Assembly: GCF_008629655.1 (NCBI RefSeq)
Contig: NZ_VWSG01000003.1
Location: 36,273 to 100,272 of the forward strand
Length of the DNA stretch: 64,000 nucleotides
Direction of reading: 5' to 3'
Source of the DNA: Paenimyroides baculatum
GTDB taxonomy: Bacteria; Bacteroidota; Bacteroidia; Flavobacteriales; Flavobacteriaceae
Shown piece by piece: positions 1 to 64,000 of this stretch (positions are counted from its first letter, which is position 1; each line of letters starts with the position of its first letter). The notes under the pieces are model-generated. The model worked only from the letters and a program-made list of their open reading frames with translations. It did no database searches and was not told the DNA's origin. The translations under genes and the position numbers were made by a program.

Positions 1-207
1 ATTGCAGTCACTTAAAGATTTGTCTTTTTTGCATTTTTTTGTTTTGCAACAAGATTTTTTCTCCGTTTTTACAGATGTTTTTTGCAAACAACATTTCTTT
101 TCAATACCTGTTGCTTTTTTAGCACAAGCATAAGTATTGTTTGGTATTACGATAAATACCAAACACAATAAAATTGTAAAACCGATATGTTTAATCAAAT
201 TTTTCAA
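1..207 (-). CDS. Cys/Lys-rich small secreted protein (3' end outside window)
   Basis: The minus strand is open from 207 to the window edge (69 codons seen). A hydrophobic stretch ending NNTYAC looks like a Sec signal peptide. It is followed by a Lys-rich segment with paired cysteines (KKCCLQK, KKSCCKTKKC), which suggests a metal-binding exported protein. No ATG lies in frame: the likely start is TTG at 205-207, just before KNLIKHIG. I recall similar short Cys-rich exported proteins in flavobacteria, sometimes near metal-resistance genes, but cannot confirm a family. The C-terminus is missing, so function is unassigned. Confidence 0.55.
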   Translation of the reverse strand, partial: MKNLIKHIGFTILLCLVFIVIPNNTYACAKKATGIEKKCCLQKTSVKTEKKSCCKTKKCKKDKSLSDCN

Positions 208-344
208 TAAAACGAAGTTATAAAATTTTTCTTTCTGTATGACGGTTTTATATTTTATTTAATATTAACTCTAATAGAAATATCTTGTTTCGAGATCTCT
301 ATTCCAGTAACAGTTAGATTTCGTTTTTTTTTCTTTTACGTTCA

Positions 345-760
345 CGCATTATTTCGCAGCTTCAAAGCAGTGACTCGATCGCAAAGTCTGAACGAAGTTA
401 ATCTTACGGTTTGAAAGATCAAAAAGAAACAAAAGTCTCTTTTTAATTTTTACTGTTCGGGTTTTCCACCACCGCCGAACTGACGGGGGCGTTGCAGTTG
501 TAGAAATATCTGGCTTTGAGATCTCCTTGTTATTGATAGATATATTTCGGTTTCTCTGTACTTTTACACAAAAAGTATCAACTACGAGCCTAACTGAATA
601 GATCTGATTACTACACAAGATAAAAGCGAAGTAATCATGATAACTAAAACAAAATAGTTACGCTTGAATAAAAGTCTTTTTGTTGCGGCGATCTTTTAAT
701 CGGTCGAAAATCACTTTTAAAGCTACCAAACCGCAGTTCGGCAGGCTATTAGATTCAGAA
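345..760. repeat. Degenerate copies of dispersed intergenic repeat family
   Basis: No credible gene lies between 208 and 913. The stretch holds blocks that recur at 48.38-48.56 and 49.59-49.79 kb. Block one (about 527-580) reads CGGTTTCTCTGTACTTTT. Block two (about 670-735) contains TTGCGGCGAT, then TTTTAATCGGTCGAAA, then CACTTTTAAAGCTACCA. A stretch near 410-445 (GAAAGATCAAAAAGAAAC) resembles 49000-49020. Copies differ by substitutions and indels, as expected of old dispersed elements. The only long open frame here (349-618, minus) lies within these repeats and is treated as spurious. Confidence 0.6.
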
Positions 761-913
761 AGTACAAAGTTCACGTTTTGCGTTTGGATAGAAATTTGTA
801 TTTTAGTTAAAGTTTCGGTTTAAAAGTGTCAACATCGCAAATTCTCGAAAAGTTAGCCGTCATTTCAACCAACAATACTCAACATCAAACTATGGAAAAC
901 AAAAAAAACAACA

Positions 914-1324
914 TTGAGAGGATTAGCAACCGTTAGTTTTTTTGCCGACAATTTGCAGGAAGCAAAAAAATGGTATACCGAATTCCTAGGAATCGATCGG
1001 TATTACATTTTTCCCGATAAGGAAAATCCCGCTTATATCGAGTTTCGTATTGGAGATTTTGAACACGAGTTGGGTATTATTGACAAGAAATACCAGCCTA
1101 AGTTGGCTTCTGATAAAATAGGTGGTGCCGTTGTGTTTTGGCATGTGGACGATATAAAAAAAACATTTGAAAAGTTAGTAAAAATGGGCGCCACGGAATA
1201 CGAAAAAATAACCGAAAGAGAAGACGGATTTATCACCTCTTCAGTTGTTGACCCCTTTGGCAACATTTTGGGTATTATGTACAATCCACACTATTTAGAG
1301 ATTTTAAAATCTATGAACCGATGA
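914..1324 (+). CDS. VOC (glyoxalase/bleomycin-resistance fold) protein, start probably frameshifted
   Basis: The product is a single VOC/glyoxalase-like domain of about 130 aa: N-terminal strand plus helix (VSFFADNLQEAKKWYTEFLG), then two beta-alpha halves ending in DPFGNILGIMYNPHY, the usual C-terminal signature. Some members bind metals, others sequester antibiotics; substrate unknown. The open frame begins at TTG 914. A better start, ATG at 892, is out of frame by one base across an A8 run (901-908). Removing one A gives MENKKTTLRGLATVSFF, a natural N-terminus. So this is either a homopolymer error, a true frameshift, or a TTG start. The stop overlaps the next gene's ATG (ATGA at 1321-1324), so the two are translationally coupled. 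Confidence 0.8.
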   Translation: MRGLATVSFFADNLQEAKKWYTEFLGIDRYYIFPDKENPAYIEFRIGDFEHELGIIDKKYQPKLASDKIGGAVVFWHVDDIKKTFEKLVKMGATEYEKITEREDGFITSSVVDPFGNILGIMYNPHYLEILKSMNR

Positions 1325-1749
1325 GAACAGTAGCTCAAAAAATGGGTATCAAGGAAAAAACATCTGCCTATTTTGAAAACGCTCCCAAAGAAGCCGTTGA
1401 AGACATGCATCTACCTGAAATCAATATATCAAAAACCTTAAAAGGCGAATTTGATTACATTCACTTTTTTGCCAAAACACAGGCAGAACAGACAAAGATT
1501 TTTCCGAAACTAAAAGAGCATCTAAAGCTAGATGGAATGCTTTGGATATCATGGCCCAAAGGTGGACAGTTGGGCACCGACCTCACTTTACCGAAAGTTA
1601 TTCAGATAGGTTACGAATTCGGTTTGGTAGAAAGTACCTGTTTAAGCGTTAATGACACTTGGTCGGCATCAAAATTTACACATCCGAAGAAAGGAAAAAT
1701 ATATAACAACAGCCACGCTAAATTAAAATCGAGAACAACGAATCGTTAA
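1321..1749 (+). CDS. DUF3052-like protein
   Basis: 142 aa, starting in the ATGA overlap with the VOC gene. The N-terminal KMGIKEK and the core DYIHFFAKTQAEQTKIFPKL, followed by GMLWISWPKG, match my memory of DUF3052, a family usually next to or fused with VOC-type genes. In this family the core resembles a degraded methyltransferase-like fold. Biochemical role unknown. The Lys/Arg-rich tail (KLKSRTTNR) is probably disordered. Coupling suggests a role tied to the VOC protein. Confidence 0.75.
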   Translation: MRTVAQKMGIKEKTSAYFENAPKEAVEDMHLPEINISKTLKGEFDYIHFFAKTQAEQTKIFPKLKEHLKLDGMLWISWPKGGQLGTDLTLPKVIQIGYEFGLVESTCLSVNDTWSASKFTHPKKGKIYNNSHAKLKSRTTNR

Positions 1750-1880
1750 CATGAACTGTGTAAAAGCAGAACTTATTGAGTACTTTTATAATTACATTAG
1801 TTTTAAATAACGGCAATGCAGAAGTAATTATCTGCCAAAACCACTATTACAAACAATATTATTAATGAATAATTAAAAAA

Positions 1881-2372
1881 ATGAAAAGTTATTCTTTTAA
1901 TGTGGTTATAGAAATAATTGGAATTAATCCTTATGTTCAAATACCAGATATCATTCTTACAGAGATTTTCATTCAAGCTGGTAAAGATAAAGGGCATATC
2001 CCAATTAAAGGAACAGTAAATGGATTACCTTACTTACAAACTTTAGTCAAATACAAGGGCATTTGGCGACTTTACATAAATTTAACTATGCTTAAAGATT
2101 CGCCAAAACGCATTGGAGAAACCATTGAAGTCACCATTGAATATGATCCGTCGGACAGGACAATAAAGCCACATCCTAAATTCATTGAAGCGCTAAACAA
2201 TAATGAAATAGCAAAGTCAAAATTTGATAGTTTATCTCCTTCTGCAAAAAAAGAAATGGTGCGTTACATTACCTTATTAAAAACAGAGGAAAGTAGAGAC
2301 CGAATAATTGAGAGAGCAATTAATTATCTGTTGGGAAAAAGTACCTTTATTGGAAAAAAAATGCTTAAATAA
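1881..2372 (+). CDS. DUF1905/YdeI (OmpD-associated)-like protein
   Basis: 163 aa with two parts. Residues 1-95 form a beta-barrel DUF1905 domain (GTVNGLPYLQTLVKYKGIWRLYIN, then GETIEVTIEYD). Residues about 105-160 form the helical YdeI/OmpD-associated domain (PKFIEALNNNEIAKSKFDSLSPSAKKEMVRYI). YdeI-type proteins are cytoplasmic and have been linked to bacteriocin or peptide tolerance; the mechanism is not settled. It stands alone, 131 bases after the DUF3052 gene, with the ATG preceded by an A-rich stretch typical of flavobacterial starts. Confidence 0.8.
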   Translation: MKSYSFNVVIEIIGINPYVQIPDIILTEIFIQAGKDKGHIPIKGTVNGLPYLQTLVKYKGIWRLYINLTMLKDSPKRIGETIEVTIEYDPSDRTIKPHPKFIEALNNNEIAKSKFDSLSPSAKKEMVRYITLLKTEESRDRIIERAINYLLGKSTFIGKKMLK

Positions 2373-2746
2373 AGCGTATATCAAAAACCTCATTAAAAAT
2401 TAATCTTAGAAAAAATTAGTTCATGTACTTGCATAAATTTGTAGAATTAGCAAAAGAATTTTTGATGTATAAAGGTTACAAAGTTGTTGGTACGGTTAAT
2501 AATACTGTTGAATAAAACAGAAATAAATGCTTTGACCACTTCCCTATTCAACTGTCTCTAAAAATAAAAGTAGTACCAAAGTTAAGTTTGTTTTATCAAT
2601 AAATAACATATTAAAAATCCTTTTATACTAAACGTCTACAACATTTTATAATTAAATTAAACCAACTTTTATTAAAAATTTTTTGTTCAAAACAAAATTA
2701 CTATTACATTTGTACTATACAATTTGTATAATACATATTATTTAGT
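2373..2746. other. Intergenic, AT-rich, PadR promoter region at its end
   Basis: About 370 bases with no supported gene. Just before the PadR gene the sequence is a near-symmetric stretch around TACTATACAATTTGTATAATACATA (about 2713-2737), which may hold both the promoter and the PadR operator. Confidence 0.35.
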
Positions 2747-3112
2747 ATGAAAAATGAATTAAAATTGACCGAACTTTTATCTTCTTGGGAAGACACATAC
2801 AAAAAAGGACAATTAACCTTGTGGATTTTCCTTTCATTACAAGAAGGCACAAAGTATGTAGATGAAATAAAAGATTTTGTAGAGACCAAATCAAACGGAA
2901 CCATTACCTGTGAAGAGCAAAGCTTGTACCGTGCATTAAGGAAGTACGAACTAATTGAAGTATTAAAACACGAACTTCGCAAAGGAAACAAAGGACCTGA
3001 CAGAAAATACTATTATCTGACCGATTTGGGATCAGAACTTTTTAAAAAGTTCGTTGACAGAAACATCAATCTGTTTTATTCTGAAGAAATTAAAAAACTT
3101 TTAAAACCATAA
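2747..3112 (+). CDS. PadR-family transcriptional regulator
   Basis: 121 aa, the usual length of short PadR proteins. Winged-helix features: QLTLWIFLSLQEGTKYVDEIKDFVE (helices 1-2), recognition region EEQSLYRALRKYELIEV, then the wing KGNKGPDRKYYYLTDLG and a C-terminal dimerisation helix. PadR regulators repress neighbouring, often membrane, genes. The membrane protein gene starts 3 bases after this stop, so the two form an operon, and the regulator probably controls that gene and itself through the symmetric AT-rich stretch just upstream. Confidence 0.88.
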   Translation: MKNELKLTELLSSWEDTYKKGQLTLWIFLSLQEGTKYVDEIKDFVETKSNGTITCEEQSLYRALRKYELIEVLKHELRKGNKGPDRKYYYLTDLGSELFKKFVDRNINLFYSEEIKKLLKP

Positions 3113-3115
3113 ATT

Positions 3116-3535
3116 ATGAAAACGATCATACCCTACTTATTAAAGTTTGCTGTAGCAGCTACTTTTTTAACCATAGTATTCAGATATTTTTTAAGCTATG
3201 GTATAGATAACAAATCTGCAACTATCATTGCACTATCTGCAGTGTTTTATGGAACTGCTATGTTTATAAGCGGATGGTATTTTGGAAGAAAAGACGGAGA
3301 ATACCTGCCCATTTACGATGTTGGTTTTAGATTTCATGCCACAACCTACCTTGTACACAACCTTATTTCTGTTTTGTGGTTCACTTTTAGCTTTAATTCT
3401 AACTATGAAAAATTGCAGATAATATACAGCACAGCATTAATCTGGGGAATACTGTTAATTCTACATTTGATCTTTTATTTGCGTGCAAGAAAAAAATCGA
3501 TCAATAACCTGTATAAGGAAGACCTTTTTGATTAA
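3116..3535 (+). CDS. Four-helix integral membrane protein, PadR-controlled
   Basis: 139 aa with about four transmembrane segments: near residues 5-25 (LKFAVAATFLTIVFRYF), 35-55 (TIIALSAVFYGTAMFISGW), 75-95 and 103-124 (YSTALIWGILLILHLIFYL), ending in a basic cytoplasmic tail. I do not recognise a named family. Small membrane proteins downstream of PadR genes are common in Bacteroidota and are thought to belong to envelope-stress responses. The 3-base gap argues for co-translation. Confidence 0.75.
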   Translation: MKTIIPYLLKFAVAATFLTIVFRYFLSYGIDNKSATIIALSAVFYGTAMFISGWYFGRKDGEYLPIYDVGFRFHATTYLVHNLISVLWFTFSFNSNYEKLQIIYSTALIWGILLILHLIFYLRARKKSINNLYKEDLFD

Positions 3536-3723
3536 ATAATAAGTAAACAGACGTTACCAGCAATATCATATTGAAATGCAAAAGCAAGAAAGGATATCAA
3601 TTTTAGAACTCAGTCAACAGTAATCGGGCTAATTAAATGTCAAAATATTTAACTAGCGTAGCAGTCTATCATTACAAATAAAGCTAAATTTGCTGCACCG
3701 GGAAAATTTTAGAAGATTTATAA

Positions 3724-4611
3724 ATGAGCAAACAATATCAGATAACGAAGAGCTTTAACCATTTTGAATGGATCGACATCTGTAAACCGGATAAAGAGGA
3801 GCTGAAAAAAATAGCTGAAGCATATCAGTTGGATTATTTCCAGATCAAAGACAGTCTGCAGCCGGGTCACCTACCTAAAATAGAGATCCATGACCGATAT
3901 ACTTTTATTGTACTAAGGGCTTTCACTGCAAATTTTAAGACCGGAGCAAGCACCGTTCCCGAGCTTTCTAACAAAATTGCCTTTTTCTTTAATAAAGAAA
4001 AGTTGATCACTATTCATTCAACTGCGTTTGCATTCTTAAACATTCAGGATAAATCTTTCACTTCGGTAGAAGAGCTATTACTCCATATCATTTTTAAAAT
4101 GGTTAATTCTTATGAGCAGCCTTTCGAAGAACTGGATACAAAAATAAGTGAACTTGAAAAAGTAATATTTTTAAAAGACTATACAAAAGTTTCTATTGAA
4201 AACCTTTACTTTTTGAAAGCGCAGGCACGCATTACAAAAAAACTGTTACAGATTTTTCAGAATGTAGTAAACCAGATTCAGGTAAAAGATGAGCAGAGAA
4301 CAGCACAACAAAATATAAAAGACCATCTTTTAAGCTTGATACTTAGTTACGATGAAGTTCTGGAAGATGCCAATAACCTGCTAAATTCGTATCACAGTGT
4401 AAATGCGCAGAAGAACAATGATGTTATGAAGCTACTTACCGTTTTCTCGGCCTTTTTTCTGCCGTTAACGTTTATTGCAGGGATTTATGGTATGAATTTC
4501 GATTATATGCCAGAGCTTGAATGGCATTTGGGCTATTTTGCCACACTTACCGTAATGCTTGTAATTGCAATTATAATATTTCTTTGGTTCAAGCGAAAAA
4601 AGATTTTATAG
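3724..4611 (+). CDS. corA: CorA-family divalent cation transporter
   Basis: 295 aa. The N-terminal alpha/beta cytoplasmic domain is followed by a long helical stalk (about 110-235) and two C-terminal transmembrane helices. The signature YGMN lies at residues 255-258, at the end of TM1 (LLTVFSAFFLPLTFIAGI). The periplasmic loop is NFDYMPELEWHLG, TM2 is LTVMLVIAIIIFLWF, then a basic KRKKIL tail. CorA proteins assemble as pentamers in the inner membrane and import Mg2+ (some Co2+/Ni2+/Zn2+). It is monocistronic, with about 190 bases of AT-rich DNA on the 5' side. Confidence 0.9.
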   Translation: MSKQYQITKSFNHFEWIDICKPDKEELKKIAEAYQLDYFQIKDSLQPGHLPKIEIHDRYTFIVLRAFTANFKTGASTVPELSNKIAFFFNKEKLITIHSTAFAFLNIQDKSFTSVEELLLHIIFKMVNSYEQPFEELDTKISELEKVIFLKDYTKVSIENLYFLKAQARITKKLLQIFQNVVNQIQVKDEQRTAQQNIKDHLLSLILSYDEVLEDANNLLNSYHSVNAQKNNDVMKLLTVFSAFFLPLTFIAGIYGMNFDYMPELEWHLGYFATLTVMLVIAIIIFLWFKRKKIL

Positions 4612-4668
4612 GATGGTAAAATTGATGATTTGCATGTTTTAAAAACCGTTACAAAGTGAAAAATATGA

Positions 4669-5037
4669 TTAGTTATTTTCTGACTTCAATCGCCTTAAAA
4701 TAACATCACGTAAACGCTCTTCATTTGCATCGCCCCACATTCCCAACGCAGCAATTACAGGAATTACCGTTTTACCAAATTCCGTCAAACTGTACTCTAC
4801 TTTTGGTGGCACAACCGCATAAATCTTTTTAGTAATCAATTCGTGGTCTTCCAATTCTTTCAATTGAATATTTAAGACACGTCTTGTTGCATCGGGAATT
4901 TTTCGTTGTAACTCACTGGGGCGCTGATGTCCTTGATCGATAAACCACAACAAACGGATTTTCCATTTGCCGTACAGCACTTCCCCTATTAAATCTAAAC
5001 CACAATTCAGATTTGGTAAAATCTTTCTTTCATACAT
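4669..5037 (-). CDS. HxlR-family transcriptional regulator
   Basis: 122 aa, a typical HxlR/MarR-like winged helix. Features: CGLDLIGEVLYGKWKIRLLWFI (N-terminal helix with the conserved Cys), GHQRPSELQRKIPDATRRVLNIQLKELEDHELI (HTH), and VEYSLTEFGKTVIPVI (wing and dimer helix). HxlR proteins often sense reactive electrophiles through the N-terminal Cys and control divergent oxidoreductases. The gene is divergent from the SDR operon, as expected for its regulator. Confidence 0.9.
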   Translation of the reverse strand: MYERKILPNLNCGLDLIGEVLYGKWKIRLLWFIDQGHQRPSELQRKIPDATRRVLNIQLKELEDHELITKKIYAVVPPKVEYSLTEFGKTVIPVIAALGMWGDANEERLRDVILRRLKSENN

Positions 5038-5041
5038 AAGA

Positions 5042-5049
5042 CAAATGTA
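5042..5049 (-). promoter_or_regulatory. -7 box TACATTTG for hxlR-like gene
   Basis: On the minus strand, TTG-N20-TACATTTG fits the Bacteroidota consensus TTG-N19-TAnnTTTG well. The box ends only 5 bases from the ATG, so the transcript would be nearly leaderless. Confidence 0.55.
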
Positions 5050-5071
5050 AACCTATGTTCCAAATTGTGCA

Positions 5072-5094
5072 ATAGGGGAAAAATTTATCCCTAT
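5072..5094. promoter_or_regulatory. Inverted repeat ATAGGG-N11-CCCTAT, candidate HxlR operator
   Basis: Perfect 6-base arms lie in the 128-base divergent region between the regulator and the SDR gene, upstream of the regulator's -7 box. Position and symmetry suit binding by a dimeric winged-helix protein. Confidence 0.45.
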
Positions 5095-5165
5095 CTGAAT
5101 CGTAATTCCGTACTTGTCCAAACTGTTTTTATACCTCAATTTTGCCCTATAAATAATTCTTAAAA

Positions 5166-5957
5166 ATGGAACAATTTAATTTCAACAATGAATTATCGGG
5201 CAAAATTGCTTTGGTAACAGGCGGAACGAAAGGAGCCGGAAAAGCAATAGCAGAAAGACTTTTACAGGCTGGCGCAACCGTCATCATCACGGCAAGAAAC
5301 GCACCCGAAACAGAAAACGGCAACCTGCATTTTATTACTGCTGATTTAAGTCAGGCAACAGATGCACAAAAAGTAATCAGTGAAGTACTTACAACTTATG
5401 GCGGACTGGATATTTTGGTGAACAACCTTGGTTCTTCAACCACTCCTGCCGGTGGCTTTGCTGCATTATCGGATGAAGATTGGGAATTGACCTTACAAGC
5501 AAATTTGCTTGCTCCTGTTCGATTGGACAGAGGATTTTTACCACAAATGATTGAACGAAAAAGTGGTGTTATCATTCACATCGCTTCCATTCAGGGTAAA
5601 TTACCGTTGTATGATTCTACTTTGCCTTATGCGGCATCAAAAGCTGCTTTGATCAACTACAGTAAAAGCTTATCGAACGAAGTAACACCAAAAGGAGTTC
5701 GTGTGCTCACTGTTTCTCCGGGATGGATCAATACCTCGGCATCGAAAGCATGGCTGGGTGAAATTGCAAGAAACGCGAACAGTACGGTAGAAGAAGCACA
5801 ACAAGGTGTAATGGATGCTTTGGGCGGAATTCCTTTTGGCAGACCTGCCGAACCAGAAGAAGTTGCTGAATTGGTTGGTTTTCTTGTTTCACCAAGAGCC
5901 AGTTATTTAACAGGAACTGAATTTATAATCGATGGCGGAACCGTGCCAACAATTTAA
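5166..5957 (+). CDS. SDR-family oxidoreductase
   Basis: 263 aa classical short-chain dehydrogenase. It has TGGTKGAG (residues 18-25, NAD(P) binding), NNLG (cofactor loop), a catalytic Ser in IIHIASIQG, the YAASK Tyr/Lys pair, SPGWINT after it, and the C-terminal YLTGTEFIIDGG that closes the cofactor site. It reduces or oxidises a small carbonyl/alcohol; substrate unknown. It heads a two-gene operon with an NTF2-like protein 20 bases downstream and is divergent from the HxlR regulator, which probably induces it under electrophile stress. Confidence 0.9.
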   Translation: MEQFNFNNELSGKIALVTGGTKGAGKAIAERLLQAGATVIITARNAPETENGNLHFITADLSQATDAQKVISEVLTTYGGLDILVNNLGSSTTPAGGFAALSDEDWELTLQANLLAPVRLDRGFLPQMIERKSGVIIHIASIQGKLPLYDSTLPYAASKAALINYSKSLSNEVTPKGVRVLTVSPGWINTSASKAWLGEIARNANSTVEEAQQGVMDALGGIPFGRPAEPEEVAELVGFLVSPRASYLTGTEFIIDGGTVPTI

Positions 5958-5977
5958 TAATATTAAAAACTTAAAAA

Positions 5978-6295
5978 ATGAACTTACCTAAAGTAATTGC
6001 AAAATTAACAGAAGCGCAAAACAATTTTGACAGTGTTGCTTATGCAGCATGTTTTACAGAAACTGCCGTTGTTTTTGACGAAGGCAAAACACACAATGGG
6101 AGAAAAGAAATAGAAAACTGGATTGACAAAGCCAATAGAGAATATCAGGCTACAATGAAGCCGTTATACTATAACGAAACCGAAAATATCTTATCAGCAG
6201 AAACTTCAGGCAATTTTCCGGGAAGCCCAATTGTATTGAATTACCATTTACAGATAATTGACGAATTGATACAATCATTGAAGATTACAGGATAA
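5978..6295 (+). CDS. NTF2/SnoaL-like protein
   Basis: 105 aa with the cone-shaped NTF2-like fold: a helix ending NNFDSVAYAACFTETAVVFDEGKTHNGRKEIENWID (typical SnoaL start), then beta strands to LNYHLQIIDELIQSLKITG. Such proteins are isomerases, hydrolases or binding partners and often accompany SDR genes under HxlR control. It ends 4 bases before a strong terminator hairpin. Confidence 0.82.
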   Translation: MNLPKVIAKLTEAQNNFDSVAYAACFTETAVVFDEGKTHNGRKEIENWIDKANREYQATMKPLYYNETENILSAETSGNFPGSPIVLNYHLQIIDELIQSLKITG

Positions 6296-6299
6296 ATTG

Positions 6300-6325
6300 A
6301 AATGGCTATCTTAGCCATTTCTTTT
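6300..6325 (+). terminator. Rho-independent terminator of SDR/NTF2 operon
   Basis: Stem AAATGGCTA / TAGCCATTT with loop TCT, then CTTTTT. An apparent ATG at 6302 lies inside this stem and is not a gene start. Confidence 0.8.
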
Positions 6326-6379
6326 TGCTTAAGAAAAGAAGTTTTAAAATCACCACAAACAATAAAATCAGATCTAAGA

Positions 6380-6928
6380 GTGTCTTATTGTACAGCTATT
6401 GTAAATATGCAATCCGAAGAAAAAAAGGCTTTGCACAAAAACTATCACGACAACCACTATGGTTTCCCAATCCACGATGAAAACGAGTTATTTGGAAGAT
6501 TAATTTTAGAGATCAATCAGGCCGGATTGAGTTGGGAAACGATTTTGAAGAAAGAGCAATCGTTTAGAAATGCTTACAGCAATTTCAATATCGAAAAAGT
6601 TGCAGCATATTCCGAAGCAGACAGAGAAAGGCTGTTGGCTGATGCAGGAATTATTCGCAACAAACTAAAAGTAAATGCCGCAATAGAAAACGCAAAAGCA
6701 ATTCTTCTTTTGCAGAAAGAGTTTGGTTCTTTTGAAAAATGGTTAGCACATCATCATCCAAAAACCAAAGAAGAATGGGTTAAATTATTCAAGAAAACAT
6801 TCCGCTTTACAGGAGGCGAAATTGTTAACGAGTTTTTAATGAGCATTGGTTACCTTCGCGGTGCCCATGATGATGATTGCCCTGTTTTTAAGGAAATTTT
6901 AGAACAAAAACCAATGTGGACGAAATGA
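6380..6928 (+). CDS. tag: DNA-3-methyladenine glycosylase I
   Basis: Removes 3-methyladenine from alkylated DNA as the first step of base excision repair. Core motifs: YHDNHYGFP, LFGRLILEINQAGLSWETIL (helix with the catalytic-pocket Glu and the Trp contacting the base), IIRNKLKVNA, FTGGEIVNEFLMSIG and the C-terminal GAHDDDC. I chose GTG 6380: it gives MSYC, placing a Cys at residue 4 as in E. coli Tag, where Cys4, His17 and a C-terminal His/Cys pair bind zinc; here His23 and the HDDDC pair supply the others. The in-frame ATGs at 6302 (inside a terminator) and 6407 (loses the Cys) are less likely. About 182 aa, the normal size. Confidence 0.9.
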   Translation: MSYCTAIVNMQSEEKKALHKNYHDNHYGFPIHDENELFGRLILEINQAGLSWETILKKEQSFRNAYSNFNIEKVAAYSEADRERLLADAGIIRNKLKVNAAIENAKAILLLQKEFGSFEKWLAHHHPKTKEEWVKLFKKTFRFTGGEIVNEFLMSIGYLRGAHDDDCPVFKEILEQKPMWTK

Positions 6929-6988
6929 TCATTAGAAGAAAAGAAAGATAGCATTACAAAATTAGTACATCTTAATAGCAAACAACAA

Positions 6989-7012
6989 TAAGAGCATTTT
7001 TGCATGCTCTTA
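6989..7012 (+). terminator. Hairpin downstream of tag
   Basis: Perfect 9-bp stem TAAGAGCAT / ATGCTCTTA with loop TTTTGC. It has no long T-run, so termination is only likely. Confidence 0.5.
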
Positions 7013-7186
7013 AATCTTAATAATACTCTATTTACAAAATATCAGTCCCTCCTGCTCTTTTCAACTCTTTTTGGAGAAGAAGGGAATATGATATTTTTTA
7101 TTTATTCTGATTCTACTTTTGCTGCTGCTGGCAATGCCTTTTAAAAAAACATATCACTAATTAAAATTAAATCATTTAATAACGAT

Positions 7187-7891
7187 CTATTTTGTTTTCG
7201 TAGGACGAACTTCTACTTTACTTGGCAAAACATTTGGGTTCATTTTTAATAAGTCTACAATCATTTGTCCTAAATCTGAAGGCTGAATTTTCCATTCATC
7301 TGCTTCGTTAGGAATATGTTCGTTAAAGTGCGATGTTACAGAACCCGGCATAATGGTTGTGCACTTTATATCGTAATTACGCAAATCTAACATTGCAGCC
7401 TGTGTAAAACCAACTACACCAAATTTTGATGCATTGTAACCTGCCCCCTGTGCAAAAAAGTTTGTTCCTGCCAATGAGGCGATTGAAAAATAATATCCCT
7501 TGTTTTGTTTTAACTGTTCTACTGTTGCTTTAAGCGTATGGAAGGCTCCTGTTAAATTGGTATCTATCATGACATTCCAATCTTCCAAAGACATTTCGTC
7601 GACCGGTGCAAATTTTCCCAACCCTGCATTTGCAATAACAATATCCAACTTGCCGTAGGTAGCAATGATTTTTTCGACCGCTTTCATTTCATCGTCAAAA
7701 TTTCTAACGTCTGATTTCAAAGCCAATATATTTTGATTTCCTAATTCCTCTTTAGCCTTTTCAACAGCATCGATATCTCTACCCGAAATTGCTACTTTAA
7801 CTCCGTTTTCCAGCAATGCCTTTGCAATGCCAAAACCTATCCCTTTGGTTCCTCCGGTTATGTAAGCCACTTTGTTTTCTATATTCTGCAT
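7187..7891 (-). CDS. SDR-family oxidoreductase
   Basis: 234 aa classical SDR. It has TGGTKGIG (12-19) for NAD(P), DVRN (adenine pocket), ANAG, a catalytic Ser in YYFSIASLAG, YNASK, and MPGSVTSHFNEHI. The C-terminus (KVEVRPTKTK) replaces the usual GG-x-DGG end, as in 3-ketoacyl-reductase-like short SDRs. Substrate unknown. It is monocistronic, divergent from the region that holds an AraC remnant and an intact AraC gene. Confidence 0.88.
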   Translation of the reverse strand: MQNIENKVAYITGGTKGIGFGIAKALLENGVKVAISGRDIDAVEKAKEELGNQNILALKSDVRNFDDEMKAVEKIIATYGKLDIVIANAGLGKFAPVDEMSLEDWNVMIDTNLTGAFHTLKATVEQLKQNKGYYFSIASLAGTNFFAQGAGYNASKFGVVGFTQAAMLDLRNYDIKCTTIMPGSVTSHFNEHIPNEADEWKIQPSDLGQMIVDLLKMNPNVLPSKVEVRPTKTK

Positions 7892-8036
7892 TTTTATCTA
7901 TATGGTTTTAATTATATCAATATTTCATGTATTGTAAAGGTATCTAAATATTTACTATTAGTTCGTTAACCGGATATGTAAATAAAATAAGAAAGTTAAA
8001 AATATCAAAATTTTATATGCGCGCATACAAAATTAG

Positions 8037-8044
8037 TATCTTTG
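8037..8044 (+). promoter_or_regulatory. -7 box TATCTTTG
   Basis: Exact TAnnTTTG motif, about 30 bases before the terminator-like hairpin at 8072-8108. No TTG sits at the usual -33 distance. Together they could define a very short transcript. Confidence 0.4.
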
Positions 8045-8071
8045 TACTTCATAAGTGTTTTTTTGGTTATT

Positions 8072-8108
8072 AAGAGGTTGTATGTTTTTTACTGCAACCT
8101 CTTTTTTT
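8072..8108 (+). terminator. Rho-independent terminator (possible small RNA end)
   Basis: Stem AAGAGGTTG / CAACCTCTT with a 14-base loop, then TTTTT. No coding gene ends just before it on the plus strand: the SDR runs the other way. So it terminates either a short RNA starting near 8050 or a lost gene. Confidence 0.6.
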
Positions 8109-8151
8109 GTGATTATATTTCACCAAATAATTTGAGTGATTTATTTTCTAA

Positions 8152-8345
8152 ACCGGAAAAAATACACAGCAACATATCTACGAAAAGCTCATGAGCAAAG
8201 CAAAAGAGAAACTTTTCTAGACGAAATTATCTATAAGTAAAATTGCTAATGAACTGGGATTTGAGCATTCACAGTCTTACGGTACTCTTTACAAATAGAC
8301 AACGAGTATATCTCCATTGGAATTCTTGCAGTCTTTAATTGATTA
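8152..8345 (+). pseudogene. Remnant of AraC-family regulator (C-terminal HTH)
   Basis: One frame reads HIYEKLMSKAKEKLF, stop, TKLSISKIANELGFEHSQSY, GTLYK, stop, TTSISPLEFLQSL. This is the second half of an AraC/XylS DNA-binding domain, including the classic IANELGFE..SQSF helix and the SPLEFR end. Two in-frame stops and no start make it non-functional. It lies 84 bases before an intact AraC gene whose HTH differs, so it is not its duplicated tail. Confidence 0.7.
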
Positions 8346-8428
8346 CAGCTAAAATCGTAGAAAATTGAATAAAAATATTTTATTTTAAGCACATATTGTT
8401 ATCATAGTCAATTTTATATTTTTGTAAA

Positions 8429-9295
8429 ATGAAAGAATTCAAAGACTTTAAATCTTATAATGAATACCTTGGTTTAAACAAACCTCTTGACAACGACATT
8501 GACGTTGGTTTTTACGACCCGCCAAATATGTTGTCGAAGTCGGAGCCAATTTCGGTGGATTTTTACAGAATTTCTATTAAAATAAATCTTGTCAATAAAA
8601 CAACGCCAAATAGAGAACCGATTACTGCTGTGTTTTTCAACAGTCCTAATCTGGTTGTTCCTGCTGGTTGGGATGTGGAACCAACTTACAGCGGAATGTA
8701 TCTGCAATTATCAAAGAAATTTATTGAAGAAAATCGTTATTTATTTAAAACGTATTTGGATTATGGACAACACGAAGCTTTGTATTTAACGAATGAAGAA
8801 GTGGATGAAATTGCTGCGGTTTTTAAACTGATGATGAAATATTACGAAAGCGAAAAACGAAATTTCAATGTTTTGTTGTCTTATGTAAATGTGTTGGTGT
8901 CGCTGGTAGAAGCGTATTATAAAAGACAATTTTCTACTGACCCAAAACAATACAATCACATCGTAACCGATTTTCAACAAAGCATTATCGATTATTACAA
9001 TCAACCGGTTTCGCAACTTCCGAATGTGCAATATTTTGCAGATAAGTTAGGATTAACCGCAAATTATTTGGGCGATATTGTAAAACATTTTACACAGAAA
9101 TCAGCTTTGGAAAATATTCACGATTATATGATTAAACGAGCCAAAGAATTATTGCTTGAAAATCAAAAAATGAACACAACCGAAGTGGCTTATGAATTGG
9201 GGTTTGAATACCCTAACTACTTTTCAAAATTTTTTAAAAAACAAGTGAATCTTACACCAAAAGAATTTAGATTGCAAGCGATGGGTAAGAATTGA
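8429..9295 (+). CDS. AraC-family transcriptional regulator
   Basis: 288 aa. The N-terminal about 180 residues form a cupin-type sensing domain (AVFFNSPNLVVPAGWDVEPTYSGMYLQL). The C-terminal 100 residues carry two HTH motifs, YFADKLGLTANYLGDIVKHF and TTEVAYELGFEYPNYFSKFFKK, ending LTPKEFR. It probably activates the downstream flavoprotein pair, 234 bases away on the same strand, since AraC proteins of this type often sit beside oxidoreductases. An A-rich leader precedes the ATG. Confidence 0.9.
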   Translation: MKEFKDFKSYNEYLGLNKPLDNDIDVGFYDPPNMLSKSEPISVDFYRISIKINLVNKTTPNREPITAVFFNSPNLVVPAGWDVEPTYSGMYLQLSKKFIEENRYLFKTYLDYGQHEALYLTNEEVDEIAAVFKLMMKYYESEKRNFNVLLSYVNVLVSLVEAYYKRQFSTDPKQYNHIVTDFQQSIIDYYNQPVSQLPNVQYFADKLGLTANYLGDIVKHFTQKSALENIHDYMIKRAKELLLENQKMNTTEVAYELGFEYPNYFSKFFKKQVNLTPKEFRLQAMGKN

Positions 9296-9310
9296 AAACA
9301 TGCGGAATTC

Positions 9311-9392
9311 GCAGCCCGACTTGAACGGAGCTCTTTTTGTGAGGAGGTACGACGAGCAAAAAAGCGGGAGTGGAAGGCGGATTAAGCTGCCC
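9311..9392. repeat. GC-richer structured intergenic element
   Basis: Just after the AraC stop lies a GC-richer block bounded by GCAGC (9311-9315) and GCTGC (9386-9390), with an inner pairing of CTCTTTTTG with CAAAAAAG. From memory, similar GGAGGTACGACGA-type blocks recur between genes in flavobacterial genomes. It may act as a terminator or processing site. Confidence 0.4.
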
Positions 9393-9528
9393 AAATAAAA
9401 ATTATAAATACTCTTATTTCAGAACGTTTTTTTCGTAATCAGTAATTTGTTTCTTTTTTTGTAGTAATCTGTTTCCGTGGGTCGCAATGCAAGGATTTAC
9501 CTTTGTCTTATCATTTTAAAATAAAAAT

Positions 9529-10221
9529 ATGAAAGCAAAAATCATAATCATAACATTGGTGGCAATAGTATTCGGAAGCAATTTATTTGGACAAACTAAA
9601 CCTTCAAAAGAAAATTCTAAACAGAAAACGGTTTTATTAATCAACACTCATTTGACTTATCCAGGCTGGTCTGAAGGGAAATTGAATGCTTCATTTTATA
9701 AGGTCGCCAAAGACTTTTTCATTTCTAAAAATTACAAAATTTTGGAAACAAAAGTTGAAAATGGTTACAATCCAGATGAGGAAGTTGAAAAACATTTGCA
9801 AGCCGATATTGTCATTCTGCAAACGCCCGTGAATTGGGAAAATACGCCTTGGATTTACAAAAAATATGTAGATGAAGTTTTTAACAGTGCATTGAAAAGC
9901 AAAACATTCCTTTCCGGCGATGGTCGTTCAGAAGCCGAAGGTTCAAAACAATACGGAATGGGTGGAAAAATGCAGGGCAAAAAATTTATGATTTCTGCCA
10001 CTTGGAATGCACCAAAAGAAAGTTTCAACAATCCTGAAAATCCACTTTGGAAAGGTAAGTCAGCCGATGATGCTTTGTTTAATATAGCTGCAAACTATTT
10101 ATTCACGGGCTTTGAAGTGGTTCCCGGACATTATTGTTACGATGTGTATCACAACAAACACATCAAGGAAGATTTAGAAAATTATCCTGCCTATTTGCAG
10201 AAAGTGTTCAACATTAAATAA
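9529..10221 (+). CDS. MdaB-like NAD(P)H quinone reductase with signal peptide
   Basis: 230 aa. A signal peptide (KIIIITLVAIVFGSNLFG, cut before QTK) precedes a flavodoxin-like MdaB fold: VLLINTHLTYPGWSEGKLN, ILQTPVNWENTPWIYKKYVDEVF (flavin loop), GKMQGKKFMISATWNAP. MdaB proteins reduce quinones with NAD(P)H and FAD and protect against oxidative stress. Export is odd for an NAD(P)H enzyme. Compared with the next gene, WFGAPW is changed to WENTPW in the flavin loop, so binding may differ. First of a tandem pair, 21 bases apart; likely a duplication followed by gain of a leader. Confidence 0.85.
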   Translation: MKAKIIIITLVAIVFGSNLFGQTKPSKENSKQKTVLLINTHLTYPGWSEGKLNASFYKVAKDFFISKNYKILETKVENGYNPDEEVEKHLQADIVILQTPVNWENTPWIYKKYVDEVFNSALKSKTFLSGDGRSEAEGSKQYGMGGKMQGKKFMISATWNAPKESFNNPENPLWKGKSADDALFNIAANYLFTGFEVVPGHYCYDVYHNKHIKEDLENYPAYLQKVFNIK

Positions 10222-10242
10222 ATTTATTCAATAGCAATTACA

Positions 10243-10845
10243 ATGAAATCAAATAAAAAAGTACTCTTAATCAATACTCATTTAAACTATCCAAACTGGT
10301 CGGAAGGTTTATTGAATGACGCTTTCCACCAAAAAGCAAAAGAATTTTTCCTATCCAAAGGACTTGAAGTTTTAGAAACCAAAGTAGAAGACGGTTACAA
10401 TGCAGACGAAGAAGTAGAAAAACATTTGGAAGCGGATTTTATCATTTTGCAAACACCAATAAATTGGTTTGGTGCACCGTGGATTTACAAAAAATATGTG
10501 GATGAAGTTTTTAACAGCGGATTGCACAGTGCTAAATTTCTTTCAGGCGATGGCAGAACCCGTGAAGATGCAACCCGACAATATGGAACAGGCGGAAAAA
10601 TGCAAGGAAAAAAGTTTATGGTTTCTTCCACCTGGAATGCACCGAAAGCAAGTTTCGACGATCCCAACCAAATACTTTTTGAAGGTAGAAGTACGGCAGA
10701 TGTTCTTATTCAAATTACCAGCAATTATCGTTTTTGCGGTGTTGAAATCGTGGCTGACTATAATTGTTTTGACATTTTCAAAGATGGCGACATTGTAGGA
10801 TGTTTGGAAAATTATCCGAAACATTTGGATAAAAATTTGATATAA
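10243..10845 (+). CDS. MdaB-like NAD(P)H quinone reductase (cytoplasmic)
   Basis: 200 aa, close in size to E. coli MdaB (193). Motifs: LLINTHLNYPNWSEGLLND, QTPINWFGAPWIYKKYVDEVF, FLSGDGRTREDATRQYGTGG, MQGKKFMVSSTWNAP, and LENYPKHL near the end. These align along the whole length with E. coli MdaB. It reduces quinones in a two-electron step. It has no signal peptide, unlike its upstream paralogue, with which it shares most residues. Probably one transcript with it, possibly driven by the AraC regulator. Confidence 0.9.
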   Translation: MKSNKKVLLINTHLNYPNWSEGLLNDAFHQKAKEFFLSKGLEVLETKVEDGYNADEEVEKHLEADFIILQTPINWFGAPWIYKKYVDEVFNSGLHSAKFLSGDGRTREDATRQYGTGGKMQGKKFMVSSTWNAPKASFDDPNQILFEGRSTADVLIQITSNYRFCGVEIVADYNCFDIFKDGDIVGCLENYPKHLDKNLI

Positions 10846-10961
10846 GTGCATCATTTCAAAGCGGTTGATCTAAAATAACAGCAATTATAAAAGGCTGGAA
10901 ACCATAAGATAAAGATTCTTCGTTACTTAAGTTTAAACCTTAAAATAATGATTTAAAAAAA

Positions 10962-10996
10962 ATAAGCAACTAGGTTTATAAAAACACAGTTGCTTA
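10962..10996. terminator. Hairpin after flavoprotein pair
   Basis: Perfect 10-bp stem ATAAGCAACT / AGTTGCTTAT with a 15-base loop. Probably ends the flavoprotein transcript, though the T-run is weak. The rest of 10846-11124 holds nothing recognised. Confidence 0.5.
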
Positions 10997-11124
10997 TCCT
11001 TAAAAAAGAAATTGTTATGAAAGTATAAATATATCATTTAAATCACTAAAAACCAGTTAAAAGGAAGCTAAATAAAAGTAAAATAAGAGTTTTTAACAGA
11101 ATTACATCTATATTTTTTAAAAAA

Positions 11125-11484
11125 CTAAAAGCTAAGGTTATCTTTTTTTTCTATGACATATGCTTTTACTCCTGCTATTTTTCCATTTTCAAACTTCCAA
11201 ACATCGCAATAATCATAGTGGGTATCAGCTCCATCTTTACTCTTTAAAGTTATCTGACCTGTAACGATTACAAAATTGTCTTTTCCCACCGTTGTATCAA
11301 CAGTAAACACAGGTGGTTCCCAATAAAATTCCTTCATGTAATTTAGAACTTCCATTTTACCCGATAGTATTCGATCACCAATAAAAACCCATGTGGTATC
11401 TTCTGTACAATAGGCTAAAAAGTTCTCGTATTTTCCTTTTTTTACAAATTCGTTTGCTTCATGTAAAATTGCTGCGTTACTCAT
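11125..11484 (-). CDS. NTF2/SnoaL-like protein
   Basis: 119 aa with the NTF2-like pattern: an N-terminal helix (AAILHEANEFVKKGKYENFLAYCTEDTTWVFIGDRILSGKMEVLNYMKEF) and a beta sheet (VTGQITLKSKDGADTHYDYCDVWKFENGKIAGVKAYVIE). This subgroup binds small ligands or acts as an isomerase; no catalytic set can be assigned. It stands alone; substrate and partner unknown. Confidence 0.82.
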   Translation of the reverse strand: MSNAAILHEANEFVKKGKYENFLAYCTEDTTWVFIGDRILSGKMEVLNYMKEFYWEPPVFTVDTTVGKDNFVIVTGQITLKSKDGADTHYDYCDVWKFENGKIAGVKAYVIEKKDNLSF

Positions 11485-11925
11485 ATTTGTTTGTTTAATT
11501 GTTAGATTGTTTAGTTGATTGTAAAGGAAGTTGTTATAGAATGACTTCCTTTAATTTTATCAAATAAATTTATCATTGCCGTTTCAAATAATAAAACGTG
11601 TAATTAAAACGATTGAATGGTTTGTAACTAAAAACATTCAACACAACACATGTAAGCTATTATATAATTATAGTTAAGGGCATCAATACGTATCTTTTAT
11701 TGATGCCCCTAATTACTAAAATAAAAAAGATTTATACCTAAAGATACAAAACATACGCTATTTACAAAGTTAACGAAGTTATAAAATACCGAACAAAACA
11801 TTTCTCAAGTAGGTTTTATACTGAAATTAACACCCTAAAACCGTCATTAAATTGAATTAAGCTGTTAAATGAAATGTCTTTTAAACGAAACTACAATAGT
11901 TTTATAAGAAATAAACATCAGCCGT
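11485..11925. other. Intergenic with one perfect hairpin
   Basis: 440 bases without a gene. A perfect 11-bp stem GGGCATCAATA / TATTGATGCCC with a 9-base loop lies at 11678-11708. It may end the DUF202 transcript from the right, but there is no clear U-run. Nothing else recognised. Confidence 0.4.
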
Positions 11926-12219
11926 TTAATTGCTATTCAGATATTCTGTCTTATAATCTCCAATGTGTTGTTCGCTTAATTTAATCATCTTTTTGTTTCT
12001 AAAATAATTAGCTACACCGTAAAGCAACAGCATAAAAGAAATGATAAAGAACGTCCACATTACCAAATGCGTTTCGGAAAATTTAAAAAAACTATCTATA
12101 GAAAGACCTGCTACGAAAAAATACATTGCCGTTCTAACAAATGCCAGCAAAGCGGTTTGGTTTGCCAAATGTGTACGTTGAAGTGCTAATTTTTCTCGTA
12201 AAATAAGATCTTTATTCAT
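11926..12219 (-). CDS. DUF202/YidH-like membrane protein
   Basis: 97 aa. The N-terminal amphipathic NKDLILREKLALQRTHLANQTALLAFVRTA is the DUF202 signature, followed by two transmembrane helices (MYFFVAGLSIDSFF and MWTFFIISFMLLLYGVANYF). Found widely in bacterial inner membranes; no biochemical role established. The -7 box TATCTTTG lies 25 bases upstream. Confidence 0.85.
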   Translation of the reverse strand: MNKDLILREKLALQRTHLANQTALLAFVRTAMYFFVAGLSIDSFFKFSETHLVMWTFFIISFMLLLYGVANYFRNKKMIKLSEQHIGDYKTEYLNSN

Positions 12220-12244
12220 AATTGATTTTTTAAGCCCCGTTCTA

Positions 12245-12252
12245 CAAAGATA
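12245..12252 (-). promoter_or_regulatory. -7 box TATCTTTG for DUF202 gene
   Basis: Exact Bacteroidota -7 motif on the minus strand, 25 bases before the ATG. Confidence 0.55.
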
Positions 12253-12332
12253 GCAACATTCATTTGAAAATCTATTTTGAATGTAAACTGCAAGATTCGT
12301 GTATTATTAGAATTCTTTCAGGCGCGATACGT

Positions 12333-12340
12333 TATCTTTG
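12333..12340 (+). promoter_or_regulatory. -7 box TATCTTTG for DUF3050 gene
   Basis: Exact TAnnTTTG motif, 12 bases before the ATG at 12353. It rules out an upstream TTG start at 12338, which would lie inside the box, and implies a very short leader. Confidence 0.55.
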
Positions 12341-12352
12341 CAAAAAAATATC

Positions 12353-13129
12353 ATGACTTCAATAAACGAAATAAACAGTTACATACAGCCCCAAAAGGAA
12401 AAACTCATCAACCATTCCTTATACAAAAAGATTGTTACCATTGCCGATTTGCAACAATTTCTAAAGGTTCATGTTTATGCCGTGTGGGATTTTATGTCGT
12501 TGTTAAAAGCGTTACAATCAAAACTTACCTGTACAACAAGCCCATGGTTTGCTTTTCCCAATCCTGAAGTTCGTTACCTTATCAACGAAATTGTTCTTGC
12601 AGAAGAATCTGATTTAACTTTAGACGGAAAAAGATTGAGCCATTTTGAAATGTATCTGGAAGCTATGCGCAAAAGCAATACCGATACCGTACAAATTGAA
12701 ACCTTTTTAAAAAGCGTACAGGAAACAGATATATTTAATGCGATAAAATTGAGCACGCTTCACCCAAATATCAAAGAATTTCTAACATTTACTTTTGAGG
12801 TTATTAAAGCAGGCAACCCCCATGAAATAGCCGCTGCATTTACTTTTGGGCGTGAAGACCTGATACCGAATATGTTTACAGAAATGCTTAAAGAATTTAA
12901 ACTGCGTTTTAAAGATACCGATCTTACCGATCTTGTTTATTACTTTGAACGCCATATTGAACTGGACGCAGACGAGCACGGTCCCATGGCATTTGAGATG
13001 ATTGCCTACTTATGCGGAAATGATGCTGTAAGATGGAATGAAACTGCACAAACAGCAGTTACATCGTTAGAAAAAAGGATAAGATTATGGGATGCGATTG
13101 AAGAATTAATTGATAAAAACAGTCATTAA
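12353..13129 (+). CDS. DUF3050 protein
   Basis: 258 aa, start ATG 12353. Motifs: LINHSLYKKIVTIADLQQFLKVHVYAVWDFMSLLKALQSKLTC, WFAFPNPEVRYLINEIVLAEESD, HFEMYLEAM, then FTFGREDLIPNMF and YYFERHIELDADEHGPMA. The His/Glu pattern (HVYAVWDF, EIVLAEE, FGRED, ERHIELDADEHG) resembles heme-oxygenase-like or diiron helical folds, so it may bind metal. Family function is unknown. Monocistronic, ended by a strong bidirectional terminator. Confidence 0.85.
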   Translation: MTSINEINSYIQPQKEKLINHSLYKKIVTIADLQQFLKVHVYAVWDFMSLLKALQSKLTCTTSPWFAFPNPEVRYLINEIVLAEESDLTLDGKRLSHFEMYLEAMRKSNTDTVQIETFLKSVQETDIFNAIKLSTLHPNIKEFLTFTFEVIKAGNPHEIAAAFTFGREDLIPNMFTEMLKEFKLRFKDTDLTDLVYYFERHIELDADEHGPMAFEMIAYLCGNDAVRWNETAQTAVTSLEKRIRLWDAIEELIDKNSH

Positions 13130-13154
13130 AATTAAAAATATTAAAGTACGATAC

Positions 13155-13185
13155 AACAAAACCGATCATCTGGATCGGTTTTGTT
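13155..13185. terminator. Bidirectional terminator after DUF3050 gene
   Basis: Perfect 13-bp stem AACAAAACCGATC / GATCGGTTTTGTT with a 5-base loop, flanked by A/T runs that work in both directions. It separates DUF3050 from the convergent small gene at 13281. Confidence 0.85.
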
Positions 13186-13280
13186 ATTAATTGCGATAGC
13201 TATCGTATTCTTCTTTTGATATATTCCGTAAGCTGATTTGGTTGTACCGCTTTAAATTGTCAAAAAAAGCAGTGTTTTTT

Positions 13281-13481
13281 TTAAACCTCATCATTCATTT
13301 CAAACAAATAATAATGCGAGTTAATTTTTATCAGCACGTTTTTACTGTTTGCTGTAGCAGCATCTACTGCAGTACCTTTATCTGCCCTTATTACATAATA
13401 GCCGTTATTAATCAGGTGGTAACCGTTTTCAAATACAGTAATAAAAGTAGAATCGCCTGTGTACGTTTTTAGTTTTTTCAT
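13281..13481 (-). CDS. Small hypothetical protein
   Basis: 66 aa starting MKKLKTYTGDSTFITVFENGYHLINNGYYVIR and ending HYYLFEMNDEV. It has alternating beta-strand character and no signal or membrane segment. I do not recognise a family. It sits alone between terminators, and the ATG follows an AATAATAAGCT leader. Composition and length look like a real small gene; function unknown. Confidence 0.55.
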   Translation of the reverse strand: MKKLKTYTGDSTFITVFENGYHLINNGYYVIRADKGTAVDAATANSKNVLIKINSHYYLFEMNDEV

Positions 13482-13657
13482 AGCTTATTATTTTATTGTT
13501 GTTACCTAAAAACACAACTTTTACAACTAAAATTTCTTTTAAAAACAAATACTTAAAACTGTTTTGTATTGAATTTTACATGCCAATGTGACACAAATTT
13601 TGGTAAAAGGTATAAAGTTTGCAGCTTAAATTACGATTTAACACAAAACAATGATAT

Positions 13658-13864
13658 ATGGAACCTAAATTTAAAATTGGAGATGTTGTGGAATTAAACA
13701 GTGGCGGACCACAAATGACAATTACCGTTGCAGAAAATATACACGCGGTAACAAGAAAAAAACTACCATTTAAAGGAATTGTTACCACTGTTTGGTTTGA
13801 ATACAACAGTAAATTTGAATCGAAATTTCCACAAGATGCTTTAAGTCTTACAAAAGAGAATTAA
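13658..13864 (+). CDS. YodC-family (DUF2158) small protein
   Basis: 68 aa. FKIGDVVELNSGGPQMTI at the N-terminus is the family signature, and the C-terminal FPQDAL matches too. These are short SH3-like proteins of unknown role. Relative to E. coli YodC there is an insertion around HAVTRKKLPFKG. It ends before a bidirectional terminator. Confidence 0.85.
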   Translation: MEPKFKIGDVVELNSGGPQMTITVAENIHAVTRKKLPFKGIVTTVWFEYNSKFESKFPQDALSLTKEN

Positions 13865-13905
13865 TTGAACTACTATAGATCTAGAAGCTTTATTTTAAAT
13901 TACAT

Positions 13906-13939
13906 AAAAAACACTTTCAACATTTTGAAAGTGTTTTTT
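13906..13939. terminator. Bidirectional terminator between yodC-like and SDR genes
   Basis: Perfect 15-bp stem AAAAAACACTTTCAA / TTGAAAGTGTTTTTT around loop CATT, with A/T runs on both sides. Confidence 0.88.
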
Positions 13940-13952
13940 TTTTCTTATAAAT

Positions 13953-14942
13953 TTATTGTCTCTTATTACTTTTTATTAATAATGCCAATGCAAAACCCAC
14001 ACCGGCACCTATTAAAACTTTCTTTTTAAACGAACTGTGGTTTTTCAACTCTGGCTTACCATAAATTCTTAAAGGTTCTTTAGATTGTTGCAATATATTT
14101 CCTTGTACATCTGGTCCTTTCTGAAAGTTCATCATCATACGAACAAATGCAAACGCTGCGTAACTGAACGGTTTTGGGAAAATACGATAGATTGTTGTGA
14201 TAAGTCTGGAACTAAAATCAGGATACACATCAGATTTAGGATCCCCAGCAAGTTCTAACATTGTTTGTGCCGTAAGGCGTGGATCTGAAGCTAATGGAGA
14301 AATACCCATTTTAAAACCAGAATATTTTGCAGAGTGCAGATTACCGGTAGAATTTTGCAGTTGCGGATAAATATTACAAATATGAATATCATTATGATTA
14401 GATACTTCTGCCCGAAGACCTTCCATCATTCCTTTTATACCGTATTTTGACGAGGAATAAACAGCACTGAACGGAGCAGGCATCATTCCACCTATAGAAA
14501 TATTATTTATAAGAATACCGTACTGCTGTTCTTTAAAGATTTTTATGGCGTTGTACGCACCGTGCATGTATCCGAAAAGATTTGTTTTAATTACCTGCTC
14601 ATGAATCTCCATAGGTATCTCTTCGAATTTGCCATTTGCCATAACTCCGGCGTTGTTCACCCAAACATCTATCCTACCAAAATGTTCCAAAGTTTTTTCA
14701 GCGATTTTTTCTACGTCTTTTGCAACAGATACATCAGCAGAAATACCTATAGCAACGGCTCCCAAATTAGTACAAATATCTATTACTTCATCAATTCCAT
14801 GTTGTCCGCGGGCAACCAACACTACTTTGCAACACGCTGCTGAAAAGGTTTCGGCAGCTGCACGCCCTACTCCACTGCTTGCACCTGTAATTACAATTAC
14901 TTTACCGCCAATATTATTTTGTATGTGCTGTTTCGTATCCAT
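13953..14942 (-). CDS. SDR-family oxidoreductase with C-terminal extension
   Basis: About 329 aa from the chosen ATG at 14940-14942 (MDTKQHIQ); an ATG 27 bases upstream is less likely. The classical SDR core has TGASSGVGRA, NNAG and YSSSKYGIKG (Tyr/Lys). The catalytic Ser lies in NNISIGG. The C-terminal extension includes MMMNFQKGP and a hydrophobic tail (VLIGAGVGFALALLIKS), so the enzyme may be membrane-anchored. This subgroup is often annotated as a DltE-like or short-chain ketone reductase; substrate unknown. Confidence 0.88.
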   Translation of the reverse strand: MDTKQHIQNNIGGKVIVITGASSGVGRAAAETFSAACCKVVLVARGQHGIDEVIDICTNLGAVAIGISADVSVAKDVEKIAEKTLEHFGRIDVWVNNAGVMANGKFEEIPMEIHEQVIKTNLFGYMHGAYNAIKIFKEQQYGILINNISIGGMMPAPFSAVYSSSKYGIKGMMEGLRAEVSNHNDIHICNIYPQLQNSTGNLHSAKYSGFKMGISPLASDPRLTAQTMLELAGDPKSDVYPDFSSRLITTIYRIFPKPFSYAAFAFVRMMMNFQKGPDVQGNILQQSKEPLRIYGKPELKNHSSFKKKVLIGAGVGFALALLIKSNKRQ

Positions 14943-14969
14943 AGCTATAGTTTTTAAATAATAAAACAT

Positions 14970-15324
14970 TTATTGTGCCACTACAGCGCTTTGTAAGCTA
15001 AAGAACCGGCATATATTAACATATGTAATTGTTTGTTTTATAATTATATAAAGCAACTACGCAATAATGAGAACACTATTAGCAACTTAAGTAGTTTGTA
15101 ATTAACTAAATTAAAGTGGTTATTATAAAGTAGGTTTCTAACGATTTTAACTTGAATATATGTAATTTACAGATTGCTATAGCAATCTTTTTACAAAGAT
15201 TTTTCCTGCTAACATTTTTTAAATCAGCAGTCAGCGCATATTCAATGGAAGTTTGAATACCTCAATCAAAAAAAACCACCCGTTAAGGGTGGTAATTAAG
15301 TACTGTTGTCTACTGTAAATAAAT
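14970..15324. other. Intergenic, no gene seen
   Basis: About 350 AT-rich bases carrying the SDR promoter region and, at the right end, the CsbD terminator. No coding frame or RNA gene recognised. Confidence 0.4.
15275..15293 (-). terminator. Terminator of CsbD gene
   Basis: Stem ACCACCC / GGGTGGT, loop GTTAA, with an A-run on the left that reads as U-run on the minus strand. Confidence 0.8.
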
Positions 15325-15525
15325 TTAGATAGAACGCTCGTCCCAATCCCTAATTTCACGCTCGATATCTTCGCGCGTTCTGCCAGATTTTTCCTGCATT
15401 TTACCTAACATTTCTTCGTATTTTCCTTCTGCAAAGGCTTTATCATCATCAAACCATTCACCGTATTTTTGTTTTACAGCTCCTTTAACTCGGTTCCATT
15501 TTCCTTCCATTTCTAATCTGTCCAT
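15325..15525 (-). CDS. CsbD-family stress protein
   Basis: 66 aa. EMEGKWNRVKGAVKQKYGEWFDDDKAFAEGKYEEMLGKMQEKSGRTREDIEREI is the full CsbD-like pattern. These acidic, mostly disordered or four-helix proteins are induced by general or envelope stress. Two relatives lie at 23.3 and 23.6 kb. Monocistronic, with its own terminator. Confidence 0.9.
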   Translation of the reverse strand: MDRLEMEGKWNRVKGAVKQKYGEWFDDDKAFAEGKYEEMLGKMQEKSGRTREDIEREIRDWDERSI

Positions 15526-15818
15526 AGCAATATATTTTTATGATTAAACTTGCTTTGGTAAAAACAAAAACGATGCAAAAATTACTTCTAGGTATCCAAA
15601 TTTAGTATCATTTACATCATATTTTTTGTGTAATACTGCTCAAGTAAATATGCTACAAGACTATAATGTAAAGCACATAAACAACATTATATCTAGGATA
15701 AAAAATGTTACAACAATAATTTATTTAGTTTATTTATATCTTTTTAAAACTGTAATAATAATAATAATATTAATACACAATTTATACTATTTCGAATATG
15801 TACATTTTGTAGAAATTT

Positions 15819-16010
15819 TAACCAATTACTCTTTTACGGTAACAGAAGTGCATGAAAGTTAAAATTCCGTCATACGGTACTCTTAAAACCATTTGATTTA
15901 CCATAAATTTACCGTTATATTCCCCAATCGCACCGGCGATTAAGTTTCCGCGGACTGTACGAATAACCCTTGCGCCCATCGTTTCGTAATAATTGTTGAA
16001 AACAAATTAA
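15819..16010 (-). pseudogene. Possible gene remnant resembling a GNAT tail
   Basis: One minus frame reads NYYETMGARVIRTV, then GNLIAGAIGEYNGKF, then MVNQMVLRVPYDG. YYETMGA resembles the last helix and strand of GNAT acetyltransferases, but a usual start and N-terminal domain are absent and a stop sits just upstream. It fills the gap between CsbD and the PepSY gene. Family assignment is weak. Confidence 0.3.
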
Positions 16011-16023
16011 ACTGGGGTTTATA

Positions 16024-17193
16024 CTACTTAGCTTTGAAGCTTTTGCTTTTTTTAGCTTTTTTACCTTTATTTAGCCAAATAATAAACCCTGTTACCGGTA
16101 ATGAAGCACAAACCAAAGAAGCTAAAAAGTACAGAATCTTTGTAAAAATACCGCCAAAAGAACCTGTATGCAGGTCGTAATTCATGCCTGCAAACCAATC
16201 GCCTGCCATTGTTTCATTAGAACTTTTTATTTTAGCGATCTGCCCGTTATTTTTATTAAAATAATACCAAACAAAACTTCCGGTTCTGTTTTTAAGTATA
16301 CGTACCTGAATATCGTGCAAATCTTCGTTCTTTTTTAAACGAACAGACATCATATCTGCAAATGGATGCTTAGCAAGGGTATATACTAAAGCATTATCTA
16401 AGCTGCTCGCCTTTTGTTGTGGAACAGTATTAAAAAAAATTGTTTTAGCAGGTTCATTCGTACTTAGTTTATTAAAAGAATTACTGTAAAATTCTTTTAA
16501 AGAGGGGTATGAAAAAAGCAGACCTGTAAAACCTAAAAGCAGTGCAAAAAGCAAACTGTAAAATCCTAATACATTATGCAAATCATAATTAAGCCTTTTC
16601 CATTTTACACTGAAATCAAAACTAAGACCTTTCTTCAGTGTTTTAAATTTCCACTTTTTTGGCCACCAGAGTACCAAACCTGTTACCGTTAAAATTAAAA
16701 ACATAATTGTAGAAACAGAAACTACCGTATGCCCTATTTTTTTTCCTAGAAGTAGATTCATGTGCAACTGCAACACCAATTGAAAAAACTCGGTTTTAGA
16801 ATTTTCTATCGCCTGCACTTTTCCCGTATAAGGATCAATAAAAACTCTTTTGTTATATTTAAAGTAAGCTGCGTATGTTAATGCTTCTTCATTGGTTTTA
16901 ACGGCTCTAAATATCCAGGTTCTGTCTTTTGCAGGATATAAATCAATACGGCTAACTTCTTCACCATCTGGTAACGCATTTTGTGCAATTGCGGTAAGTG
17001 TTGATAAAGGCAAAGCTTGCGCTGATTGATTGTTTACAGACTGTTGTGCTATATAATACTTATCAGGATAAAAGAGTACTTTTAAATCGTCATGAAATAC
17101 ATATACACAACCTGTAAGGCTGACAATTAAAACAACCAATCCAGACAATAAACCCAGCCATTTATGCAGCCATAAAACGCTTTTTTTTACCAT
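16024..17193 (-). CDS. PepSY-associated transmembrane protein (PiuB-like)
   Basis: 389 aa. TM1 (LHKWLGLLSGLVVLIVSLTGCVYVF) opens the protein. A periplasmic PepSY domain follows, then TM2 (TVVSVSTIMFLILTVTGLVLWWP), NYDLHNVLGFYSLLFALLLGFTGLLFSYP, another PepSY segment, NYDLHTGSFGG and a last TM near SLPVTGFIIWLNKGKKAKK. Members are iron-regulated inner-membrane proteins, probably handling reduction or release of iron from siderophores, often beside TonB-dependent receptors. Here it follows the receptor by 3 bases, so the two form a siderophore uptake operon. Confidence 0.9.
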   Translation of the reverse strand: MVKKSVLWLHKWLGLLSGLVVLIVSLTGCVYVFHDDLKVLFYPDKYYIAQQSVNNQSAQALPLSTLTAIAQNALPDGEEVSRIDLYPAKDRTWIFRAVKTNEEALTYAAYFKYNKRVFIDPYTGKVQAIENSKTEFFQLVLQLHMNLLLGKKIGHTVVSVSTIMFLILTVTGLVLWWPKKWKFKTLKKGLSFDFSVKWKRLNYDLHNVLGFYSLLFALLLGFTGLLFSYPSLKEFYSNSFNKLSTNEPAKTIFFNTVPQQKASSLDNALVYTLAKHPFADMMSVRLKKNEDLHDIQVRILKNRTGSFVWYYFNKNNGQIAKIKSSNETMAGDWFAGMNYDLHTGSFGGIFTKILYFLASLVCASLPVTGFIIWLNKGKKAKKSKSFKAK

Positions 17194-17196
17194 TCG

Positions 17197-19554
17197 CTAA
17201 AACTTAAAATACACATTTAAGTTAGCAACTGTGCCTGTTCCATGAACATACTCTGCGTCTAATGCGCGGTATTGGCTTACGGTTGGATAATAACTTCTGT
17301 TAAACAAATTTTCTATACCCAAACTAACGCGCCATTGATTATCGATTTGATAACTTCCGGAGAAATTAAACAAGCTAACGTCTTTTACCGAACCTTCACT
17401 ATTATTGTATTTTCCTTTTTCGTTTAACTGAAAACGATCACGAGATCCTGTAAATACCCAAAAAAGATTTAAATTCCATTTATCTGTTGGTTTGTAGGTT
17501 ACAAAACCAGTGGCTTTAGCAGGTGCAATACGTGATCCGTTTAAATAAATCTCTGTTCCATTATCTAATTTTGCTTTTCCTTCTACATAAGCGTATGTAC
17601 CACCAATAGTTAGGTTTGACGTTAAGCGTGCGACTAAAGCTACTTCGAACCCTTTTACTTCTTCCGGTTCGCGTTGAGGCATTAAATATCCGCCTACATC
17701 AACCAAGTTTACACCAAGGTCTGATGTACTGATGTAATACGATGCAGATAAATTGAAAATACTGTATCGGCTTGAAAAACCAATTTCGTAATTATTTGTG
17801 ATGATAGGATCTGTTGCCAGATTACCTATGGTGTTTTCTGTAGCTCTTCTTAAAATCCTTCCTAATTCGTTAATTGCAAAACCTTGTGAAAAACTTACAA
17901 ACGGATTAAAATAACCGTATTTGGTATAACGTAAACCTGCGTTAAACATGGTAGCGCTGTAAGGAATTTTTCCTCCGGAAACAAAGATGCTTCCTTCGTT
18001 ACCCGGACCTGTTGCAATGGTATTAAAGTCTTTTACTTTTACATCGGCATTTTCGTATCTTATACCCCCTTTAAAAATAAGGTGCTCAAAAAAGTCGATA
18101 CGTAATTGTGCGTAAGGCGCAATATTCACCATATTCATTTTTGGAATGTAAACGCGACCATCTGTTAATTCCTGATACGTTACATCGTTTAAAATATCTA
18201 AACCATAAGTAACTTCAGCACTTATTTTTTCGATGTTAAATGGAGTATTAAAATTAATTCTTAATCCTTTTTTATCAGAATTAATCATTGTTTGTCCTGG
18301 GCCGTACCAAGCTGTTCCAGCAGCCACATATCTATTCATAGAGCTAAACGTATTCATATACGCGGTAACATCGAACTGCGTAGTACCGAATAAATTATCT
18401 TTTGAATACGTTAGCATTGCATTATGATTGTAGGGTGTACCTGCCGGTTTTCCCGGTTCTTCACCTGAAACACCAATTGTTGGTGATTGTCTGTACACTC
18501 CGTTTTTACTTATATACTTTGCATGTTGCGTGCTACCATAATAGTTGTACATAGCACTCAATGCTGAATGATCGCTAATCTGATAGCCTAACTTTAAAAA
18601 CCCGTTGTATTGATATGAATTAGACAAACCGTCTGTTTGTCCCAATGGCAAACCGTCTGCATCTCTTTGTAAACCGGTGTAATCAACACTTCCGCCAAAA
18701 GTATAATCCCAACGATTTTTTTTACCGTTAAAATACTGTGCTACACGGTACCCCAGTGTTTCTTTTCCATGCAAAGGATTTACCGATGTACCAACAACCG
18801 TTTGTCCGCCAAAAGCTTTTTCGTCTTTATTCTTTTTTGTGATGTAATTGATAATTCCACCTCCGGATCCGTTTCCGTAAATAGAAGTAGCCCCTTTTAT
18901 TACTTCGATACGTTCAATAACCAAAGGGTCAATAGTACGTAAATCTCTTGCCCCATTCATTAAAGGAGTTGACTGCGGAATACCGTCTACCAATACCAAA
19001 ACAGCCCTTCCTCTTAAAGTTTGACCAGAATTAGTTGCTTTATTTGTTGATGTGCCCAAACCCGGTACAGCGTTTCCTAAAATTGCTGCAAGATTGGATG
19101 TGATATTATTTTGAGATTGAATGTCCTGCTGATTTAATATGGTTACAGATGATGGAACCGTTGAAATATGTTCTGGTTTACGACCTGCCGTTATGATGAT
19201 TTCATCGAGCTGGCTTTCATCTTCAACCAAAAAAAATTCAAAAAAGGTCTGATCAACTTCAGCCGGAATTGTAACAAACTGTTCTTTGTACCCATCTGCC
19301 ACAAACCACAAGGTAGTATTAGTTATCTTACTTTTTTCTATCTGTGCAATTCCCTGCGAATCTGTTGTTGCAATAATGCTATCATTCTGTGTTATTAAAA
19401 CATTTGGCATTGGAGCTTTGTTAGACGAAACCTGAAATTGAATGTTTTGCGACCATGCATTTTGAAAGCCGGAGATTAACAGTAACAGCAGTATAGTGTA
19501 TCTTAAATTGCGGGATGTTTTCAGGAAATGACTAACAGTTTGAACGTCTTTCAT
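17197..19554 (-). CDS. TonB-dependent siderophore receptor
   Basis: 785 aa outer-membrane receptor. Residues 1-36 are a signal peptide. A carboxypeptidase-like/CNA-B-type domain (to about 110) follows, then the plug (TAGRKPEHISTVPSSVTILNQQDI, LRGRAVLVLVDGIPQS, DPLVIERIEVIKGATSIYGNGSGGGIINYITKK) and a 22-strand barrel, ending NRSYYPTVSQYRA and NLNVYFKF. It imports a ferric siderophore or similar using TonB energy. The PepSY gene lies 3 bases downstream. The -7 box TATATTTG lies upstream; iron regulation is expected but no Fur box is certain. Confidence 0.92.
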   Translation of the reverse strand: MKDVQTVSHFLKTSRNLRYTILLLLLISGFQNAWSQNIQFQVSSNKAPMPNVLITQNDSIIATTDSQGIAQIEKSKITNTTLWFVADGYKEQFVTIPAEVDQTFFEFFLVEDESQLDEIIITAGRKPEHISTVPSSVTILNQQDIQSQNNITSNLAAILGNAVPGLGTSTNKATNSGQTLRGRAVLVLVDGIPQSTPLMNGARDLRTIDPLVIERIEVIKGATSIYGNGSGGGIINYITKKNKDEKAFGGQTVVGTSVNPLHGKETLGYRVAQYFNGKKNRWDYTFGGSVDYTGLQRDADGLPLGQTDGLSNSYQYNGFLKLGYQISDHSALSAMYNYYGSTQHAKYISKNGVYRQSPTIGVSGEEPGKPAGTPYNHNAMLTYSKDNLFGTTQFDVTAYMNTFSSMNRYVAAGTAWYGPGQTMINSDKKGLRINFNTPFNIEKISAEVTYGLDILNDVTYQELTDGRVYIPKMNMVNIAPYAQLRIDFFEHLIFKGGIRYENADVKVKDFNTIATGPGNEGSIFVSGGKIPYSATMFNAGLRYTKYGYFNPFVSFSQGFAINELGRILRRATENTIGNLATDPIITNNYEIGFSSRYSIFNLSASYYISTSDLGVNLVDVGGYLMPQREPEEVKGFEVALVARLTSNLTIGGTYAYVEGKAKLDNGTEIYLNGSRIAPAKATGFVTYKPTDKWNLNLFWVFTGSRDRFQLNEKGKYNNSEGSVKDVSLFNFSGSYQIDNQWRVSLGIENLFNRSYYPTVSQYRALDAEYVHGTGTVANLNVYFKF

Positions 19555-19587
19555 TTTTGATTTTATTTAGATTTGTTAAATTTTACG

Positions 19588-19595
19588 CAAATATA
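19588..19595 (-). promoter_or_regulatory. -7 box TATATTTG for receptor operon
   Basis: Exact TAnnTTTG motif on the minus strand, 33 bases before the receptor ATG. No TTG at the ideal distance. Confidence 0.45.
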
Positions 19596-19802
19596 TATTT
19601 TATAAAAATGCCATTAAAACTTCTTGTTGGTTATTTTTATCAATTCTAAATAAAAATGATAAAAGCCTACTTCAAAAATAAAATGGTCTTTTGTATTCAC
19701 TTTTCTGTAAAGAAAAATATATCAGTTTACGACGGATCTTAAGCAGACGCTGCTATCTAAAGAGTTTTAAAGTATTATAGAACAATTGTTCTTAAAAGAT
19801 AA

Positions 19803-19826
19803 AAGAGAATGCTTTCGCATCCTCTT
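19803..19826 (-). terminator. Terminator of lipoprotein gene
   Basis: Stem AAGAG-A-ATGC / GCAT-C-CTCTT with loop TTTC, one mismatch, and an A-run that gives U on the minus strand, 6 bases past the lipoprotein stop. Confidence 0.7.
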
Positions 19827-19832
19827 CCTTTA

Positions 19833-20552
19833 TTACTGCTGTAACATTTTCTGTATTCCGGAATAATGATTTTTACCGTACACAACAACTATTTTTTTAC
19901 TGGATGATTGTTTGATCTGTTCTACAATATTTTTATTTCTTTTATCTAAAACAATGCTTTCCAACATATACTTTTGCAGGTCTTTATTTACTTTACCACA
20001 AGTGTATGCGCCGCTTCCCAACTTCGAATTATAATCGCACTGACTTAATTGAACTATTCCCTTTTCTTTTTCTAATTCAGAAATTAGAACAGACATAGGC
20101 AGATCTACTGCTTTTGAATTTTTTGAAGTAATTCCCAATTCGGGATAATCCGGCTGGTCTAACAAATCGTATTTTACAATGTAATCAGAGAAAGGCTTCA
20201 TTTTAGAATACTCAACCAAAGGGTCAATGCCCATCACCTTTCTGAATTTTAAATAATTTACAGTATCGTTTTCTTTAATTATCCTTTCGCTTTTTCTTAA
20301 ATAAAGACCTTCGTACATCACGAAAAAACCTTCATTCTCTAAACTGTCGATCTTTGATTTAACATCTTCATAGTATTCTTTTGTACCCAGATGTATCATA
20401 TTTAAAAAAACAATTTTTTTATCATCATATTCTAATGGTTGAAGAACAGCTTTGGTGTCTAATACTCCATTCTTTTTTAAGGCAAAATCAACGAGTTTGC
20501 TTGCACACGAACTTAATACGATAAGCGGTATTAAAAGTAAAAGTTTTTTCAT
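19833..20552 (-). CDS. Lipoprotein, TraB/GumN-like
   Basis: 239 aa. KKLLLLIPLIVLSSC is a lipoprotein signal peptide with lipobox LSSC. The mature part has FLNMIHLGTKEYYEDVKSKID, a likely counterpart of the GTIH-type first motif of TraB/GumN proteins, and near the C-terminus KKIVVVYGKNHYSGIQKML, resembling their second His-containing motif. These are thought to be metal-dependent hydrolases (erythromycin-esterase/Tiki-like). Similarity is weak. Anchored in the envelope; monocistronic. Confidence 0.6.
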   Translation of the reverse strand: MKKLLLLIPLIVLSSCASKLVDFALKKNGVLDTKAVLQPLEYDDKKIVFLNMIHLGTKEYYEDVKSKIDSLENEGFFVMYEGLYLRKSERIIKENDTVNYLKFRKVMGIDPLVEYSKMKPFSDYIVKYDLLDQPDYPELGITSKNSKAVDLPMSVLISELEKEKGIVQLSQCDYNSKLGSGAYTCGKVNKDLQKYMLESIVLDKRNKNIVEQIKQSSSKKIVVVYGKNHYSGIQKMLQQ

Positions 20553-20792
20553 AAATTAAATTTAAAAATATCTAATAAATATAGAGGATAATTTCGGATT
20601 TTTAAGCTAAAAGTTATAGAAGTATAAAATTGAAAAAACTTACTACTGCCTTAAAAATCAAACTTGAGTAAATATTCTTACGCCTATCTTTTGTAATTTA
20701 GTCTAATGAAACCCAATCTATTTTAATGAATTATCCTAATATAAAATGATTGGAAACAAGTAACCCATCTAAAGTGCGAAAACCGATACAAA

Positions 20793-21353
20793 ATGAACGC
20801 CTTAATAAATAAATTCAAAGAATACGGGAACTTATCACCTGAAATTGAAGAGGAACTGAATAACTATGTTAAGTGTAAAACCAGACAAAAAGGCGATTTC
20901 TTTTTAAAACAAGGACAAATTGTTTCTAGTTTATTTGTTATTGAAACGGGTCTTGTGCGCGCTTATTACATTAAAGATAACCGGGAAGTTAACTCCTGGT
21001 TTGGATTTGAAAACATTATTTTGGGTTCTGCATTTCCAGTATTTTACGATAAACCATCTTATGAAAATATTCAATTTTTAGAGCCTTCAACTTACTACTA
21101 TATTACAAGTAAAGATCTGAACGATTTGTACAAAAGGTTTCCGAAAATGAACACCATTGGCAGGAAAATAGCTGAAGAAATTTGTGTTATTTTAGAAGAA
21201 CGCATTGGTTCGCTACAAACCGAAAACGCAGAGCAACGCTATCATTCCTTACTCAAATTTCAACCCGATGCCATCCAGCGTATTTCATTAGGTCATATTG
21301 CATCGTATTTAGGTATCACCCAAGAGACATTAAGCCGCATAAGAAGAAAATAA
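20793..21353 (+). CDS. Crp/Fnr-family transcriptional regulator
   Basis: 186 aa. The N-terminal cyclic-nucleotide-binding fold (RQKGDFFLKQGQIVSSLFVIETGLVRAYYI) is followed by a dimer helix and a short HTH (ISLGHIASYLGITQETLSRIRRK). It lacks the conserved PRxxR cAMP-binding loop, so it probably senses something else, as do most flavobacterial members of this clade. It sits 70 bases before an NmrA-like gene and an SMR transporter, which it likely controls. Confidence 0.88.
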   Translation: MNALINKFKEYGNLSPEIEEELNNYVKCKTRQKGDFFLKQGQIVSSLFVIETGLVRAYYIKDNREVNSWFGFENIILGSAFPVFYDKPSYENIQFLEPSTYYYITSKDLNDLYKRFPKMNTIGRKIAEEICVILEERIGSLQTENAEQRYHSLLKFQPDAIQRISLGHIASYLGITQETLSRIRRK

Positions 21354-21423
21354 CGATTTTGACTTTTGTCAAAAAAGTCGATTTATATTTCAGCTTCCTT
21401 TGCATCATAAATTAAAATAGTTT

Positions 21424-22287
21424 ATGATACTAATCACGGGAGCATCAGGAAATTTAGGAAATGCCGTAATAGAAAACTTACTAAAAGAAGTTACAGCAAG
21501 CAAAATAGCAGGTTTATTCAGAAATGAAGACAAAGCAAAAAGCTTATCAGAGCAAGGTGTAAATGTCCGAATTGGAGATTATTCGAACAAAGAATCACTT
21601 GCAAAAGCGTTTCAAGGCGTGGAAAAATTACTGCTAATTAGCAGCAGTGGCGATGATGCGTTGACAGACCATAAAAATGTAATTGATGCCGCAAAAGAGG
21701 CAGGTGTTGAACAGATTTATTACACCAGCGGGGCGTTGAATAGAAATATTGCAGATTCGAAATTAGGTCCTTTGGTAGACTCTTATATCACAACCGAAAA
21801 CTATATCATTGAAAGCGGAATAACTTATACCATTTTTCAGAATGGCTTATATTCTGAAACCATTCCGTTTTTTGTAGGCGAAGAAGTTTTAGAAACGGGA
21901 ATTTATTTACCTGCAGGAAACGGGAAAGCAAGCTTTGCAACAAGAACCGATATGGCAGAAGCGATTGCAAATGTTTTAGCGAGCGATGGTCACGGTAATA
22001 AAACGTACATCACATCGGCTCTTCCCTCCTACTCATTTAAAGAAATCGCAGAAATGTTTTCTGAAGTATCAGGAAAAACAATTTCATATACAAATCCGGC
22101 ACCCGCTGATTATGAAACACAGTTAAGAGCATCTGGTATAGATGAAGGCAGTATCTGGTATGCAAAGCTTCTGGCAGCTATTATTAAAAATGGCGAATAT
22201 GAAATTTTTTCTTCAGATTTAGAAAAATTATTGGGGCGTAAACCAACAGATTTAAAAACTTATATAAAACAAACATTGTTATCTTAA
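21424..22287 (+). CDS. NmrA-like SDR, quinone oxidoreductase (YtfG-like)
   Basis: 287 aa atypical SDR. ITGASGNLGNAVIENLL is the GxxGxxG NADP motif, LLLISSSG follows, then a C-terminal substrate lobe. Close in plan to E. coli YtfG/QorB, which reduces quinones with NADPH. It forms a unit with the Crp-like regulator upstream and the SMR pump 6 bases downstream, a stress-detoxification set. Confidence 0.88.
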   Translation: MILITGASGNLGNAVIENLLKEVTASKIAGLFRNEDKAKSLSEQGVNVRIGDYSNKESLAKAFQGVEKLLLISSSGDDALTDHKNVIDAAKEAGVEQIYYTSGALNRNIADSKLGPLVDSYITTENYIIESGITYTIFQNGLYSETIPFFVGEEVLETGIYLPAGNGKASFATRTDMAEAIANVLASDGHGNKTYITSALPSYSFKEIAEMFSEVSGKTISYTNPAPADYETQLRASGIDEGSIWYAKLLAAIIKNGEYEIFSSDLEKLLGRKPTDLKTYIKQTLLS

Positions 22288-22293
22288 ATTGTT

Positions 22294-22620
22294 ATGAAAT
22301 TTTTATATCTCGCTTTAGCAATCATTTTAGAAGTAACCGGTTCAGGCTTTATGAAAGTATCAGAAGGGTTCTCAAAATGGCTTCCAACCAGTATTTTCGC
22401 AGTAGCATACATTAGTAGTTTCTATTTTCTTTCGTTAGCACTCAAAGCTATACCGTTAAGTACGGCTTATGCTATCTGGGCAGGTTTAGGTATTGTGCTT
22501 ACAGCTGCTGTTTCGGTGGTGGTATTCAAACAAAAATTAGATTTACCAGCAATTATTGGAATTGCTTTTATTGTTGCAGGTGTTGTGATTATGAATTTCT
22601 TCTCGAAAACGGCTCATTAA
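22294..22620 (+). CDS. SMR-family multidrug/guanidinium exporter
   Basis: 108 aa with four transmembrane helices. The Glu of AIILEVTGSGFMK (residue 13) is the proton/substrate-coupling residue of EmrE/Gdx/SugE. TAYAIWAGLGIVLTA and GIAFIVAGVVIMN are family signatures. It works as an antiparallel dimer in the inner membrane, exchanging cations for protons. The EVTGSGFMK sequence differs from the Gdx form (W-TLK), so a drug/quaternary-amine exporter is likelier than a guanidinium one, but this is inference. Confidence 0.9.
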   Translation: MKFLYLALAIILEVTGSGFMKVSEGFSKWLPTSIFAVAYISSFYFLSLALKAIPLSTAYAIWAGLGIVLTAAVSVVVFKQKLDLPAIIGIAFIVAGVVIMNFFSKTAH

Positions 22621-22684
22621 AAAACAATATATTCTCTTTAAGATTCGCTGTTTTTTACATCAAATAAAATACGACCTTTGAAAA

Positions 22685-23170
22685 ATGAACCTTTCACCCT
22701 ACCCAACCATAAAAAACGACAAAGTTTTACTACGACAAATTACTTCCACAGATATACCGGCTATTGTAAGTATTTGTTTTTATGATGCTTTGCAAGCCAA
22801 AACAATTGAAGAAGCTACTGCAATGCAGGCAAAAATTGATAAGGATATTGTTGATGGCAACTCGATACATTGGGGTATAATTAATAGTACTACAAATGAA
22901 ATTGTAGGAACCTGCGGTTATTACAGAGGTTTAGACAAAGGTGAAGGCGAATTGGGCTGTGTACTGCTTCCGCAATTTTACGGAAAAGGTTTTATGACAG
23001 AGGCTATGAAGCTTGCAATTGATTACGGGCTGAACATTATGGGTTTAAAAAAGATTTGGGCAGTAACCACAAATGAAAATATAAAAGCAGTAAAACTTCT
23101 TGAACGACTTAATTTTGTTAAGACAGCAGATTTAGAAGACAACGAAGTTGAATACCAGTTAAACAATTGA
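22685..23170 (+). CDS. GNAT-family N-acetyltransferase
   Basis: 161 aa RimJ/RimL-type GNAT. NDKVLLRQITSTDIPAIVSI opens the fold; IVGTCGYYRGLDKGEGELGCVLLPQFYGKGFMTEAMKLAIDYG is the acetyl-CoA-binding motif A. The end VTTNENIKAVKLLERLNFVK is the usual C-terminal helix. It acetylates an unknown small molecule or N-terminus. Monocistronic, ended by a bidirectional terminator. Confidence 0.9.
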   Translation: MNLSPYPTIKNDKVLLRQITSTDIPAIVSICFYDALQAKTIEEATAMQAKIDKDIVDGNSIHWGIINSTTNEIVGTCGYYRGLDKGEGELGCVLLPQFYGKGFMTEAMKLAIDYGLNIMGLKKIWAVTTNENIKAVKLLERLNFVKTADLEDNEVEYQLNN

Positions 23171-23213
23171 ACTTACAGACTACAATAGTTAACCCTTAAA
23201 AATGATTCAAAAG

Positions 23214-23237
23214 AAAAGCGGACAGTTGTCCGCTTTT
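23214..23237. terminator. Bidirectional terminator (GNAT / CsbD-like)
   Basis: Perfect stem AAAAGCGGACA / TGTCCGCTTTT with a 2-base nominal loop and A/T flanks, between convergent genes. Confidence 0.85.
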
Positions 23238-23278
23238 AATCAATTATTCATAATATTCTTTTGATAGTAAACCAAACC

Positions 23279-23485
23279 CTATTTCTGATGTTTGTTAATC
23301 ATATCAATAACTTCTGATCTTTTTTTGTTGATACGTGTTTCAATACGGTTCAACAATTCGTTTTCTTTACCTGCTTCAAATTTTAAATCGGCGTCTGTCA
23401 ATTGTGAAAACTGTTCTTTTAACTTTTTTGACGATGCATCCCAATTTGTAATTTTGAAACCTTCTTGTTTTGGATTATTTTCCAT
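23279..23485 (-). CDS. CsbD-like protein
   Basis: 68 aa. NWDASSKKLKEQFSQLTDADLKFEAGKENELLNRIETRINKKRSEVIDMI keeps the CsbD pattern (W near the N-terminus, LTxxDLxF, GKExELLxR). Paralogue of the next gene to the right; probably a stress-induced acidic protein. Confidence 0.8.
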   Translation of the reverse strand: MENNPKQEGFKITNWDASSKKLKEQFSQLTDADLKFEAGKENELLNRIETRINKKRSEVIDMINKHQK

Positions 23486-23629
23486 GGTAAATTATTTTGT
23501 CACAGCTTAAATGCTGTTATGTAAATGTAGGGCTATATAACTGCAGTCATCACAATAGTATGTTAATTAATTGAAAATCAAATAAATAATAAAAAAAACT
23601 TATCAAGTACTTTCTTTCGCAAACAGCAT

Positions 23630-23836
23630 TTACAGCTGGTATCTGTTAATAATACTGATCATTTCTGATTCGTATTTATTCAAACGCCTTGAAATCCTTT
23701 CCAAAAAATCTTTTTCTTTTCCTTTTATGTAATCTATATCAGTAAGTATAAGTATTGGAAACTGCCGTTGCAAACCTGCAGCAACTTTATTCCAGTCGGT
23801 AATTTTTAAAACTTCTCTTTTAGGATATTTTACCAT
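23630..23836 (-). CDS. CsbD-like protein, diverged paralogue
   Basis: 68 aa with the same length and pattern as the gene at 23279 (KITDWNKVAAGLQRQFPILILTDIDYIKGKEKDFLERISRRLNKYESEMISIINRYQ). The pair shares start motif (KxEVLKITDW / GFKITNW) and end (INRYQ / INKHQ), so a local duplication is likely. Role in stress is inferred from family. Confidence 0.75.
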   Translation of the reverse strand: MVKYPKREVLKITDWNKVAAGLQRQFPILILTDIDYIKGKEKDFLERISRRLNKYESEMISIINRYQL

Positions 23837-24148
23837 AGAAAATTTAGCAGCTGTAAATTAAATACGCGCTTTGTAAATATAGAATTAAAATAAGCAATTA
23901 ATCACAATATTCCCTACTTACTTTTTAAGTATTTTTCTGATAATATATGATCATTTATGCGTAAAGCATCTCTTTGGTGTGTAAAATTATCTTGTTGTAG
24001 AATTTTAAGTATAGACGTATCCAATATGTGAATTGAAACAAAGTTGCATCTTACTTACTAATTTATAAAGAAGCACATTAATAATGAAAAAGAAGATATA
24101 TTAAAAAAAAGACTGATAAATTTGGATGAACTAAAGTGATCTTAATAC
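23837..24148. other. Intergenic, no gene seen
   Basis: About 310 AT-rich bases between divergent genes; it should hold both promoters. No structured RNA or coding frame recognised. Confidence 0.4.
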
Positions 24149-24691
24149 ATGAATACAAAACTAATTGTAATTACAGGAGGTCCGGGCGTTGGAAAAACAA
24201 CACTTCTTAATTGTTTAAATAACAAAGGTTTCATAACTGTTCCGGAAGATGCAAGACAAATAATTAAAGAACAGATGGAAGCTAACAGCGAAGCTTTGCC
24301 TTGGAAAAACAAAACATTTTATGCCGAATTAATGTTGAAAGCATCTGTTGATTCTTATAAAAAAGAGGTCAGAGAAATTTCCTCTCAGACGGCTTTTTTC
24401 GACAGAGGTATATTGGACGCAATCTGTTATATGCAGATGGAAAATATACCTGTATCAGAAGAATGGAACGCTCTTGCAAACACATATCGATATTATCAAA
24501 AGGTCTTTATACTGCCGCCGTGGGAAGAAATATATGAAACCGACAGTGAAAGAAAACAGACTTGGGAAGAAGCTGTATTTACATTTGAAAAAATGAAGGA
24601 AACCTACTTAAAGTTCGGATACAACATCATTGAAGTTCCAAAATGCGGTGTTGAAGAAAGAGCAAAATTTGTACTAGATTCTATTAAATAG
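24149..24691 (+). CDS. AAA_28-family P-loop NTPase
   Basis: 180 aa. Walker A is GGPGVGKTT (residues 10-18). FFDRGILDAICYMQ supplies a Walker B-like DRG, followed by VFILPPWEEIYETDSERKQTWEEA, characteristic of the AAA_28 (NadR/Ttd14-like) group. Such proteins are small kinases or nucleotide-binding regulators. Exact substrate unknown. Monocistronic. Confidence 0.85.
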   Translation: MNTKLIVITGGPGVGKTTLLNCLNNKGFITVPEDARQIIKEQMEANSEALPWKNKTFYAELMLKASVDSYKKEVREISSQTAFFDRGILDAICYMQMENIPVSEEWNALANTYRYYQKVFILPPWEEIYETDSERKQTWEEAVFTFEKMKETYLKFGYNIIEVPKCGVEERAKFVLDSIK

Positions 24692-24740
24692 TTCTTTTAA
24701 AATTATATGTTAGCGGTTATATTTTAGTAACTGTTTACAA

Positions 24741-26105
24741 TTACAGTCGGTTTACTTTATCCGGGAATTTATCTGCAAAAGCCGAAATAAGCTGCATGGT
24801 ATACGAACTACTTTTACAGCGTGTTAGGAAATTTTTCAATTGTTCCGGATCTGTTATTGGCTCTTCATAGGGAATATATCCCATACCGTAAAAGTGTCCT
24901 TCTTGTATCCAGATACAGCTGCGCTCGTTGTTAGTTCTGCCCTTATCCAAAATATAGTAGCTTGGTTTTATTTCTGTTACAAATTCTATCGCTTCGTGTA
25001 CCAATTCGTTGTGCAGAGCTAACGAAGGCAAATCAGACTGATCCTTTATAGGAATACCTTCACTTTCTGTATTTACCGCATATTTACAAAAGCGGTAATC
25101 CAACGCAAATTTGTCTTTCAGGTTGCGCAGAAAATTCACTCCTTCGTTTACAGAGCCAAAAAACTCTATACATTTCTGCAGTTTGGTGACCTTACCCACT
25201 GCAAGGTACCTGTAACCGTTGCGTGCGGTATATTGATAGAGTCCGTACTTTGGTTCGAACCTTTTGAGGGCTGTGTTGAAAACTGGCCACAGCTTTTTGA
25301 TTTCGTTATATTCTAAAAGCAGTGCCATGAGTTCGGTAGCACATACTTCAAAAGAAATACTATGAATATCGCGTAAAAAATGTTGTCGTTGTGGCGTGAT
25401 TTTATGTCCAGAAAAATGCGATGCCACCCTTTTTTTAAGGTTTATAGCCTTGCCCACATATACTACCTTTTTCTGGGCATTGTAAAAATAATACACACCC
25501 GGTTTTTGCGGCAGGGATTCAAAATCAGCAGGAGGCAGATTTGGCGGTAACCGCTGATCTGGTGCTGTTTTTTTTATCATTCGCGGTATTTCCCCATTGT
25601 CGTCATTCTGTATAAGCAGTGACAAAAGTACTGCGGTGGCATCGGCATCACCGCCGGCACGATGTCGGTTTTCAAGCGAAATATTTAATGAGCGGCAAAG
25701 GTTTCCAAGGCTGTAAGAAGGAAGATCGGGATTTATTTTGCGTGCCGCACGTACGGTACAGAGTTTGGTGGCATTCCATTTAAACCCTGCCTCTTCTAAC
25801 TGATGGCGAACAAAAGAATAATCGAAATTGACGTTATGAGCCACAAAAATACGGTTTGAAAGCATGTTAAACAGTTGTTCCGCAATTTCTTCGAACAACG
25901 GTGCATCACTTACCATTTCATTAGATATTCCCGTAAGTGCGGTAATGTAAAGCGGAATGTGCTGTTGGGGATTTACAAGTGTTTCCCAGCGATCTATAAC
26001 TTCTGTACCATTGTGTATGATCACAGCAATTTCGGTAATTCTGCTTGTACCTGCATTTCCACCTGTAGTTTCGATATCCACCACCGCATATTCCGTTCTA
26101 TTCAT
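24741..26105 (-). CDS. DnaQ-type exonuclease fused to GIY-YIG nuclease domain
   Basis: 454 aa. Residues 1-165 are a DEDD 3'-5' exonuclease like Pol III epsilon: VVDIETTG (DxE), HNVNFDYSFV, HRAGGDADA (Exo III). Residues about 200-285 form a UvrC/Cho-type GIY-YIG domain: PGVYYFYNAQKKVVYVGKAINLKKRVASHF. The C-terminal about 170 residues are undefined here. This two-nuclease plan is common in Bacteroidota and is thought to act in DNA repair, perhaps in place of Cho. Both active sites look intact. Monocistronic. Confidence 0.9.
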   Translation of the reverse strand: MNRTEYAVVDIETTGGNAGTSRITEIAVIIHNGTEVIDRWETLVNPQQHIPLYITALTGISNEMVSDAPLFEEIAEQLFNMLSNRIFVAHNVNFDYSFVRHQLEEAGFKWNATKLCTVRAARKINPDLPSYSLGNLCRSLNISLENRHRAGGDADATAVLLSLLIQNDDNGEIPRMIKKTAPDQRLPPNLPPADFESLPQKPGVYYFYNAQKKVVYVGKAINLKKRVASHFSGHKITPQRQHFLRDIHSISFEVCATELMALLLEYNEIKKLWPVFNTALKRFEPKYGLYQYTARNGYRYLAVGKVTKLQKCIEFFGSVNEGVNFLRNLKDKFALDYRFCKYAVNTESEGIPIKDQSDLPSLALHNELVHEAIEFVTEIKPSYYILDKGRTNNERSCIWIQEGHFYGMGYIPYEEPITDPEQLKNFLTRCKSSSYTMQLISAFADKFPDKVNRL

Positions 26106-26346
26106 TTGTCAATCAGTACCGTTAATTTCTTTTATGTATCTGTTTCAAATTTACAATTTAAAACAAACTTTTCGGAACACTAAATGTCGTTTTACTTTTT
26201 TAATAAGCAGTACTTTACTTGATGCCCCTCTGAAAGGCAAAATCTATACTCCAGATTATCTCTTTAACGTTTTTAGCGGCGGAGTGTCCCCCCAAACACT
26301 GTTGGTTTTAGCCCACAAAGATCAGAAACGACGTAAACAGCGTTAA

Positions 26347-26928
26347 TTAAATTACCTCTTTCGTAACCCATTTTTCTACAACTGGAGCCTCGTAATCTGC
26401 CATCATATTTAAGAGCTCATCAATATTATCACTGACAAGAAGCATTTGTTGATTAACTTGCTTCAAAAAACCATTACTAACCATCTTTTCAATTAAAGAT
26501 AAAAGTTCATTGTAAAAGCCATTAATATTTAATACAGCAATAGGTTTTTTGTGTAAGCCTAACTGCGCCCAAGTAAGCATTTCAAAAAACTCTTCAAGTG
26601 TACCATATCCTCCAGGTAATGTAATAACTCCATCAGACAGTTCATTCATTTTTGTTTTTCTTTCGTGCATTGTTTCTACAATGATTAATTCACTCAAGCT
26701 ATTATGAGCAATTTCTTTACCTCTTAAAAAGTTTGGTAGAACTCCAATTACTTTCCCGTTACTTTCCAACGCGCCATTTGCAACGGCTCCCATTAAACCA
26801 ACATTTGCCCCTCCGTAAACTAAATCTATATTTCTTTCTGCTAATTTTTTTCCAAGTTCATATGCTTGATCTTCGTATTGTTTAATATTCCCGAAACTTG
26901 ATCCACAAAATACAGTTAACGACTTCAT
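26347..26928 (-). CDS. LOG-family nucleotide phosphoribohydrolase (TIGR00730)
   Basis: 193 aa. The signature GGYGTLEEFFE (in PGGYGTLEEFFE) with the upstream FCGSSFG and VYGGANVGLMGAVA defines the LOG/cytokinin riboside 5'-monophosphate phosphoribohydrolase family. It cleaves nucleoside monophosphates at the N-glycosidic bond; in bacteria AMP-type substrates are likely. The Arg/Glu active-site set (HERKTKMNELSD) is present. Cytoplasmic dimer; monocistronic. Confidence 0.9.
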   Translation of the reverse strand: MKSLTVFCGSSFGNIKQYEDQAYELGKKLAERNIDLVYGGANVGLMGAVANGALESNGKVIGVLPNFLRGKEIAHNSLSELIIVETMHERKTKMNELSDGVITLPGGYGTLEEFFEMLTWAQLGLHKKPIAVLNINGFYNELLSLIEKMVSNGFLKQVNQQMLLVSDNIDELLNMMADYEAPVVEKWVTKEVI

Positions 26929-26982
26929 ATTTTAATTATTTAAATGTGTGCAAAGATAATTGGAACCAACAAAGATTAAAAC

Positions 26983-27786
26983 CTATATCGCAGCTGATTT
27001 TGGAGAATAACCGTATTTGACTTTGAAGGCATTAGAAAAATGCGCGAAGCTTTCAAATCCCACTTCTAAAAAAACAGACGAGGGCTTTTTTCCGTTTTTC
27101 TGAATCTGATAATGCGCCTCTTTCAATCTTGTATCATGTAGCCATCTACCAGGAGAATCTCCAAATACCTTCTTAAAATCGCGTTTAAATGTGGCTAAAC
27201 TTCTACCCGTTAGCATAGCAAAATTCCATACCCACATTGAACTTATAGTTTGCTAACATAAACTTTTCTAAATCAATTTTATGTGGCTGTGAAAAATCAA
27301 ACAAAAAGTCTTGTAGTTTCGGGTTTGTATGCAGCAGAATTTCTATCATTTCCCGAATCTTTAATATAGATAAAGGATGGTGAGGTTTGAATTGTTCTCG
27401 GGCATGAAACGATAGTGATGATCCCAAAGAATCAAATAACCTATTGTTAGAAAGCAAGAAGTTTTTAAATTGAGTTTGTAACTGATGTGGAACCACAATA
27501 CTTTTTTCCAAGGCGTACTGCCTAAGTACATCTTCTTTTAAAATAAACAAATATGCATTGTAGGCCTGTTCTTCTGTTGGTTTTTTTGTGGCTTTTACAA
27601 ATTGATGTTTTCGAACAAGGTAAATTTGTCCGGGTTGCGCAATTATTCTCTGCTCCGATGTTTTTCAAAAGTCATCTCACCCGAAAGTTGAAACAAAAGA
27701 ACATGTTCTGTTAGTATATTATCGTATTCCGTTTGCTTATCAGTATTAAGTGAGTAAACGATGGCATCTGAAAATATGTTTGACAT
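26983..27786 (-). pseudogene. AraC-family regulator, broken by two frameshifts
   Basis: Read from ATG 27784-27786 the three frames join into one AraC protein of about 268 aa. MSNIFSDAIVYSLNTDK...FQLSGEMTFEK continues, after loss of one A near 27660, as TSEQRIIAQPGQIYLVRKHQFV...ANYKFNV. After a second break near 27222, where two A appear lost from GAAAATTTT, it continues as NFAMLTGRSLATFKRDFKKVFG...GFESFAHFSNAFKVKYGYSPK (both HTH motifs). All domains survive, so decay is recent or the breaks are sequencing errors. It starts 3 bases after the broken SDR, forming one operon. Confidence 0.82.
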
Positions 27787-27788
27787 GA

Positions 27789-28685
27789 CTAAAGAATTAT
27801 TTCTGGTGGTAAATTTACCATTTTAGCGCTCATCAACCACAATTCCTGTTTCAAATTTTCGTCGTGTACAAGTAAGCCTGGTTTTGGAAATGTAATCCTG
27901 CCTCTTACTAGTGATGCATAGTTTTTGCCTGCTGGCAATTTGATTTTTCCGAGTGCAAGATTAGCCAGAACTTCACCTGAATGTTTTGCAGTATTCATAT
28001 AAAAGACAGGATTAAATCTGCTAGCGAATCGAAAGATTGGCCTTAACAACTTAACAAATGCCTTCATCATTTTCGTTTGTTTGCCCATTAAACCAGTATC
28101 GCCCGTTAATCCCGGATTGTATGCAATTATCTGCACTTTAGATTCTTTGTAAGCTATTATATATTGTATCTGCTGTCATGATGTTACATAATTTGGTGGC
28201 TGCGTAAAACGCCATACCTTTTGGGCTACTATCATCTGGAAAAGCCAACTTGCTAATATCAATTGTTTTTGGTCCAAATGAAATAACTTGGGCATCGTGC
28301 GAATCGCTGGTAGTGATCAACAGCTTACCATCATCGGCTACATAAGGCATAAGCAGTCTAGCTAATAAATAGTGCGATAAATGATTAACAGCAAAAGTTA
28401 GATTGTAACCATCGGGACTTACTTCGCTGTTTTCCCTGCTTGAACACCTGCATTTAGTATTAATACATCTATTTTCTGTGGGTGAATGTTCTGCTTAATA
28501 TTTTCTGCGAATGATCTTACGCTGTCTAATGAAGATAGATCTAACATCAACGTCTTTGCTCCGTTGGGCAATACTGTGTTACCATTCCTTGCACCAACAA
28601 ATACCGTGGTGTCTTTTTTCTCTCTAATTGTGTTTAAAGCTTCAGCACCAATCCCACTGGTGCCACCTGTCATTACTATAATCAT
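27789..28685 (-). pseudogene. SDR oxidoreductase, broken by two frameshifts
   Basis: From ATG 28683-28685: MTGGTSGIGAEALNTI (NAD(P) motif) ... LILNAGVQA. After loss of one base near 28430 the reading goes on as SRENSEVSPDGYNLTFAVNHLSHYLLARLLMPYV...FYAATKLCN (a Tyr/Lys YAATK). A second break near 28150 precedes KESKVQIIAYNPGLTGDT...KMVNLPPEIIL. Together about 298 aa, matching the retinol-dehydrogenase-like SDR group. No large deletion. Adjacent AraC gene is also broken. Confidence 0.82.
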
Positions 28686-28893
28686 ACCTTGAAATTTTAT
28701 AAATACAAAGTTCTTTAAAAATGAAATAGTAAAATATCGCTAGAAGCTCATTTTGTTTGTCTTAAAAGCTCAATTTTGAAGTTTACGATCTGATTAAATT
28801 GTAATGAATTTATTAGCAAGAGAACTTTAAACCAACTTACAGTAGAAAAGTTAGAAAAGAGAAGTATTTAAATATCTAATATATTTATCCAAA

Positions 28894-30984
28894 TCAAAGA
28901 GCATACCTAAACTGAAAAGATCCATAGTAATTCACAGGCTGTCCGGGATAATAATATCTTGGTGCGCTGTTACCAAAACCTGTGGCATTCACCAGCACCA
29001 TTGAAGCATAGTGTTCGTTAAAAATATTGTTTATTCCTATGCTTACCGATAAAGACAATGCACTTGTAAGCTTACCCTGCCAATTCACAGCGGCATTGCA
29101 CAGACTGTATGAATCTGTAAAAAGAGCATTGGCATCATTCAAAGGAATTTTGTCAACAAAGAAATAATCTGCTTTTAAACCGAAACCATGCGGCAGATTG
29201 AACATAAAACCACCTGCAAACTGATTTTTAGGTACTCCGGTAAGATCATTTCCCGAGAAATCCTGATCGTTCTGTTTAAAATCGTGGAACATAAAATTAC
29301 CCAATGCAGCCGACACAAAAGGAATAATTCGTGTTTTATCCCCCAACTGCCACTTGTACTGCGCCATGAATTCCAACCCCATGTGAACGGTACTGCCCGC
29401 ATTTACCCCCACATACTGGTCTTCTAAAACACGGTGCGCCACCAACAAATCGTTTGCCTTCATTCGGTAAAGAGCAGCTTCTGCATAGAATCTTTTATCG
29501 GCAGAAAACAATTTAGTTCCTAGTTCCACACTGTAGCCGTTTTCCGGTTTGATCGATGTATTAACCTGTCCGTTTTCGTCCATTGTTTCTTCGATTGAAG
29601 GCAGAGAATAGCCTCTGCCGACCGAAAGATAGACTGTTTGCAGTTTTGATGGCAGATACGACAATGCGATCTGCGGAGCCCAGATTCCGTTGTAACCATA
29701 AGGCGTATCGTAGGCATTTTCAAGCGGATACTTCTGTTGCAGTACGAACGATGTTTTATTGTAGTTAAGTCCGGCATTCAGCTCCCATTTTTCCGAAAAC
29801 ACATACCGAAGCTGACTGTAAACATTTACAAAATTCCGGGTTTGAGACAGACGGTTTTTATCTGCCCCTGCCAAACTTCCCTGTCCGTTATTTTCCAGAT
29901 ACAAATTCTCAAAAGTTGCCGCATCATATCCATCCTGAAAAAACTCAACTCCCACCGTTGCCTTTAAAAGTTTACCTCCTAACTGCCAACTGCCAACAAA
30001 CTGCGACCGTGCACCAAATGTTTTGGTATTCTCCTTTAAAATATCAAAAGGTCGTGGTTCGTCACTGTCTTTCAACGAATAAAAAAAAGATGTAGCTGAG
30101 GTGATGTTTTCATGAAAAGAAAAATCGTAATTTAAACCAATGATGAAATTTTTGTATGCTTCGTATCCTTTTGCATCTTTCCAGTTGGTAGCCGCCGCTT
30201 TGGGATTGTTTAAAAACGTTTCCCGATCAATTGAACTCGGTATATACGCCTTAAGCGAAGTGTACTGCGACAAGTACGTTAGTTTTGATTTTTTTCTTCG
30301 GAACGCATCGCCCGTTATGGTTATGCCTTCGCGGTAATACGAACTGTTTTCGCGGTATCCGTTATTTTCAATCTTATGGTATCCCACATTAAAACTATAA
30401 GTATCGGCACCCGATGATACAAAAAGCTGATTTTTTATCAGTCCGAACGACCCAACCGTTGCAGAAACACCTGCCTGCATTTGTTCAGGATCGGGTGTTT
30501 TTGGCTGAAGCAAAACGGCTCCACCCAAACCAGCACCGTACACACTTGAAAGCGGTCCTTTAATGATATGAATATTTTGTAGGAATTCCAGATCGATATC
30601 TTCAATTGTTGTTTCACTGTTCCCACCAGTAAGAGGAATATTTCCAAAAAATGCACGTACTTTATTAGTGCCGTAAGGCGTTCGCGCACCAATTCCACGA
30701 ATAGAAAGTCGGTTGGTATTAAAAGTACCCGACTGCATAAATACACCCGGTACGGTATTGAGTATCGGTGCCAGTTCTACCCTGTTATTGCTCTGTAAAA
30801 GTCTTGTATCTAATTTGGCGACCGAAGCAGGCAGCTGAAAAATACTGTCGGAAACCTGCAACGGATACATTTGCGGACCGGATGTACTAATCACCAAATC
30901 TTGCAATAAGGTGGAATGCAGCGAATCTTGTGCCCGTGCCTGAGTAATTCCGAGCACAAAAACAACCATTAATAAATTCCTCAT
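28894..30984 (-). CDS. TonB-dependent receptor
   Basis: 696 aa. The signal peptide (LLMVVFVLGITQARAQ) is followed by a plug: APILNTVPGVFMQSGTFNTNRLSIRGIGARTPYGTNKVRAFFGNIPLTGG and LEFLQNIHIIKGPLSSVYGAGLGGAVLL. The barrel ends INNIFNEHYASMVLVNATG and SFQFRYAL. It lacks the carboxypeptidase-like N-terminal domain of the receptor at 17197. It imports a metal complex or other ligand, unknown here. The next gene upstream (sorbosone-dehydrogenase-like) ends 13 bases before it, so they are co-transcribed, the enzyme first. Confidence 0.92.
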   Translation of the reverse strand: MRNLLMVVFVLGITQARAQDSLHSTLLQDLVISTSGPQMYPLQVSDSIFQLPASVAKLDTRLLQSNNRVELAPILNTVPGVFMQSGTFNTNRLSIRGIGARTPYGTNKVRAFFGNIPLTGGNSETTIEDIDLEFLQNIHIIKGPLSSVYGAGLGGAVLLQPKTPDPEQMQAGVSATVGSFGLIKNQLFVSSGADTYSFNVGYHKIENNGYRENSSYYREGITITGDAFRRKKSKLTYLSQYTSLKAYIPSSIDRETFLNNPKAAATNWKDAKGYEAYKNFIIGLNYDFSFHENITSATSFFYSLKDSDEPRPFDILKENTKTFGARSQFVGSWQLGGKLLKATVGVEFFQDGYDAATFENLYLENNGQGSLAGADKNRLSQTRNFVNVYSQLRYVFSEKWELNAGLNYNKTSFVLQQKYPLENAYDTPYGYNGIWAPQIALSYLPSKLQTVYLSVGRGYSLPSIEETMDENGQVNTSIKPENGYSVELGTKLFSADKRFYAEAALYRMKANDLLVAHRVLEDQYVGVNAGSTVHMGLEFMAQYKWQLGDKTRIIPFVSAALGNFMFHDFKQNDQDFSGNDLTGVPKNQFAGGFMFNLPHGFGLKADYFFVDKIPLNDANALFTDSYSLCNAAVNWQGKLTSALSLSVSIGINNIFNEHYASMVLVNATGFGNSAPRYYYPGQPVNYYGSFQFRYAL

Positions 30985-30996
30985 AACTAATACAAA

Positions 30997-32280
30997 CTAG
31001 TTACCCGTGTAGGAGATGCGCCACAGTACATTTCCGCTATCGTCGTTTACAAGCAGCGAACCATCGGGAAGATTCTTAACCGCAGACGGTCTTCCGTAAA
31101 CTTTCGCCTTCTCATTATCGGCAATAAAACCCGTCATGAAATCTTCTGGCGGACCAGTGGGTTTTCCATCTTTAAAAGGAATGAATACCACCTTATATCC
31201 TGAGAAGGAAGATTTATTCCATGAACCGTGTTGGGCAACAAAAATACCGTTTCTGTATTTTTCTGGGAATTTAGATCCTACATAAAACGTCAACCCTAAA
31301 GAAGCCGTGTGGTTCCCCACCGCAACATCGGGCACAACCGCCTGCTTTACCAAATCGGGACGCATACCTTTTAATCTTGGATCTTCTATGTTACCAAAAT
31401 ACGAATAAGGCCAGCCGTAAAAAGCTAATTTCTGCACTTTTGTTACATAATCTGGCACCAAACCGTCGCCCAAATTATCGCGCTCGTTTACAGCCGTCCA
31501 TAATGAACCATCCACCGGATTCCAGTCCATACCCACCGGATTTCTCAAGCCCGAACCATAGATAATTTCTCCGGATCCGTCTAAATTAACCTCTAAAATA
31601 GCAGCTCTGCGGACTTCTTTTTCCAACCCGTACTCGCCGACATTACTTGCAGAACCAACCGATATATAAATTTTAGTCTGCTCTTTATTGGTAATGATGT
31701 TTCGCGTCCAATGATTGTTGTATCCGCCTGCAGGAAGCTCCACTATTTTTCGTCCATTACCCTGCAGTTTCTTATCGCTAGACTTATAAGGATAAACATA
31801 CAGACCATCACTCAAGGCGACATAAAACTGATCTTTCACGATTAAAGTACCGAAAGGAAGTTTTAAATTATCGGCAAACACCTCCCTTACTTCATAGCTG
31901 CCATTTTTATCGGCATCTCTTAAAATGGTAATTCTGTCTGCACTGTTAAAAGTATTCGATTCGGTTACGAATAAATCGCCGTTTGCCGCTATGTATGAAG
32001 TACGAGGGTTTTTAAGATTTGCTGCCAAGCGTTCCACCTTAAATCCGGCAGGTACTATTGGCAGTTGCCCTTCGGGCCAATCAGCCATTACATGTCTGAA
32101 TGTTACGGATTCTGTAGCGTACGGAGGCGGCAGTTTAAGCGGTCCCACAGTAGTCATTACCGTTACGCTGTCTTGTTTACTGTACTGCTGTTTTTCTTTT
32201 TCGGAAAGTTCTTTAATTTTTTGAGCATGCGCAACACTTACGCAAAAGCACGCCAATGCAATTGTTGTAATTCTTTTCAT
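30997..32280 (-). CDS. Periplasmic sorbosone-dehydrogenase-like beta-propeller protein
   Basis: 427 aa. Signal peptide RITTIALACFCVSVAHAQ. The rest is a six-bladed PQQ-type glucose/sorbosone-dehydrogenase-like propeller: GDLFVTESNTFNSADRITILRD, LPFGTLIVKDQFYVALSDGLYVY, HWTRNIITNKEQTKIYISVGSASN, SGLRNPVGMDWNP and LPDGSLLVNDDSGNVLWRI. Many members bind PQQ and oxidise sugars or alcohols in the periplasm. Pairing with a TonB receptor suggests the receptor delivers the enzyme's substrate or PQQ itself; inference only. Confidence 0.88.
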   Translation of the reverse strand: MKRITTIALACFCVSVAHAQKIKELSEKEKQQYSKQDSVTVMTTVGPLKLPPPYATESVTFRHVMADWPEGQLPIVPAGFKVERLAANLKNPRTSYIAANGDLFVTESNTFNSADRITILRDADKNGSYEVREVFADNLKLPFGTLIVKDQFYVALSDGLYVYPYKSSDKKLQGNGRKIVELPAGGYNNHWTRNIITNKEQTKIYISVGSASNVGEYGLEKEVRRAAILEVNLDGSGEIIYGSGLRNPVGMDWNPVDGSLWTAVNERDNLGDGLVPDYVTKVQKLAFYGWPYSYFGNIEDPRLKGMRPDLVKQAVVPDVAVGNHTASLGLTFYVGSKFPEKYRNGIFVAQHGSWNKSSFSGYKVVFIPFKDGKPTGPPEDFMTGFIADNEKAKVYGRPSAVKNLPDGSLLVNDDSGNVLWRISYTGN

Positions 32281-32382
32281 AGCAATAATTATGTAGTTTA
32301 AAATAGCAATCTGTATAAAGTTACAGAAAACCTCGCAGTAAAAAAATACTTTTCGGTAAAAGCGTCCTTGTTAAATAAGAAT

Positions 32383-32438
32383 AAAAAAGACTGCAACATC
32401 AGAATTTTGTTAAATATTCCTGATGTTGCAGTCTTTTT
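32383..32438 (-). terminator. Strong terminator of aldo/keto reductase gene
   Basis: A 19-20 bp stem AAAAAAGACTGCAACATCAG / CTGATGTTGCAGTCTTTTT with a 17-base loop. Flanks give A/T runs in both directions. It lies between the reductase stop (32482) and the downstream propeller gene. Confidence 0.85.
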
Positions 32439-32481
32439 AAGAGATTATAAAATTACGGATTTCACTCCGTATCAATTCATA

Positions 32482-33426
32482 TTATTTACCTGCACTGTTA
32501 AGAATTTCCATATCTTCCGAATCCAGTTGCAATTGTGGTGCCTTAAAAATGGTTTGCAACTGGTTTTCGCTGGTTGCACTAACAATAGGTGCCGTAATTA
32601 AAGGATTTGTCAGCAGCCATGCCAAAGCAACTGTTGCCGGTTGGGAATTGTGTTTTGCTGAAACCTTATCCAATGCAGCCAGAACCGCTTTTCCTTCCGC
32701 ATTAAAATACTTTTTAATTCCGCCTCCTCTTGCTGTTTGTTCAAAATCGGCTTCTGTTCTGTATTTTCCGGTTAAAAAACCTGATGCTAAAGACCAGTAT
32801 GGAAACACACTCAATCCGAATTTTTCTACTAACGGAGCATACTGTGTTTCAAACTTTTCTCTTTCTACCAAATTGTAATGAGGCTGCAATGCTACATACT
32901 TCGGCAGATTATTCTTTTCTGCGACCTCAAAAGATTCCATCAGCCTTTCGGGCGAAACATTAGACGCCGCTATGTATCTGACCTTACCTGCCTTAATAAT
33001 TTCATCGTAAGCTGCCAAGGTTTCTTCCACCGGAGTTACGTTATCGTCAAAATGCGTGTAATACAGATCAATGTGATCGGTACCAAGGCGTTTCAGCGAT
33101 TCGTCAACAGATTTAATAATGTGCTTTCTGCTGATATCAAAACCGTGTTCCTTGGTTTCGGATCCCACTTTTGTAGCCAGCACGATATTGTTTCTGTTCT
33201 TTCTTTCACGCATCCATCTGCCGATGATTTCTTCGGACTGACCGCCCGTTCCGTTTACCCACCAGGAATAAGTATCGGCAGTATCAATGAAATTAAATCC
33301 TGATTCGGTAAATCTGTCCAAAATATGGAACGATTCTTTTTCATTCAATGTCCATCCGAAAACATTTCCGCCAAAATTTAAAGGAGCTATTTCAAGATCG
33401 GTATTACTTATTATTCGTTTTTTCAT
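32482..33426 (-). CDS. Aldo/keto reductase
   Basis: 314 aa TIM-barrel NADPH-dependent reductase. NFIDTADTYSWW carries the catalytic Asp and Tyr; the Lys lies in VLATKVGSE and the His in YYTHFDDN. The end is LVALTIGAVI-like LAWLLTNPLITAPIVSATSENQLQ for NADPH binding. It reduces aldehydes or ketones; substrate unknown. Followed 41 bases upstream by the META lipoprotein gene, possibly the same transcript. Confidence 0.92.
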   Translation of the reverse strand: MKKRIISNTDLEIAPLNFGGNVFGWTLNEKESFHILDRFTESGFNFIDTADTYSWWVNGTGGQSEEIIGRWMRERKNRNNIVLATKVGSETKEHGFDISRKHIIKSVDESLKRLGTDHIDLYYTHFDDNVTPVEETLAAYDEIIKAGKVRYIAASNVSPERLMESFEVAEKNNLPKYVALQPHYNLVEREKFETQYAPLVEKFGLSVFPYWSLASGFLTGKYRTEADFEQTARGGGIKKYFNAEGKAVLAALDKVSAKHNSQPATVALAWLLTNPLITAPIVSATSENQLQTIFKAPQLQLDSEDMEILNSAGK

Positions 33427-33467
33427 CCTTTTTATTGTATTGATTTTCGTAAGAAAATTAAAATTTC

Positions 33468-33935
33468 TTACAGATCAGATTCCATCACTGCAACGGTAGT
33501 ATTTTCTGCGTTATTCAAATAAAGCGTTGTTCCTGAAGTGATGTATGTAGATGCTTTTTGTAGAGCTTCGCTAAACTGCGTTTCGGTTTGCATAGATCCG
33601 CATGCCATTTTGGTTGATATAATTTCGGAAATTTTTACGCTGTTGTTCCCCGAGAATTCTACTTTGGCATCAAAGCCGTTACATCCCAAATTACCCGATG
33701 CTTTTTGAAGACCATCAAATTTTATATACGGCTGATTTCCTGCAGTACTGTCTATAACCACTTTTGTTCCGTTGAGTTCTTTTAGTTTCCATTCTTTACC
33801 CAGCAGTTCTTTTGGATCGGCCGTAACTTCGGTAGTTTCAACAGTTAATTTTTCGGTGGTTTCCTGTTCTTTTTTATCGGCACAAGCGACTAACGCAAGC
33901 GACATCATTGCTATTAAAAGATTTCTTTTCATCAT
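33468..33935 (-). CDS. META-domain lipoprotein (HslJ-like)
   Basis: 155 aa. NLLIAMMSLALVAC is a lipoprotein signal peptide (LVAC). After an acidic linker a META/HslJ domain follows: LLGKEWKLKELNGTKVV, IKFDGLQKASGNLGCNGFDAKVEF, ISTKMACGSMQTETQFSEALQKASTY, TLYLNNAENTTVAVMES. Heat-shock protein HslJ belongs here; role probably envelope stress. It leads into the aldo/keto reductase gene. Confidence 0.88.
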   Translation of the reverse strand: MMKRNLLIAMMSLALVACADKKEQETTEKLTVETTEVTADPKELLGKEWKLKELNGTKVVIDSTAGNQPYIKFDGLQKASGNLGCNGFDAKVEFSGNNSVKISEIISTKMACGSMQTETQFSEALQKASTYITSGTTLYLNNAENTTVAVMESDL

Positions 33936-34431
33936 AGAGTATTTATTTATATGATTTATAAAGATACAAAATTTAAGAAAAAGAACCTATACTTCGATCT
34001 ACTGCATTGCACAGTTATTGATTACTTTAAAAATATAATAACTAAAAAATTATGATTTCTCATTCATTTTCACTTTTAAGATCCAATTTATAGCTCATAA
34101 GTAAGTTTTTTAGTTTTAATTTAGATATAGAGATTAAAATACCTTACTCTTAAAAAATTGTCAGATAAATACTATTAGACTCCAACTTTCATGTAAGCAG
34201 AATATCTTTCATTTTGAATTGTAAAACACTTTAAATGTTTCATTTTTCCATTTTAACATGCATCAAACTAAAACTTATTTGATTGGATATATTATTTAAA
34301 TATTATCAAAATTTAAAAACTTTAACCTACTGATATTCAACAAAAATAAAGCTTCCATAATAATTATTTAATTTTGTTAAAAATTAACTACCTTTACTAA
34401 CGGTAATAATCCACTAATATCTCACCATAAT
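33936..34431. other. Intergenic, AT-rich, no gene seen
   Basis: About 500 very AT-rich bases between divergent units. No coding frame, tRNA or clear hairpin; it presumably holds the promoters of the META gene and of the small gene at 34432. Confidence 0.4.
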
Positions 34432-34587
34432 ATGTTTACAGAAGCTGATTTAATTTTAATAAAAGAGTGCTTACTAAAGAGAGTAAATGAAAATCTAAAA
34501 AAGTTTAGGAAGTACAGCGAAGCAGATTTAAATAGTTTGAAAATCGTTGAAAAAATTAACTTATTTGTTGGTGTTAAGCAAGCTTAA
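34432..34587 (+). CDS. 51-aa small helical protein
   Basis: ATG 34432 to TAA 34587: MFTEADLILIKECLLKRVNE then NLKKFRKYSEADLNSLKIVEK and a hydrophobic end. Charged, amphipathic, fully helical, with no signal peptide. I do not recognise a family, but the regular heptad-like pattern and long open frame in AT-rich DNA favour a real gene. Confidence 0.5.
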   Translation: MFTEADLILIKECLLKRVNENLKKFRKYSEADLNSLKIVEKINLFVGVKQA

Positions 34588-34867
34588 TATGTCTTAACCA
34601 AAATTGATGAAAATTAGATCATTAGCGACACCTTACTTTCAATTGTTATTTAATTAAAGTCAATGTGAGAATGATGGAAAATCCCCCTATCTCACAGTAT
34701 ACAAACGCTTTAACGGAACGTTGAAAGTAACAGGTGCCCTTTTTATAAACTACCATAAAATTCCACAACTACCAACAAATACAAACTGTTTGGAACACAA
34801 ATATTGAAGAATCAGCACACGAATATGTCTATGAACACTGCAAATTTACAGGTTGAAAAGCGCTTTT

Positions 34868-35098
34868 TTAAACTAAAATAACCATTCCATTAAATGGTTC
34901 CATTGTTTGATAATTTATAGATATGATAATTTTATCATCTTCAAAACTGCCAACTGCACCTGATGGTGAAACACATCCTTCTTCATTATCCATTAATACT
35001 TCGCCAATTGCAGTAGCTTTCATCTCATTATCGTATATTGCTACCCACGAATTATCAATTTTCTGAAAATCTTCTCTCTTAATTATAATTTTAGACAT
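34868..35098 (-). CDS. Small hypothetical protein
   Basis: 76 aa from the chosen ATG 35096-35098 (MSKIIIKREDFQKIDNSW); the frame is open 14 codons further but the extra stretch is poor. Mostly beta (VAIYDNEMKATAIGEVLMDNEEG, DDKIIISINYQTMEPFNGMVILV). Unknown family, cytoplasmic. The 34588-34867 gap shows nothing recognised. Confidence 0.6.
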   Translation of the reverse strand: MSKIIIKREDFQKIDNSWVAIYDNEMKATAIGEVLMDNEEGCVSPSGAVGSFEDDKIIISINYQTMEPFNGMVILV

Positions 35099-35298
35099 GT
35101 TACAAAGTTTGATTGTTATTAAAGGTAGACAAAATAACAATGCAAATAACTCACTATCAAATATTATAAGCTATCACAAAACAGCCAAACGAATAAAATT
35201 TAAGATGAAGGTATAATTAATTGCCAGAAGCTTATTTAAAGCTATAGCTGGCATTACTTTTGGTGTACTAAAAACACCAACATATCTTTCCACATGCT

Positions 35299-35931
35299 AT
35301 GAAAAACATTTTTATACACTTTGCAATATTTTTGATTTCGATCCAGATAAATGTTTTTGCTCAAAACATGAAAATAAAAGATAATTTCAATTATCTTGTA
35401 AGAGAAGAAACTGGCGATTTAAATGCAGACGGTAAAAAGGACAGCGTTACTGTTTATATGGATACCATTGATAAAACGTATCCTTTAAAACTGCAAATTT
35501 TTCTATCGCAACCAAATGGAAAAACGGCATTAGTAGTTTCATCAACTCAAATTATAGAACCGCAATACCCTGCCGAAAAACACGGAGAATACAACGGGTA
35601 CCAAATTCCGGATTTTAGAATTGAGAATGGATATTTATTGATGTGGAGTGAAATTAAAGGAGGAAATATTACTTACAAATTTAAGTATCAGAATGGAAAT
35701 TTTGAATTAATCAATGTAGATAAATTAACGAATAATGCAACAAAAGGATATATTGACGAAAATACCTTATTTACCGAAACTAAATTTGATTTGATTACGG
35801 GATTGAGAATTGAAACTGATGATACGAATTCAGAAAAAATACTGAAGAATAACACTCGAAAAAAAACGATTTTGATTAGACCCTTACCTAAAATACAGGA
35901 TTTAAAATTTTCTGACAAAGATCGCTACTAA
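35299..35931 (+). CDS. Secreted protein with EF-hand/dockerin-like calcium loop
   Basis: 210 aa. Signal peptide (IFIHFAIFLISIQINVFAQ). GDLNADGKKDSVTVY matches a DxNxDGxxD calcium loop as in dockerin or FG-GAP repeats. The rest is beta-rich (LKLQIFLSQPNGKTALVVSS, QIPDFRIENGYLLMWSEIKGGNITYKFKYQNGNFEL). Similar short proteins occur in Bacteroidota without known role. Monocistronic; convergent with the MtfA-like gene. Confidence 0.7.
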   Translation: MKNIFIHFAIFLISIQINVFAQNMKIKDNFNYLVREETGDLNADGKKDSVTVYMDTIDKTYPLKLQIFLSQPNGKTALVVSSTQIIEPQYPAEKHGEYNGYQIPDFRIENGYLLMWSEIKGGNITYKFKYQNGNFELINVDKLTNNATKGYIDENTLFTETKFDLITGLRIETDDTNSEKILKNNTRKKTILIRPLPKIQDLKFSDKDRY

Positions 35932-35976
35932 AAAAATATGCTGAATTTAACCACTGCCAAAGAATTTTGGTAATTT

Positions 35977-36756
35977 TTATGAATCGCCAAGCAATTTTGT
36001 TTTGGGATGTTTGATCATACCGCCAACATGCATAAATAAATCGGGATAATATTGTTTAAAAATGGCTTCTTTTTCAAAGAACAATTCTATTAGAACAGAA
36101 ATCAACTCTAACCGATTGGTAAAAGCATAGGCACGAATAAAATCTATTTGGCTGATTCTAATTTTATGCTGGGGTACTTCCATCCATTCATTAACTAGCT
36201 GAAAACCTTTTTTAAATACAGCTGCATCAGGATGTTTAGAATACGTTTGCAACATTTCAAAACTTAAAGCATGAGTGAATTCGTGTAAAGCAACATCTTT
36301 ACCATCTTGATTATAATAAATATCGCGTTCATATTCATCTAAAGCCAACATAATGGTTTGCATTTTCGGATTAAAATGTCCGGTGTGGGTTTCATCTAAA
36401 TGAGGAAAATATTGAGCTGTTGGATAAACAACGATGTTATTAAAAGTGTTGATCAAAAAATTATTATAACCCAAAGTAAGCTTTACATAACTTGCTGCAA
36501 TTGAAACTTTATGTGCGTTGGTTAAGGGTGCATTTTCTTTGCATACAAAAGCGTATTGTTTTAGAAATTTTAAAATACGTTTGCTGAAATTAATCTTAAA
36601 CTTGTGAGGCAATTGATTAAAAATGGGAAAAACTTTAGAAATATCAGCTGAAAACTGATGAATAAGTTGTTCTGGAGCAAGTTTCAACTGAAAATTTCCA
36701 TTAGTTGTATTTAAACGGTAACGATCATAAAATAGACGAGAGCCTGTAAAAAACAT
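35977..36756 (-). CDS. MtfA-like zinc metallopeptidase (M90)
   Basis: 259 aa. The zinc motif HEFTH lies at residues 158-162, and downstream LELISVLIELFFEKEAIFKQYYPDLF matches the third-ligand region (…SEYFFE…) of MtfA. E. coli MtfA binds the repressor Mlc and cleaves peptides, linking to glucose uptake, but Bacteroidota lack that circuit, so the role here is open. N-terminal hydrophobic segment absent: cytoplasmic. Confidence 0.85.
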   Translation of the reverse strand: MFFTGSRLFYDRYRLNTTNGNFQLKLAPEQLIHQFSADISKVFPIFNQLPHKFKINFSKRILKFLKQYAFVCKENAPLTNAHKVSIAASYVKLTLGYNNFLINTFNNIVVYPTAQYFPHLDETHTGHFNPKMQTIMLALDEYERDIYYNQDGKDVALHEFTHALSFEMLQTYSKHPDAAVFKKGFQLVNEWMEVPQHKIRISQIDFIRAYAFTNRLELISVLIELFFEKEAIFKQYYPDLFMHVGGMIKHPKTKLLGDS

Positions 36757-36866
36757 ATTTTTTTATCAAGATACTAAAATCTAAATAAATTTAAAAATTA
36801 TACCTTCTAAATGTATATCATATTAAACAGATTCTTCTTTTGTTGGATTTTAATTTATAGTTGTTT

Positions 36867-38051
36867 TTAAAGTTTACTATTTTTAAATTTAAGCATGTAA
36901 ACTGTTCCGAACAAACAGATAAATGCCGAAACATATATAATAATTGGTATACGATCTATATAATCTTGAAAGTACCAGCCTGCAAACAAAGCACCAAGTC
37001 CAATACCAGCTTCCATTGCAATATACATGGTAGCCATTGCTTTCCCCCGTTCATTTGCCTTACTAAAATCTATAGTCCATGCATTAAGAGCCGGAGAAAG
37101 AATTCCGGTTGCTATTCCATACATCAAACCACCAATAATTAATCCTGTTTTTGAGTCGATAGAAGCCAAAATAAGTAAAGCAAAGATTAAAAGTATCAAA
37201 CCTAATTTTATTACCAAAACCCGACCTTTACGATCTGATATTTTCCCTGCAAAAAAACGCACCATCATTGATGATATGGTAAAAACGATGAAGAAAACGC
37301 CTTTATTCTGAATACCTAAATGTGTTGTCCAATCGGGAATTAAAGTAAGTATAGAACCATAAGCAATGTATGAGAGAAAGGTAATTAAGGCCGCCGGTAA
37401 AGCATCTTTAGCAAAAATATCGCTCTTTGAGATTTTTAACAGAGAAAGAGAAAACTTTTCTTTTTGTTGTAGTGTTTCCTTCATATTGAACAAAATGGCA
37501 ATAGACAACAAAGCCAAAACAGACGAGCAATAGAACATAACATTGATAGATGAATATAGTGTAATGGTACTGCCCAAAGCCGGACCCATAGCCATACCTA
37601 TGCTAAAACAAATACCATGCAGCCCCAAGGCTTCGCCCCAACGCTCATGCGGAATAATATCTGCAATGTAAGCTGCGGTAGCCGTAGGTTTAAAACCAGT
37701 GGAAAAACCATGTACCAAACGTAAAAATAAAAATCCGGAAACGGTTGTTAATAACGGATAAAGTATTCCGCAAACAAAACAAACTATAGAACCAACAGCC
37801 ATAATTGGTACACGCCCTATTTTATCTGTCAGTTTACCACTAAAAGGTCTGGAAATCCCTGCTGTTAAAGTAAATAAGGCAACAATGAATCCTTTGTACT
37901 CTCCTCCACCCATACTGCTTAAATATGCCGGTAACTCTGGAATCATCATGTTAAAACTCGCAGAAAACAACAGCGAACTTAAACACATTAATATAAATTG
38001 AGGATTGTAAAGCGGATCCGAACCCTGTTTGCTTCTAATAGCAGAAAACAT
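36867..38051 (-). CDS. MFS transporter
   Basis: 394 aa with 12 predicted transmembrane helices. It has GKLTDKIGRVPIM (motif A in the loop between TM2 and 3), FLRLVHGFSTGFKPTATAAYIADIIPHERWGEALGLHGICFSIGMAMGPALG (drug-exporter-type motif C), and KISDRKGRVLVIKLG. Likely a drug or metabolite exporter. Monocistronic. Confidence 0.9.
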   Translation of the reverse strand: MFSAIRSKQGSDPLYNPQFILMCLSSLLFSASFNMMIPELPAYLSSMGGGEYKGFIVALFTLTAGISRPFSGKLTDKIGRVPIMAVGSIVCFVCGILYPLLTTVSGFLFLRLVHGFSTGFKPTATAAYIADIIPHERWGEALGLHGICFSIGMAMGPALGSTITLYSSINVMFYCSSVLALLSIAILFNMKETLQQKEKFSLSLLKISKSDIFAKDALPAALITFLSYIAYGSILTLIPDWTTHLGIQNKGVFFIVFTISSMMVRFFAGKISDRKGRVLVIKLGLILLIFALLILASIDSKTGLIIGGLMYGIATGILSPALNAWTIDFSKANERGKAMATMYIAMEAGIGLGALFAGWYFQDYIDRIPIIIYVSAFICLFGTVYMLKFKNSKL

Positions 38052-38367
38052 ATATACTTTTTTTGCAAAGGTACTTTATCTCCTTTAAAAATAACTAAAA
38101 TCCGAATCTAATCATCCAATCCTTAAAACTACTTGGAAATAATAATTTTATTGTTTGTAAGACTGCTATATCCAGACTGCATGTTATCTTGATTATTTCC
38201 GTTATGATATGAGTCGGAAGGAATGATTCCGATAGAAACTAAATATTATACATTCCAGTAAATGAAAACTTTGAGATGATTTAAAAATCTACATTGTTGA
38301 TCATCAAATATTGAAAACTACTATTGGAAAAGAAAGTATATAAAGGAGGAATTTAACTTTTGGCACT
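38052..38367. other. Intergenic, no gene seen
   Basis: About 315 bases, probably the promoter of the MFS gene on the left and the 3' flank of the T9SS cargo gene on the right. Nothing else recognised. Confidence 0.4.
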
Positions 38368-39321
38368 TTAGCGTATCCATATTTTTTCATGAATGCTTCC
38401 CTTATCTGTATGTATAATCAACAAATAAATTCCGGAAGACACTCCGCTTACATCCAGCTGCCTATTCGTGGTTTTGTACATTTTTACTACCTTCCCACTA
38501 ATATCCAGCAACCGGATACCTTTAATTTCAAAATTATCCTGATAAGTAATGTTTATAATCTCATTTGCAGGATTAGGAAATATCTTAAAGTTTGCTTTAA
38601 GAAGATCTTTTGCGGTTGACAGCGGGGTAAAATGAAACTGCAGTTCATCAAGCGTTAGAAAATGAGCCAATTCACAGCTGGTACCGCCAGAGCCATATCC
38701 TTTTGATTCAAACCATATACTTACCGAATCTGGTACTACCGAAGTATTGGGGTAATTTACAGACAAGGAAAAAGGCTGGTAAATATCGGACTTGGTATAA
38801 GTCAGAGAATCATGAGTTAACTTTTGTGCAATACCTGCTACATTTTGATAGGTAACGATATGCAGTAAGGAATTTTTTTTCAATGTATCATTGGCAACAA
38901 AAGAATCGACCTGATATTTATAAAAACCCGAAACACCATAAATTTTACTATTCAACTTTACTTTGGGTATTTTAGTATAAGTATATTCTGTACTTCCCAA
39001 AGCCATTACCCCCTTTGAGCCGTGATACCACATACTAATAATAGCTGCATATGTTCCACTATAAGCGTCGGTAGTACGCATAATTCCGTGTACCCTTGCC
39101 GACCAAGCGTCTATTATCTGATTATCGGGAACACTACCAGCCATAAAAACAGTTTCGGCATTTTGTATTAGGTAGGTATGGCAGTTTAAGCCGGTTGAAG
39201 AAGCAGAAAGACTGGTAAAAGTTGTATTACCTGACCAGTTCTCAAACCCCAGATTATAATTTTGACCGTATGAAATTACTGCAAACAAAACAGTAATTGC
39301 AAATAAACAAATATTTTTCAT
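38368..39321 (-). CDS. T9SS type-A cargo protein
   Basis: 317 aa from the chosen ATG 39319-39321 (MKNICLFAITVLFAVISYGQ, signal peptide). The C-terminal about 75 residues form a type-A sorting domain: NFKIFPNPANEIINITYQ, IKGIRLLDISGKVVKMYKT, LDVSGVSSGIYLLIIHTDKG. The middle carries a beta-sandwich resembling a PCMD/carbohydrate-binding domain (GFYKYQV, IWFESKGYG). It is exported by Sec and then by the T9SS and anchored to or released from the surface. Function of the cargo unknown. Confidence 0.9.
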   Translation of the reverse strand: MKNICLFAITVLFAVISYGQNYNLGFENWSGNTTFTSLSASSTGLNCHTYLIQNAETVFMAGSVPDNQIIDAWSARVHGIMRTTDAYSGTYAAIISMWYHGSKGVMALGSTEYTYTKIPKVKLNSKIYGVSGFYKYQVDSFVANDTLKKNSLLHIVTYQNVAGIAQKLTHDSLTYTKSDIYQPFSLSVNYPNTSVVPDSVSIWFESKGYGSGGTSCELAHFLTLDELQFHFTPLSTAKDLLKANFKIFPNPANEIINITYQDNFEIKGIRLLDISGKVVKMYKTTNRQLDVSGVSSGIYLLIIHTDKGSIHEKIWIR

Positions 39322-40027
39322 AATCATTAAAACAAACACACTAATTTAGTAAAATAAAAGATATATTTTTATTTTAAGACAAAAAAACCTAACAAAAGAT
39401 TTACCTTCTGCTTTCGATGATTTTTTTTTGGTGAACCTGTAAAATGATCGGAACAACCTTTTGCGTTTGGGAGACGAACAAATAAAATTAGCAAACAAGC
39501 ATAATAGTGAATTTTGAAGGAATGCTGACTATTTTGACTTTTAGCAAAATGTATGTCCTACCAAAATACAGTTCACATCTATAATTCTAAATATAAAACT
39601 CCAAGTTCCAATCTTAATCACACACAATTTTGTGTATAAACAGTTAAATACTCAAGTTAATCTGAACATAAAATTAAACATTCGCTGTAATAGTATCGCG
39701 CTATTCTATGATTTTCAAACTTTTGAATTGTAATTTAGTATCATTTTTTCACAATTATCATAATAACATAAACATGTTATTAATTTTTAAAAAACAGCGA
39801 AAAATTGTTATACAACTGATATGTATTTTATTTAGCTTTATCATTCTTACATTTTTCCAATTAAAATACTACGAAAAAAACCTGTGAATGTAATTAACTT
39901 TACTTACAGGTTTTTGGATGAATTATTATATTTGAAATTTCACTGTAAGATTAAACAGTGAATGAGATTGAATGTTAACTATATTTTTTTGTGATTCTAA
40001 TTTTTCATTTTCTAGAAATCAGTCGGT
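39322..40027. other. Intergenic with terminator of broken kinase
   Basis: About 700 AT-rich bases. The stem AAAAACCTGT / ACAGGTTTTT at 39876-39915, with inner pairing GTAA/TTAC and T-runs, is a terminator. A second stem TTCACTGT / ACAGTGAA lies at 39939-39962. They probably end the kinase transcript. No gene recognised. Confidence 0.55.
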
Positions 40028-41980
<1,953 letters not shown>

Positions 41981-42179
41981 ACCTCTAAATTAAAAGACTG
42001 CTTAAATATATAACCTTGACTATTCATCAATTTAAAAACTTTTTTAAAATTAGATTATTCTTATTTATTATTGATAAAAAAAAGACCAATAAATAAGAAA
42101 ATTATAGCTGTGTTATCAAGCTATTTTTGTTAATTTTGAATTGGGCTAATATGAATCAGGTAAAATCTATTCCCCTAAC

Positions 42180-42830
42180 ATGATTGTATCAAAAATTAAT
42201 GGTAATGAAAAGTCTATAGCTGTAATCTTAGATGATCATAAGATTTTTGGAGATTCCTTTTTAATGACCCTTGATAAGTTAAATCTTTTTAAATCTGTAA
42301 AGGCATTTTACAATGAAAAAGATTTTCTACATTTTGTAAAAGCTAATCAAAACGATCCTCTTTTTTTATTTATCGATTATTATCTTAAAGATCATAATTC
42401 TCTGGAAATTATTAGTACCGTTAAAAAATTAAGTAGGGAAATTAAGATTATAGTTATATCCAGTTTAACGAATCCACAACTTGCAAAAACCATTTTTGAC
42501 TATGAGCCCGATGGTTTTATAAGTAAATCATCACCTGTTGATACCATTGTGGAATGTGTTTACGCAATTAACAACAGAAAAAGTTATATCTGTTCAGAAA
42601 TCAAAAATATAATACGTTCGTTTGAAGAGTCCAAACAGATACCTTTTACAAAAAAAGAACTTTATCTTCTTAACTATTTTGCGCAAGGCCTCTCTATAGA
42701 TCAAACTGCAGACAAGGTTTTTTTAAGCAGACATACCATTATTGCTCACCGTCGAAAAATGATGGAAAAAACCAATACCCGTTCTATATCTGAACTTTTA
42801 GCATATTGCAGACAATTAGACATCATTTAG
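42180..42830 (+). CDS. LuxR-type response regulator
   Basis: 216 aa. Receiver: Asp18/Asp19 (ILDDHKIFGDS), phosphoacceptor Asp66 in LFLFIDYY, Ser94, Lys116 (GFISKSSPVD). C-terminal NarL/FixJ HTH: FTKKELYLLNYFAQGLSIDQTADKVFLSRHTIIAHRRKMMEK. It pairs with the kinase 12 bases downstream, and probably with the broken divergent kinase. Binds DNA when phosphorylated; targets unknown. Confidence 0.9.
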   Translation: MIVSKINGNEKSIAVILDDHKIFGDSFLMTLDKLNLFKSVKAFYNEKDFLHFVKANQNDPLFLFIDYYLKDHNSLEIISTVKKLSREIKIIVISSLTNPQLAKTIFDYEPDGFISKSSPVDTIVECVYAINNRKSYICSEIKNIIRSFEESKQIPFTKKELYLLNYFAQGLSIDQTADKVFLSRHTIIAHRRKMMEKTNTRSISELLAYCRQLDII

Positions 42831-42842
42831 TTTTCAAGTATT

Positions 42843-44732
42843 ATGAGAGCACTATCATTATTTTTCCTATTAAATATTTCCGTATTATCTGCACAAAATA
42901 AAGATTCGGCTCCCAATTCCTACAAGAAAATGCATACAGAATATGTACGGGAGAAAACTCACGATACCGTTTATATGCGTAAGGTTAAGGAATTAAGCAC
43001 AGATATTCTCTTTCAGGGTTTGTATATAAAACCTAATGAGTTGAGAGAATATTTAAAAACTTATGAAAAAATTGCCTTTTCGAACAAAGAATATGAAAAG
43101 TACCGCATTGATTACTACAGAATGTTTTTAAGCAATGCCGCTTTATTTCAAAAAAGAGGCGAAGCCATGTATTTTGCAGAAAAAGTAACAAGGGAATATG
43201 CTTTACAAAACCAACATTCGTTAAGTGAATCAGCACATAAAATCAAAATCTTTGTTACAAGTGCGAATATTGAAAAGGTTATAGAGACATACAACAAAGA
43301 AAAGAAGTTCCTTAAACGTATTCCCTATCTCCTGTCAAAAGACAGTATCAATTCAAATATTGCAATTGATGCTTTTCACATACTCTCACCGGTGAGCGCA
43401 TCATATAATCAGTTGGGTGATTCTAAAAATCTTTCTGAAATATATAATCTTTCTGTAAAAATAATCAATGAACTTAAAAAAAAGAATTTAGACAGTAATG
43501 ATCTATTTTCTATGGATCTTCATTTACTGGAACAGAAGTTTTTTATATCTTTTGTTAACAAAGATTACAAAAGGTGCAGCACCATTCTCAACGAGATTGA
43601 AAAATTAAAAAATAATTACAAAAGCAAAACGGATATCACCTGGCTTGAACATGCGCTTACTGAATGGAAGATAGATTTTTATTTAAAAGCCAATAAAGTT
43701 GACAGTGCGCAATATTACATAAAAAAATATAACGATCTCCCTCAAATTTCTCAAGATATAAAAGAACGCATCTTATCTTATTCCGCCCAAGTAAATTTTA
43801 TTAAAGGGAATTATAAAGAAGCCTATCTGCAACTGCAAAAAGCAAATGTTATTGGCGACAGTATAAAAACAAACCTAACCGGTGAACTTGACGATTTACT
43901 GTATTCTTACACCAAAGCCGAAGATACACAGAATGCTTTAGTACTGGCAGAAAAAACTAAAAGCAATCAAAGACTGTTGTTTATTTGTATTTCTATTGCT
44001 TTTGTTATTGTAATTTTCTCGATAATATGGTTTAGAGTAAGAAGAAACAGAATTATTCAGAATAAAATTGCAAGTTTAAACAATATTGCCAACATTCAAA
44101 TAGCTACTATGGAAGAAATGACTTTTCAGGCAGTAAAACAAGAACAGATTCGTTTGGGCGAAGATCTTCACAATTCAACAGCTTCAAGCCTGTCTGCCAT
44201 AAAATATCAAATCGAATCTCTTTTAATGGAAAATGATTCCATTGACTACAAACCACAGTTAACAACAATATTAAAATATGTTACTGATGTTTACAAACAT
44301 ACACGTAGTAAAAGTCATGAATGGTATTCTTTATCAGAAAACAAGGCCGAAGTTTTATTCTACCAACAAGTTTATACCAATCTTGAAATGTTTTTCCCTT
44401 CTAATCATTACAATAAAAAAGTAGAAATAGATCAAAATGTGTTAGAGGATATAAGTTCCGCTAAGAAAATAGAACTTTTAAAAGTAATACAGGAAGCATT
44501 GTCAAACATTATTAAACATTCAAAAGCACGTACTATTTCACTAATGATTTTTAGAGAGAATGACAACTCATTTGCGTTAATAATCAAAAATGACGGTAAA
44601 TTTAATACGCAAAAAGAAAGTAATGGTTTAGGCATAAAATCTATAATTTCCCGAATATCCACTATGAAAGGAAATGTAAAGATTAATACACAAGATGGTT
44701 TTGAAATTTATATAAATATACCTATCAATTAA
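42843..44732 (+). CDS. TPR-like sensor histidine kinase (HisKA_3)
   Basis: 629 aa. Signal peptide (FFLLNISVLSAQ); periplasmic helical (TPR-like) region to about 375; TM at 378-397 (CISIAFVIVIFSIIWF); coiled coil; HisKA_3 box RLGEDLHNSTASSLSAIKYQIESLL with His443; ATPase with N-box QEALSNIIKHSKA and G2 NGLGIKSIISRIS. The G1 box reads KNDGKFN instead of the usual DxGxG, so ATP binding may be altered. It phosphorylates the response regulator just upstream. Same layout as its broken neighbour, so a duplicated sensor. Confidence 0.88.
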   Translation: MRALSLFFLLNISVLSAQNKDSAPNSYKKMHTEYVREKTHDTVYMRKVKELSTDILFQGLYIKPNELREYLKTYEKIAFSNKEYEKYRIDYYRMFLSNAALFQKRGEAMYFAEKVTREYALQNQHSLSESAHKIKIFVTSANIEKVIETYNKEKKFLKRIPYLLSKDSINSNIAIDAFHILSPVSASYNQLGDSKNLSEIYNLSVKIINELKKKNLDSNDLFSMDLHLLEQKFFISFVNKDYKRCSTILNEIEKLKNNYKSKTDITWLEHALTEWKIDFYLKANKVDSAQYYIKKYNDLPQISQDIKERILSYSAQVNFIKGNYKEAYLQLQKANVIGDSIKTNLTGELDDLLYSYTKAEDTQNALVLAEKTKSNQRLLFICISIAFVIVIFSIIWFRVRRNRIIQNKIASLNNIANIQIATMEEMTFQAVKQEQIRLGEDLHNSTASSLSAIKYQIESLLMENDSIDYKPQLTTILKYVTDVYKHTRSKSHEWYSLSENKAEVLFYQQVYTNLEMFFPSNHYNKKVEIDQNVLEDISSAKKIELLKVIQEALSNIIKHSKARTISLMIFRENDNSFALIIKNDGKFNTQKESNGLGIKSIISRISTMKGNVKINTQDGFEIYINIPIN

Positions 44733-44740
44733 GCATTTTT

Positions 44741-45067
44741 TTATGCTTCACAAAAAATCTGTTCTTTTTTCCATTTGGCAACGGTATTTCTGCTTAATTT
44801 AAAATGAGATGCCAGCTGAATATTATTCAGTCCGTGTTCTTTCTGATATTTAAGGATATTTATCACCGTATCTTTGTCATACGCCTTAAACGACTGATTC
44901 TTTTTTAAAAGATCTTTACTCTTCTTATTAAAAATCAGCTCGTTTAAACGAATTACATCTAAAGATTCAATTATGGGTTTGTTCAGAATGCTTTCACATA
45001 ATTGTTTTTTTTCCGGATATTTTTTGTCCAGAAGATCGGTGTAAATTTTCTTATAATTCGGTATCAT
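44741..45067 (-). CDS. HTH protein (transposase-type helix-turn-helix)
   Basis: 108 aa ending in an HTH: TVINILKYQKEHGLNNIQLASHFKLSRNTVAKWKKEQIF. This is the IS3/Tc1-type helix-turn-helix found in transposase accessory proteins, but no DDE catalytic domain lies near. It overlaps the 5' end of the next gene on the left by 17 bases at 45051-45067. I recall this two-gene module as frequent in Chryseobacterium/Flavobacterium. Function unknown; DNA-binding is likely. Confidence 0.75.
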   Translation of the reverse strand: MIPNYKKIYTDLLDKKYPEKKQLCESILNKPIIESLDVIRLNELIFNKKSKDLLKKNQSFKAYDKDTVINILKYQKEHGLNNIQLASHFKLSRNTVAKWKKEQIFCEA

Positions 45068-45491
45068 TTTTGTTCGTATGCTTTTGAATCCAACGAGTAA
45101 CCGTTGTTATGGGTATGTTATATTCTTTTACAATTTCACTAACGGTTTTTTCTTTGTTTTGAAAAAGCTCTACTATAAATTCTATTATTTCAACAGTGTA
45201 AATATTTTTTTTAAATCTGGGAACTTTGCTGTCCGGATTTTTATTTTTAACCAGATACGTAGAAGAATACAGCATCAAGTGTTGTGAGTACAACCTGAAA
45301 AGATCATACTCCAAAAGCTTACTCCACAACAAAAGCAAATCGGAACTCAAATCTTTAGATTCATACATCTTCTTTATTTCGCCGTGTGGCTTTTTTAAGA
45401 ATTTAACTATACGATCCTCATCTATATCTTTTTCAAGAACCAGATTTAAAATAATCTTACCAATATGTATATCTTTAAAATTATAGTGCAT
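45051..45491 (-). CDS. HTH protein, partner of preceding module
   Basis: 147 aa from ATG 45489-45491 (MHYNFKDIHIGKIILNLVLEKD); the frame is open 29 codons further upstream but those residues cross a hairpin (45517-45563), so I prefer the internal start. The middle (KMYESKDLSSDLLLLWSKLLEYDLFRLYSQHLMLYS) is the characteristic block I remember from this family. The end, KTVSEIVKEYNIPITTVTRWIQKH, is an HTH. It forms an operon with the 108-aa HTH gene. Not IS-like by itself; likely a regulator or orphan transposition-derived protein. Confidence 0.75.
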   Translation of the reverse strand: MHYNFKDIHIGKIILNLVLEKDIDEDRIVKFLKKPHGEIKKMYESKDLSSDLLLLWSKLLEYDLFRLYSQHLMLYSSTYLVKNKNPDSKVPRFKKNIYTVEIIEFIVELFQNKEKTVSEIVKEYNIPITTVTRWIQKHTNKNDTEL

Positions 45492-45516
45492 TTTGTAAGT
45501 AATTGTTTTGTTTTTT

Positions 45517-45563
45517 AGAAACCTAACCACATAATATGCCCAATTGTTGTGGTTAGGTTTTCT
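45517..45563 (-). promoter_or_regulatory. Inverted repeat upstream of HTH pair
   Basis: AGAAACCTAACCAC / GTGGTTAGGTTT(T)CT with an 18-base loop, just upstream of the chosen start. It could be an operator, an attenuator or a leader RNA hairpin; there is no U-run after it in either direction. Confidence 0.45.
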
Positions 45564-45904
45564 ATAGCTGTTATGCAATAAATTATGAATCTAGAGTTGT
45601 CCGATATGGTGCTATACCAAATTCAAATTTTGTTTGTGAAGACGTAATTTTCCTTATTAATTAGACCTTTGCAGTATAACAGTATGATTGATTTACAACA
45701 TGTTAAATTAACAGAAAAGAGAAGTAAAAAAAAATAACAATAATTTGCTATATTTTTAGAACCACTAATGTAGTTCCAAAAACTCTATGTCCATATTTAG
45801 AACACGATGTAAACTTAGTAGCGAATTTTATAAATACCGGAAACATACATCTGCAACCATTTTTATTAATATCTTTTGTTAACGAAATTTTCAATACATT
45901 TAAA
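45564..45904. other. Intergenic; one open frame without start
   Basis: About 340 AT-rich bases. A plus frame reads PKTLCPYLEHDVNLVANFIN, then TGNIHLQPFLLIS up to a TAA at 45929, but it has no plausible start and no recognised family, so I treat it as doubtful. Contains no clear hairpin. Confidence 0.3.
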
Positions 45905-46040
45905 AAACAAAAAAACGTCACAACGAGGTAACGCCTGTAAACTTTGAATACTTTTCTGACTTTTATATCTCCATAATAATAAATTCTGATCTATGGTTTG
46001 CCTGATTTGCTTCTTCGAAGCATATTGCTAAATCAGCTGT
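45905..46040 (-). pseudogene. Remnant of an OmpA-family gene 3' end plus its terminator
   Basis: Minus frame at about 45968-46040: TADLAICFEEANQANHRSEF, then IIMEI, then TAA. This matches the end of the OmpA gene at 52413 (SEEAHQANRRSEFIILEM). The DNA similarity continues past the stop into the terminator: AAAAAACGTCACAACGAGGTAACG here against AAAAAGCGCTACCAAATGGTAACG at 52362-52385. Only about 25 codons remain. It abuts the left guide-RNA unit. Confidence 0.7.
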
Positions 46041-46132
46041 TAAAGACAATGAACCACGCGTTGTATATGCAGTTGCATTTAGTGAGTATTGCCAACCAAA
46101 CTCACCCTGCGGGTAAACAATGACTTCTCAAT
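46040..46132 (-). ncRNA. Candidate guide RNA A (scaffold plus guide)
   Basis: On the minus strand, scaffold at 46132-46060: TTGAGAAGTCATTG, hairpin TACCC-GCA-GGGT, GTGAGT paired with ACTCAC over a 12-base loop, hairpin ATGCA-AC-TGCAT, ending ATACAAC. The next 20 bases (46059-46040), GCGTGGTTCATTGTCTTTAA, would be the guide. The stems are conserved with compensating changes in copy B. Lies 274 bases past the Cas12f-like stop, same strand. Confidence 0.6.
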
Positions 46133-46321
46133 TATTTTATTATACATAAATTCCTGATTTATCAACTTAATATTTAGATTGGCCATAACTATAACATAAT
46201 TCAGTTTAACAATTACAACTGCATTTATCAGTACTTCTATAAGTCCTCGGTTATTAATACAAACTACCTACAGATATTTGCTATAAATCTTTTTCTGTTC
46301 AATTTTAAAACTAACTATCGA
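46133..46321. other. AT-rich spacer between the two scaffold units
   Basis: About 190 bases, with no coding frame. It includes the proposed guide B at its right end (46302-46321). Nothing else recognised. Confidence 0.4.
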
Positions 46322-46394
46322 GTTGTATATGCTTTTTGCATTCAGTGAGTGTTAACAATAAACCTCACCCTATGGGTGTACAATCACCCTCAAA
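46302..46394 (-). ncRNA. Candidate guide RNA B (scaffold plus guide)
   Basis: Minus strand scaffold at 46394-46322: TTGAGGGTGATTG, hairpin CACCC-ATA-GGGTG, GTGAG paired with CTCAC, hairpin ATGC-AAAAA-GCAT, ending ATACAAC. The following 20 bases (46321-46302), TCGATAGTTAGTTTTAAAAT, would be the guide. The scaffold begins 11 bases after the Cas12f-like stop codon. The loop and outer stems differ from copy A while the pairing is kept. The guides share no sequence. Confidence 0.65.
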
Positions 46395-46405
46395 ATATTT
46401 TACCA

Positions 46406-47503
46406 TCAGGCAGTAATTAGTTCAATACCTGCTTTATCGGCTTTGTACTTTATCTTTGTTAGCAGTTCATGATAACTCCAGTTACGCAATAAGAATTGTT
46501 CCTCCCTTACGATATCCGAGTTTTCCTGCGCATCTAAAAGCACAAGCGTCGCTGCCTTATTTTCTATGCAAAAATCAATCAGCCTTTTACTGTATTCATG
46601 CAACCGTGTTTTTATATAATTACTTTCAGCATCGCTAAACCTCTCTAGCGCTTTTAACTTTCTATCTCTGCCCTTACCACCTTTGCAATAAGGTACTCCC
46701 GACATGGTTCTGGCACGCGCAGCCTGGATCGCCAGTCTTCTGTGTAAAAATTCTTCCTTGTTGCCGATCTGTAACCTATTCTTACCGATTTTAACAGATA
46801 TTGGATATTCTATCGACAACGAAGCTTCTGCAACGATTTCAGGTTTCAGGCTGTGATCTTCTTTAGGAATTTCAAAAACCGGCAGCCAGAATATTTTTCC
46901 CTTTTCAATTTTAATTTTCGACCTGCAAAGTTTTACTTTCCCAATTATAAGCTGTTCCAATAGTTCGTGTTTTCCGAAAGAACCCCTTCCCAAATAGGTT
47001 TTTAAAGGAATTTTAAATAAGCGGAAACAATACGCTTTTTTCTCTTCATTGTATTGGAACTGCCTAAAACCTTCTGTTCCAAAAGGGAAAGCCATGTTTT
47101 GTTTGAAATTCTGTAATGAGCGGGTACCGTTCAAATAATCCATATAGTTATTTTTAAATGCCCCCATAAGTTCGTAATTAAGATAAGCAAGTATGTTAAC
47201 CGGTATTTCTCCTTTAAAACGATTACTCAACATCCTATAAATACTATTGCTGTACGAACACTGCAAGATACCTTCGGTGTCCTTCTTTTCATCTACCAGT
47301 TTGTATTTTACACCTTCAGACAGATAGAGAAAATCTTTTATCATTATCTGCACATACAAATGACTCACAATAAGGTTTGCTGCACGAAGGCTTCTGTCCT
47401 GCCATCTGTATAGTATTTTCTTTGCTTCTTTTCTTTCCTCAGCCGTTGGCAGATCTACCGTTAACCGAATTTTCCGTACTAGTTTCATTGTTGTCTTTTC
47501 CAT
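46406..47503 (-). CDS. Nuclease-dead Cas12f/TnpB-like RNA-guided protein
   Basis: 365 aa. The N-terminal half resembles TnpB/Cas12f wedge and recognition regions (KIRLTVDLPTAEERKEAKKILYRWQDRSLRAANLIVSHLY). RuvC-I should be near 227-247 (ASLSIEYPISVKIGKNRLQIG): the catalytic Asp is Glu232 or lost. The bridge region KGGKGRDRKLKALERFSDAESNYIKTRLHEYSKRLIDFCIENKAATLVLLDAQ leads to RuvC-II, where the Glu is replaced (VLLDA at 321-325). NWSYHELLTKIKYKADKAGIEL is the TnpB-typical segment, after which the protein stops: no CxxC zinc finger and no RuvC-III Asp. So it likely binds a guide RNA and DNA without cutting. It follows the sigma gene by 11 bases. Confidence 0.78.
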   Translation of the reverse strand: MEKTTMKLVRKIRLTVDLPTAEERKEAKKILYRWQDRSLRAANLIVSHLYVQIMIKDFLYLSEGVKYKLVDEKKDTEGILQCSYSNSIYRMLSNRFKGEIPVNILAYLNYELMGAFKNNYMDYLNGTRSLQNFKQNMAFPFGTEGFRQFQYNEEKKAYCFRLFKIPLKTYLGRGSFGKHELLEQLIIGKVKLCRSKIKIEKGKIFWLPVFEIPKEDHSLKPEIVAEASLSIEYPISVKIGKNRLQIGNKEEFLHRRLAIQAARARTMSGVPYCKGGKGRDRKLKALERFSDAESNYIKTRLHEYSKRLIDFCIENKAATLVLLDAQENSDIVREEQFLLRNWSYHELLTKIKYKADKAGIELITA

Positions 47504-47514
47504 AACAGAAAGTA

Positions 47515-48294
47515 TTATACTGATTGGTTCTGATGTTGATTTGTGAACTTATAGGCGGCTATAAATTCCTCTTGTACCTCTTTCTGGGTAAGGTTGAGTT
47601 CCCGTGCAATTGCTGCAAACGAGCACTTCATTTCGATCCGTAGTTTTAATACCTGAGACTGTCTTTCGCTCATGGTTTGTACCTTATATTCAGATTCAGC
47701 CTTTTCTTTTTTCCTTTCAAGCACAGTACGCCGATCAACGATTTTTTTAATATCTTCTACTGCCCGTTGTACCTCGTTAACGGTTTCCCTAATACCCTTA
47801 CCTGTTACCTGAGCAATTTCTTTGTACCGGAAACCATATTTCAAACAAAGATTGATAAGGTTCCTTCTTTCCGGACGAATCAGCGGTAATACTTTATTTA
47901 ACTGATCGAATAATTCTTGCTGTGAATCCTGATCCTGCAAATTCACAACTGAATCTGCCGGATCATATCCCGCCAGATAGTCCTTATAATTTTCGTACTT
48001 CTCAAACGAACTGACGGTTGTTCTGAAAAATTGGTTCCTTGGTTTGTAATAATGCTCGTAGCAGCTTCTTTTCATCACAAATCTCAGGAAAAACAAAATA
48101 TGCATAGGATCTTCTATCTTTTCACGATAATTCCATAATTTTAAAAAAGTATCCTGTACCAAATTCTCTACAATAAATTCGTCATCAATTATCTTTCTGC
48201 CTAACCAAAAGATCCTTCTGTTGTATTGGGCATGAATTTTTCCTAAAGCAGCGGGATCGCTTTTTTTTAATAATTCAAAATTTTTTTCCAGCAT
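47515..48294 (-). CDS. ECF-like sigma factor with extra C-terminal HTH
   Basis: 259 aa; ordinary ECF sigma factors are near 170-200. Sigma-2: DPAALGKIHAQYNRRIFWLGRKIIDDEFIVENLVQDTFLKLWNYREKI (about 13-60), including the core-binding region. Sigma-4: NKVLPLIRPERRNLINLCLKYGFRYKEIAQVTGKGIRETVNEVQRAVEDIKK (about 133-184), with HTH YKEIAQVTGKGIRETVNEVQ. A basic linker (about 187-203) leads to another HTH (MSERQSQVLKLRIEMKCSFAAIARELNLTQKEVQEEFIAAYKF). No anti-sigma gene beside it. It probably recruits RNA polymerase, and the extra domain may contact the Cas12f-like protein. Confidence 0.85.
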   Translation of the reverse strand: MLEKNFELLKKSDPAALGKIHAQYNRRIFWLGRKIIDDEFIVENLVQDTFLKLWNYREKIEDPMHILFFLRFVMKRSCYEHYYKPRNQFFRTTVSSFEKYENYKDYLAGYDPADSVVNLQDQDSQQELFDQLNKVLPLIRPERRNLINLCLKYGFRYKEIAQVTGKGIRETVNEVQRAVEDIKKIVDRRTVLERKKEKAESEYKVQTMSERQSQVLKLRIEMKCSFAAIARELNLTQKEVQEEFIAAYKFTNQHQNQSV

Positions 48295-48378
48295 AATGGG
48301 GTGATTTTTTAATTATACTCTTTTTTAATCGAATTAGGCTTCAGTCTCTTTCGATTTTCATTCTCCATAATTCGTAAT

Positions 48379-48560
48379 TGATATATTCGGTTTCTCTGTA
48401 CTTTTCATGCCCGAAAAGTACCAAAAGTGCTTTTATTGCGGCGATCTTCTAATCGGTCGAAATTCACTTTTGAAGCTACCAGATCGAAACGTCGCTACGC
48501 TCCCCGATCTGCTTACGCTCCAGGCAGTGTTTCGACGCTCGATTAAAACCTCATACCGCT
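48379..48560. repeat. Dispersed intergenic repeat, copy 1
   Basis: CGGTTTCTCTGTACTTTT, then GGCGATCTTCTAATCGGTCG, AATTCACTTTTGAAGCTACC and a GC-richer hairpin-prone end around GATCGAAACGTCGCTACGCT. Homologous to 49590-49790 and in part to 527-735. Confidence 0.8.
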
Positions 48561-48869
48561 GAGTTTCTAGTCCTTTTTCAATTTCAAATCAAAACCCTAA
48601 TACTGTACAATTCCCGATTTAAAACCGACATTATTTTTTCAGCGAACGTCAAATAAGTGGAAATTTCCGTGAATAGAAATGCTGTTTGAGAACTTGTTCG
48701 AGTTTATTTCTTTTAGGAAATAAGACTTTATTTGACCGTTGAAAAAATAGAGTCTTGATCTTTTGTATCTTTTACATCAAGTTAAAAGTTAAAGAAAACT
48801 GGCAAAGCAGAATTTTCTTTAATCTCTCTTTTTTTTTTTTTCAATTATCAATTGACTATGCACTCTGTC

Positions 48870-48892
48870 ATGCTGCACCTGATGCAGCATCG
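48870..48892. repeat. Short hairpin repeat (ATGCTGCA ... TGCAGCAT), copy 1
   Basis: Stem ATGCTGCA / TGCAGCAT with a 5-base loop CCTGA. A second copy lies at 49223-49245 (loop CTACGA-like). Similar REP-like hairpins are, from memory, frequent in Chryseobacterium-type genomes. Confidence 0.6.
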
Positions 48893-49222
48893 CATCTAGT
48901 TTTCCGCACAGTTTGTAATCTTGAACAGAGTGAAAGATCTCTTTCGATTCTCAATCTCCATTGTTCCTGATTTATACACTTCGGTTTTTCTATTCTTTTG
49001 AAAGATCAAAAGAATCAAAAATCTTTTCTTTTAATCTTGCCCCAGTTCAAAAACAGTTGAACTGTTCCTCGTTCGCTAGATGATCGAATTTCGCTACGCT
49101 CCGATCATCTTACGCTCTCATCGTCGGCTCAACTATCGTTTTATGAACTAATGGCGCTTTAATCCTCCTAATTATACTATTCAATTTTCAATCAAAAATA
49201 AGATAGTACTATTTCACTTAAT

Positions 49223-49245
49223 CATGCTGCACTACGATGCAGCAT
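49223..49245. repeat. Short hairpin repeat, copy 2
   Basis: Same stem ATGCTGCA / TGCAGCAT as at 48870, in the same orientation and similar T-rich context. Confidence 0.55.
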
Positions 49246-49589
49246 CTAATTCAGTTTTTCAGTTTCAGAATTTCTATTGTTCATTTGCCTTGATGCAAAA
49301 CGAACCAAAAAATCAAGACTTTACCTTTTCAACGGTCAAAAAGTATTTTTACCGTTTGTTTTTAATTTGTTATCTTTAACTGTTTTTTCTTCTTAAAAAC
49401 AGCGATTTTTCCTTTTTTGAATTTTCCGTATTTTCTGACTAAATTGAAATATTTAGAATAATTTACTGTTTTTTATTGTTTATACCGAAAATCTAGTTCA
49501 TGCTCTATCTATGCTTTATCCATACAGTATCTACTTAGTATCCCCGCTGTTGAGATTTAGAATATTTTTCGGTTTGGCATTTTGTCAAA

Positions 49590-49790
49590 ATGCTTCAAAA
49601 TCATCTCTTTTTCTGTACTTTTTACAGACAAAAAGTACCAAAAGTCTTTTTTTGCGGCGATTTTTTAATCGGTCGAAATTCACTTTTGAAGCTACCAGAT
49701 CGAAACGGTGCTTTACACCCCGATCTGATTACGCTTCATGCAGCGGTTCGACGCTCGATCAAAACATCATACCGCTGGTTTACAGTCAAT
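49590..49790. repeat. Dispersed intergenic repeat, copy 2
   Basis: Same order of blocks as copy 1: CTGTACTTTT, GGCGATTTTTTAATCGGTCG, AAATTCACTTTTGAAGC, then CGAAACGG and a CGCTTCATGCAGCGG hairpin-prone end. Differences from copy 1 are mostly substitutions and short indels. Confidence 0.8.
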
Positions 49791-50058
49791 CCTTGTTTTC
49801 ATTTAAATTCTTCAGCTTGTTACTATTCTATTGTCAGAGCCTGTTTTAACTTAATAGCGCTTCATTTCCTACTTAGACTATTTTGTTTTCAATCAAGAAC
49901 TCTGCACTATAATAAGTATTACTGTATTGTAACGCTGATAATATTATTCATAATAATCTTTTTGAAGCTCCTGCGTTACGACCTTATTAATTAAACATTT
50001 GATTTGGAAAATAGAAATAAAGGCAATACTTTTAAAGTGCGAGTTTATAAGTTAAAAT

Positions 50059-50514
50059 GTCCTATCTCTATGGTGCCAAAGCAATAAGGTACACTATATA
50101 CGGCGTTGGCTTTTGTGTATGACGAACTATTGCAGTTCTACCACACGGTAAGCCTGTTGCTGTTATATAACTTTTGGTGCAGGAGCAACAAAAAGGAAAA
50201 GTTCAGTACCGCATTAAGGCGGACGGGTTATGGCTGTATGTACAAATTTCGTTCTCATAAATTAAGATTTTATGTGGTTATGGAACGATGTTTACGGAGT
50301 ATGAATAATTCTTTGCAGAAAAAAGCAAGGAACGGTTTCACACTTTAGTACCGAGGGCGACCAAACCCAGCTTTAAAACCTAAAGGTTAAAAAGTTACTA
50401 CCTAAAGCATATGTGAAAACCGCCCATGCCGTATACGAAAGTACAAAAACTTTTAAGACATGGAGCGATTTCACGATACTCTCGATAGTAAAATTGGTCG
50501 TTTCGATTCGAGAT
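50059..50514 (+). pseudogene. Possible decayed coding region
   Basis: One frame, starting MSYLYGAKAIRYTIYGVGF, keeps protein-like runs (VLPHGKPVAVI, LLVQEQQKGKVQYRIKADGL, FFAEKSKERFHTLVPRATK) interrupted by about seven in-frame stops. No family recognised. It could be a dead gene or chance. Confidence 0.3.
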
Positions 50515-50585
50515 AACATCGTTTTAATTTGTCTTTGCAGACTCATTATCAATTCGCTAACACAAATATAACAATATTTTTTAAA

Positions 50586-50603
50586 AACCCAACAAGTTGG
50601 GTT
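50586..50603. promoter_or_regulatory. Perfect palindrome, candidate operator of the XRE gene
   Basis: AACCCAAC-AA-GTTGGGTT, 8-base perfect arms, 17 bases before the ATG of an XRE regulator. Position and symmetry suit autoregulation by a dimeric HTH protein. Confidence 0.6.
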
Positions 50604-50619
50604 AAATATTTTAATAAAA

Positions 50620-50967
50620 ATGATAAAAGAAATTATTTTTGAAACTTCGCAATTTGATTTTGACTTAATTAATCATATTAAGCACTTACGTAAAAGCAAA
50701 GGTTATACACAGGATGAATTGAGTCTAAAAATGGGTGTTGCTAAAAGTTTTGTAAGTAATGTAGAGTCATATACACAACGCCACAAATACGCTACCCGTC
50801 ACCTGACCCTTTTAGCTAAAGCCTTTGGTTTTAATAATATTTCAGATTTATTGAAGTTTCCTACTCCGGGATACGATAAAATAAAAGTAACGGTACAGCA
50901 AACTTATAATGAAACAGGAACTAAAGTAATCAAGAGCGAAGTAATGAAAATTGAACCTATTAATTAA
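50620..50967 (+). CDS. XRE-family HTH regulator
   Basis: 115 aa. HTH core: INHIKHLRKSKGYTQDELSLKMGVAKSFVSNVESYTQRHKYATRHLTLLAKAFGFNNISDLL, a Cro/C1-type helix-turn-helix with the usual Gln and Ser. The C-terminal VTVQQTYNETGTKVIKSEVMKIEP is a short beta segment. Cytoplasmic, DNA-binding; a palindrome just upstream is a likely operator. It lies next to the 2.3-kb repeat region and could belong to a lost mobile or toxin module; no partner seen. Confidence 0.85.
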   Translation: MIKEIIFETSQFDFDLINHIKHLRKSKGYTQDELSLKMGVAKSFVSNVESYTQRHKYATRHLTLLAKAFGFNNISDLLKFPTPGYDKIKVTVQQTYNETGTKVIKSEVMKIEPIN

Positions 50968-51132
50968 AATATACTTAAAAATTTTACAATACTCTATATT
51001 AAAAAACAAATGGAAAAACCGCAGAAAACTCAAGTTTTGAAAGTAATTTCAGGTTAATATTTATAGTATAGATAATCATAAAAACTTCAGATACTAAATG
51101 TTAGCTGTAATTTTTAAACAACAGGATACAAA

Positions 51133-52110
51133 ATGAAATTAAATACAATTCTATTACTTTTGCTGCTGACAAATTCACTTTTCGCACAGAAAGCAAAGAT
51201 TGAATTCTTACCCAACCTGCCGTATGACAAGTACGAACTTAAAACTAATCAAGATACTACAACATTCTATCTTTCCGTAACATCGAGTAAATCTAATTTG
51301 CCCTTAATTGTATATGTGCAGGGTTCGGGAATGAATTCTCTGTTTACAAAATATCAAAACGGACAAATAAGACCTGAATACGGACATATGACATGGTATA
51401 ATGCAGGCCAGGAAAAATACCGGATATTAGTTGTTGAAAAACCTGGAGTAAAGTATCTACAATCAGGACCATCTAAAAATTTTGACACCAAATTTTCCCT
51501 CGAAAGTTTTAGTAATAGTATTGTAAATGCTATTAACTATACCACCCAAAATGAAAAAATTGATACAACTAAAATTCTGATTGCAGGACATTCTGAAGGT
51601 GGAATTGTTGCATCAAGGGTAGCTAACCTCATGAAAAACAAAATTTCCAACGTAGCCGTTATGGCAGGAGAAGGTCTTTCCCAATTGTATAGTTTATATA
51701 AATTTGCTGACGACGGAACATTTTTTAGTACAAAAGAACATAATATGCCTACTTCCGAACAAAGGATAAAATACCTCACAGATAAATGGAAAGATATTTT
51801 AGCAAATCCCAATAGCACTGACAAAATGTTTTGGGGATTTACCTACTTACGCTGGTCAAGTATGTTAAAAACTTCAGTAATTGACGAACTGGCAAACTAC
51901 AATGGAAAAATATTAATTATACAGGGGACTTCAGACAAAGCTGTACATCCGGAAAATGCTATTTCTTCTTACACAGCTTTGCTATCTAAAGGGAAACAAG
52001 TAGAACTTAAAGTCATTGAAAAAGCGGACCATTCTTTTAATATTTCTGATAAACCAGATATTGACGGATGGAAGTCTGCCATTGAAGATATAATTAAATG
52101 GTTTAATTAA
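51133..52110 (+). CDS. Secreted alpha/beta hydrolase
   Basis: 325 aa. Signal peptide (LNTILLLLLLTNSLFAQ). Alpha/beta-hydrolase fold with nucleophile elbow GHSEGGI, Asp in QGTSDKAVHPEN and His in KADHSFNI. PLIVYVQGSGMNSLF gives an oxyanion-hole G-S-G. Likely an esterase or peptidase acting outside the cytoplasm; substrate unknown. Monocistronic. Confidence 0.88.
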   Translation: MKLNTILLLLLLTNSLFAQKAKIEFLPNLPYDKYELKTNQDTTTFYLSVTSSKSNLPLIVYVQGSGMNSLFTKYQNGQIRPEYGHMTWYNAGQEKYRILVVEKPGVKYLQSGPSKNFDTKFSLESFSNSIVNAINYTTQNEKIDTTKILIAGHSEGGIVASRVANLMKNKISNVAVMAGEGLSQLYSLYKFADDGTFFSTKEHNMPTSEQRIKYLTDKWKDILANPNSTDKMFWGFTYLRWSSMLKTSVIDELANYNGKILIIQGTSDKAVHPENAISSYTALLSKGKQVELKVIEKADHSFNISDKPDIDGWKSAIEDIIKWFN

Positions 52111-52360
52111 TAAAAACTATGGCTAATAATTAATATTCCGTGTTGTCTGCAAAACAAGGTAAAAGCCTGTTGTCTAAGATATTCCAGCAGTAATTTTAGG
52201 ATTACTGCTTTTTTATTACTAAGTATCCAGAAAATCGACCAAAAACCTATTTACTTGCTATTTAATTTTGCGATGTTTAATCGTTCACTAGCAAAAAAAA
52301 CATTCTATCTGGTTTCAGCATCAATAAGATTACCATTTTTATATTAATATCGAAAATAAA

Positions 52361-52388
52361 AAAAGCGCTACCAAATGGTAACGCTTTT
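52361..52388 (-). terminator. Terminator of the surface-protein operon
   Basis: Stem AAAAGCG-C-TACC / GGTA-A-CGCTTTT, loop AAAT, one mismatch, with a U-run on the minus strand after the OmpA-family stop. The remnant at 45905 carries a related copy. The rest of 52111-52412 holds no gene. Confidence 0.8.
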
Positions 52389-52412
52389 AAAATTCATAAG
52401 GTTCTCTGATTC

Positions 52413-54374
52413 TTACATCTCCAGAATAATAAACTCTGATCTGCGGTTTGCCTGATGTGCTTCTTCGCTGCACTTCACGCCGTCTGCACATTCGTTAATC
52501 AACTGACGTTCACCGTAGCCTTTTGCGCTTAAGCGCGATGCTTCGATGCCTTGTGAGATCAACCATTCTCGGGTTGATTTCGCTCGTCCGTCTGATAACT
52601 TGTCGTTGTATTTGTGTGATGCACGACTGTCGGTATGTGAACGGATGTCGATCTTCATTGTCGGGTATTCTTCCAACACCGCCAATACTTTCGCCAGCTC
52701 TGCTGCTGCATCAGGACGGATGTTGTATTTGTCCAGATCAAAGTAAATCGGGTTCAGTTTTAATACTTTAAACAAGTCGTCGCCTTTCTTCACCGGAGTT
52801 TTCACGCGTTCCAATACAATTGTATGTTCGGTTACGCCGCTTTCTTTGTTCATCTGCACAAAGTCTTCTTTGGTGGTGTACTCGTTCTTTTCTACTTTTA
52901 AACGGTAGCCTTCGCCACACTTGAATTCGTTGTTGAAAACGTAGCCGTCGTTCTGGTAGCGGTTGCTTGTTCCCAGTTCAGTGTACAATCTGTCGTACAA
53001 CGTTACGTTGGCATCGGGTATGATGTTTCTTGTTTTAGAATCTACTACCGTTAACAATAACTTCTGAATACACTCTAACTGCAACGCTTTGCTTTCGTAA
53101 AAACTGTAGATATCGTCGTTTCCTTTACCTCCGTCACGGTTACTCGAGAAGAAGCCTTGTTTGGTGGTTGGATTGATATAATACGCAAAATCGTCTGCAT
53201 TGCCGTTGATTGGTGCGCCCACGTTGTGGATCTCGCTCGGATTGCTGTTTCTGTCTAACTTCGTAGCATAAACATCTAATCCGCCTAATCCGATGCGTCC
53301 GTCGCTTGAAAAATATAATTCGCCTGTTTCGGTTACATACGGAAAGGTTTCACGCATTTCGGTGTTGATCGCCGATCCCATGTTCACAGGTCCGCCAAAG
53401 ACTCCCGATGGATGGATCGCTACCTGCCATAGATCCGATCCTCCGAATCCACCCGGACGATCGCTTGAAAAATACATCGTTGCTTCGTCCTGGCTTAAGG
53501 TTGGGTGTGCCGTATTGTATCCGTCCATATTGAACGATAATTCGGTTACATTCTCCCACTTGCCTTTTACGTTTTCTGCGCGGTAGATTTTTAGGTTGGT
53601 GTTTTTGTTGGAATCGTACTTTCTTTCGTTGTCGATGTAGTTGTTTCTGGTGAAATACATCGTGTTTCCGTCTTTGGTTACCACTGCCGTTGATTCGTTC
53701 AAAGGTGATTTTACCTTGCCTTTTAATCGGGTTACCTTGTCGTCTTTTGTTGCGGTGCTGGCTACACTGTACAGACTGGTAAAGGCATCGCCCGTCCAGG
53801 TGTGTTCGCGTTTGTGCAAGCTGCCCGTGTCGCGGGCGCTGGTAAAGTACAGCTGGTTGTTGTGCACGTAGCTGCCGTAATCGGCGAACTGCGTGTTGGT
53901 TGCCAGGTTGTTTACCTGATCGTATCGGCCGGAATTTGCCTGAATCTGCTTTTTAAGTTCGGCTTCGTTCTTTCTTATCTGTGCAATCTGCGTGTTGCTG
54001 CCTGCTTTGCTTACAAATTGGTCGTAATAGCTTTTGGCTTCGGTTTCTTTGCCGGTGTGCTGCAAGGTTTGAGCATAGCGGTAGTAATACTCGCTTGCAG
54101 GTGCTTCGCTTGCGTATTCGGTAAATAAGCGTTCGTAGTGCTTTTCGGCTTCGGCATAACGTGCGTTAAAGTAGTAGGCATCGCCTAACTTTTCTAACAA
54201 ATCTTTGCTTACGTAACCGCGTTTGGCTACTTTTTCGTAGATGCTGATGGCATCTATATATGCCCATTGGTCGTGTTCTTTATCGGCTTTCTTTAAGCCT
54301 GCCTGTGCCTGTGCGCCCGTGTTCCCCAGTAAAAAGGCGGTGAACAAGGCGGCTGTGTATATCCCTTTTTTCAT
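52413..54374 (-). CDS. OmpA/PD40/TPR surface protein (PorE/SprE-type)
   Basis: 653 aa. Signal peptide (LFTAFLLGNTGAQAQ). TPR at about 25-140 (WAYIDAISIYEKVAKRG, AEKHYERLFTEY). WD40-like PD40 repeats (LYFTSARDTGS, TMYFSSDRPGGFGGSDLW, LYFSSDGRIGLGGLD, GFFSSNRDGGKGNDDIY), a carboxypeptidase-like domain, then OmpA at 545-650: PIYFDLDKYNIRPDAAAEL, IDIRSHTDSRASHKYNDKLSDGRAKSTREWL, SEEAHQANRRSEFIILEM, which binds peptidoglycan. In this family such proteins anchor type IX components (PorE-like) to the wall. Last gene of the operon, 12 bases after PorP/SprF. Confidence 0.9.
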   Translation of the reverse strand: MKKGIYTAALFTAFLLGNTGAQAQAGLKKADKEHDQWAYIDAISIYEKVAKRGYVSKDLLEKLGDAYYFNARYAEAEKHYERLFTEYASEAPASEYYYRYAQTLQHTGKETEAKSYYDQFVSKAGSNTQIAQIRKNEAELKKQIQANSGRYDQVNNLATNTQFADYGSYVHNNQLYFTSARDTGSLHKREHTWTGDAFTSLYSVASTATKDDKVTRLKGKVKSPLNESTAVVTKDGNTMYFTRNNYIDNERKYDSNKNTNLKIYRAENVKGKWENVTELSFNMDGYNTAHPTLSQDEATMYFSSDRPGGFGGSDLWQVAIHPSGVFGGPVNMGSAINTEMRETFPYVTETGELYFSSDGRIGLGGLDVYATKLDRNSNPSEIHNVGAPINGNADDFAYYINPTTKQGFFSSNRDGGKGNDDIYSFYESKALQLECIQKLLLTVVDSKTRNIIPDANVTLYDRLYTELGTSNRYQNDGYVFNNEFKCGEGYRLKVEKNEYTTKEDFVQMNKESGVTEHTIVLERVKTPVKKGDDLFKVLKLNPIYFDLDKYNIRPDAAAELAKVLAVLEEYPTMKIDIRSHTDSRASHKYNDKLSDGRAKSTREWLISQGIEASRLSAKGYGERQLINECADGVKCSEEAHQANRRSEFIILEM

Positions 54375-54385
54375 ATCCTTTGGTG

Positions 54386-55309
54386 TTAGAAGAAACGCGG
54401 CGAGTTCACGCGGCGGTATTTGTTAAACAATTCAAAGCGTACAAAGATCTCGTGCGAGCCGTTGTTGTAGTTGCGTAATGCTTTTATGTCGCTGTCGTAG
54501 CTGTAACCTATGAACATGCCGTCGGTTACCTGGAAACCTACCAAGGCACTCCATGCGGCATCCCAACGGTAAGCCCCACCAATGGTGAACTTGTCGTGGA
54601 CCAGGAAGTTTCCGGTGATGTCTGCCTGTAACGGTGCGCCTTCTACTGCTTTTAATAAAAAGGCCGGTTTGAACTTCAACGTAGGGTTGATTTCAAATAC
54701 GTGACCTGCCATTAAGTAGTAGTGCATCTTTTGCTGCATGGTACTTTGGATGTTGTTGTTGTATCTTGTACTTTCTAAAAAGCTTGGTGCCGAAAATCCT
54801 ACATAGCTTTTTTCGGTATGCCAGTAGATACCTGCACCGATATTCGGTGTGAACTCGTTCTGTACATCGTTTAAAATCTGCGGATCGTTAGGGTTGTATT
54901 TGTTAAGATCCGAATACGCTACATTCAGTAAATTCGCCGATCCTTTTAATCCGAAGCTTAATTTGCTGCCGCGGTTGTTTAAATCTAACGTGTACGAGAA
55001 ATCTACGCTTAACGTGTTTTCATCCATAACTCCCAAAGCATCGTTGACAAAGCTTACTCCAAGCCCGACTTTACTGTCGGCAATCGGGGTGTTTACCGAA
55101 AACGAGTTCGTCGTTGGTGCGCCTTCCAAGCCTACCCACTGGCTGCGGTGTAGTCCGAAGATGCTTAACGCTCCCCTGCTTCCTGCATACGCCGGGTTGA
55201 TGTTGATCGTGTTATACATGTAGTTCGTGTACTGTGGGTCTTGTTGGGCGTGGGCCGATGTAAAGCTTACTAAAGCTAACAAGGCCGTTATTATTCCTGT
55301 TTTTTTCAT
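54386..55309 (-). CDS. PorP/SprF-family T9SS outer-membrane protein
   Basis: 307 aa. Signal peptide, then DPQYTNYMYNTININPAYAGSRGALSIFGLHRSQWVGLEGAPTTNSFSVNTPI, the PorP/SprF signature. The barrel has TYKF-like turns and ends IFVRFELFNKYRRVNSPRFF. Such proteins sit in the outer membrane and bring type-B cargo to the surface (SprF needed for SprB). It lies directly between its likely cargo (55321) and the OmpA/PD40 gene. Confidence 0.92.
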   Translation of the reverse strand: MKKTGIITALLALVSFTSAHAQQDPQYTNYMYNTININPAYAGSRGALSIFGLHRSQWVGLEGAPTTNSFSVNTPIADSKVGLGVSFVNDALGVMDENTLSVDFSYTLDLNNRGSKLSFGLKGSANLLNVAYSDLNKYNPNDPQILNDVQNEFTPNIGAGIYWHTEKSYVGFSAPSFLESTRYNNNIQSTMQQKMHYYLMAGHVFEINPTLKFKPAFLLKAVEGAPLQADITGNFLVHDKFTIGGAYRWDAAWSALVGFQVTDGMFIGYSYDSDIKALRNYNNGSHEIFVRFELFNKYRRVNSPRFF

Positions 55310-55320
55310 TGCTTTGTGCT

Positions 55321-56568
55321 TTAATCGTTATTTTCTAAATGTAGGTAACCTACTTTTTTAACCCACTGGTTTTGTCCGTCACGATCGTACAGATATTCCA
55401 CTACGTAGTAATATGTTCCTGTTGGTAGTTTTTCACCTTGGTTGACAATGGCTTTGCCTTGAGCGGTTCCGTTAAACACGTTGCCATTGCTGTCGTAACT
55501 GTGTGTTTCGTATACCTGGCGTCCCCAACGGTTGTAAATTTTTACATTGTTGTTTGGAAACTGGTTGATGTTGTCGATGATTAAATAATCGTTCATACCG
55601 TCGCCATCTGGTGTTACTCCGTTGTAGATGACTACTTCGCCCGGATTGATCAGTGGTTTTTTGATCGTTCCTAAAGTAAAGATTCCGAATCCGTCTACTT
55701 TTACTGGTGTGGTTACTGTTTGGTCGGCATGATTTACGATACCGCCTTCGTCTACCCACAGTTTCTGGTTTTCATCCCAGCGTACTACATGTAGCAGATC
55801 AGGGTTCGCCGTAAAACTTGGTGGCGTGGTACGTGTATCCCATGATAGGGTTACAATTACCGAATTGTCGGTTTTTACGCTTTGGTTGATGATCCAGTAT
55901 TCTTTATCGTCTATTGCCTGCAGTACGCCTGTTCGGCTTGCATGCGGGTATTTGCTGTTGGAATTTTCAAACAGGTATTCGCCCGTGTAGATCTCTGATT
56001 CTTGTGCGGGTGCAGAGATGCCTGCAAAGCGGTAGTATCCACCATCACCAATTGGATATTTAAACCCTTCGTTGCCGTTTTTGGTGACTTCACCGTTTAC
56101 GTGGCTGCGGTCTGATGTGTTGATGTGTCGTGCGCCTTTTAAAAATACAAAGGCTCCGCCTTGGACTTTGTCCATTAACACAACCCCGTTCATAAGGTTA
56201 ACGGTACCGGCATTGGCGATATCGTTGGTTAAATGAAAGCTGTGCTCTGCGCCACTTTTGTTGAACAGCACGTCGTAAAAGCTGCTTGGTGAAGTTCCTT
56301 CGATCTTCTGCATGCCCGGCATCAGTCCTTCAAATACCACATAGCCTGTACGGCTGTTGGTGGTATAGCTGAAAAGACCTTCGTTATTGTAATGTCCGTA
56401 AAAGTGCATCGACCCGTCGTTCAAGACATCGCCCGTGGACTCGTTCTTGAAATCGAAATAAGTCGATACCTCGGTGCCCGGATCTACTTTTAATATCCCC
56501 TGGTTTACTGTTTGGGCACTGCCTAATAAAGGCAGTATTCCAAACAGGTGTATATATGCTTTTTTCAT
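55321..56568 (-). CDS. T9SS type-B (gliding-associated CTD) surface protein
   Basis: 415 aa. Signal peptide (YIHLFGILPLLGSAQ). Repetitive beta-rich middle. The C-terminal about 95 residues are the type-B/CHU_C domain: VVIYNGVTPDGDGMNDYLIIDNINQFPNNNVKIYNRWGRQVYET, LPTGTYYYVVEYLYD, KKVGYLHL. Such cargo needs a PorP/SprF-type helper, encoded 12 bases downstream. Probably surface-attached; binding partner unknown. Confidence 0.92.
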   Translation of the reverse strand: MKKAYIHLFGILPLLGSAQTVNQGILKVDPGTEVSTYFDFKNESTGDVLNDGSMHFYGHYNNEGLFSYTTNSRTGYVVFEGLMPGMQKIEGTSPSSFYDVLFNKSGAEHSFHLTNDIANAGTVNLMNGVVLMDKVQGGAFVFLKGARHINTSDRSHVNGEVTKNGNEGFKYPIGDGGYYRFAGISAPAQESEIYTGEYLFENSNSKYPHASRTGVLQAIDDKEYWIINQSVKTDNSVIVTLSWDTRTTPPSFTANPDLLHVVRWDENQKLWVDEGGIVNHADQTVTTPVKVDGFGIFTLGTIKKPLINPGEVVIYNGVTPDGDGMNDYLIIDNINQFPNNNVKIYNRWGRQVYETHSYDSNGNVFNGTAQGKAIVNQGEKLPTGTYYYVVEYLYDRDGQNQWVKKVGYLHLENND

Positions 56569-56647
56569 AGGTTCTCTATTTATTCAATCTTGAACTTGTT
56601 AACACTTCCGTACTTATTTAAGTTCTAAGATAATTTAAACTAATGTT

Positions 56648-57160
56648 CTATCTCCAATAATTCCAAACCAAACCGTCAAATACTGCCAGTGCTTTTCTAT
56701 TGGTGTCATAGCACATCATTCCCGGATAAGGGCTTTTTACATTTAAATGCGGATTAGAAATTTTAGGTAAAACCAGGGCTTTGTTTGCAGATTCCAATAC
56801 CAATACACCGTCTACCGTTGTAGCTCTGGATCCTATTACCGTTTGCTTACCGTTGTTAACAGTACCACTATATGGCGCAATGGGTACTGTTCCGGCAATA
56901 TCGCCCACACCGGAAAGATTTACCCAAGCTCCATTTTGATACATTTTTAGTATTTTGGAAACCTTATCAAATAAAAACGTTCCATTTGCCGGAGTAGCGG
57001 GTAAGGTCTCTACTGCAGGCAGAATAATGCCTTTGGTAGTACCCGATGCAAAATCTAAAACCGAAGATCCGTCTGCTGTCTTTTTTCCTATAGCTGTTTG
57101 GGCAGTAGCTGAAAAGCAAAGTCCTAAACTTAAAATTGATAATGTGAAGTATTTTTTCAT
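56648..57160 (-). CDS. Small secreted fibre-like protein
   Basis: 170 aa. Signal peptide (FTLSILSLGLCFSATAQ). Its blocks IGKKTADGSSVLDFASGTTKGIILPAVETLPATPANGTFLFDK and LVLESANKALVLPKISN and SPYPGMMCYDTNRKALAVFDGLVWN recall the recurring motifs of its two neighbours (NKGILLPRLGL, SPVEGMLIYDIAASCVKLYNG). The family is unnamed to me. It seems a shortened repeat unit of the surface proteins. Starts 5 bases after the DUF11 gene stop. Confidence 0.7.
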   Translation of the reverse strand: MKKYFTLSILSLGLCFSATAQTAIGKKTADGSSVLDFASGTTKGIILPAVETLPATPANGTFLFDKVSKILKMYQNGAWVNLSGVGDIAGTVPIAPYSGTVNNGKQTVIGSRATTVDGVLVLESANKALVLPKISNPHLNVKSPYPGMMCYDTNRKALAVFDGLVWNYWR

Positions 57161-57165
57161 GATAA

Positions 57166-59811
57166 TTAATTAGTTGGAGGATTACAATCTTTTTCTAAAC
57201 ATTTCCAGATAATTCCATTATATAGCTTCACACATGATGCGGCGATATCATAAATCAACATCCCTTCTACAGGGCTTGTGATCGCTGCAGAAGAACTTAC
57301 TCTGGTGATTACAAAACCTTTGTTTTTCGATTCAATCACTATATGACCATTATTCACATTCGCTGGCCAACCTGTTGTACCACCGGTAAAGCCTGCTAAA
57401 TCAGAGATTCCTGTTAAACTTGGTTGACCTGGCTGATCGAACGCACCAGGTTCTGTGCAACCATTTGTATTAATATCTGTTGCCTGATTATTGTTTAAAT
57501 TATTGTCTACTATGCTACTTGGTGGAGTCACAGTAACTGTATTTATCAAATCTCCAGTAAATACAGGGGGAACTGAAACTGTAATAGTATAAGTAACTGT
57601 TCCATTTACAGGTAAGGATATCAAATCATTAATTGCTCCAATTTGAGTACCTGTAACTGTTGTAGCGCTACCTGTCGAAGCAACGGCTGTGTAGCTAACA
57701 TTAGCATTAGGGATACCTGCCGGCAAATTATCTAAAACATTAGCATTAAGCACTCCAAAAGGGCCGTTATTTGTTATTACTACCGTATACACCTTATTTG
57801 TTCCTGGTGTATAAGTAGTAGAATTATCTGTTTGTGTAACAGAAAGATCAGCACTAAAAGTAATTGGAGCAGTAACACAGTGAGCTCCATCGTTATTCCC
57901 ACTTGCCGGGGCACTTGAAATATTTGTCCTGGCTCCCGTTGTTAAATTAAATTGAAAAAAATCTCCAAGATTATTGATACCGTAAATTCCACCTGTGCTT
58001 GATCCAAAGAGCGCACCGAAAGTGGCTGCTCCAGGAGAAGTCCCTATAAAAGTAACATTTCCATTTGCAGGGTTAATAGAAAACAACCTACCATCGGTTC
58101 CTACACCATATAATAGTCCTGTAGGTACACTATATGCCAAATCAGATGGAATCGTAGATTGATTTAGTACGATTGCCGTGGCTGTCTGTGTACTGATATT
58201 TACCTTATATAAGGTAGAATTAGCTCCTACGGGTTTGATATAGTAGTTTCCAAGGTTATCTATCTCCCCACTATTATAGTTAGTTGTTCCTGTTACAGCG
58301 GGCAGACCTGTAATTGCTCCCATATCTGTAATTACACCCGAAGCATCAATTCTAAGAAGGTCGTTGCTAAAAGTCTTCATCGCATAGATATAACCATCGA
58401 TTGGATTAAAACCAGAAGCGTTGTATTGATATCCTGCTGCGGAACCTATGATAGGGAAAGAGAAAGGGTTTGTGGAAGTGACCACATTATACAGCCCGGT
58501 ATTAGCATTTTGTAATAAATACATTTGATTATCACAATTAAATGGAATTGGAGATACTACTAGACAAACATCACCAACGTTATTGCTAATGCTATCACTT
58601 ATATTTGTGATATTCGCTGCTGTATTGGTAAATGCCGCTGGGTTACTGTTGCAATTTGCATTTCCCTGGCCGGGCATATTGGTTACATTAACCGTAATTG
58701 TTGCAATAGAATTGACAGCCTGACTATACCCTGTTACCACAATAGAATTACTTCCGCCAACTGCTGTTACCGTACCGCCTGTCAAACCTGTAACAACTAC
58801 GTTAGGATTTGTTGCCAAGCGTAAACCACTAGGTAGATTGTCTGTAAAGGACAGATTCGTTTGGGCTATACTCGCTGCATTAATATTGTTTAATGTGAAA
58901 GTATAAGTAGCCGTTCCACCCGACGGAATGTTGGCAGGTGATACACTTTTGCTAAGAATTGTAGGGGGCGTTAAAGAAGCTGAAAAATTATCGAAAAGAT
59001 AGTAAACTGCCTGTTTATCTGTTATTACAGTTGCTCCAGGTCTGAACTGACCTATGGTCATATACTCTTCACCTCCCACCGCTGTATATTCTAAGATAAC
59101 CTTTACCCAAGCATTTCGAGATGCAGCACCATAAACATTTGCATTACTTGCAGGTATCAAGGTTCTTCCACTTCCAAAACTATTTACTATAGAAGCAGCA
59201 TTTCCTGGAGGTGCAGCTTCAATATTACTATTAGTTGGTGAGACGGTAGAAAATACAGCTCCTAAAAATCCTTGTTCCGCACTAGGAAGGTCAACATACG
59301 AAATATCCGAAGGAGCAAATTTTGCAGGTGAAGTAGTACCATACAAATGTGCAACATAAAAGGAAAAACGGTAGGTTACTCCTGCTACCAAGGGAGCTGA
59401 AAGCTTATTTGTAAGATACTCTTTATAACGGGTAGTGGAACCATTATTATAATTCAGCTCCATGAACGCACCGGCAAAACCACTTCCGTTTTGGGCAGTT
59501 AATACCAGAGGGGCTAATGTCATACTTGTACCACTAGGAGGTGTACAGACATTCATATAATCAGTACTACCAAATGTAGTAGGCTGTGTCCAACCTGTAG
59601 CCCTAATTAGCTGACTTTGTGCTGTAGGACAAGATGAAAATGTCTCAAAATCAGGATTGATAATGCTTTGTGCATTAACAACTGATCCGAAAACCATTAG
59701 TGAACTACATACAAGATATGTAAACAGACGAATAATTATTTTAGCGGATCTATTTATTCTCCTCTGGCTAGAGGAGATATTTAACAATTTAAATGAAGTA
59801 AAGCTTTTCAT
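57166..59811 (-). CDS. Large secreted DUF11/beta-propeller protein
   Basis: 881 aa. Signal peptide ending VNAQS. A jelly-roll-like N-terminal part (SIINPDFETFSSCPTAQSQLIRATGWTQP) is followed by a DUF11 unit (PANIPSGGTATYTFTLNNINAA), a six-bladed propeller-like domain (QMYLLQNANTGLYNVVT to NLTTGARTNISSAPASGN), a second DUF11 unit (VYTVVITNNGPFGVLNANVLDNLPAGIP) and a short C-terminal block (ITSPVEGMLIYDIAASCVKLYNGIIW). A surface or extracellular structural protein; no sorting domain is obvious at the end. Confidence 0.85.
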   Translation of the reverse strand: MKSFTSFKLLNISSSQRRINRSAKIIIRLFTYLVCSSLMVFGSVVNAQSIINPDFETFSSCPTAQSQLIRATGWTQPTTFGSTDYMNVCTPPSGTSMTLAPLVLTAQNGSGFAGAFMELNYNNGSTTRYKEYLTNKLSAPLVAGVTYRFSFYVAHLYGTTSPAKFAPSDISYVDLPSAEQGFLGAVFSTVSPTNSNIEAAPPGNAASIVNSFGSGRTLIPASNANVYGAASRNAWVKVILEYTAVGGEEYMTIGQFRPGATVITDKQAVYYLFDNFSASLTPPTILSKSVSPANIPSGGTATYTFTLNNINAASIAQTNLSFTDNLPSGLRLATNPNVVVTGLTGGTVTAVGGSNSIVVTGYSQAVNSIATITVNVTNMPGQGNANCNSNPAAFTNTAANITNISDSISNNVGDVCLVVSPIPFNCDNQMYLLQNANTGLYNVVTSTNPFSFPIIGSAAGYQYNASGFNPIDGYIYAMKTFSNDLLRIDASGVITDMGAITGLPAVTGTTNYNSGEIDNLGNYYIKPVGANSTLYKVNISTQTATAIVLNQSTIPSDLAYSVPTGLLYGVGTDGRLFSINPANGNVTFIGTSPGAATFGALFGSSTGGIYGINNLGDFFQFNLTTGARTNISSAPASGNNDGAHCVTAPITFSADLSVTQTDNSTTYTPGTNKVYTVVITNNGPFGVLNANVLDNLPAGIPNANVSYTAVASTGSATTVTGTQIGAINDLISLPVNGTVTYTITVSVPPVFTGDLINTVTVTPPSSIVDNNLNNNQATDINTNGCTEPGAFDQPGQPSLTGISDLAGFTGGTTGWPANVNNGHIVIESKNKGFVITRVSSSAAITSPVEGMLIYDIAASCVKLYNGIIWKCLEKDCNPPTN

Positions 59812-59888
59812 AATTTACACTTTAAATTGCTCTTCCATTATTTTCGGGAAGAGCAGGATTAATTGAATGTATTTCTAACTGAATTTGT

Positions 59889-62471
59889 TTATTGCTTAAT
59901 TAATAAGCTTTCCAGTTTTTTCAAGCGTTCTTCCAATTCGTTTGTCTTGTGTTGAAGTGCGTCAATTTCAATATCTTTTTGGCTAAGTGTATCGTTCATT
60001 TCGATCACGTGCAGATACAACTCTTCCAGTTTCTCTAACTGTTGCATTGAAAGCTGGGTTAAATCAATAGTATATCCATTTTCGCCTACAGTAATTTCGC
60101 TAATTGGTGTAACACCCGGTAAATGTTTATTGGTTTTAATAAACTGAGCCACTTCTTTTAAAGATTTGAATTTATAGTCTTTGTAGATTTTAGAGAAACC
60201 ATTGAAATAGTCTTCGAATACATAATCGGCATACACACTGTTGGTAGTCCAAAGCTTACCTGTTGTAGAGATATCTCCAGCTACGTGTAATAAAGGTTGA
60301 ATGGTTGAGCCACCTACCACAAATGATGGGGCTGTTGTTGCACCAATGGCTACTTCGCCTGTTGGTGTTATGCGCATTCTTTGGGCATTATTGGTTAGGA
60401 AAGATAAAGGCGTAGTTCCTTCTGTTCGTATATCTAAGCCAGTAGTTCCTGTACCTCTTGCAGCAATCTGACCTTTAAGGTTATTATCAGCATAAACATC
60501 TACAATAGAGTTTCCTCCAGTAACTGTGATAGATCCTCTAGTAGTTCCTGTAGCTGTAACTCTTCCTTCGGTTGCATTGGTAGCGATCAATACACTACTA
60601 CCTGTTCCGGCAAAAGTCAAATTGTTGTTTGCTGTAGTTACCGTTCTTGCGCCTGTAAGTGTACCATTTGCATTATAGATGTTAACAGGAGTTGCAGGTA
60701 AACCTGCCACAGTCCCTAATACACCATTAGCATCTGCCACTACTGTTCTGGTAGCTGTAAAGGTTTGATCTTGACTTGAGGACTCATCTCCTGCAACCGT
60801 GGTATTAATAGCATTAGTAGCACCATTTAGCGGAAGGTTTCTTAATCTTGTAATTCCAGCATTGTCTAATTGTTCCGAAGGGGTATCGGTATTCACACCA
60901 ACATTCCCTGTACCTGTAATACGCATTCTTTCTACTCCCGAAACACCACCTGGACTTGTTGAAAATGTTATCGGAGATGGATCTGTTGTTAGATGGGTAG
61001 CTATAGCTAATTGTCCAACTGCCCCTGTTGCTGTTAAATTAACCTCACCAGTTGGAAAAGACTGAATATCAAAGCGGTTATAAGTAGCTCCAGCACCTGA
61101 ACTCGCATAGATATCTGCATCCCAAGTCCCTTTTGCTTCAGTGCCAATACGACCATTATTATCAAAATAAATATCTCTTTCTGGTGAAGTAAACCTCAAG
61201 CTTTTTCCATCTAAATTTACTACTCTGTTACTTGTTAAAGTACCGTTTGCATTGTAAATATTAACAGGCGCCGCCGGATTCCAAGCAGTACCATTCCAAG
61301 TCATTACATTTCCTGTAGCGGATCCAGGTGTTAAGCCCAAAGTGTAAGGGCTAGCCGTAGTTCCTGCACCAGCACGTGTTAAACCGCCATTTGTAGTAGC
61401 ATTAGTTACTTCGTTACCAATCACACCATCTACTTCTGTTACAAGTCCATAAGGACTTGCCCACACCATTTTTCCTGTTGCAGTCTGGGTCATGACCTGA
61501 CCTGCAGTACCAGTGGTTGTTGGAAACCAATATTCCCCTGTTTGAACAGCTGCGGCATCTCTGAAATTAAAGCGTACCCCGTTTGCTTTTTGAACGAAAA
61601 TCTCCGAACTATTGTTAAGCGGGAACGGATCGGCTGCTCCATTAGTATTGGTATGTCGTAAGCGCAAACCATCATTTTGCAACGATAAAGTTGAACCAAA
61701 ATTGCCTGAAACATTATAACTTTCCATAAAAAAGTTACCTGTATTTTCAGCTCTTACAGCAGATAAGGAATTGCTTCCATTTAAAGATGACATTTCTGAT
61801 TTAATATCAGAAGCCGCAACTGTATTTGTAGTTGTTCCTGAAACTCCTTGTAATATTGCTCCTTGAGCATTTGCCGATGCTATTCTATAGTTAGTTGGTG
61901 ACGTTAACCAATAGTGCATAGCTCCATTCGGATTAACAGGATGACTAATTTCTGTACCATAAGCAACTCCACCAGCAGCTGTAACCTCTGCTTTGAAATC
62001 TCCTTTTACCTCCATTTTTTTGGTTGAAGCTGCAGTACTGAAATCGCCTACTGCCACACTACCTGTCTGGTAAATGTTTTGAGAATTGGCCGTAGCTTCA
62101 TTGGTAGTAGCTTGTTCACGCCAAGGCTCTGTCTTAGCATCGGCGCCTGTTGCAACACGCACCCATTGCGTACCATCGTTATAGTAGTAGCCCGGTGTTA
62201 CATTGTTTGGTGCCGTACCTGCTGTTGCCGTGTTATACACTGTCATACCTGCAACGTGTGCTGCCAATGGTGCAAAGCTGTTTGTTGCGGTTAAACCCAG
62301 ACGAGGAAGTAAAATACCTTTATTAGCACTTTCTACTTCTAAAGCTGCATTAGGGTTAATTAATGTAGGGTTATTCCCTATTTTTTGCTGTGTTACCTGT
62401 GCAAATCCTATTGATGCAGTTCCAAGACCAAATGCAATAAGTGCTGCTATATTTCTAGTTACTTTATTCAT
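59889..62471 (-). CDS. Large fibre protein with S74/coiled-coil end
   Basis: 860 aa. Signal peptide (IALIAFGLGTASIGFAQ). It has repeats with NKGILLPRLGL, GYYYNDGTQWVRVA, VNIYNANGTLTSNRVVNLDGKSL and GRIGTEAKGTWD. The C-terminal 130 residues look like phage tail-fibre chaperone (peptidase S74/endosialidase-type) features: FEDYFNGFSKIYKDYKFKSLKEVAQFIKTNKHLPGV, then a coiled coil (KLEELYLHVIEMNDTLSQKDIEIDALQHKTNELEERLKKLESLL). Likely trimeric and surface-exposed. The long plain repeats may be assembled into fibres. No autoproteolytic Ser checked. Confidence 0.85.
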   Translation of the reverse strand: MNKVTRNIAALIAFGLGTASIGFAQVTQQKIGNNPTLINPNAALEVESANKGILLPRLGLTATNSFAPLAAHVAGMTVYNTATAGTAPNNVTPGYYYNDGTQWVRVATGADAKTEPWREQATTNEATANSQNIYQTGSVAVGDFSTAASTKKMEVKGDFKAEVTAAGGVAYGTEISHPVNPNGAMHYWLTSPTNYRIASANAQGAILQGVSGTTTNTVAASDIKSEMSSLNGSNSLSAVRAENTGNFFMESYNVSGNFGSTLSLQNDGLRLRHTNTNGAADPFPLNNSSEIFVQKANGVRFNFRDAAAVQTGEYWFPTTTGTAGQVMTQTATGKMVWASPYGLVTEVDGVIGNEVTNATTNGGLTRAGAGTTASPYTLGLTPGSATGNVMTWNGTAWNPAAPVNIYNANGTLTSNRVVNLDGKSLRFTSPERDIYFDNNGRIGTEAKGTWDADIYASSGAGATYNRFDIQSFPTGEVNLTATGAVGQLAIATHLTTDPSPITFSTSPGGVSGVERMRITGTGNVGVNTDTPSEQLDNAGITRLRNLPLNGATNAINTTVAGDESSSQDQTFTATRTVVADANGVLGTVAGLPATPVNIYNANGTLTGARTVTTANNNLTFAGTGSSVLIATNATEGRVTATGTTRGSITVTGGNSIVDVYADNNLKGQIAARGTGTTGLDIRTEGTTPLSFLTNNAQRMRITPTGEVAIGATTAPSFVVGGSTIQPLLHVAGDISTTGKLWTTNSVYADYVFEDYFNGFSKIYKDYKFKSLKEVAQFIKTNKHLPGVTPISEITVGENGYTIDLTQLSMQQLEKLEELYLHVIEMNDTLSQKDIEIDALQHKTNELEERLKKLESLLIKQ

Positions 62472-62570
62472 AACCTGTATGTTTTTATTTATAATAATAG
62501 TAGAGATTTTTATATTTCAGAGGTTAGAAAACAAAGGTTAAACCTCATATTTTCTTATAGTTAGAACTTA

Positions 62571-64000
62571 TTAGTCTATCTTATACCAGTTTGTTCCATC
62601 ACTCTGAATACGCATAGTACCTTGTACGTTGAATTGGTTAAAAGTTACACCGTTGGCTAAAGTTATCTGTTCGCTTAACGTTATAATATTACCTGATCCG
62701 TCCATTTTACGCAGAATTAATATTCTACCATTATTATCACCAGCAGCAGGAAGCGTAACTGTTAAGCCCGAACCGGAAGCATCAATTAACAAAGTGTCAT
62801 CGTCTGCACTAACGGTGTGGCTTGCACTAATGCTTGCTACCGTATTTGCCTGTTTATAATATGCACCGCCATCTGTACCTACTGTAATCTCGTTACCTGC
62901 ATCGGCACTTACTACCTCTGCCGTTGTAGGGGTACCGCGTTCAGGAGTATAAGTAATAACACCTGTAGCATCGTTCTGAACCATTGATGTCAATGTCTCC
63001 TGTGCTTTTACCAGATCCCCTAAGTTTAGTACAGTGCTTACTCCGCTCTCGTCTACATAGGTAAATAAGCCTGTGGTTGGGTTTACTGCTACTGTGGTTA
63101 CCGTTTCGAAGTTGTCTACAACATCCGATAAATCGATCGTTTGTGCAGTACCTGCTTCGTTCGTGTACGTTGCGATACCTGTTGCTGCATCATACGTAAG
63201 GTTGGTTACCGTTTCGTTGGTGGCTACAACGTCTTCCAGATACTCCTCTATCGTGGTATAGGTGTTGCCGTTCACCGTTACAGGACCACTGTTTACAATG
63301 TCGTTGAACTGGTTTACGATAGACGCCGGGATGTTTACCGTGGTTACCGTGCCGTTCTCACTTGTGTAAGTGTACGTGCCGTTGTTGTTGTCTACCAAAG
63401 TGGTTACTGTTTCCTGTGCTTTTACCAAGGCAGCTAAATCTAAACTGTTGGTTACTCCAGCTTCATCTATATAAGTAAATAATCCTGTGGTTGGATTTAC
63501 TGCTACTGTAGTTACTGTTTCGAAGTTGTCCACAACATCCGATAAATCGATCGTTTGTGCCGTACCTGCTTCGTTCGTGTACGTTGCGATACCTGTTGCT
63601 GCATCATACGTAAGGTTGGTTACCGTTTCGTTGGTGGCTACAACGTCTTCCAAATACTCTTCTATCGTAGTATAGGTGTTGCCGTTTACTGTTACCGGTC
63701 CCGAATTGACGATGTCGTTGAACTGGTTTACGATAGACGCCGGAATGTTTACCGTGGTTACCGTGCCGTTCTCGCTTGTATAAGTGTACGTGCCGTCGTT
63801 GTTGTTAACCAACGTGGTTACCGTTTCGTTTGCTTTTACAATGGTTGATAAGCTTGCCCATTCTACATCGCCTGCTACATTGGTGATCAACATAGAGTTG
63901 GCTGCGCCTTCTTTGATCGATACTTGGTATGGATCGATTGCTGTGCCGCTTCCCGTTACATCGATAAAGTCACTGCCGCCAATGGTGATCGCTTCGTTTG
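62571..64000 (-). CDS. Repetitive adhesin-like protein, 5' end beyond window
   Basis: At least 476 aa; the frame is open through 64000 (PYQVSIKEGAANSMLITNVAG just before the shown part). Two near-identical units of 138 aa (414 bases; about 62998-63411 and 63412-63825) contain ETVTTLV.NN.GTYTYTSENGTVTTVNIPASIVNQFNDIVN, YTTIEEYLEDVVATNETVTNLTYDAATGIATYT, and VVDNFETVTTVAVNPTTGLFTY. The C-terminal HTVSADDDTLLIDASGSGLTVTLPAAGDNNGRILILRKMDG is a beta-rich cap. No sorting domain seen. First visible gene of the surface operon. Confidence 0.85.
   Translation of the reverse strand, partial: NEAITIGGSDFIDVTGSGTAIDPYQVSIKEGAANSMLITNVAGDVEWASLSTIVKANETVTTLVNNNDGTYTYTSENGTVTTVNIPASIVNQFNDIVNSGPVTVNGNTYTTIEEYLEDVVATNETVTNLTYDAATGIATYTNEAGTAQTIDLSDVVDNFETVTTVAVNPTTGLFTYIDEAGVTNSLDLAALVKAQETVTTLVDNNNGTYTYTSENGTVTTVNIPASIVNQFNDIVNSGPVTVNGNTYTTIEEYLEDVVATNETVTNLTYDAATGIATYTNEAGTAQTIDLSDVVDNFETVTTVAVNPTTGLFTYVDESGVSTVLNLGDLVKAQETLTSMVQNDATGVITYTPERGTPTTAEVVSADAGNEITVGTDGGAYYKQANTVASISASHTVSADDDTLLIDASGSGLTVTLPAAGDNNGRILILRKMDGSGNIITLSEQITLANGVTFNQFNVQGTMRIQSDGTNWYKID
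62998..63825 (-). repeat. Two 414-bp direct repeats inside adhesin gene
   Basis: The two units differ by few substitutions, and identical stretches are exactly 414 bases apart. Further copies may continue past the window edge. Such repeats recombine readily and vary in copy number. Confidence 0.9.

What the first reader, a model, noticed from the sequence alone, without database searches (positions are those of the whole stretch)
46040..48294. Sigma factor plus nuclease-dead Cas12f/TnpB-like protein: RNA-guided transcription locus
Seen: an operon of an unusual ECF sigma factor, then a TnpB/Cas12f-like protein with altered RuvC-I (Glu for Asp) and RuvC-II (no Glu) and lacking the zinc finger and RuvC-III, then two structured repeat units with different trailing sequences. 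Known: TnpB and Cas12f use guide RNAs; dead relatives can act as regulators. From memory, recent work on Bacteroidota paired dead Cas12f with sigma-E factors to start transcription at guide-defined sites; I could not check this here. Inference: the guide RNA steers the sigma factor and RNA polymerase to a target, independent of promoter sequence. No cutting, no CRISPR adaptation genes, no transposase beside it.
Basis: partly seen in the sequence, partly recalled or inferred. Interest (0 to 1): 0.97.

Follow-up and report, generated by a model that had tools for sequence, protein, structure and literature searches.

The report
RNA-guided sigma factor for nutrient-uptake genes
This bacterial gene pair, a sigma factor beside a truncated relative of the CRISPR protein Cas12f that lacks the cutting residues, closely matches a complex whose structure is already solved; two predicted guide RNAs follow it and would likely lead RNA polymerase to the front of a SusC/SusD nutrient-uptake operon, so the system is of a known kind, but its likely natural targets are mapped here.

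Summary
The 365-aa protein matches PDB 9n9c 'Nuclease-deactivated Cas12f' (E 8e-150); the sigma factor matches RpoE of companion entry 9n9q.

The RuvC-I Asp aligns with Ser228, not Glu.

- The genome has four such loci.
- Scaffold units stand directly downstream of dCas12f in 84 of 84 loci examined.
- The commonest guide family, (G)GCGTGGGCT, matches one arm of a covarying structured element ('LE') with no Rfam match. In six genomes, 13 of 14 non-self matches to its core are LE sites.
- LE precedes sigma-dCas12f and susC/susD operons. It is in 13 of 13 dCas12f genomes and 42 of 286 others.
- For the window's distal guide, pooled with a paralogue's, the only two exact sites in 3.34 Mb lie upstream of one susC-susD-peptidase operon.

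The adjacent guide has no convincing target. Nothing was tested by experiment.

The parts
47515..48294 (-). ECF-type sigma factor (sigma-E/RpoE partner of dCas12f), 259 aa; first gene of the operon
   Evidence: ORF; PDB 9n9q_C RpoE E 3.6e-80, profile of four paralogues E 1.6e-99; Pfam sigma-70 regions 2 and 4
46406..47503 (-). dCas12f, 365 aa, RuvC residues lost and C-terminus truncated
   Evidence: PDB 9n9c E 7.9e-150; PADLOC Cas12f E 1.6e-50; Ser228 and Leu323 at the RuvC-I and RuvC-II positions
46322..46391 (-). guide-RNA scaffold of unit 2 (adjacent to dCas12f), ends GCATATACAAC; 5' limit approximate
   Evidence: profile E 8.7e-20; covarying helices; strand
46302..46321 (-). guide of unit 2, TCGATAGTTAGTTTTAAAAT (20 nt assumed); no convincing target found
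46060..46129 (-). guide-RNA scaffold of unit 1 (distal); 5' limit approximate
   Evidence: profile E 3.5e-14
46040..46059 (-). guide of unit 1, GCGTGGTTCATTGTCTTTAA (20 nt assumed); GCGTG family; candidate sites on contig C12 upstream of susCD
50620..50967 (+). divergent HTH_3 (Cro/C1-type) gene upstream of the operon; a homologous gene stands in the same place at the C30 locus
   Evidence: Pfam HTH_3 E 8.8e-7; L017 13904-14260
49985..50565 (-). conserved, structured noncoding region beside the HTH gene; shared with the C30 and C1 loci; role unknown, link to the system not shown
   Evidence: about 86% identity over about 600 nt; fold z-score -5.37

Best explanation
The locus encodes a sigma factor and a Cas12f relative without its catalytic residues that are predicted to act together as an RNA-guided transcription activator, with guide RNAs likely made from the operon's own 3' end. 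Shown by sequence: both proteins are close relatives of the partners in one solved complex; scaffold units lie on the operon strand directly downstream of dCas12f; in relatives the commonest guide family, (G)GCGTGGGCT, has sites preceded by G that, in the six genomes searched, recur almost only in the LE element, upstream of the sigma-dCas12f operon itself and of susC/susD genes. Inferred: dCas12f binds the guide RNA, opens the matching DNA beside a 5'-G, and presents the sigma factor so that RNA polymerase starts a short distance downstream. In the window's genome the distal guide would then activate a susC-susD-S9 peptidase operon on contig C12; in relatives the same kind of guide would also switch on its own operon (positive feedback). 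The adjacent guide's target is unknown.
For: Protein identity. Four loci in one genome, no internal stops. Scaffold next to dCas12f in 84 of 84 loci; 131 units, 131 on the operon strand when read as guide RNA. Guide matches of at least 12 of 14 within 600 nt upstream of sigma: 16 of 111 guide-locus pairs in sense, 2 of 111 in antisense. LE site 164-243 nt upstream of sigma in 39 of 76 loci with an assigned start. GCGTGGGCTCTCTTAT at 2 mismatches or fewer in 6 genomes chosen because their guides carry or nearly carry it: 21 matches = 7 guides, 13 LE sites, 1 other; reversed control 4. G before the site in 44 of 44 aligned LE copies. Genes after LE are sigma-dCas12f or SusC/SusD in most copies read. 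LE in 13 of 13 dCas12f genomes against 42 of 286 without (Fisher p 7.7e-11). Own genome: the only two exact matches of G plus the pooled first 12 nt of the two GCGTG guides lie 1.3 kb apart on one strand upstream of the C12 susCD operon.
Against: No transcript, binding or activation data. LE also occurs without dCas12f (42 of 286 genomes) and at loci whose local guides are not of the GCGTG family (L064, L084), so LE is not explained by guide targeting alone. 50 of 122 guides read are not of the GCGTG family, and no convincing site was found for those looked at; five of 20 genomes (G000, G021, G100, G304, G305, G307 in part) have LE but no guide that matches it well. The two C12 sites are not inside the C12 LE, lie 998 and 2284 nt from the susC start, and each differs from each single guide at one or two of 12 positions, mostly as U-G wobbles; an 18-nt search with 3 mismatches gave no excess over control (154 against 146). 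The pattern comes from the two guides, but was run after local hits had been seen, and its total with one mismatch allowed (10) is below its control (18). The window's own sigma gene has no LE upstream.
Confidence: 0.88

Rival explanations
1. dCas12f acts as an RNA-guided repressor or roadblock, as TldR proteins do, and the neighbouring sigma factor works on its own at ordinary promoters.
For: A dead nuclease suffices for blocking; TldR is a dead TnpB that represses a target (PMC13418256, abstract and passages seen).
Against: The sigma gene accompanies dCas12f at all four loci of this genome; the best solved relatives of both share PDB entry 9n9q; guide sites lie upstream of operons in sense.
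Confidence: 0.06
2. The GCGTGGGCTC tail of the guide RNA acts on the LE transcript, not on DNA: it pairs with the tail GAGTTCCACGCC and prevents the terminator, an antitermination switch in trans.
For: The guide has the same sequence as the LE arm that pairs with that tail; the arm-tail pairing is kept in 99.1% of cells with 8 double-change cells against 1.0 in shuffles.
Against: It leaves the Cas12f scaffold and the sigma partner unexplained; the candidate sites in the window's genome lie outside LE.
Confidence: 0.05
3. The guide-like match to LE is only a leftover: LE and the scaffold are ends of a mobile unit that carries sigma-dCas12f, and the shared GCGTGGGCTC is a terminal repeat.
For: Several paralogues per genome; LE and scaffold flank the pair in 39 of 76 loci.
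Against: LE stands without dCas12f in front of susC in many genomes; guide and site keep the same orientation and G beside the site; other guide families exist.
Confidence: 0.04

Closest known systems
dCas12f-sigmaE RNA-guided transcription complex (PDB 9n9c, 9n9m, 9n9o, 9n9q); its source Flagellimonas taeanensis and the 2025 preprints on it are recalled, not read
   Same: Both proteins match over nearly their full length, with the same truncated dCas12f (365 aa) and the same gene pair; G beside the site, as I recall for that system.
   Different: Four loci in one genome with diverged guides; adjacent guide without a known target. Whether the preprints describe the LE element or susCD targets could not be checked.
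TldR (nuclease-dead TnpB repressors; PMC13418256, passages seen)
   Same: Nuclease-dead TnpB/Cas12-type protein with a guide RNA that regulates a host gene.
   Different: TldR represses (flagellin) and, as recalled, has no sigma partner; here the inferred effect is activation.
Type V-F CRISPR Cas12f (for example PDB 9nzo, 9nzr, 8hr5, 7wju)
   Same: Same protein fold family by sequence.
   Different: No RuvC triad and no C-terminus; units about 260 nt apart rather than a repeat-spacer array.

Membership tests
dCas12f-sigmaE RNA-guided transcription | dCas12f homologous over full length to the solved protein | tested here: met
   residues 1-363 of 365, 502 bits, E 7.9e-150
dCas12f-sigmaE RNA-guided transcription | RuvC nuclease inactivated | tested here: met
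   Ser228 at RuvC-I, Leu323 at RuvC-II, C-terminus missing
dCas12f-sigmaE RNA-guided transcription | adjacent gene for the cognate sigma factor | tested here: met
   9n9q_C RpoE E 3.6e-80; only PDB match of the four-paralogue profile at E 0.001 or below
dCas12f-sigmaE RNA-guided transcription | guide RNA scaffold beside the genes | tested here: met
   by sequence conservation only: 84 of 84 loci; RNA not observed
dCas12f-sigmaE RNA-guided transcription | guide matches a genomic site beside a 5'-G | tested here: inconclusive
   clear in relatives (G in 44 of 44 LE); in the window's genome candidate sites for guide 1, none convincing for guide 2
dCas12f-sigmaE RNA-guided transcription | guide-dependent recruitment of sigma and RNA polymerase, start site set by distance | not testable with these tools
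   needs ChIP-seq and start-site mapping
Type V-F CRISPR-Cas12f | active RuvC nuclease | tested here: not met
Type V-F CRISPR-Cas12f | CRISPR array | tested here: not met
   two scaffold units 262 nt apart, no short-period repeat-spacer array at 46040-46400
Type V-F CRISPR-Cas12f | adaptation genes cas1/cas2 | not tested
   the window was not scanned for them
IS200/IS605 TnpB element | intact TnpB RuvC triad and zinc ribbon | tested here: not met
   TnpA not searched for
TldR | nuclease-dead TnpB without a sigma partner, repressing its target | tested here: not met
   sigma partner at all four loci of this genome; repression itself not testable

The most novel reading that the evidence does not exclude
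dCas12f-sigma complexes across Flavobacteriia aim at one pre-existing, conserved switch RNA (LE) that faces a Cro/C1-type regulator and precedes susC/susD nutrient-uptake operons and the system's own operon. The guide site is the LE arm that can either close the LE stem or form a terminator with the tail; RNA-guided initiation would begin inside LE, downstream of that arm, so the transcript cannot form the terminator and reads through. A single guide thereby overrides attenuation at every LE-led operon and sustains its own synthesis, while extra paralogues (four in this genome) carry diverged guides that rewire the regulon.
Probability: 0.35. Interest if true: 0.85.

Novelty: new member of a known kind. 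Interest (0 to 1): 0.6.

Why it matters
The machine itself is known from solved structures, but what such systems control in nature is the open part, as far as the papers held here tell. The guide-to-LE matches give concrete, testable natural targets: the system's own operon and outer-membrane nutrient importers (SusC/SusD). A genome with four paralogues and diverged guides is a natural case of an RNA-guided regulon being rewired. If the terminator-bypass reading holds, it would join RNA-guided initiation to classical attenuation.

Tried and rejected
Rejected: guides on the + strand (CACCCTC...). I first took them as guides; the tail is near-invariant, CACCCTCGTARCC gave 18 matches against 19 control in 7 genomes, and CACCCTCAANATNTTNTANT in the own genome gave 76 places against 61 control, several of them the units themselves. 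Candidates (regions fetched, viewed) led nowhere.

Weak leads not adopted: a C27 guide against G|AAAATCGAAAGAG 64 nt upstream of the window's sigma gene and 94 nt upstream of the C1 sigma gene, 11 of 12 positions, but similar intergenic sequence recurs nearby, so repeat origin or chance is not excluded. Guide 2: four sites at 3 mismatches or fewer beside itself against one in the control; the one preceded by G mismatches at its first bases. Rfam for LE: no match at the cut-offs in six loci and nothing credible at E 10; BTnc060 at 50445-50577 has E 0.88, 25.9 bits against a cut-off of 228.9. LE scan of the window: none (best 9.4 bits). Papers: nine of ten searches used; in the listings seen none was about dCas12f with a sigma factor or about LE; only PMC13418256 was opened, by passages. 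Preprint servers are not held, so no claim is made that LE or susCD targets are absent from print. Not run: structure prediction and fold search (a close solved relative exists), the large protein search, viral contigs.
Full report
What is there. The operon on the minus strand holds a 259-aa ECF-type sigma gene (47515-48294) and a 365-aa Cas12f-like gene (46406-47503). Pfam has no family for the latter at E 1, but PADLOC Cas12f models match (E 1.6e-50) and the best solved relative is PDB 9n9c, named 'Nuclease-deactivated Cas12f' (E 7.9e-150, residues 1-363). The sigma protein matches 9n9q_C 'RpoE' (E 3.6e-80); with a profile of four paralogues that chain is the only PDB match at E 0.001 or below (1.6e-99). 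Entry 9n9q is also one of the entries of the dCas12f sequence. So the pair belongs to a system with a solved structure; that these entries come from Flagellimonas taeanensis and from 2025 preprints on RNA-guided transcription is recalled. The searches of the held library did not list those papers.

The nuclease is dead. In alignments to other Cas12f chains the RuvC-I Asp falls on Ser228, invariant in the four paralogues; the RuvC-II Glu falls on Leu323; residue 362 of 365 aligns with residue 414 of 506 in 9nzo.

Four loci. The window is G000:C23:36273-100272. The same genome has three more sigma-dCas12f pairs, on C1, C27 and C30 (dCas12f 71, 68 and 60% identical to the window's). The '1 TAG' reported for the C1 sigma match is its normal stop. 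In the family dCas12f is rare: 13 of 299 genomes, some of them with remnants only.

The guide RNA and its strand. A profile made from 69 seed units finds 131 units in 84 of 84 loci (4 own, 80 of 101 relatives), in each of the 84 with a unit within 150 nt of the dCas12f match end. As first drawn they run against dCas12f. Read that way, the tail CACCCTC is almost invariant and CACCCTCGTARCC has no targets above control. Read on the operon strand (131 of 131) the units end ...GCATATACAAC, followed by sequences that differ. Helix cells that are not Watson-Crick fit G-U on the operon strand 59 times and on the other strand 16 times. I therefore place the guides of the window at 46321-46302 (TCGATAGTTAGTTTTAAAAT, adjacent to dCas12f) and 46059-46040 (GCGTGGTTCATTGTCTTTAA, distal). 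The guide length of 20 is assumed.

Targets in relatives. Of 122 guides read, 72 start with the wider GCG[TC]G family, up to two G's before it, 40 with (G)GCGTGGGCT and 12 with the exact core GCGTGGGCTCTCTTAT. In the 600 nt upstream of sigma, matches of at least 12 of 14 occur in 16 of 111 guide-locus pairs in sense and in 2 of 111 in antisense. The site sits 164-243 nt upstream of sigma in 39 of 76 loci with an assigned start, inside a conserved element here called LE. Forty-four LE copies give 32 consensus pairs, 16 with changes on both sides; 159 double-change cells against 43 in shuffles, 99.1% of cells paired against 87.8%. The arm that carries the site can also pair with a downstream tail, GAGTTCCACGCC followed by T's: 99.1% of cells against 97.5% in shuffles, 8 double-change cells against 1.0, an attenuator-like choice. 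No Rfam family reached its cut-off in the loci scanned. The base before the site is G in 44 of 44.

LE is wider than dCas12f. It is in 20 of 20 dCas12f-bearing genomes chosen, and in the 299-genome survey in 55, among them 13 of 13 with dCas12f and 42 of 286 without (taken to be the same draw because handles and numbers agree; Fisher p 7.7e-11; relatedness not corrected). Outside dCas12f loci LE mostly lies between a divergent small HTH gene (Pfam HTH_3 or HTH_26 in 7 of 9 such proteins scanned) and a SusC-like receptor, followed by SusD where enough DNA was read (4 SusC-like and 2 SusD-like proteins confirmed by Pfam). The receptor starts about 320-850 nt from the LE start in most copies measured, 1035-4036 nt in L244, L251 and L252. 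In dCas12f-less genomes the site with its G was read in 16 of 18 LE loci; in the other two the script did not place it. A search of six whole genomes with GCGTGGGCTCTCTTAT at 2 mismatches or fewer returns 21 places: 7 guides, 13 LE sites and 1 other, control 4 (compared with the places). The LE sites lead operons of sigma-dCas12f and of susC, in G094 also an ECF sigma-FecR-receptor set and a HEPN-domain gene. Against this, genomes whose guides belong to other families (G100, G304, G305, G307) have LE without a matching guide.

Targets in the window's genome. LE copies lie on C27 (site G|GCGTGAGCTCACTTATC, about 3.5 kb upstream of the C27 sigma gene) and on C12 (G|TCGTGGGCTCACTTATC); a divergent one lies on C30 (34.5 bits). 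None is in the window. The first 12 nt of the window's distal guide and of the C30 guide pool to GCGTGGYTYAYT. G plus this pattern has two exact places in 3.34 Mb, C12:364444 and C12:365730, both minus, 998 and 2284 nt upstream of a susC start, in the stretch between the C12 LE and a susC-susD-S9 peptidase operon. Against the window's guide the C12:365730 site differs once in the first 12 nt (a U-G pair), the C12:364444 site twice (both U-G). Eight further places have one mismatch, two of them the guides themselves; the reversed control has 18 in all, so the seed count alone is not raised and the argument rests on where the two exact places lie. I had seen these two places in a local scan before running the genome-wide pattern. 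An 18-nt pattern gave no excess. I rate this target likely, not certain. The adjacent guide has no convincing site.

How it most likely works. Shown: the parts, their strand, conservation and matches. Inferred: complex formation, R-loop at the site, recruitment of polymerase, activation. In relatives the same guide reaches its own operon, which would give positive feedback, and susCD operons. In L051 the T-run after the tail lies about 66 nt past the first base of the site, so initiation a few tens of nt downstream would give transcripts without the arm and hence without the terminator; the spacing of initiation is recalled, not measured here.

Limits. No expression data; relatedness is not corrected in counts; the genus survey did not complete; guide families other than GCGTG were not traced.

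Noticed in passing
window 49985-50565 (minus); L017 13220-13880 and L019 7220-7880: A structured noncoding region of about 600 nt beside the HTH gene is about 86% identical at three of the four sigma-dCas12f loci of this genome; fold z-score -5.37; role unknown.
   Followed up: partly
window 48300-49900: The stretch upstream of sigma has no convincing genes and shares diverged pieces in shuffled order with the other three loci.
   Followed up: partly
L244 12653-14732 (own genome, contig C12): Beside the small gene that faces LE stands a type I restriction-modification gene (HsdM by Pfam); restriction- or NTPase-like genes seem to stand beyond the HTH gene at several LE loci, so LE may border variable defence cargo.
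   Followed up: no
L018 13573-14550: An ORF that looks like an IS110-type transposase (recalled resemblance, not tested) lies between LE and the sigma gene at the C27 locus.
   Followed up: no
L198 1853-2881 (genome G094): One LE with an exact guide site precedes a HEPN-domain gene instead of susC.
   Followed up: no
window 47515-48294: The sigma protein has two stretches matching Sigma70_r4_2, suggesting a second sigma4-like domain.
   Followed up: no
L018 9653-10462: At the C27 locus four guide units stand in tandem with a 249-250 nt period and their guides have drifted, as if such arrays grow by tandem duplication.
   Followed up: partly
L017 18806-18954 (minus): A divergent LE-like element (34.5 bits) with the site G|GCGTGGCTATG, whose first 8 nt equal the C30 guide's.
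   Followed up: partly
window 42180-44732: A LuxR-type response regulator and a protein with a weak histidine-kinase ATPase match lie beyond the guide units; no link tested.
   Followed up: no
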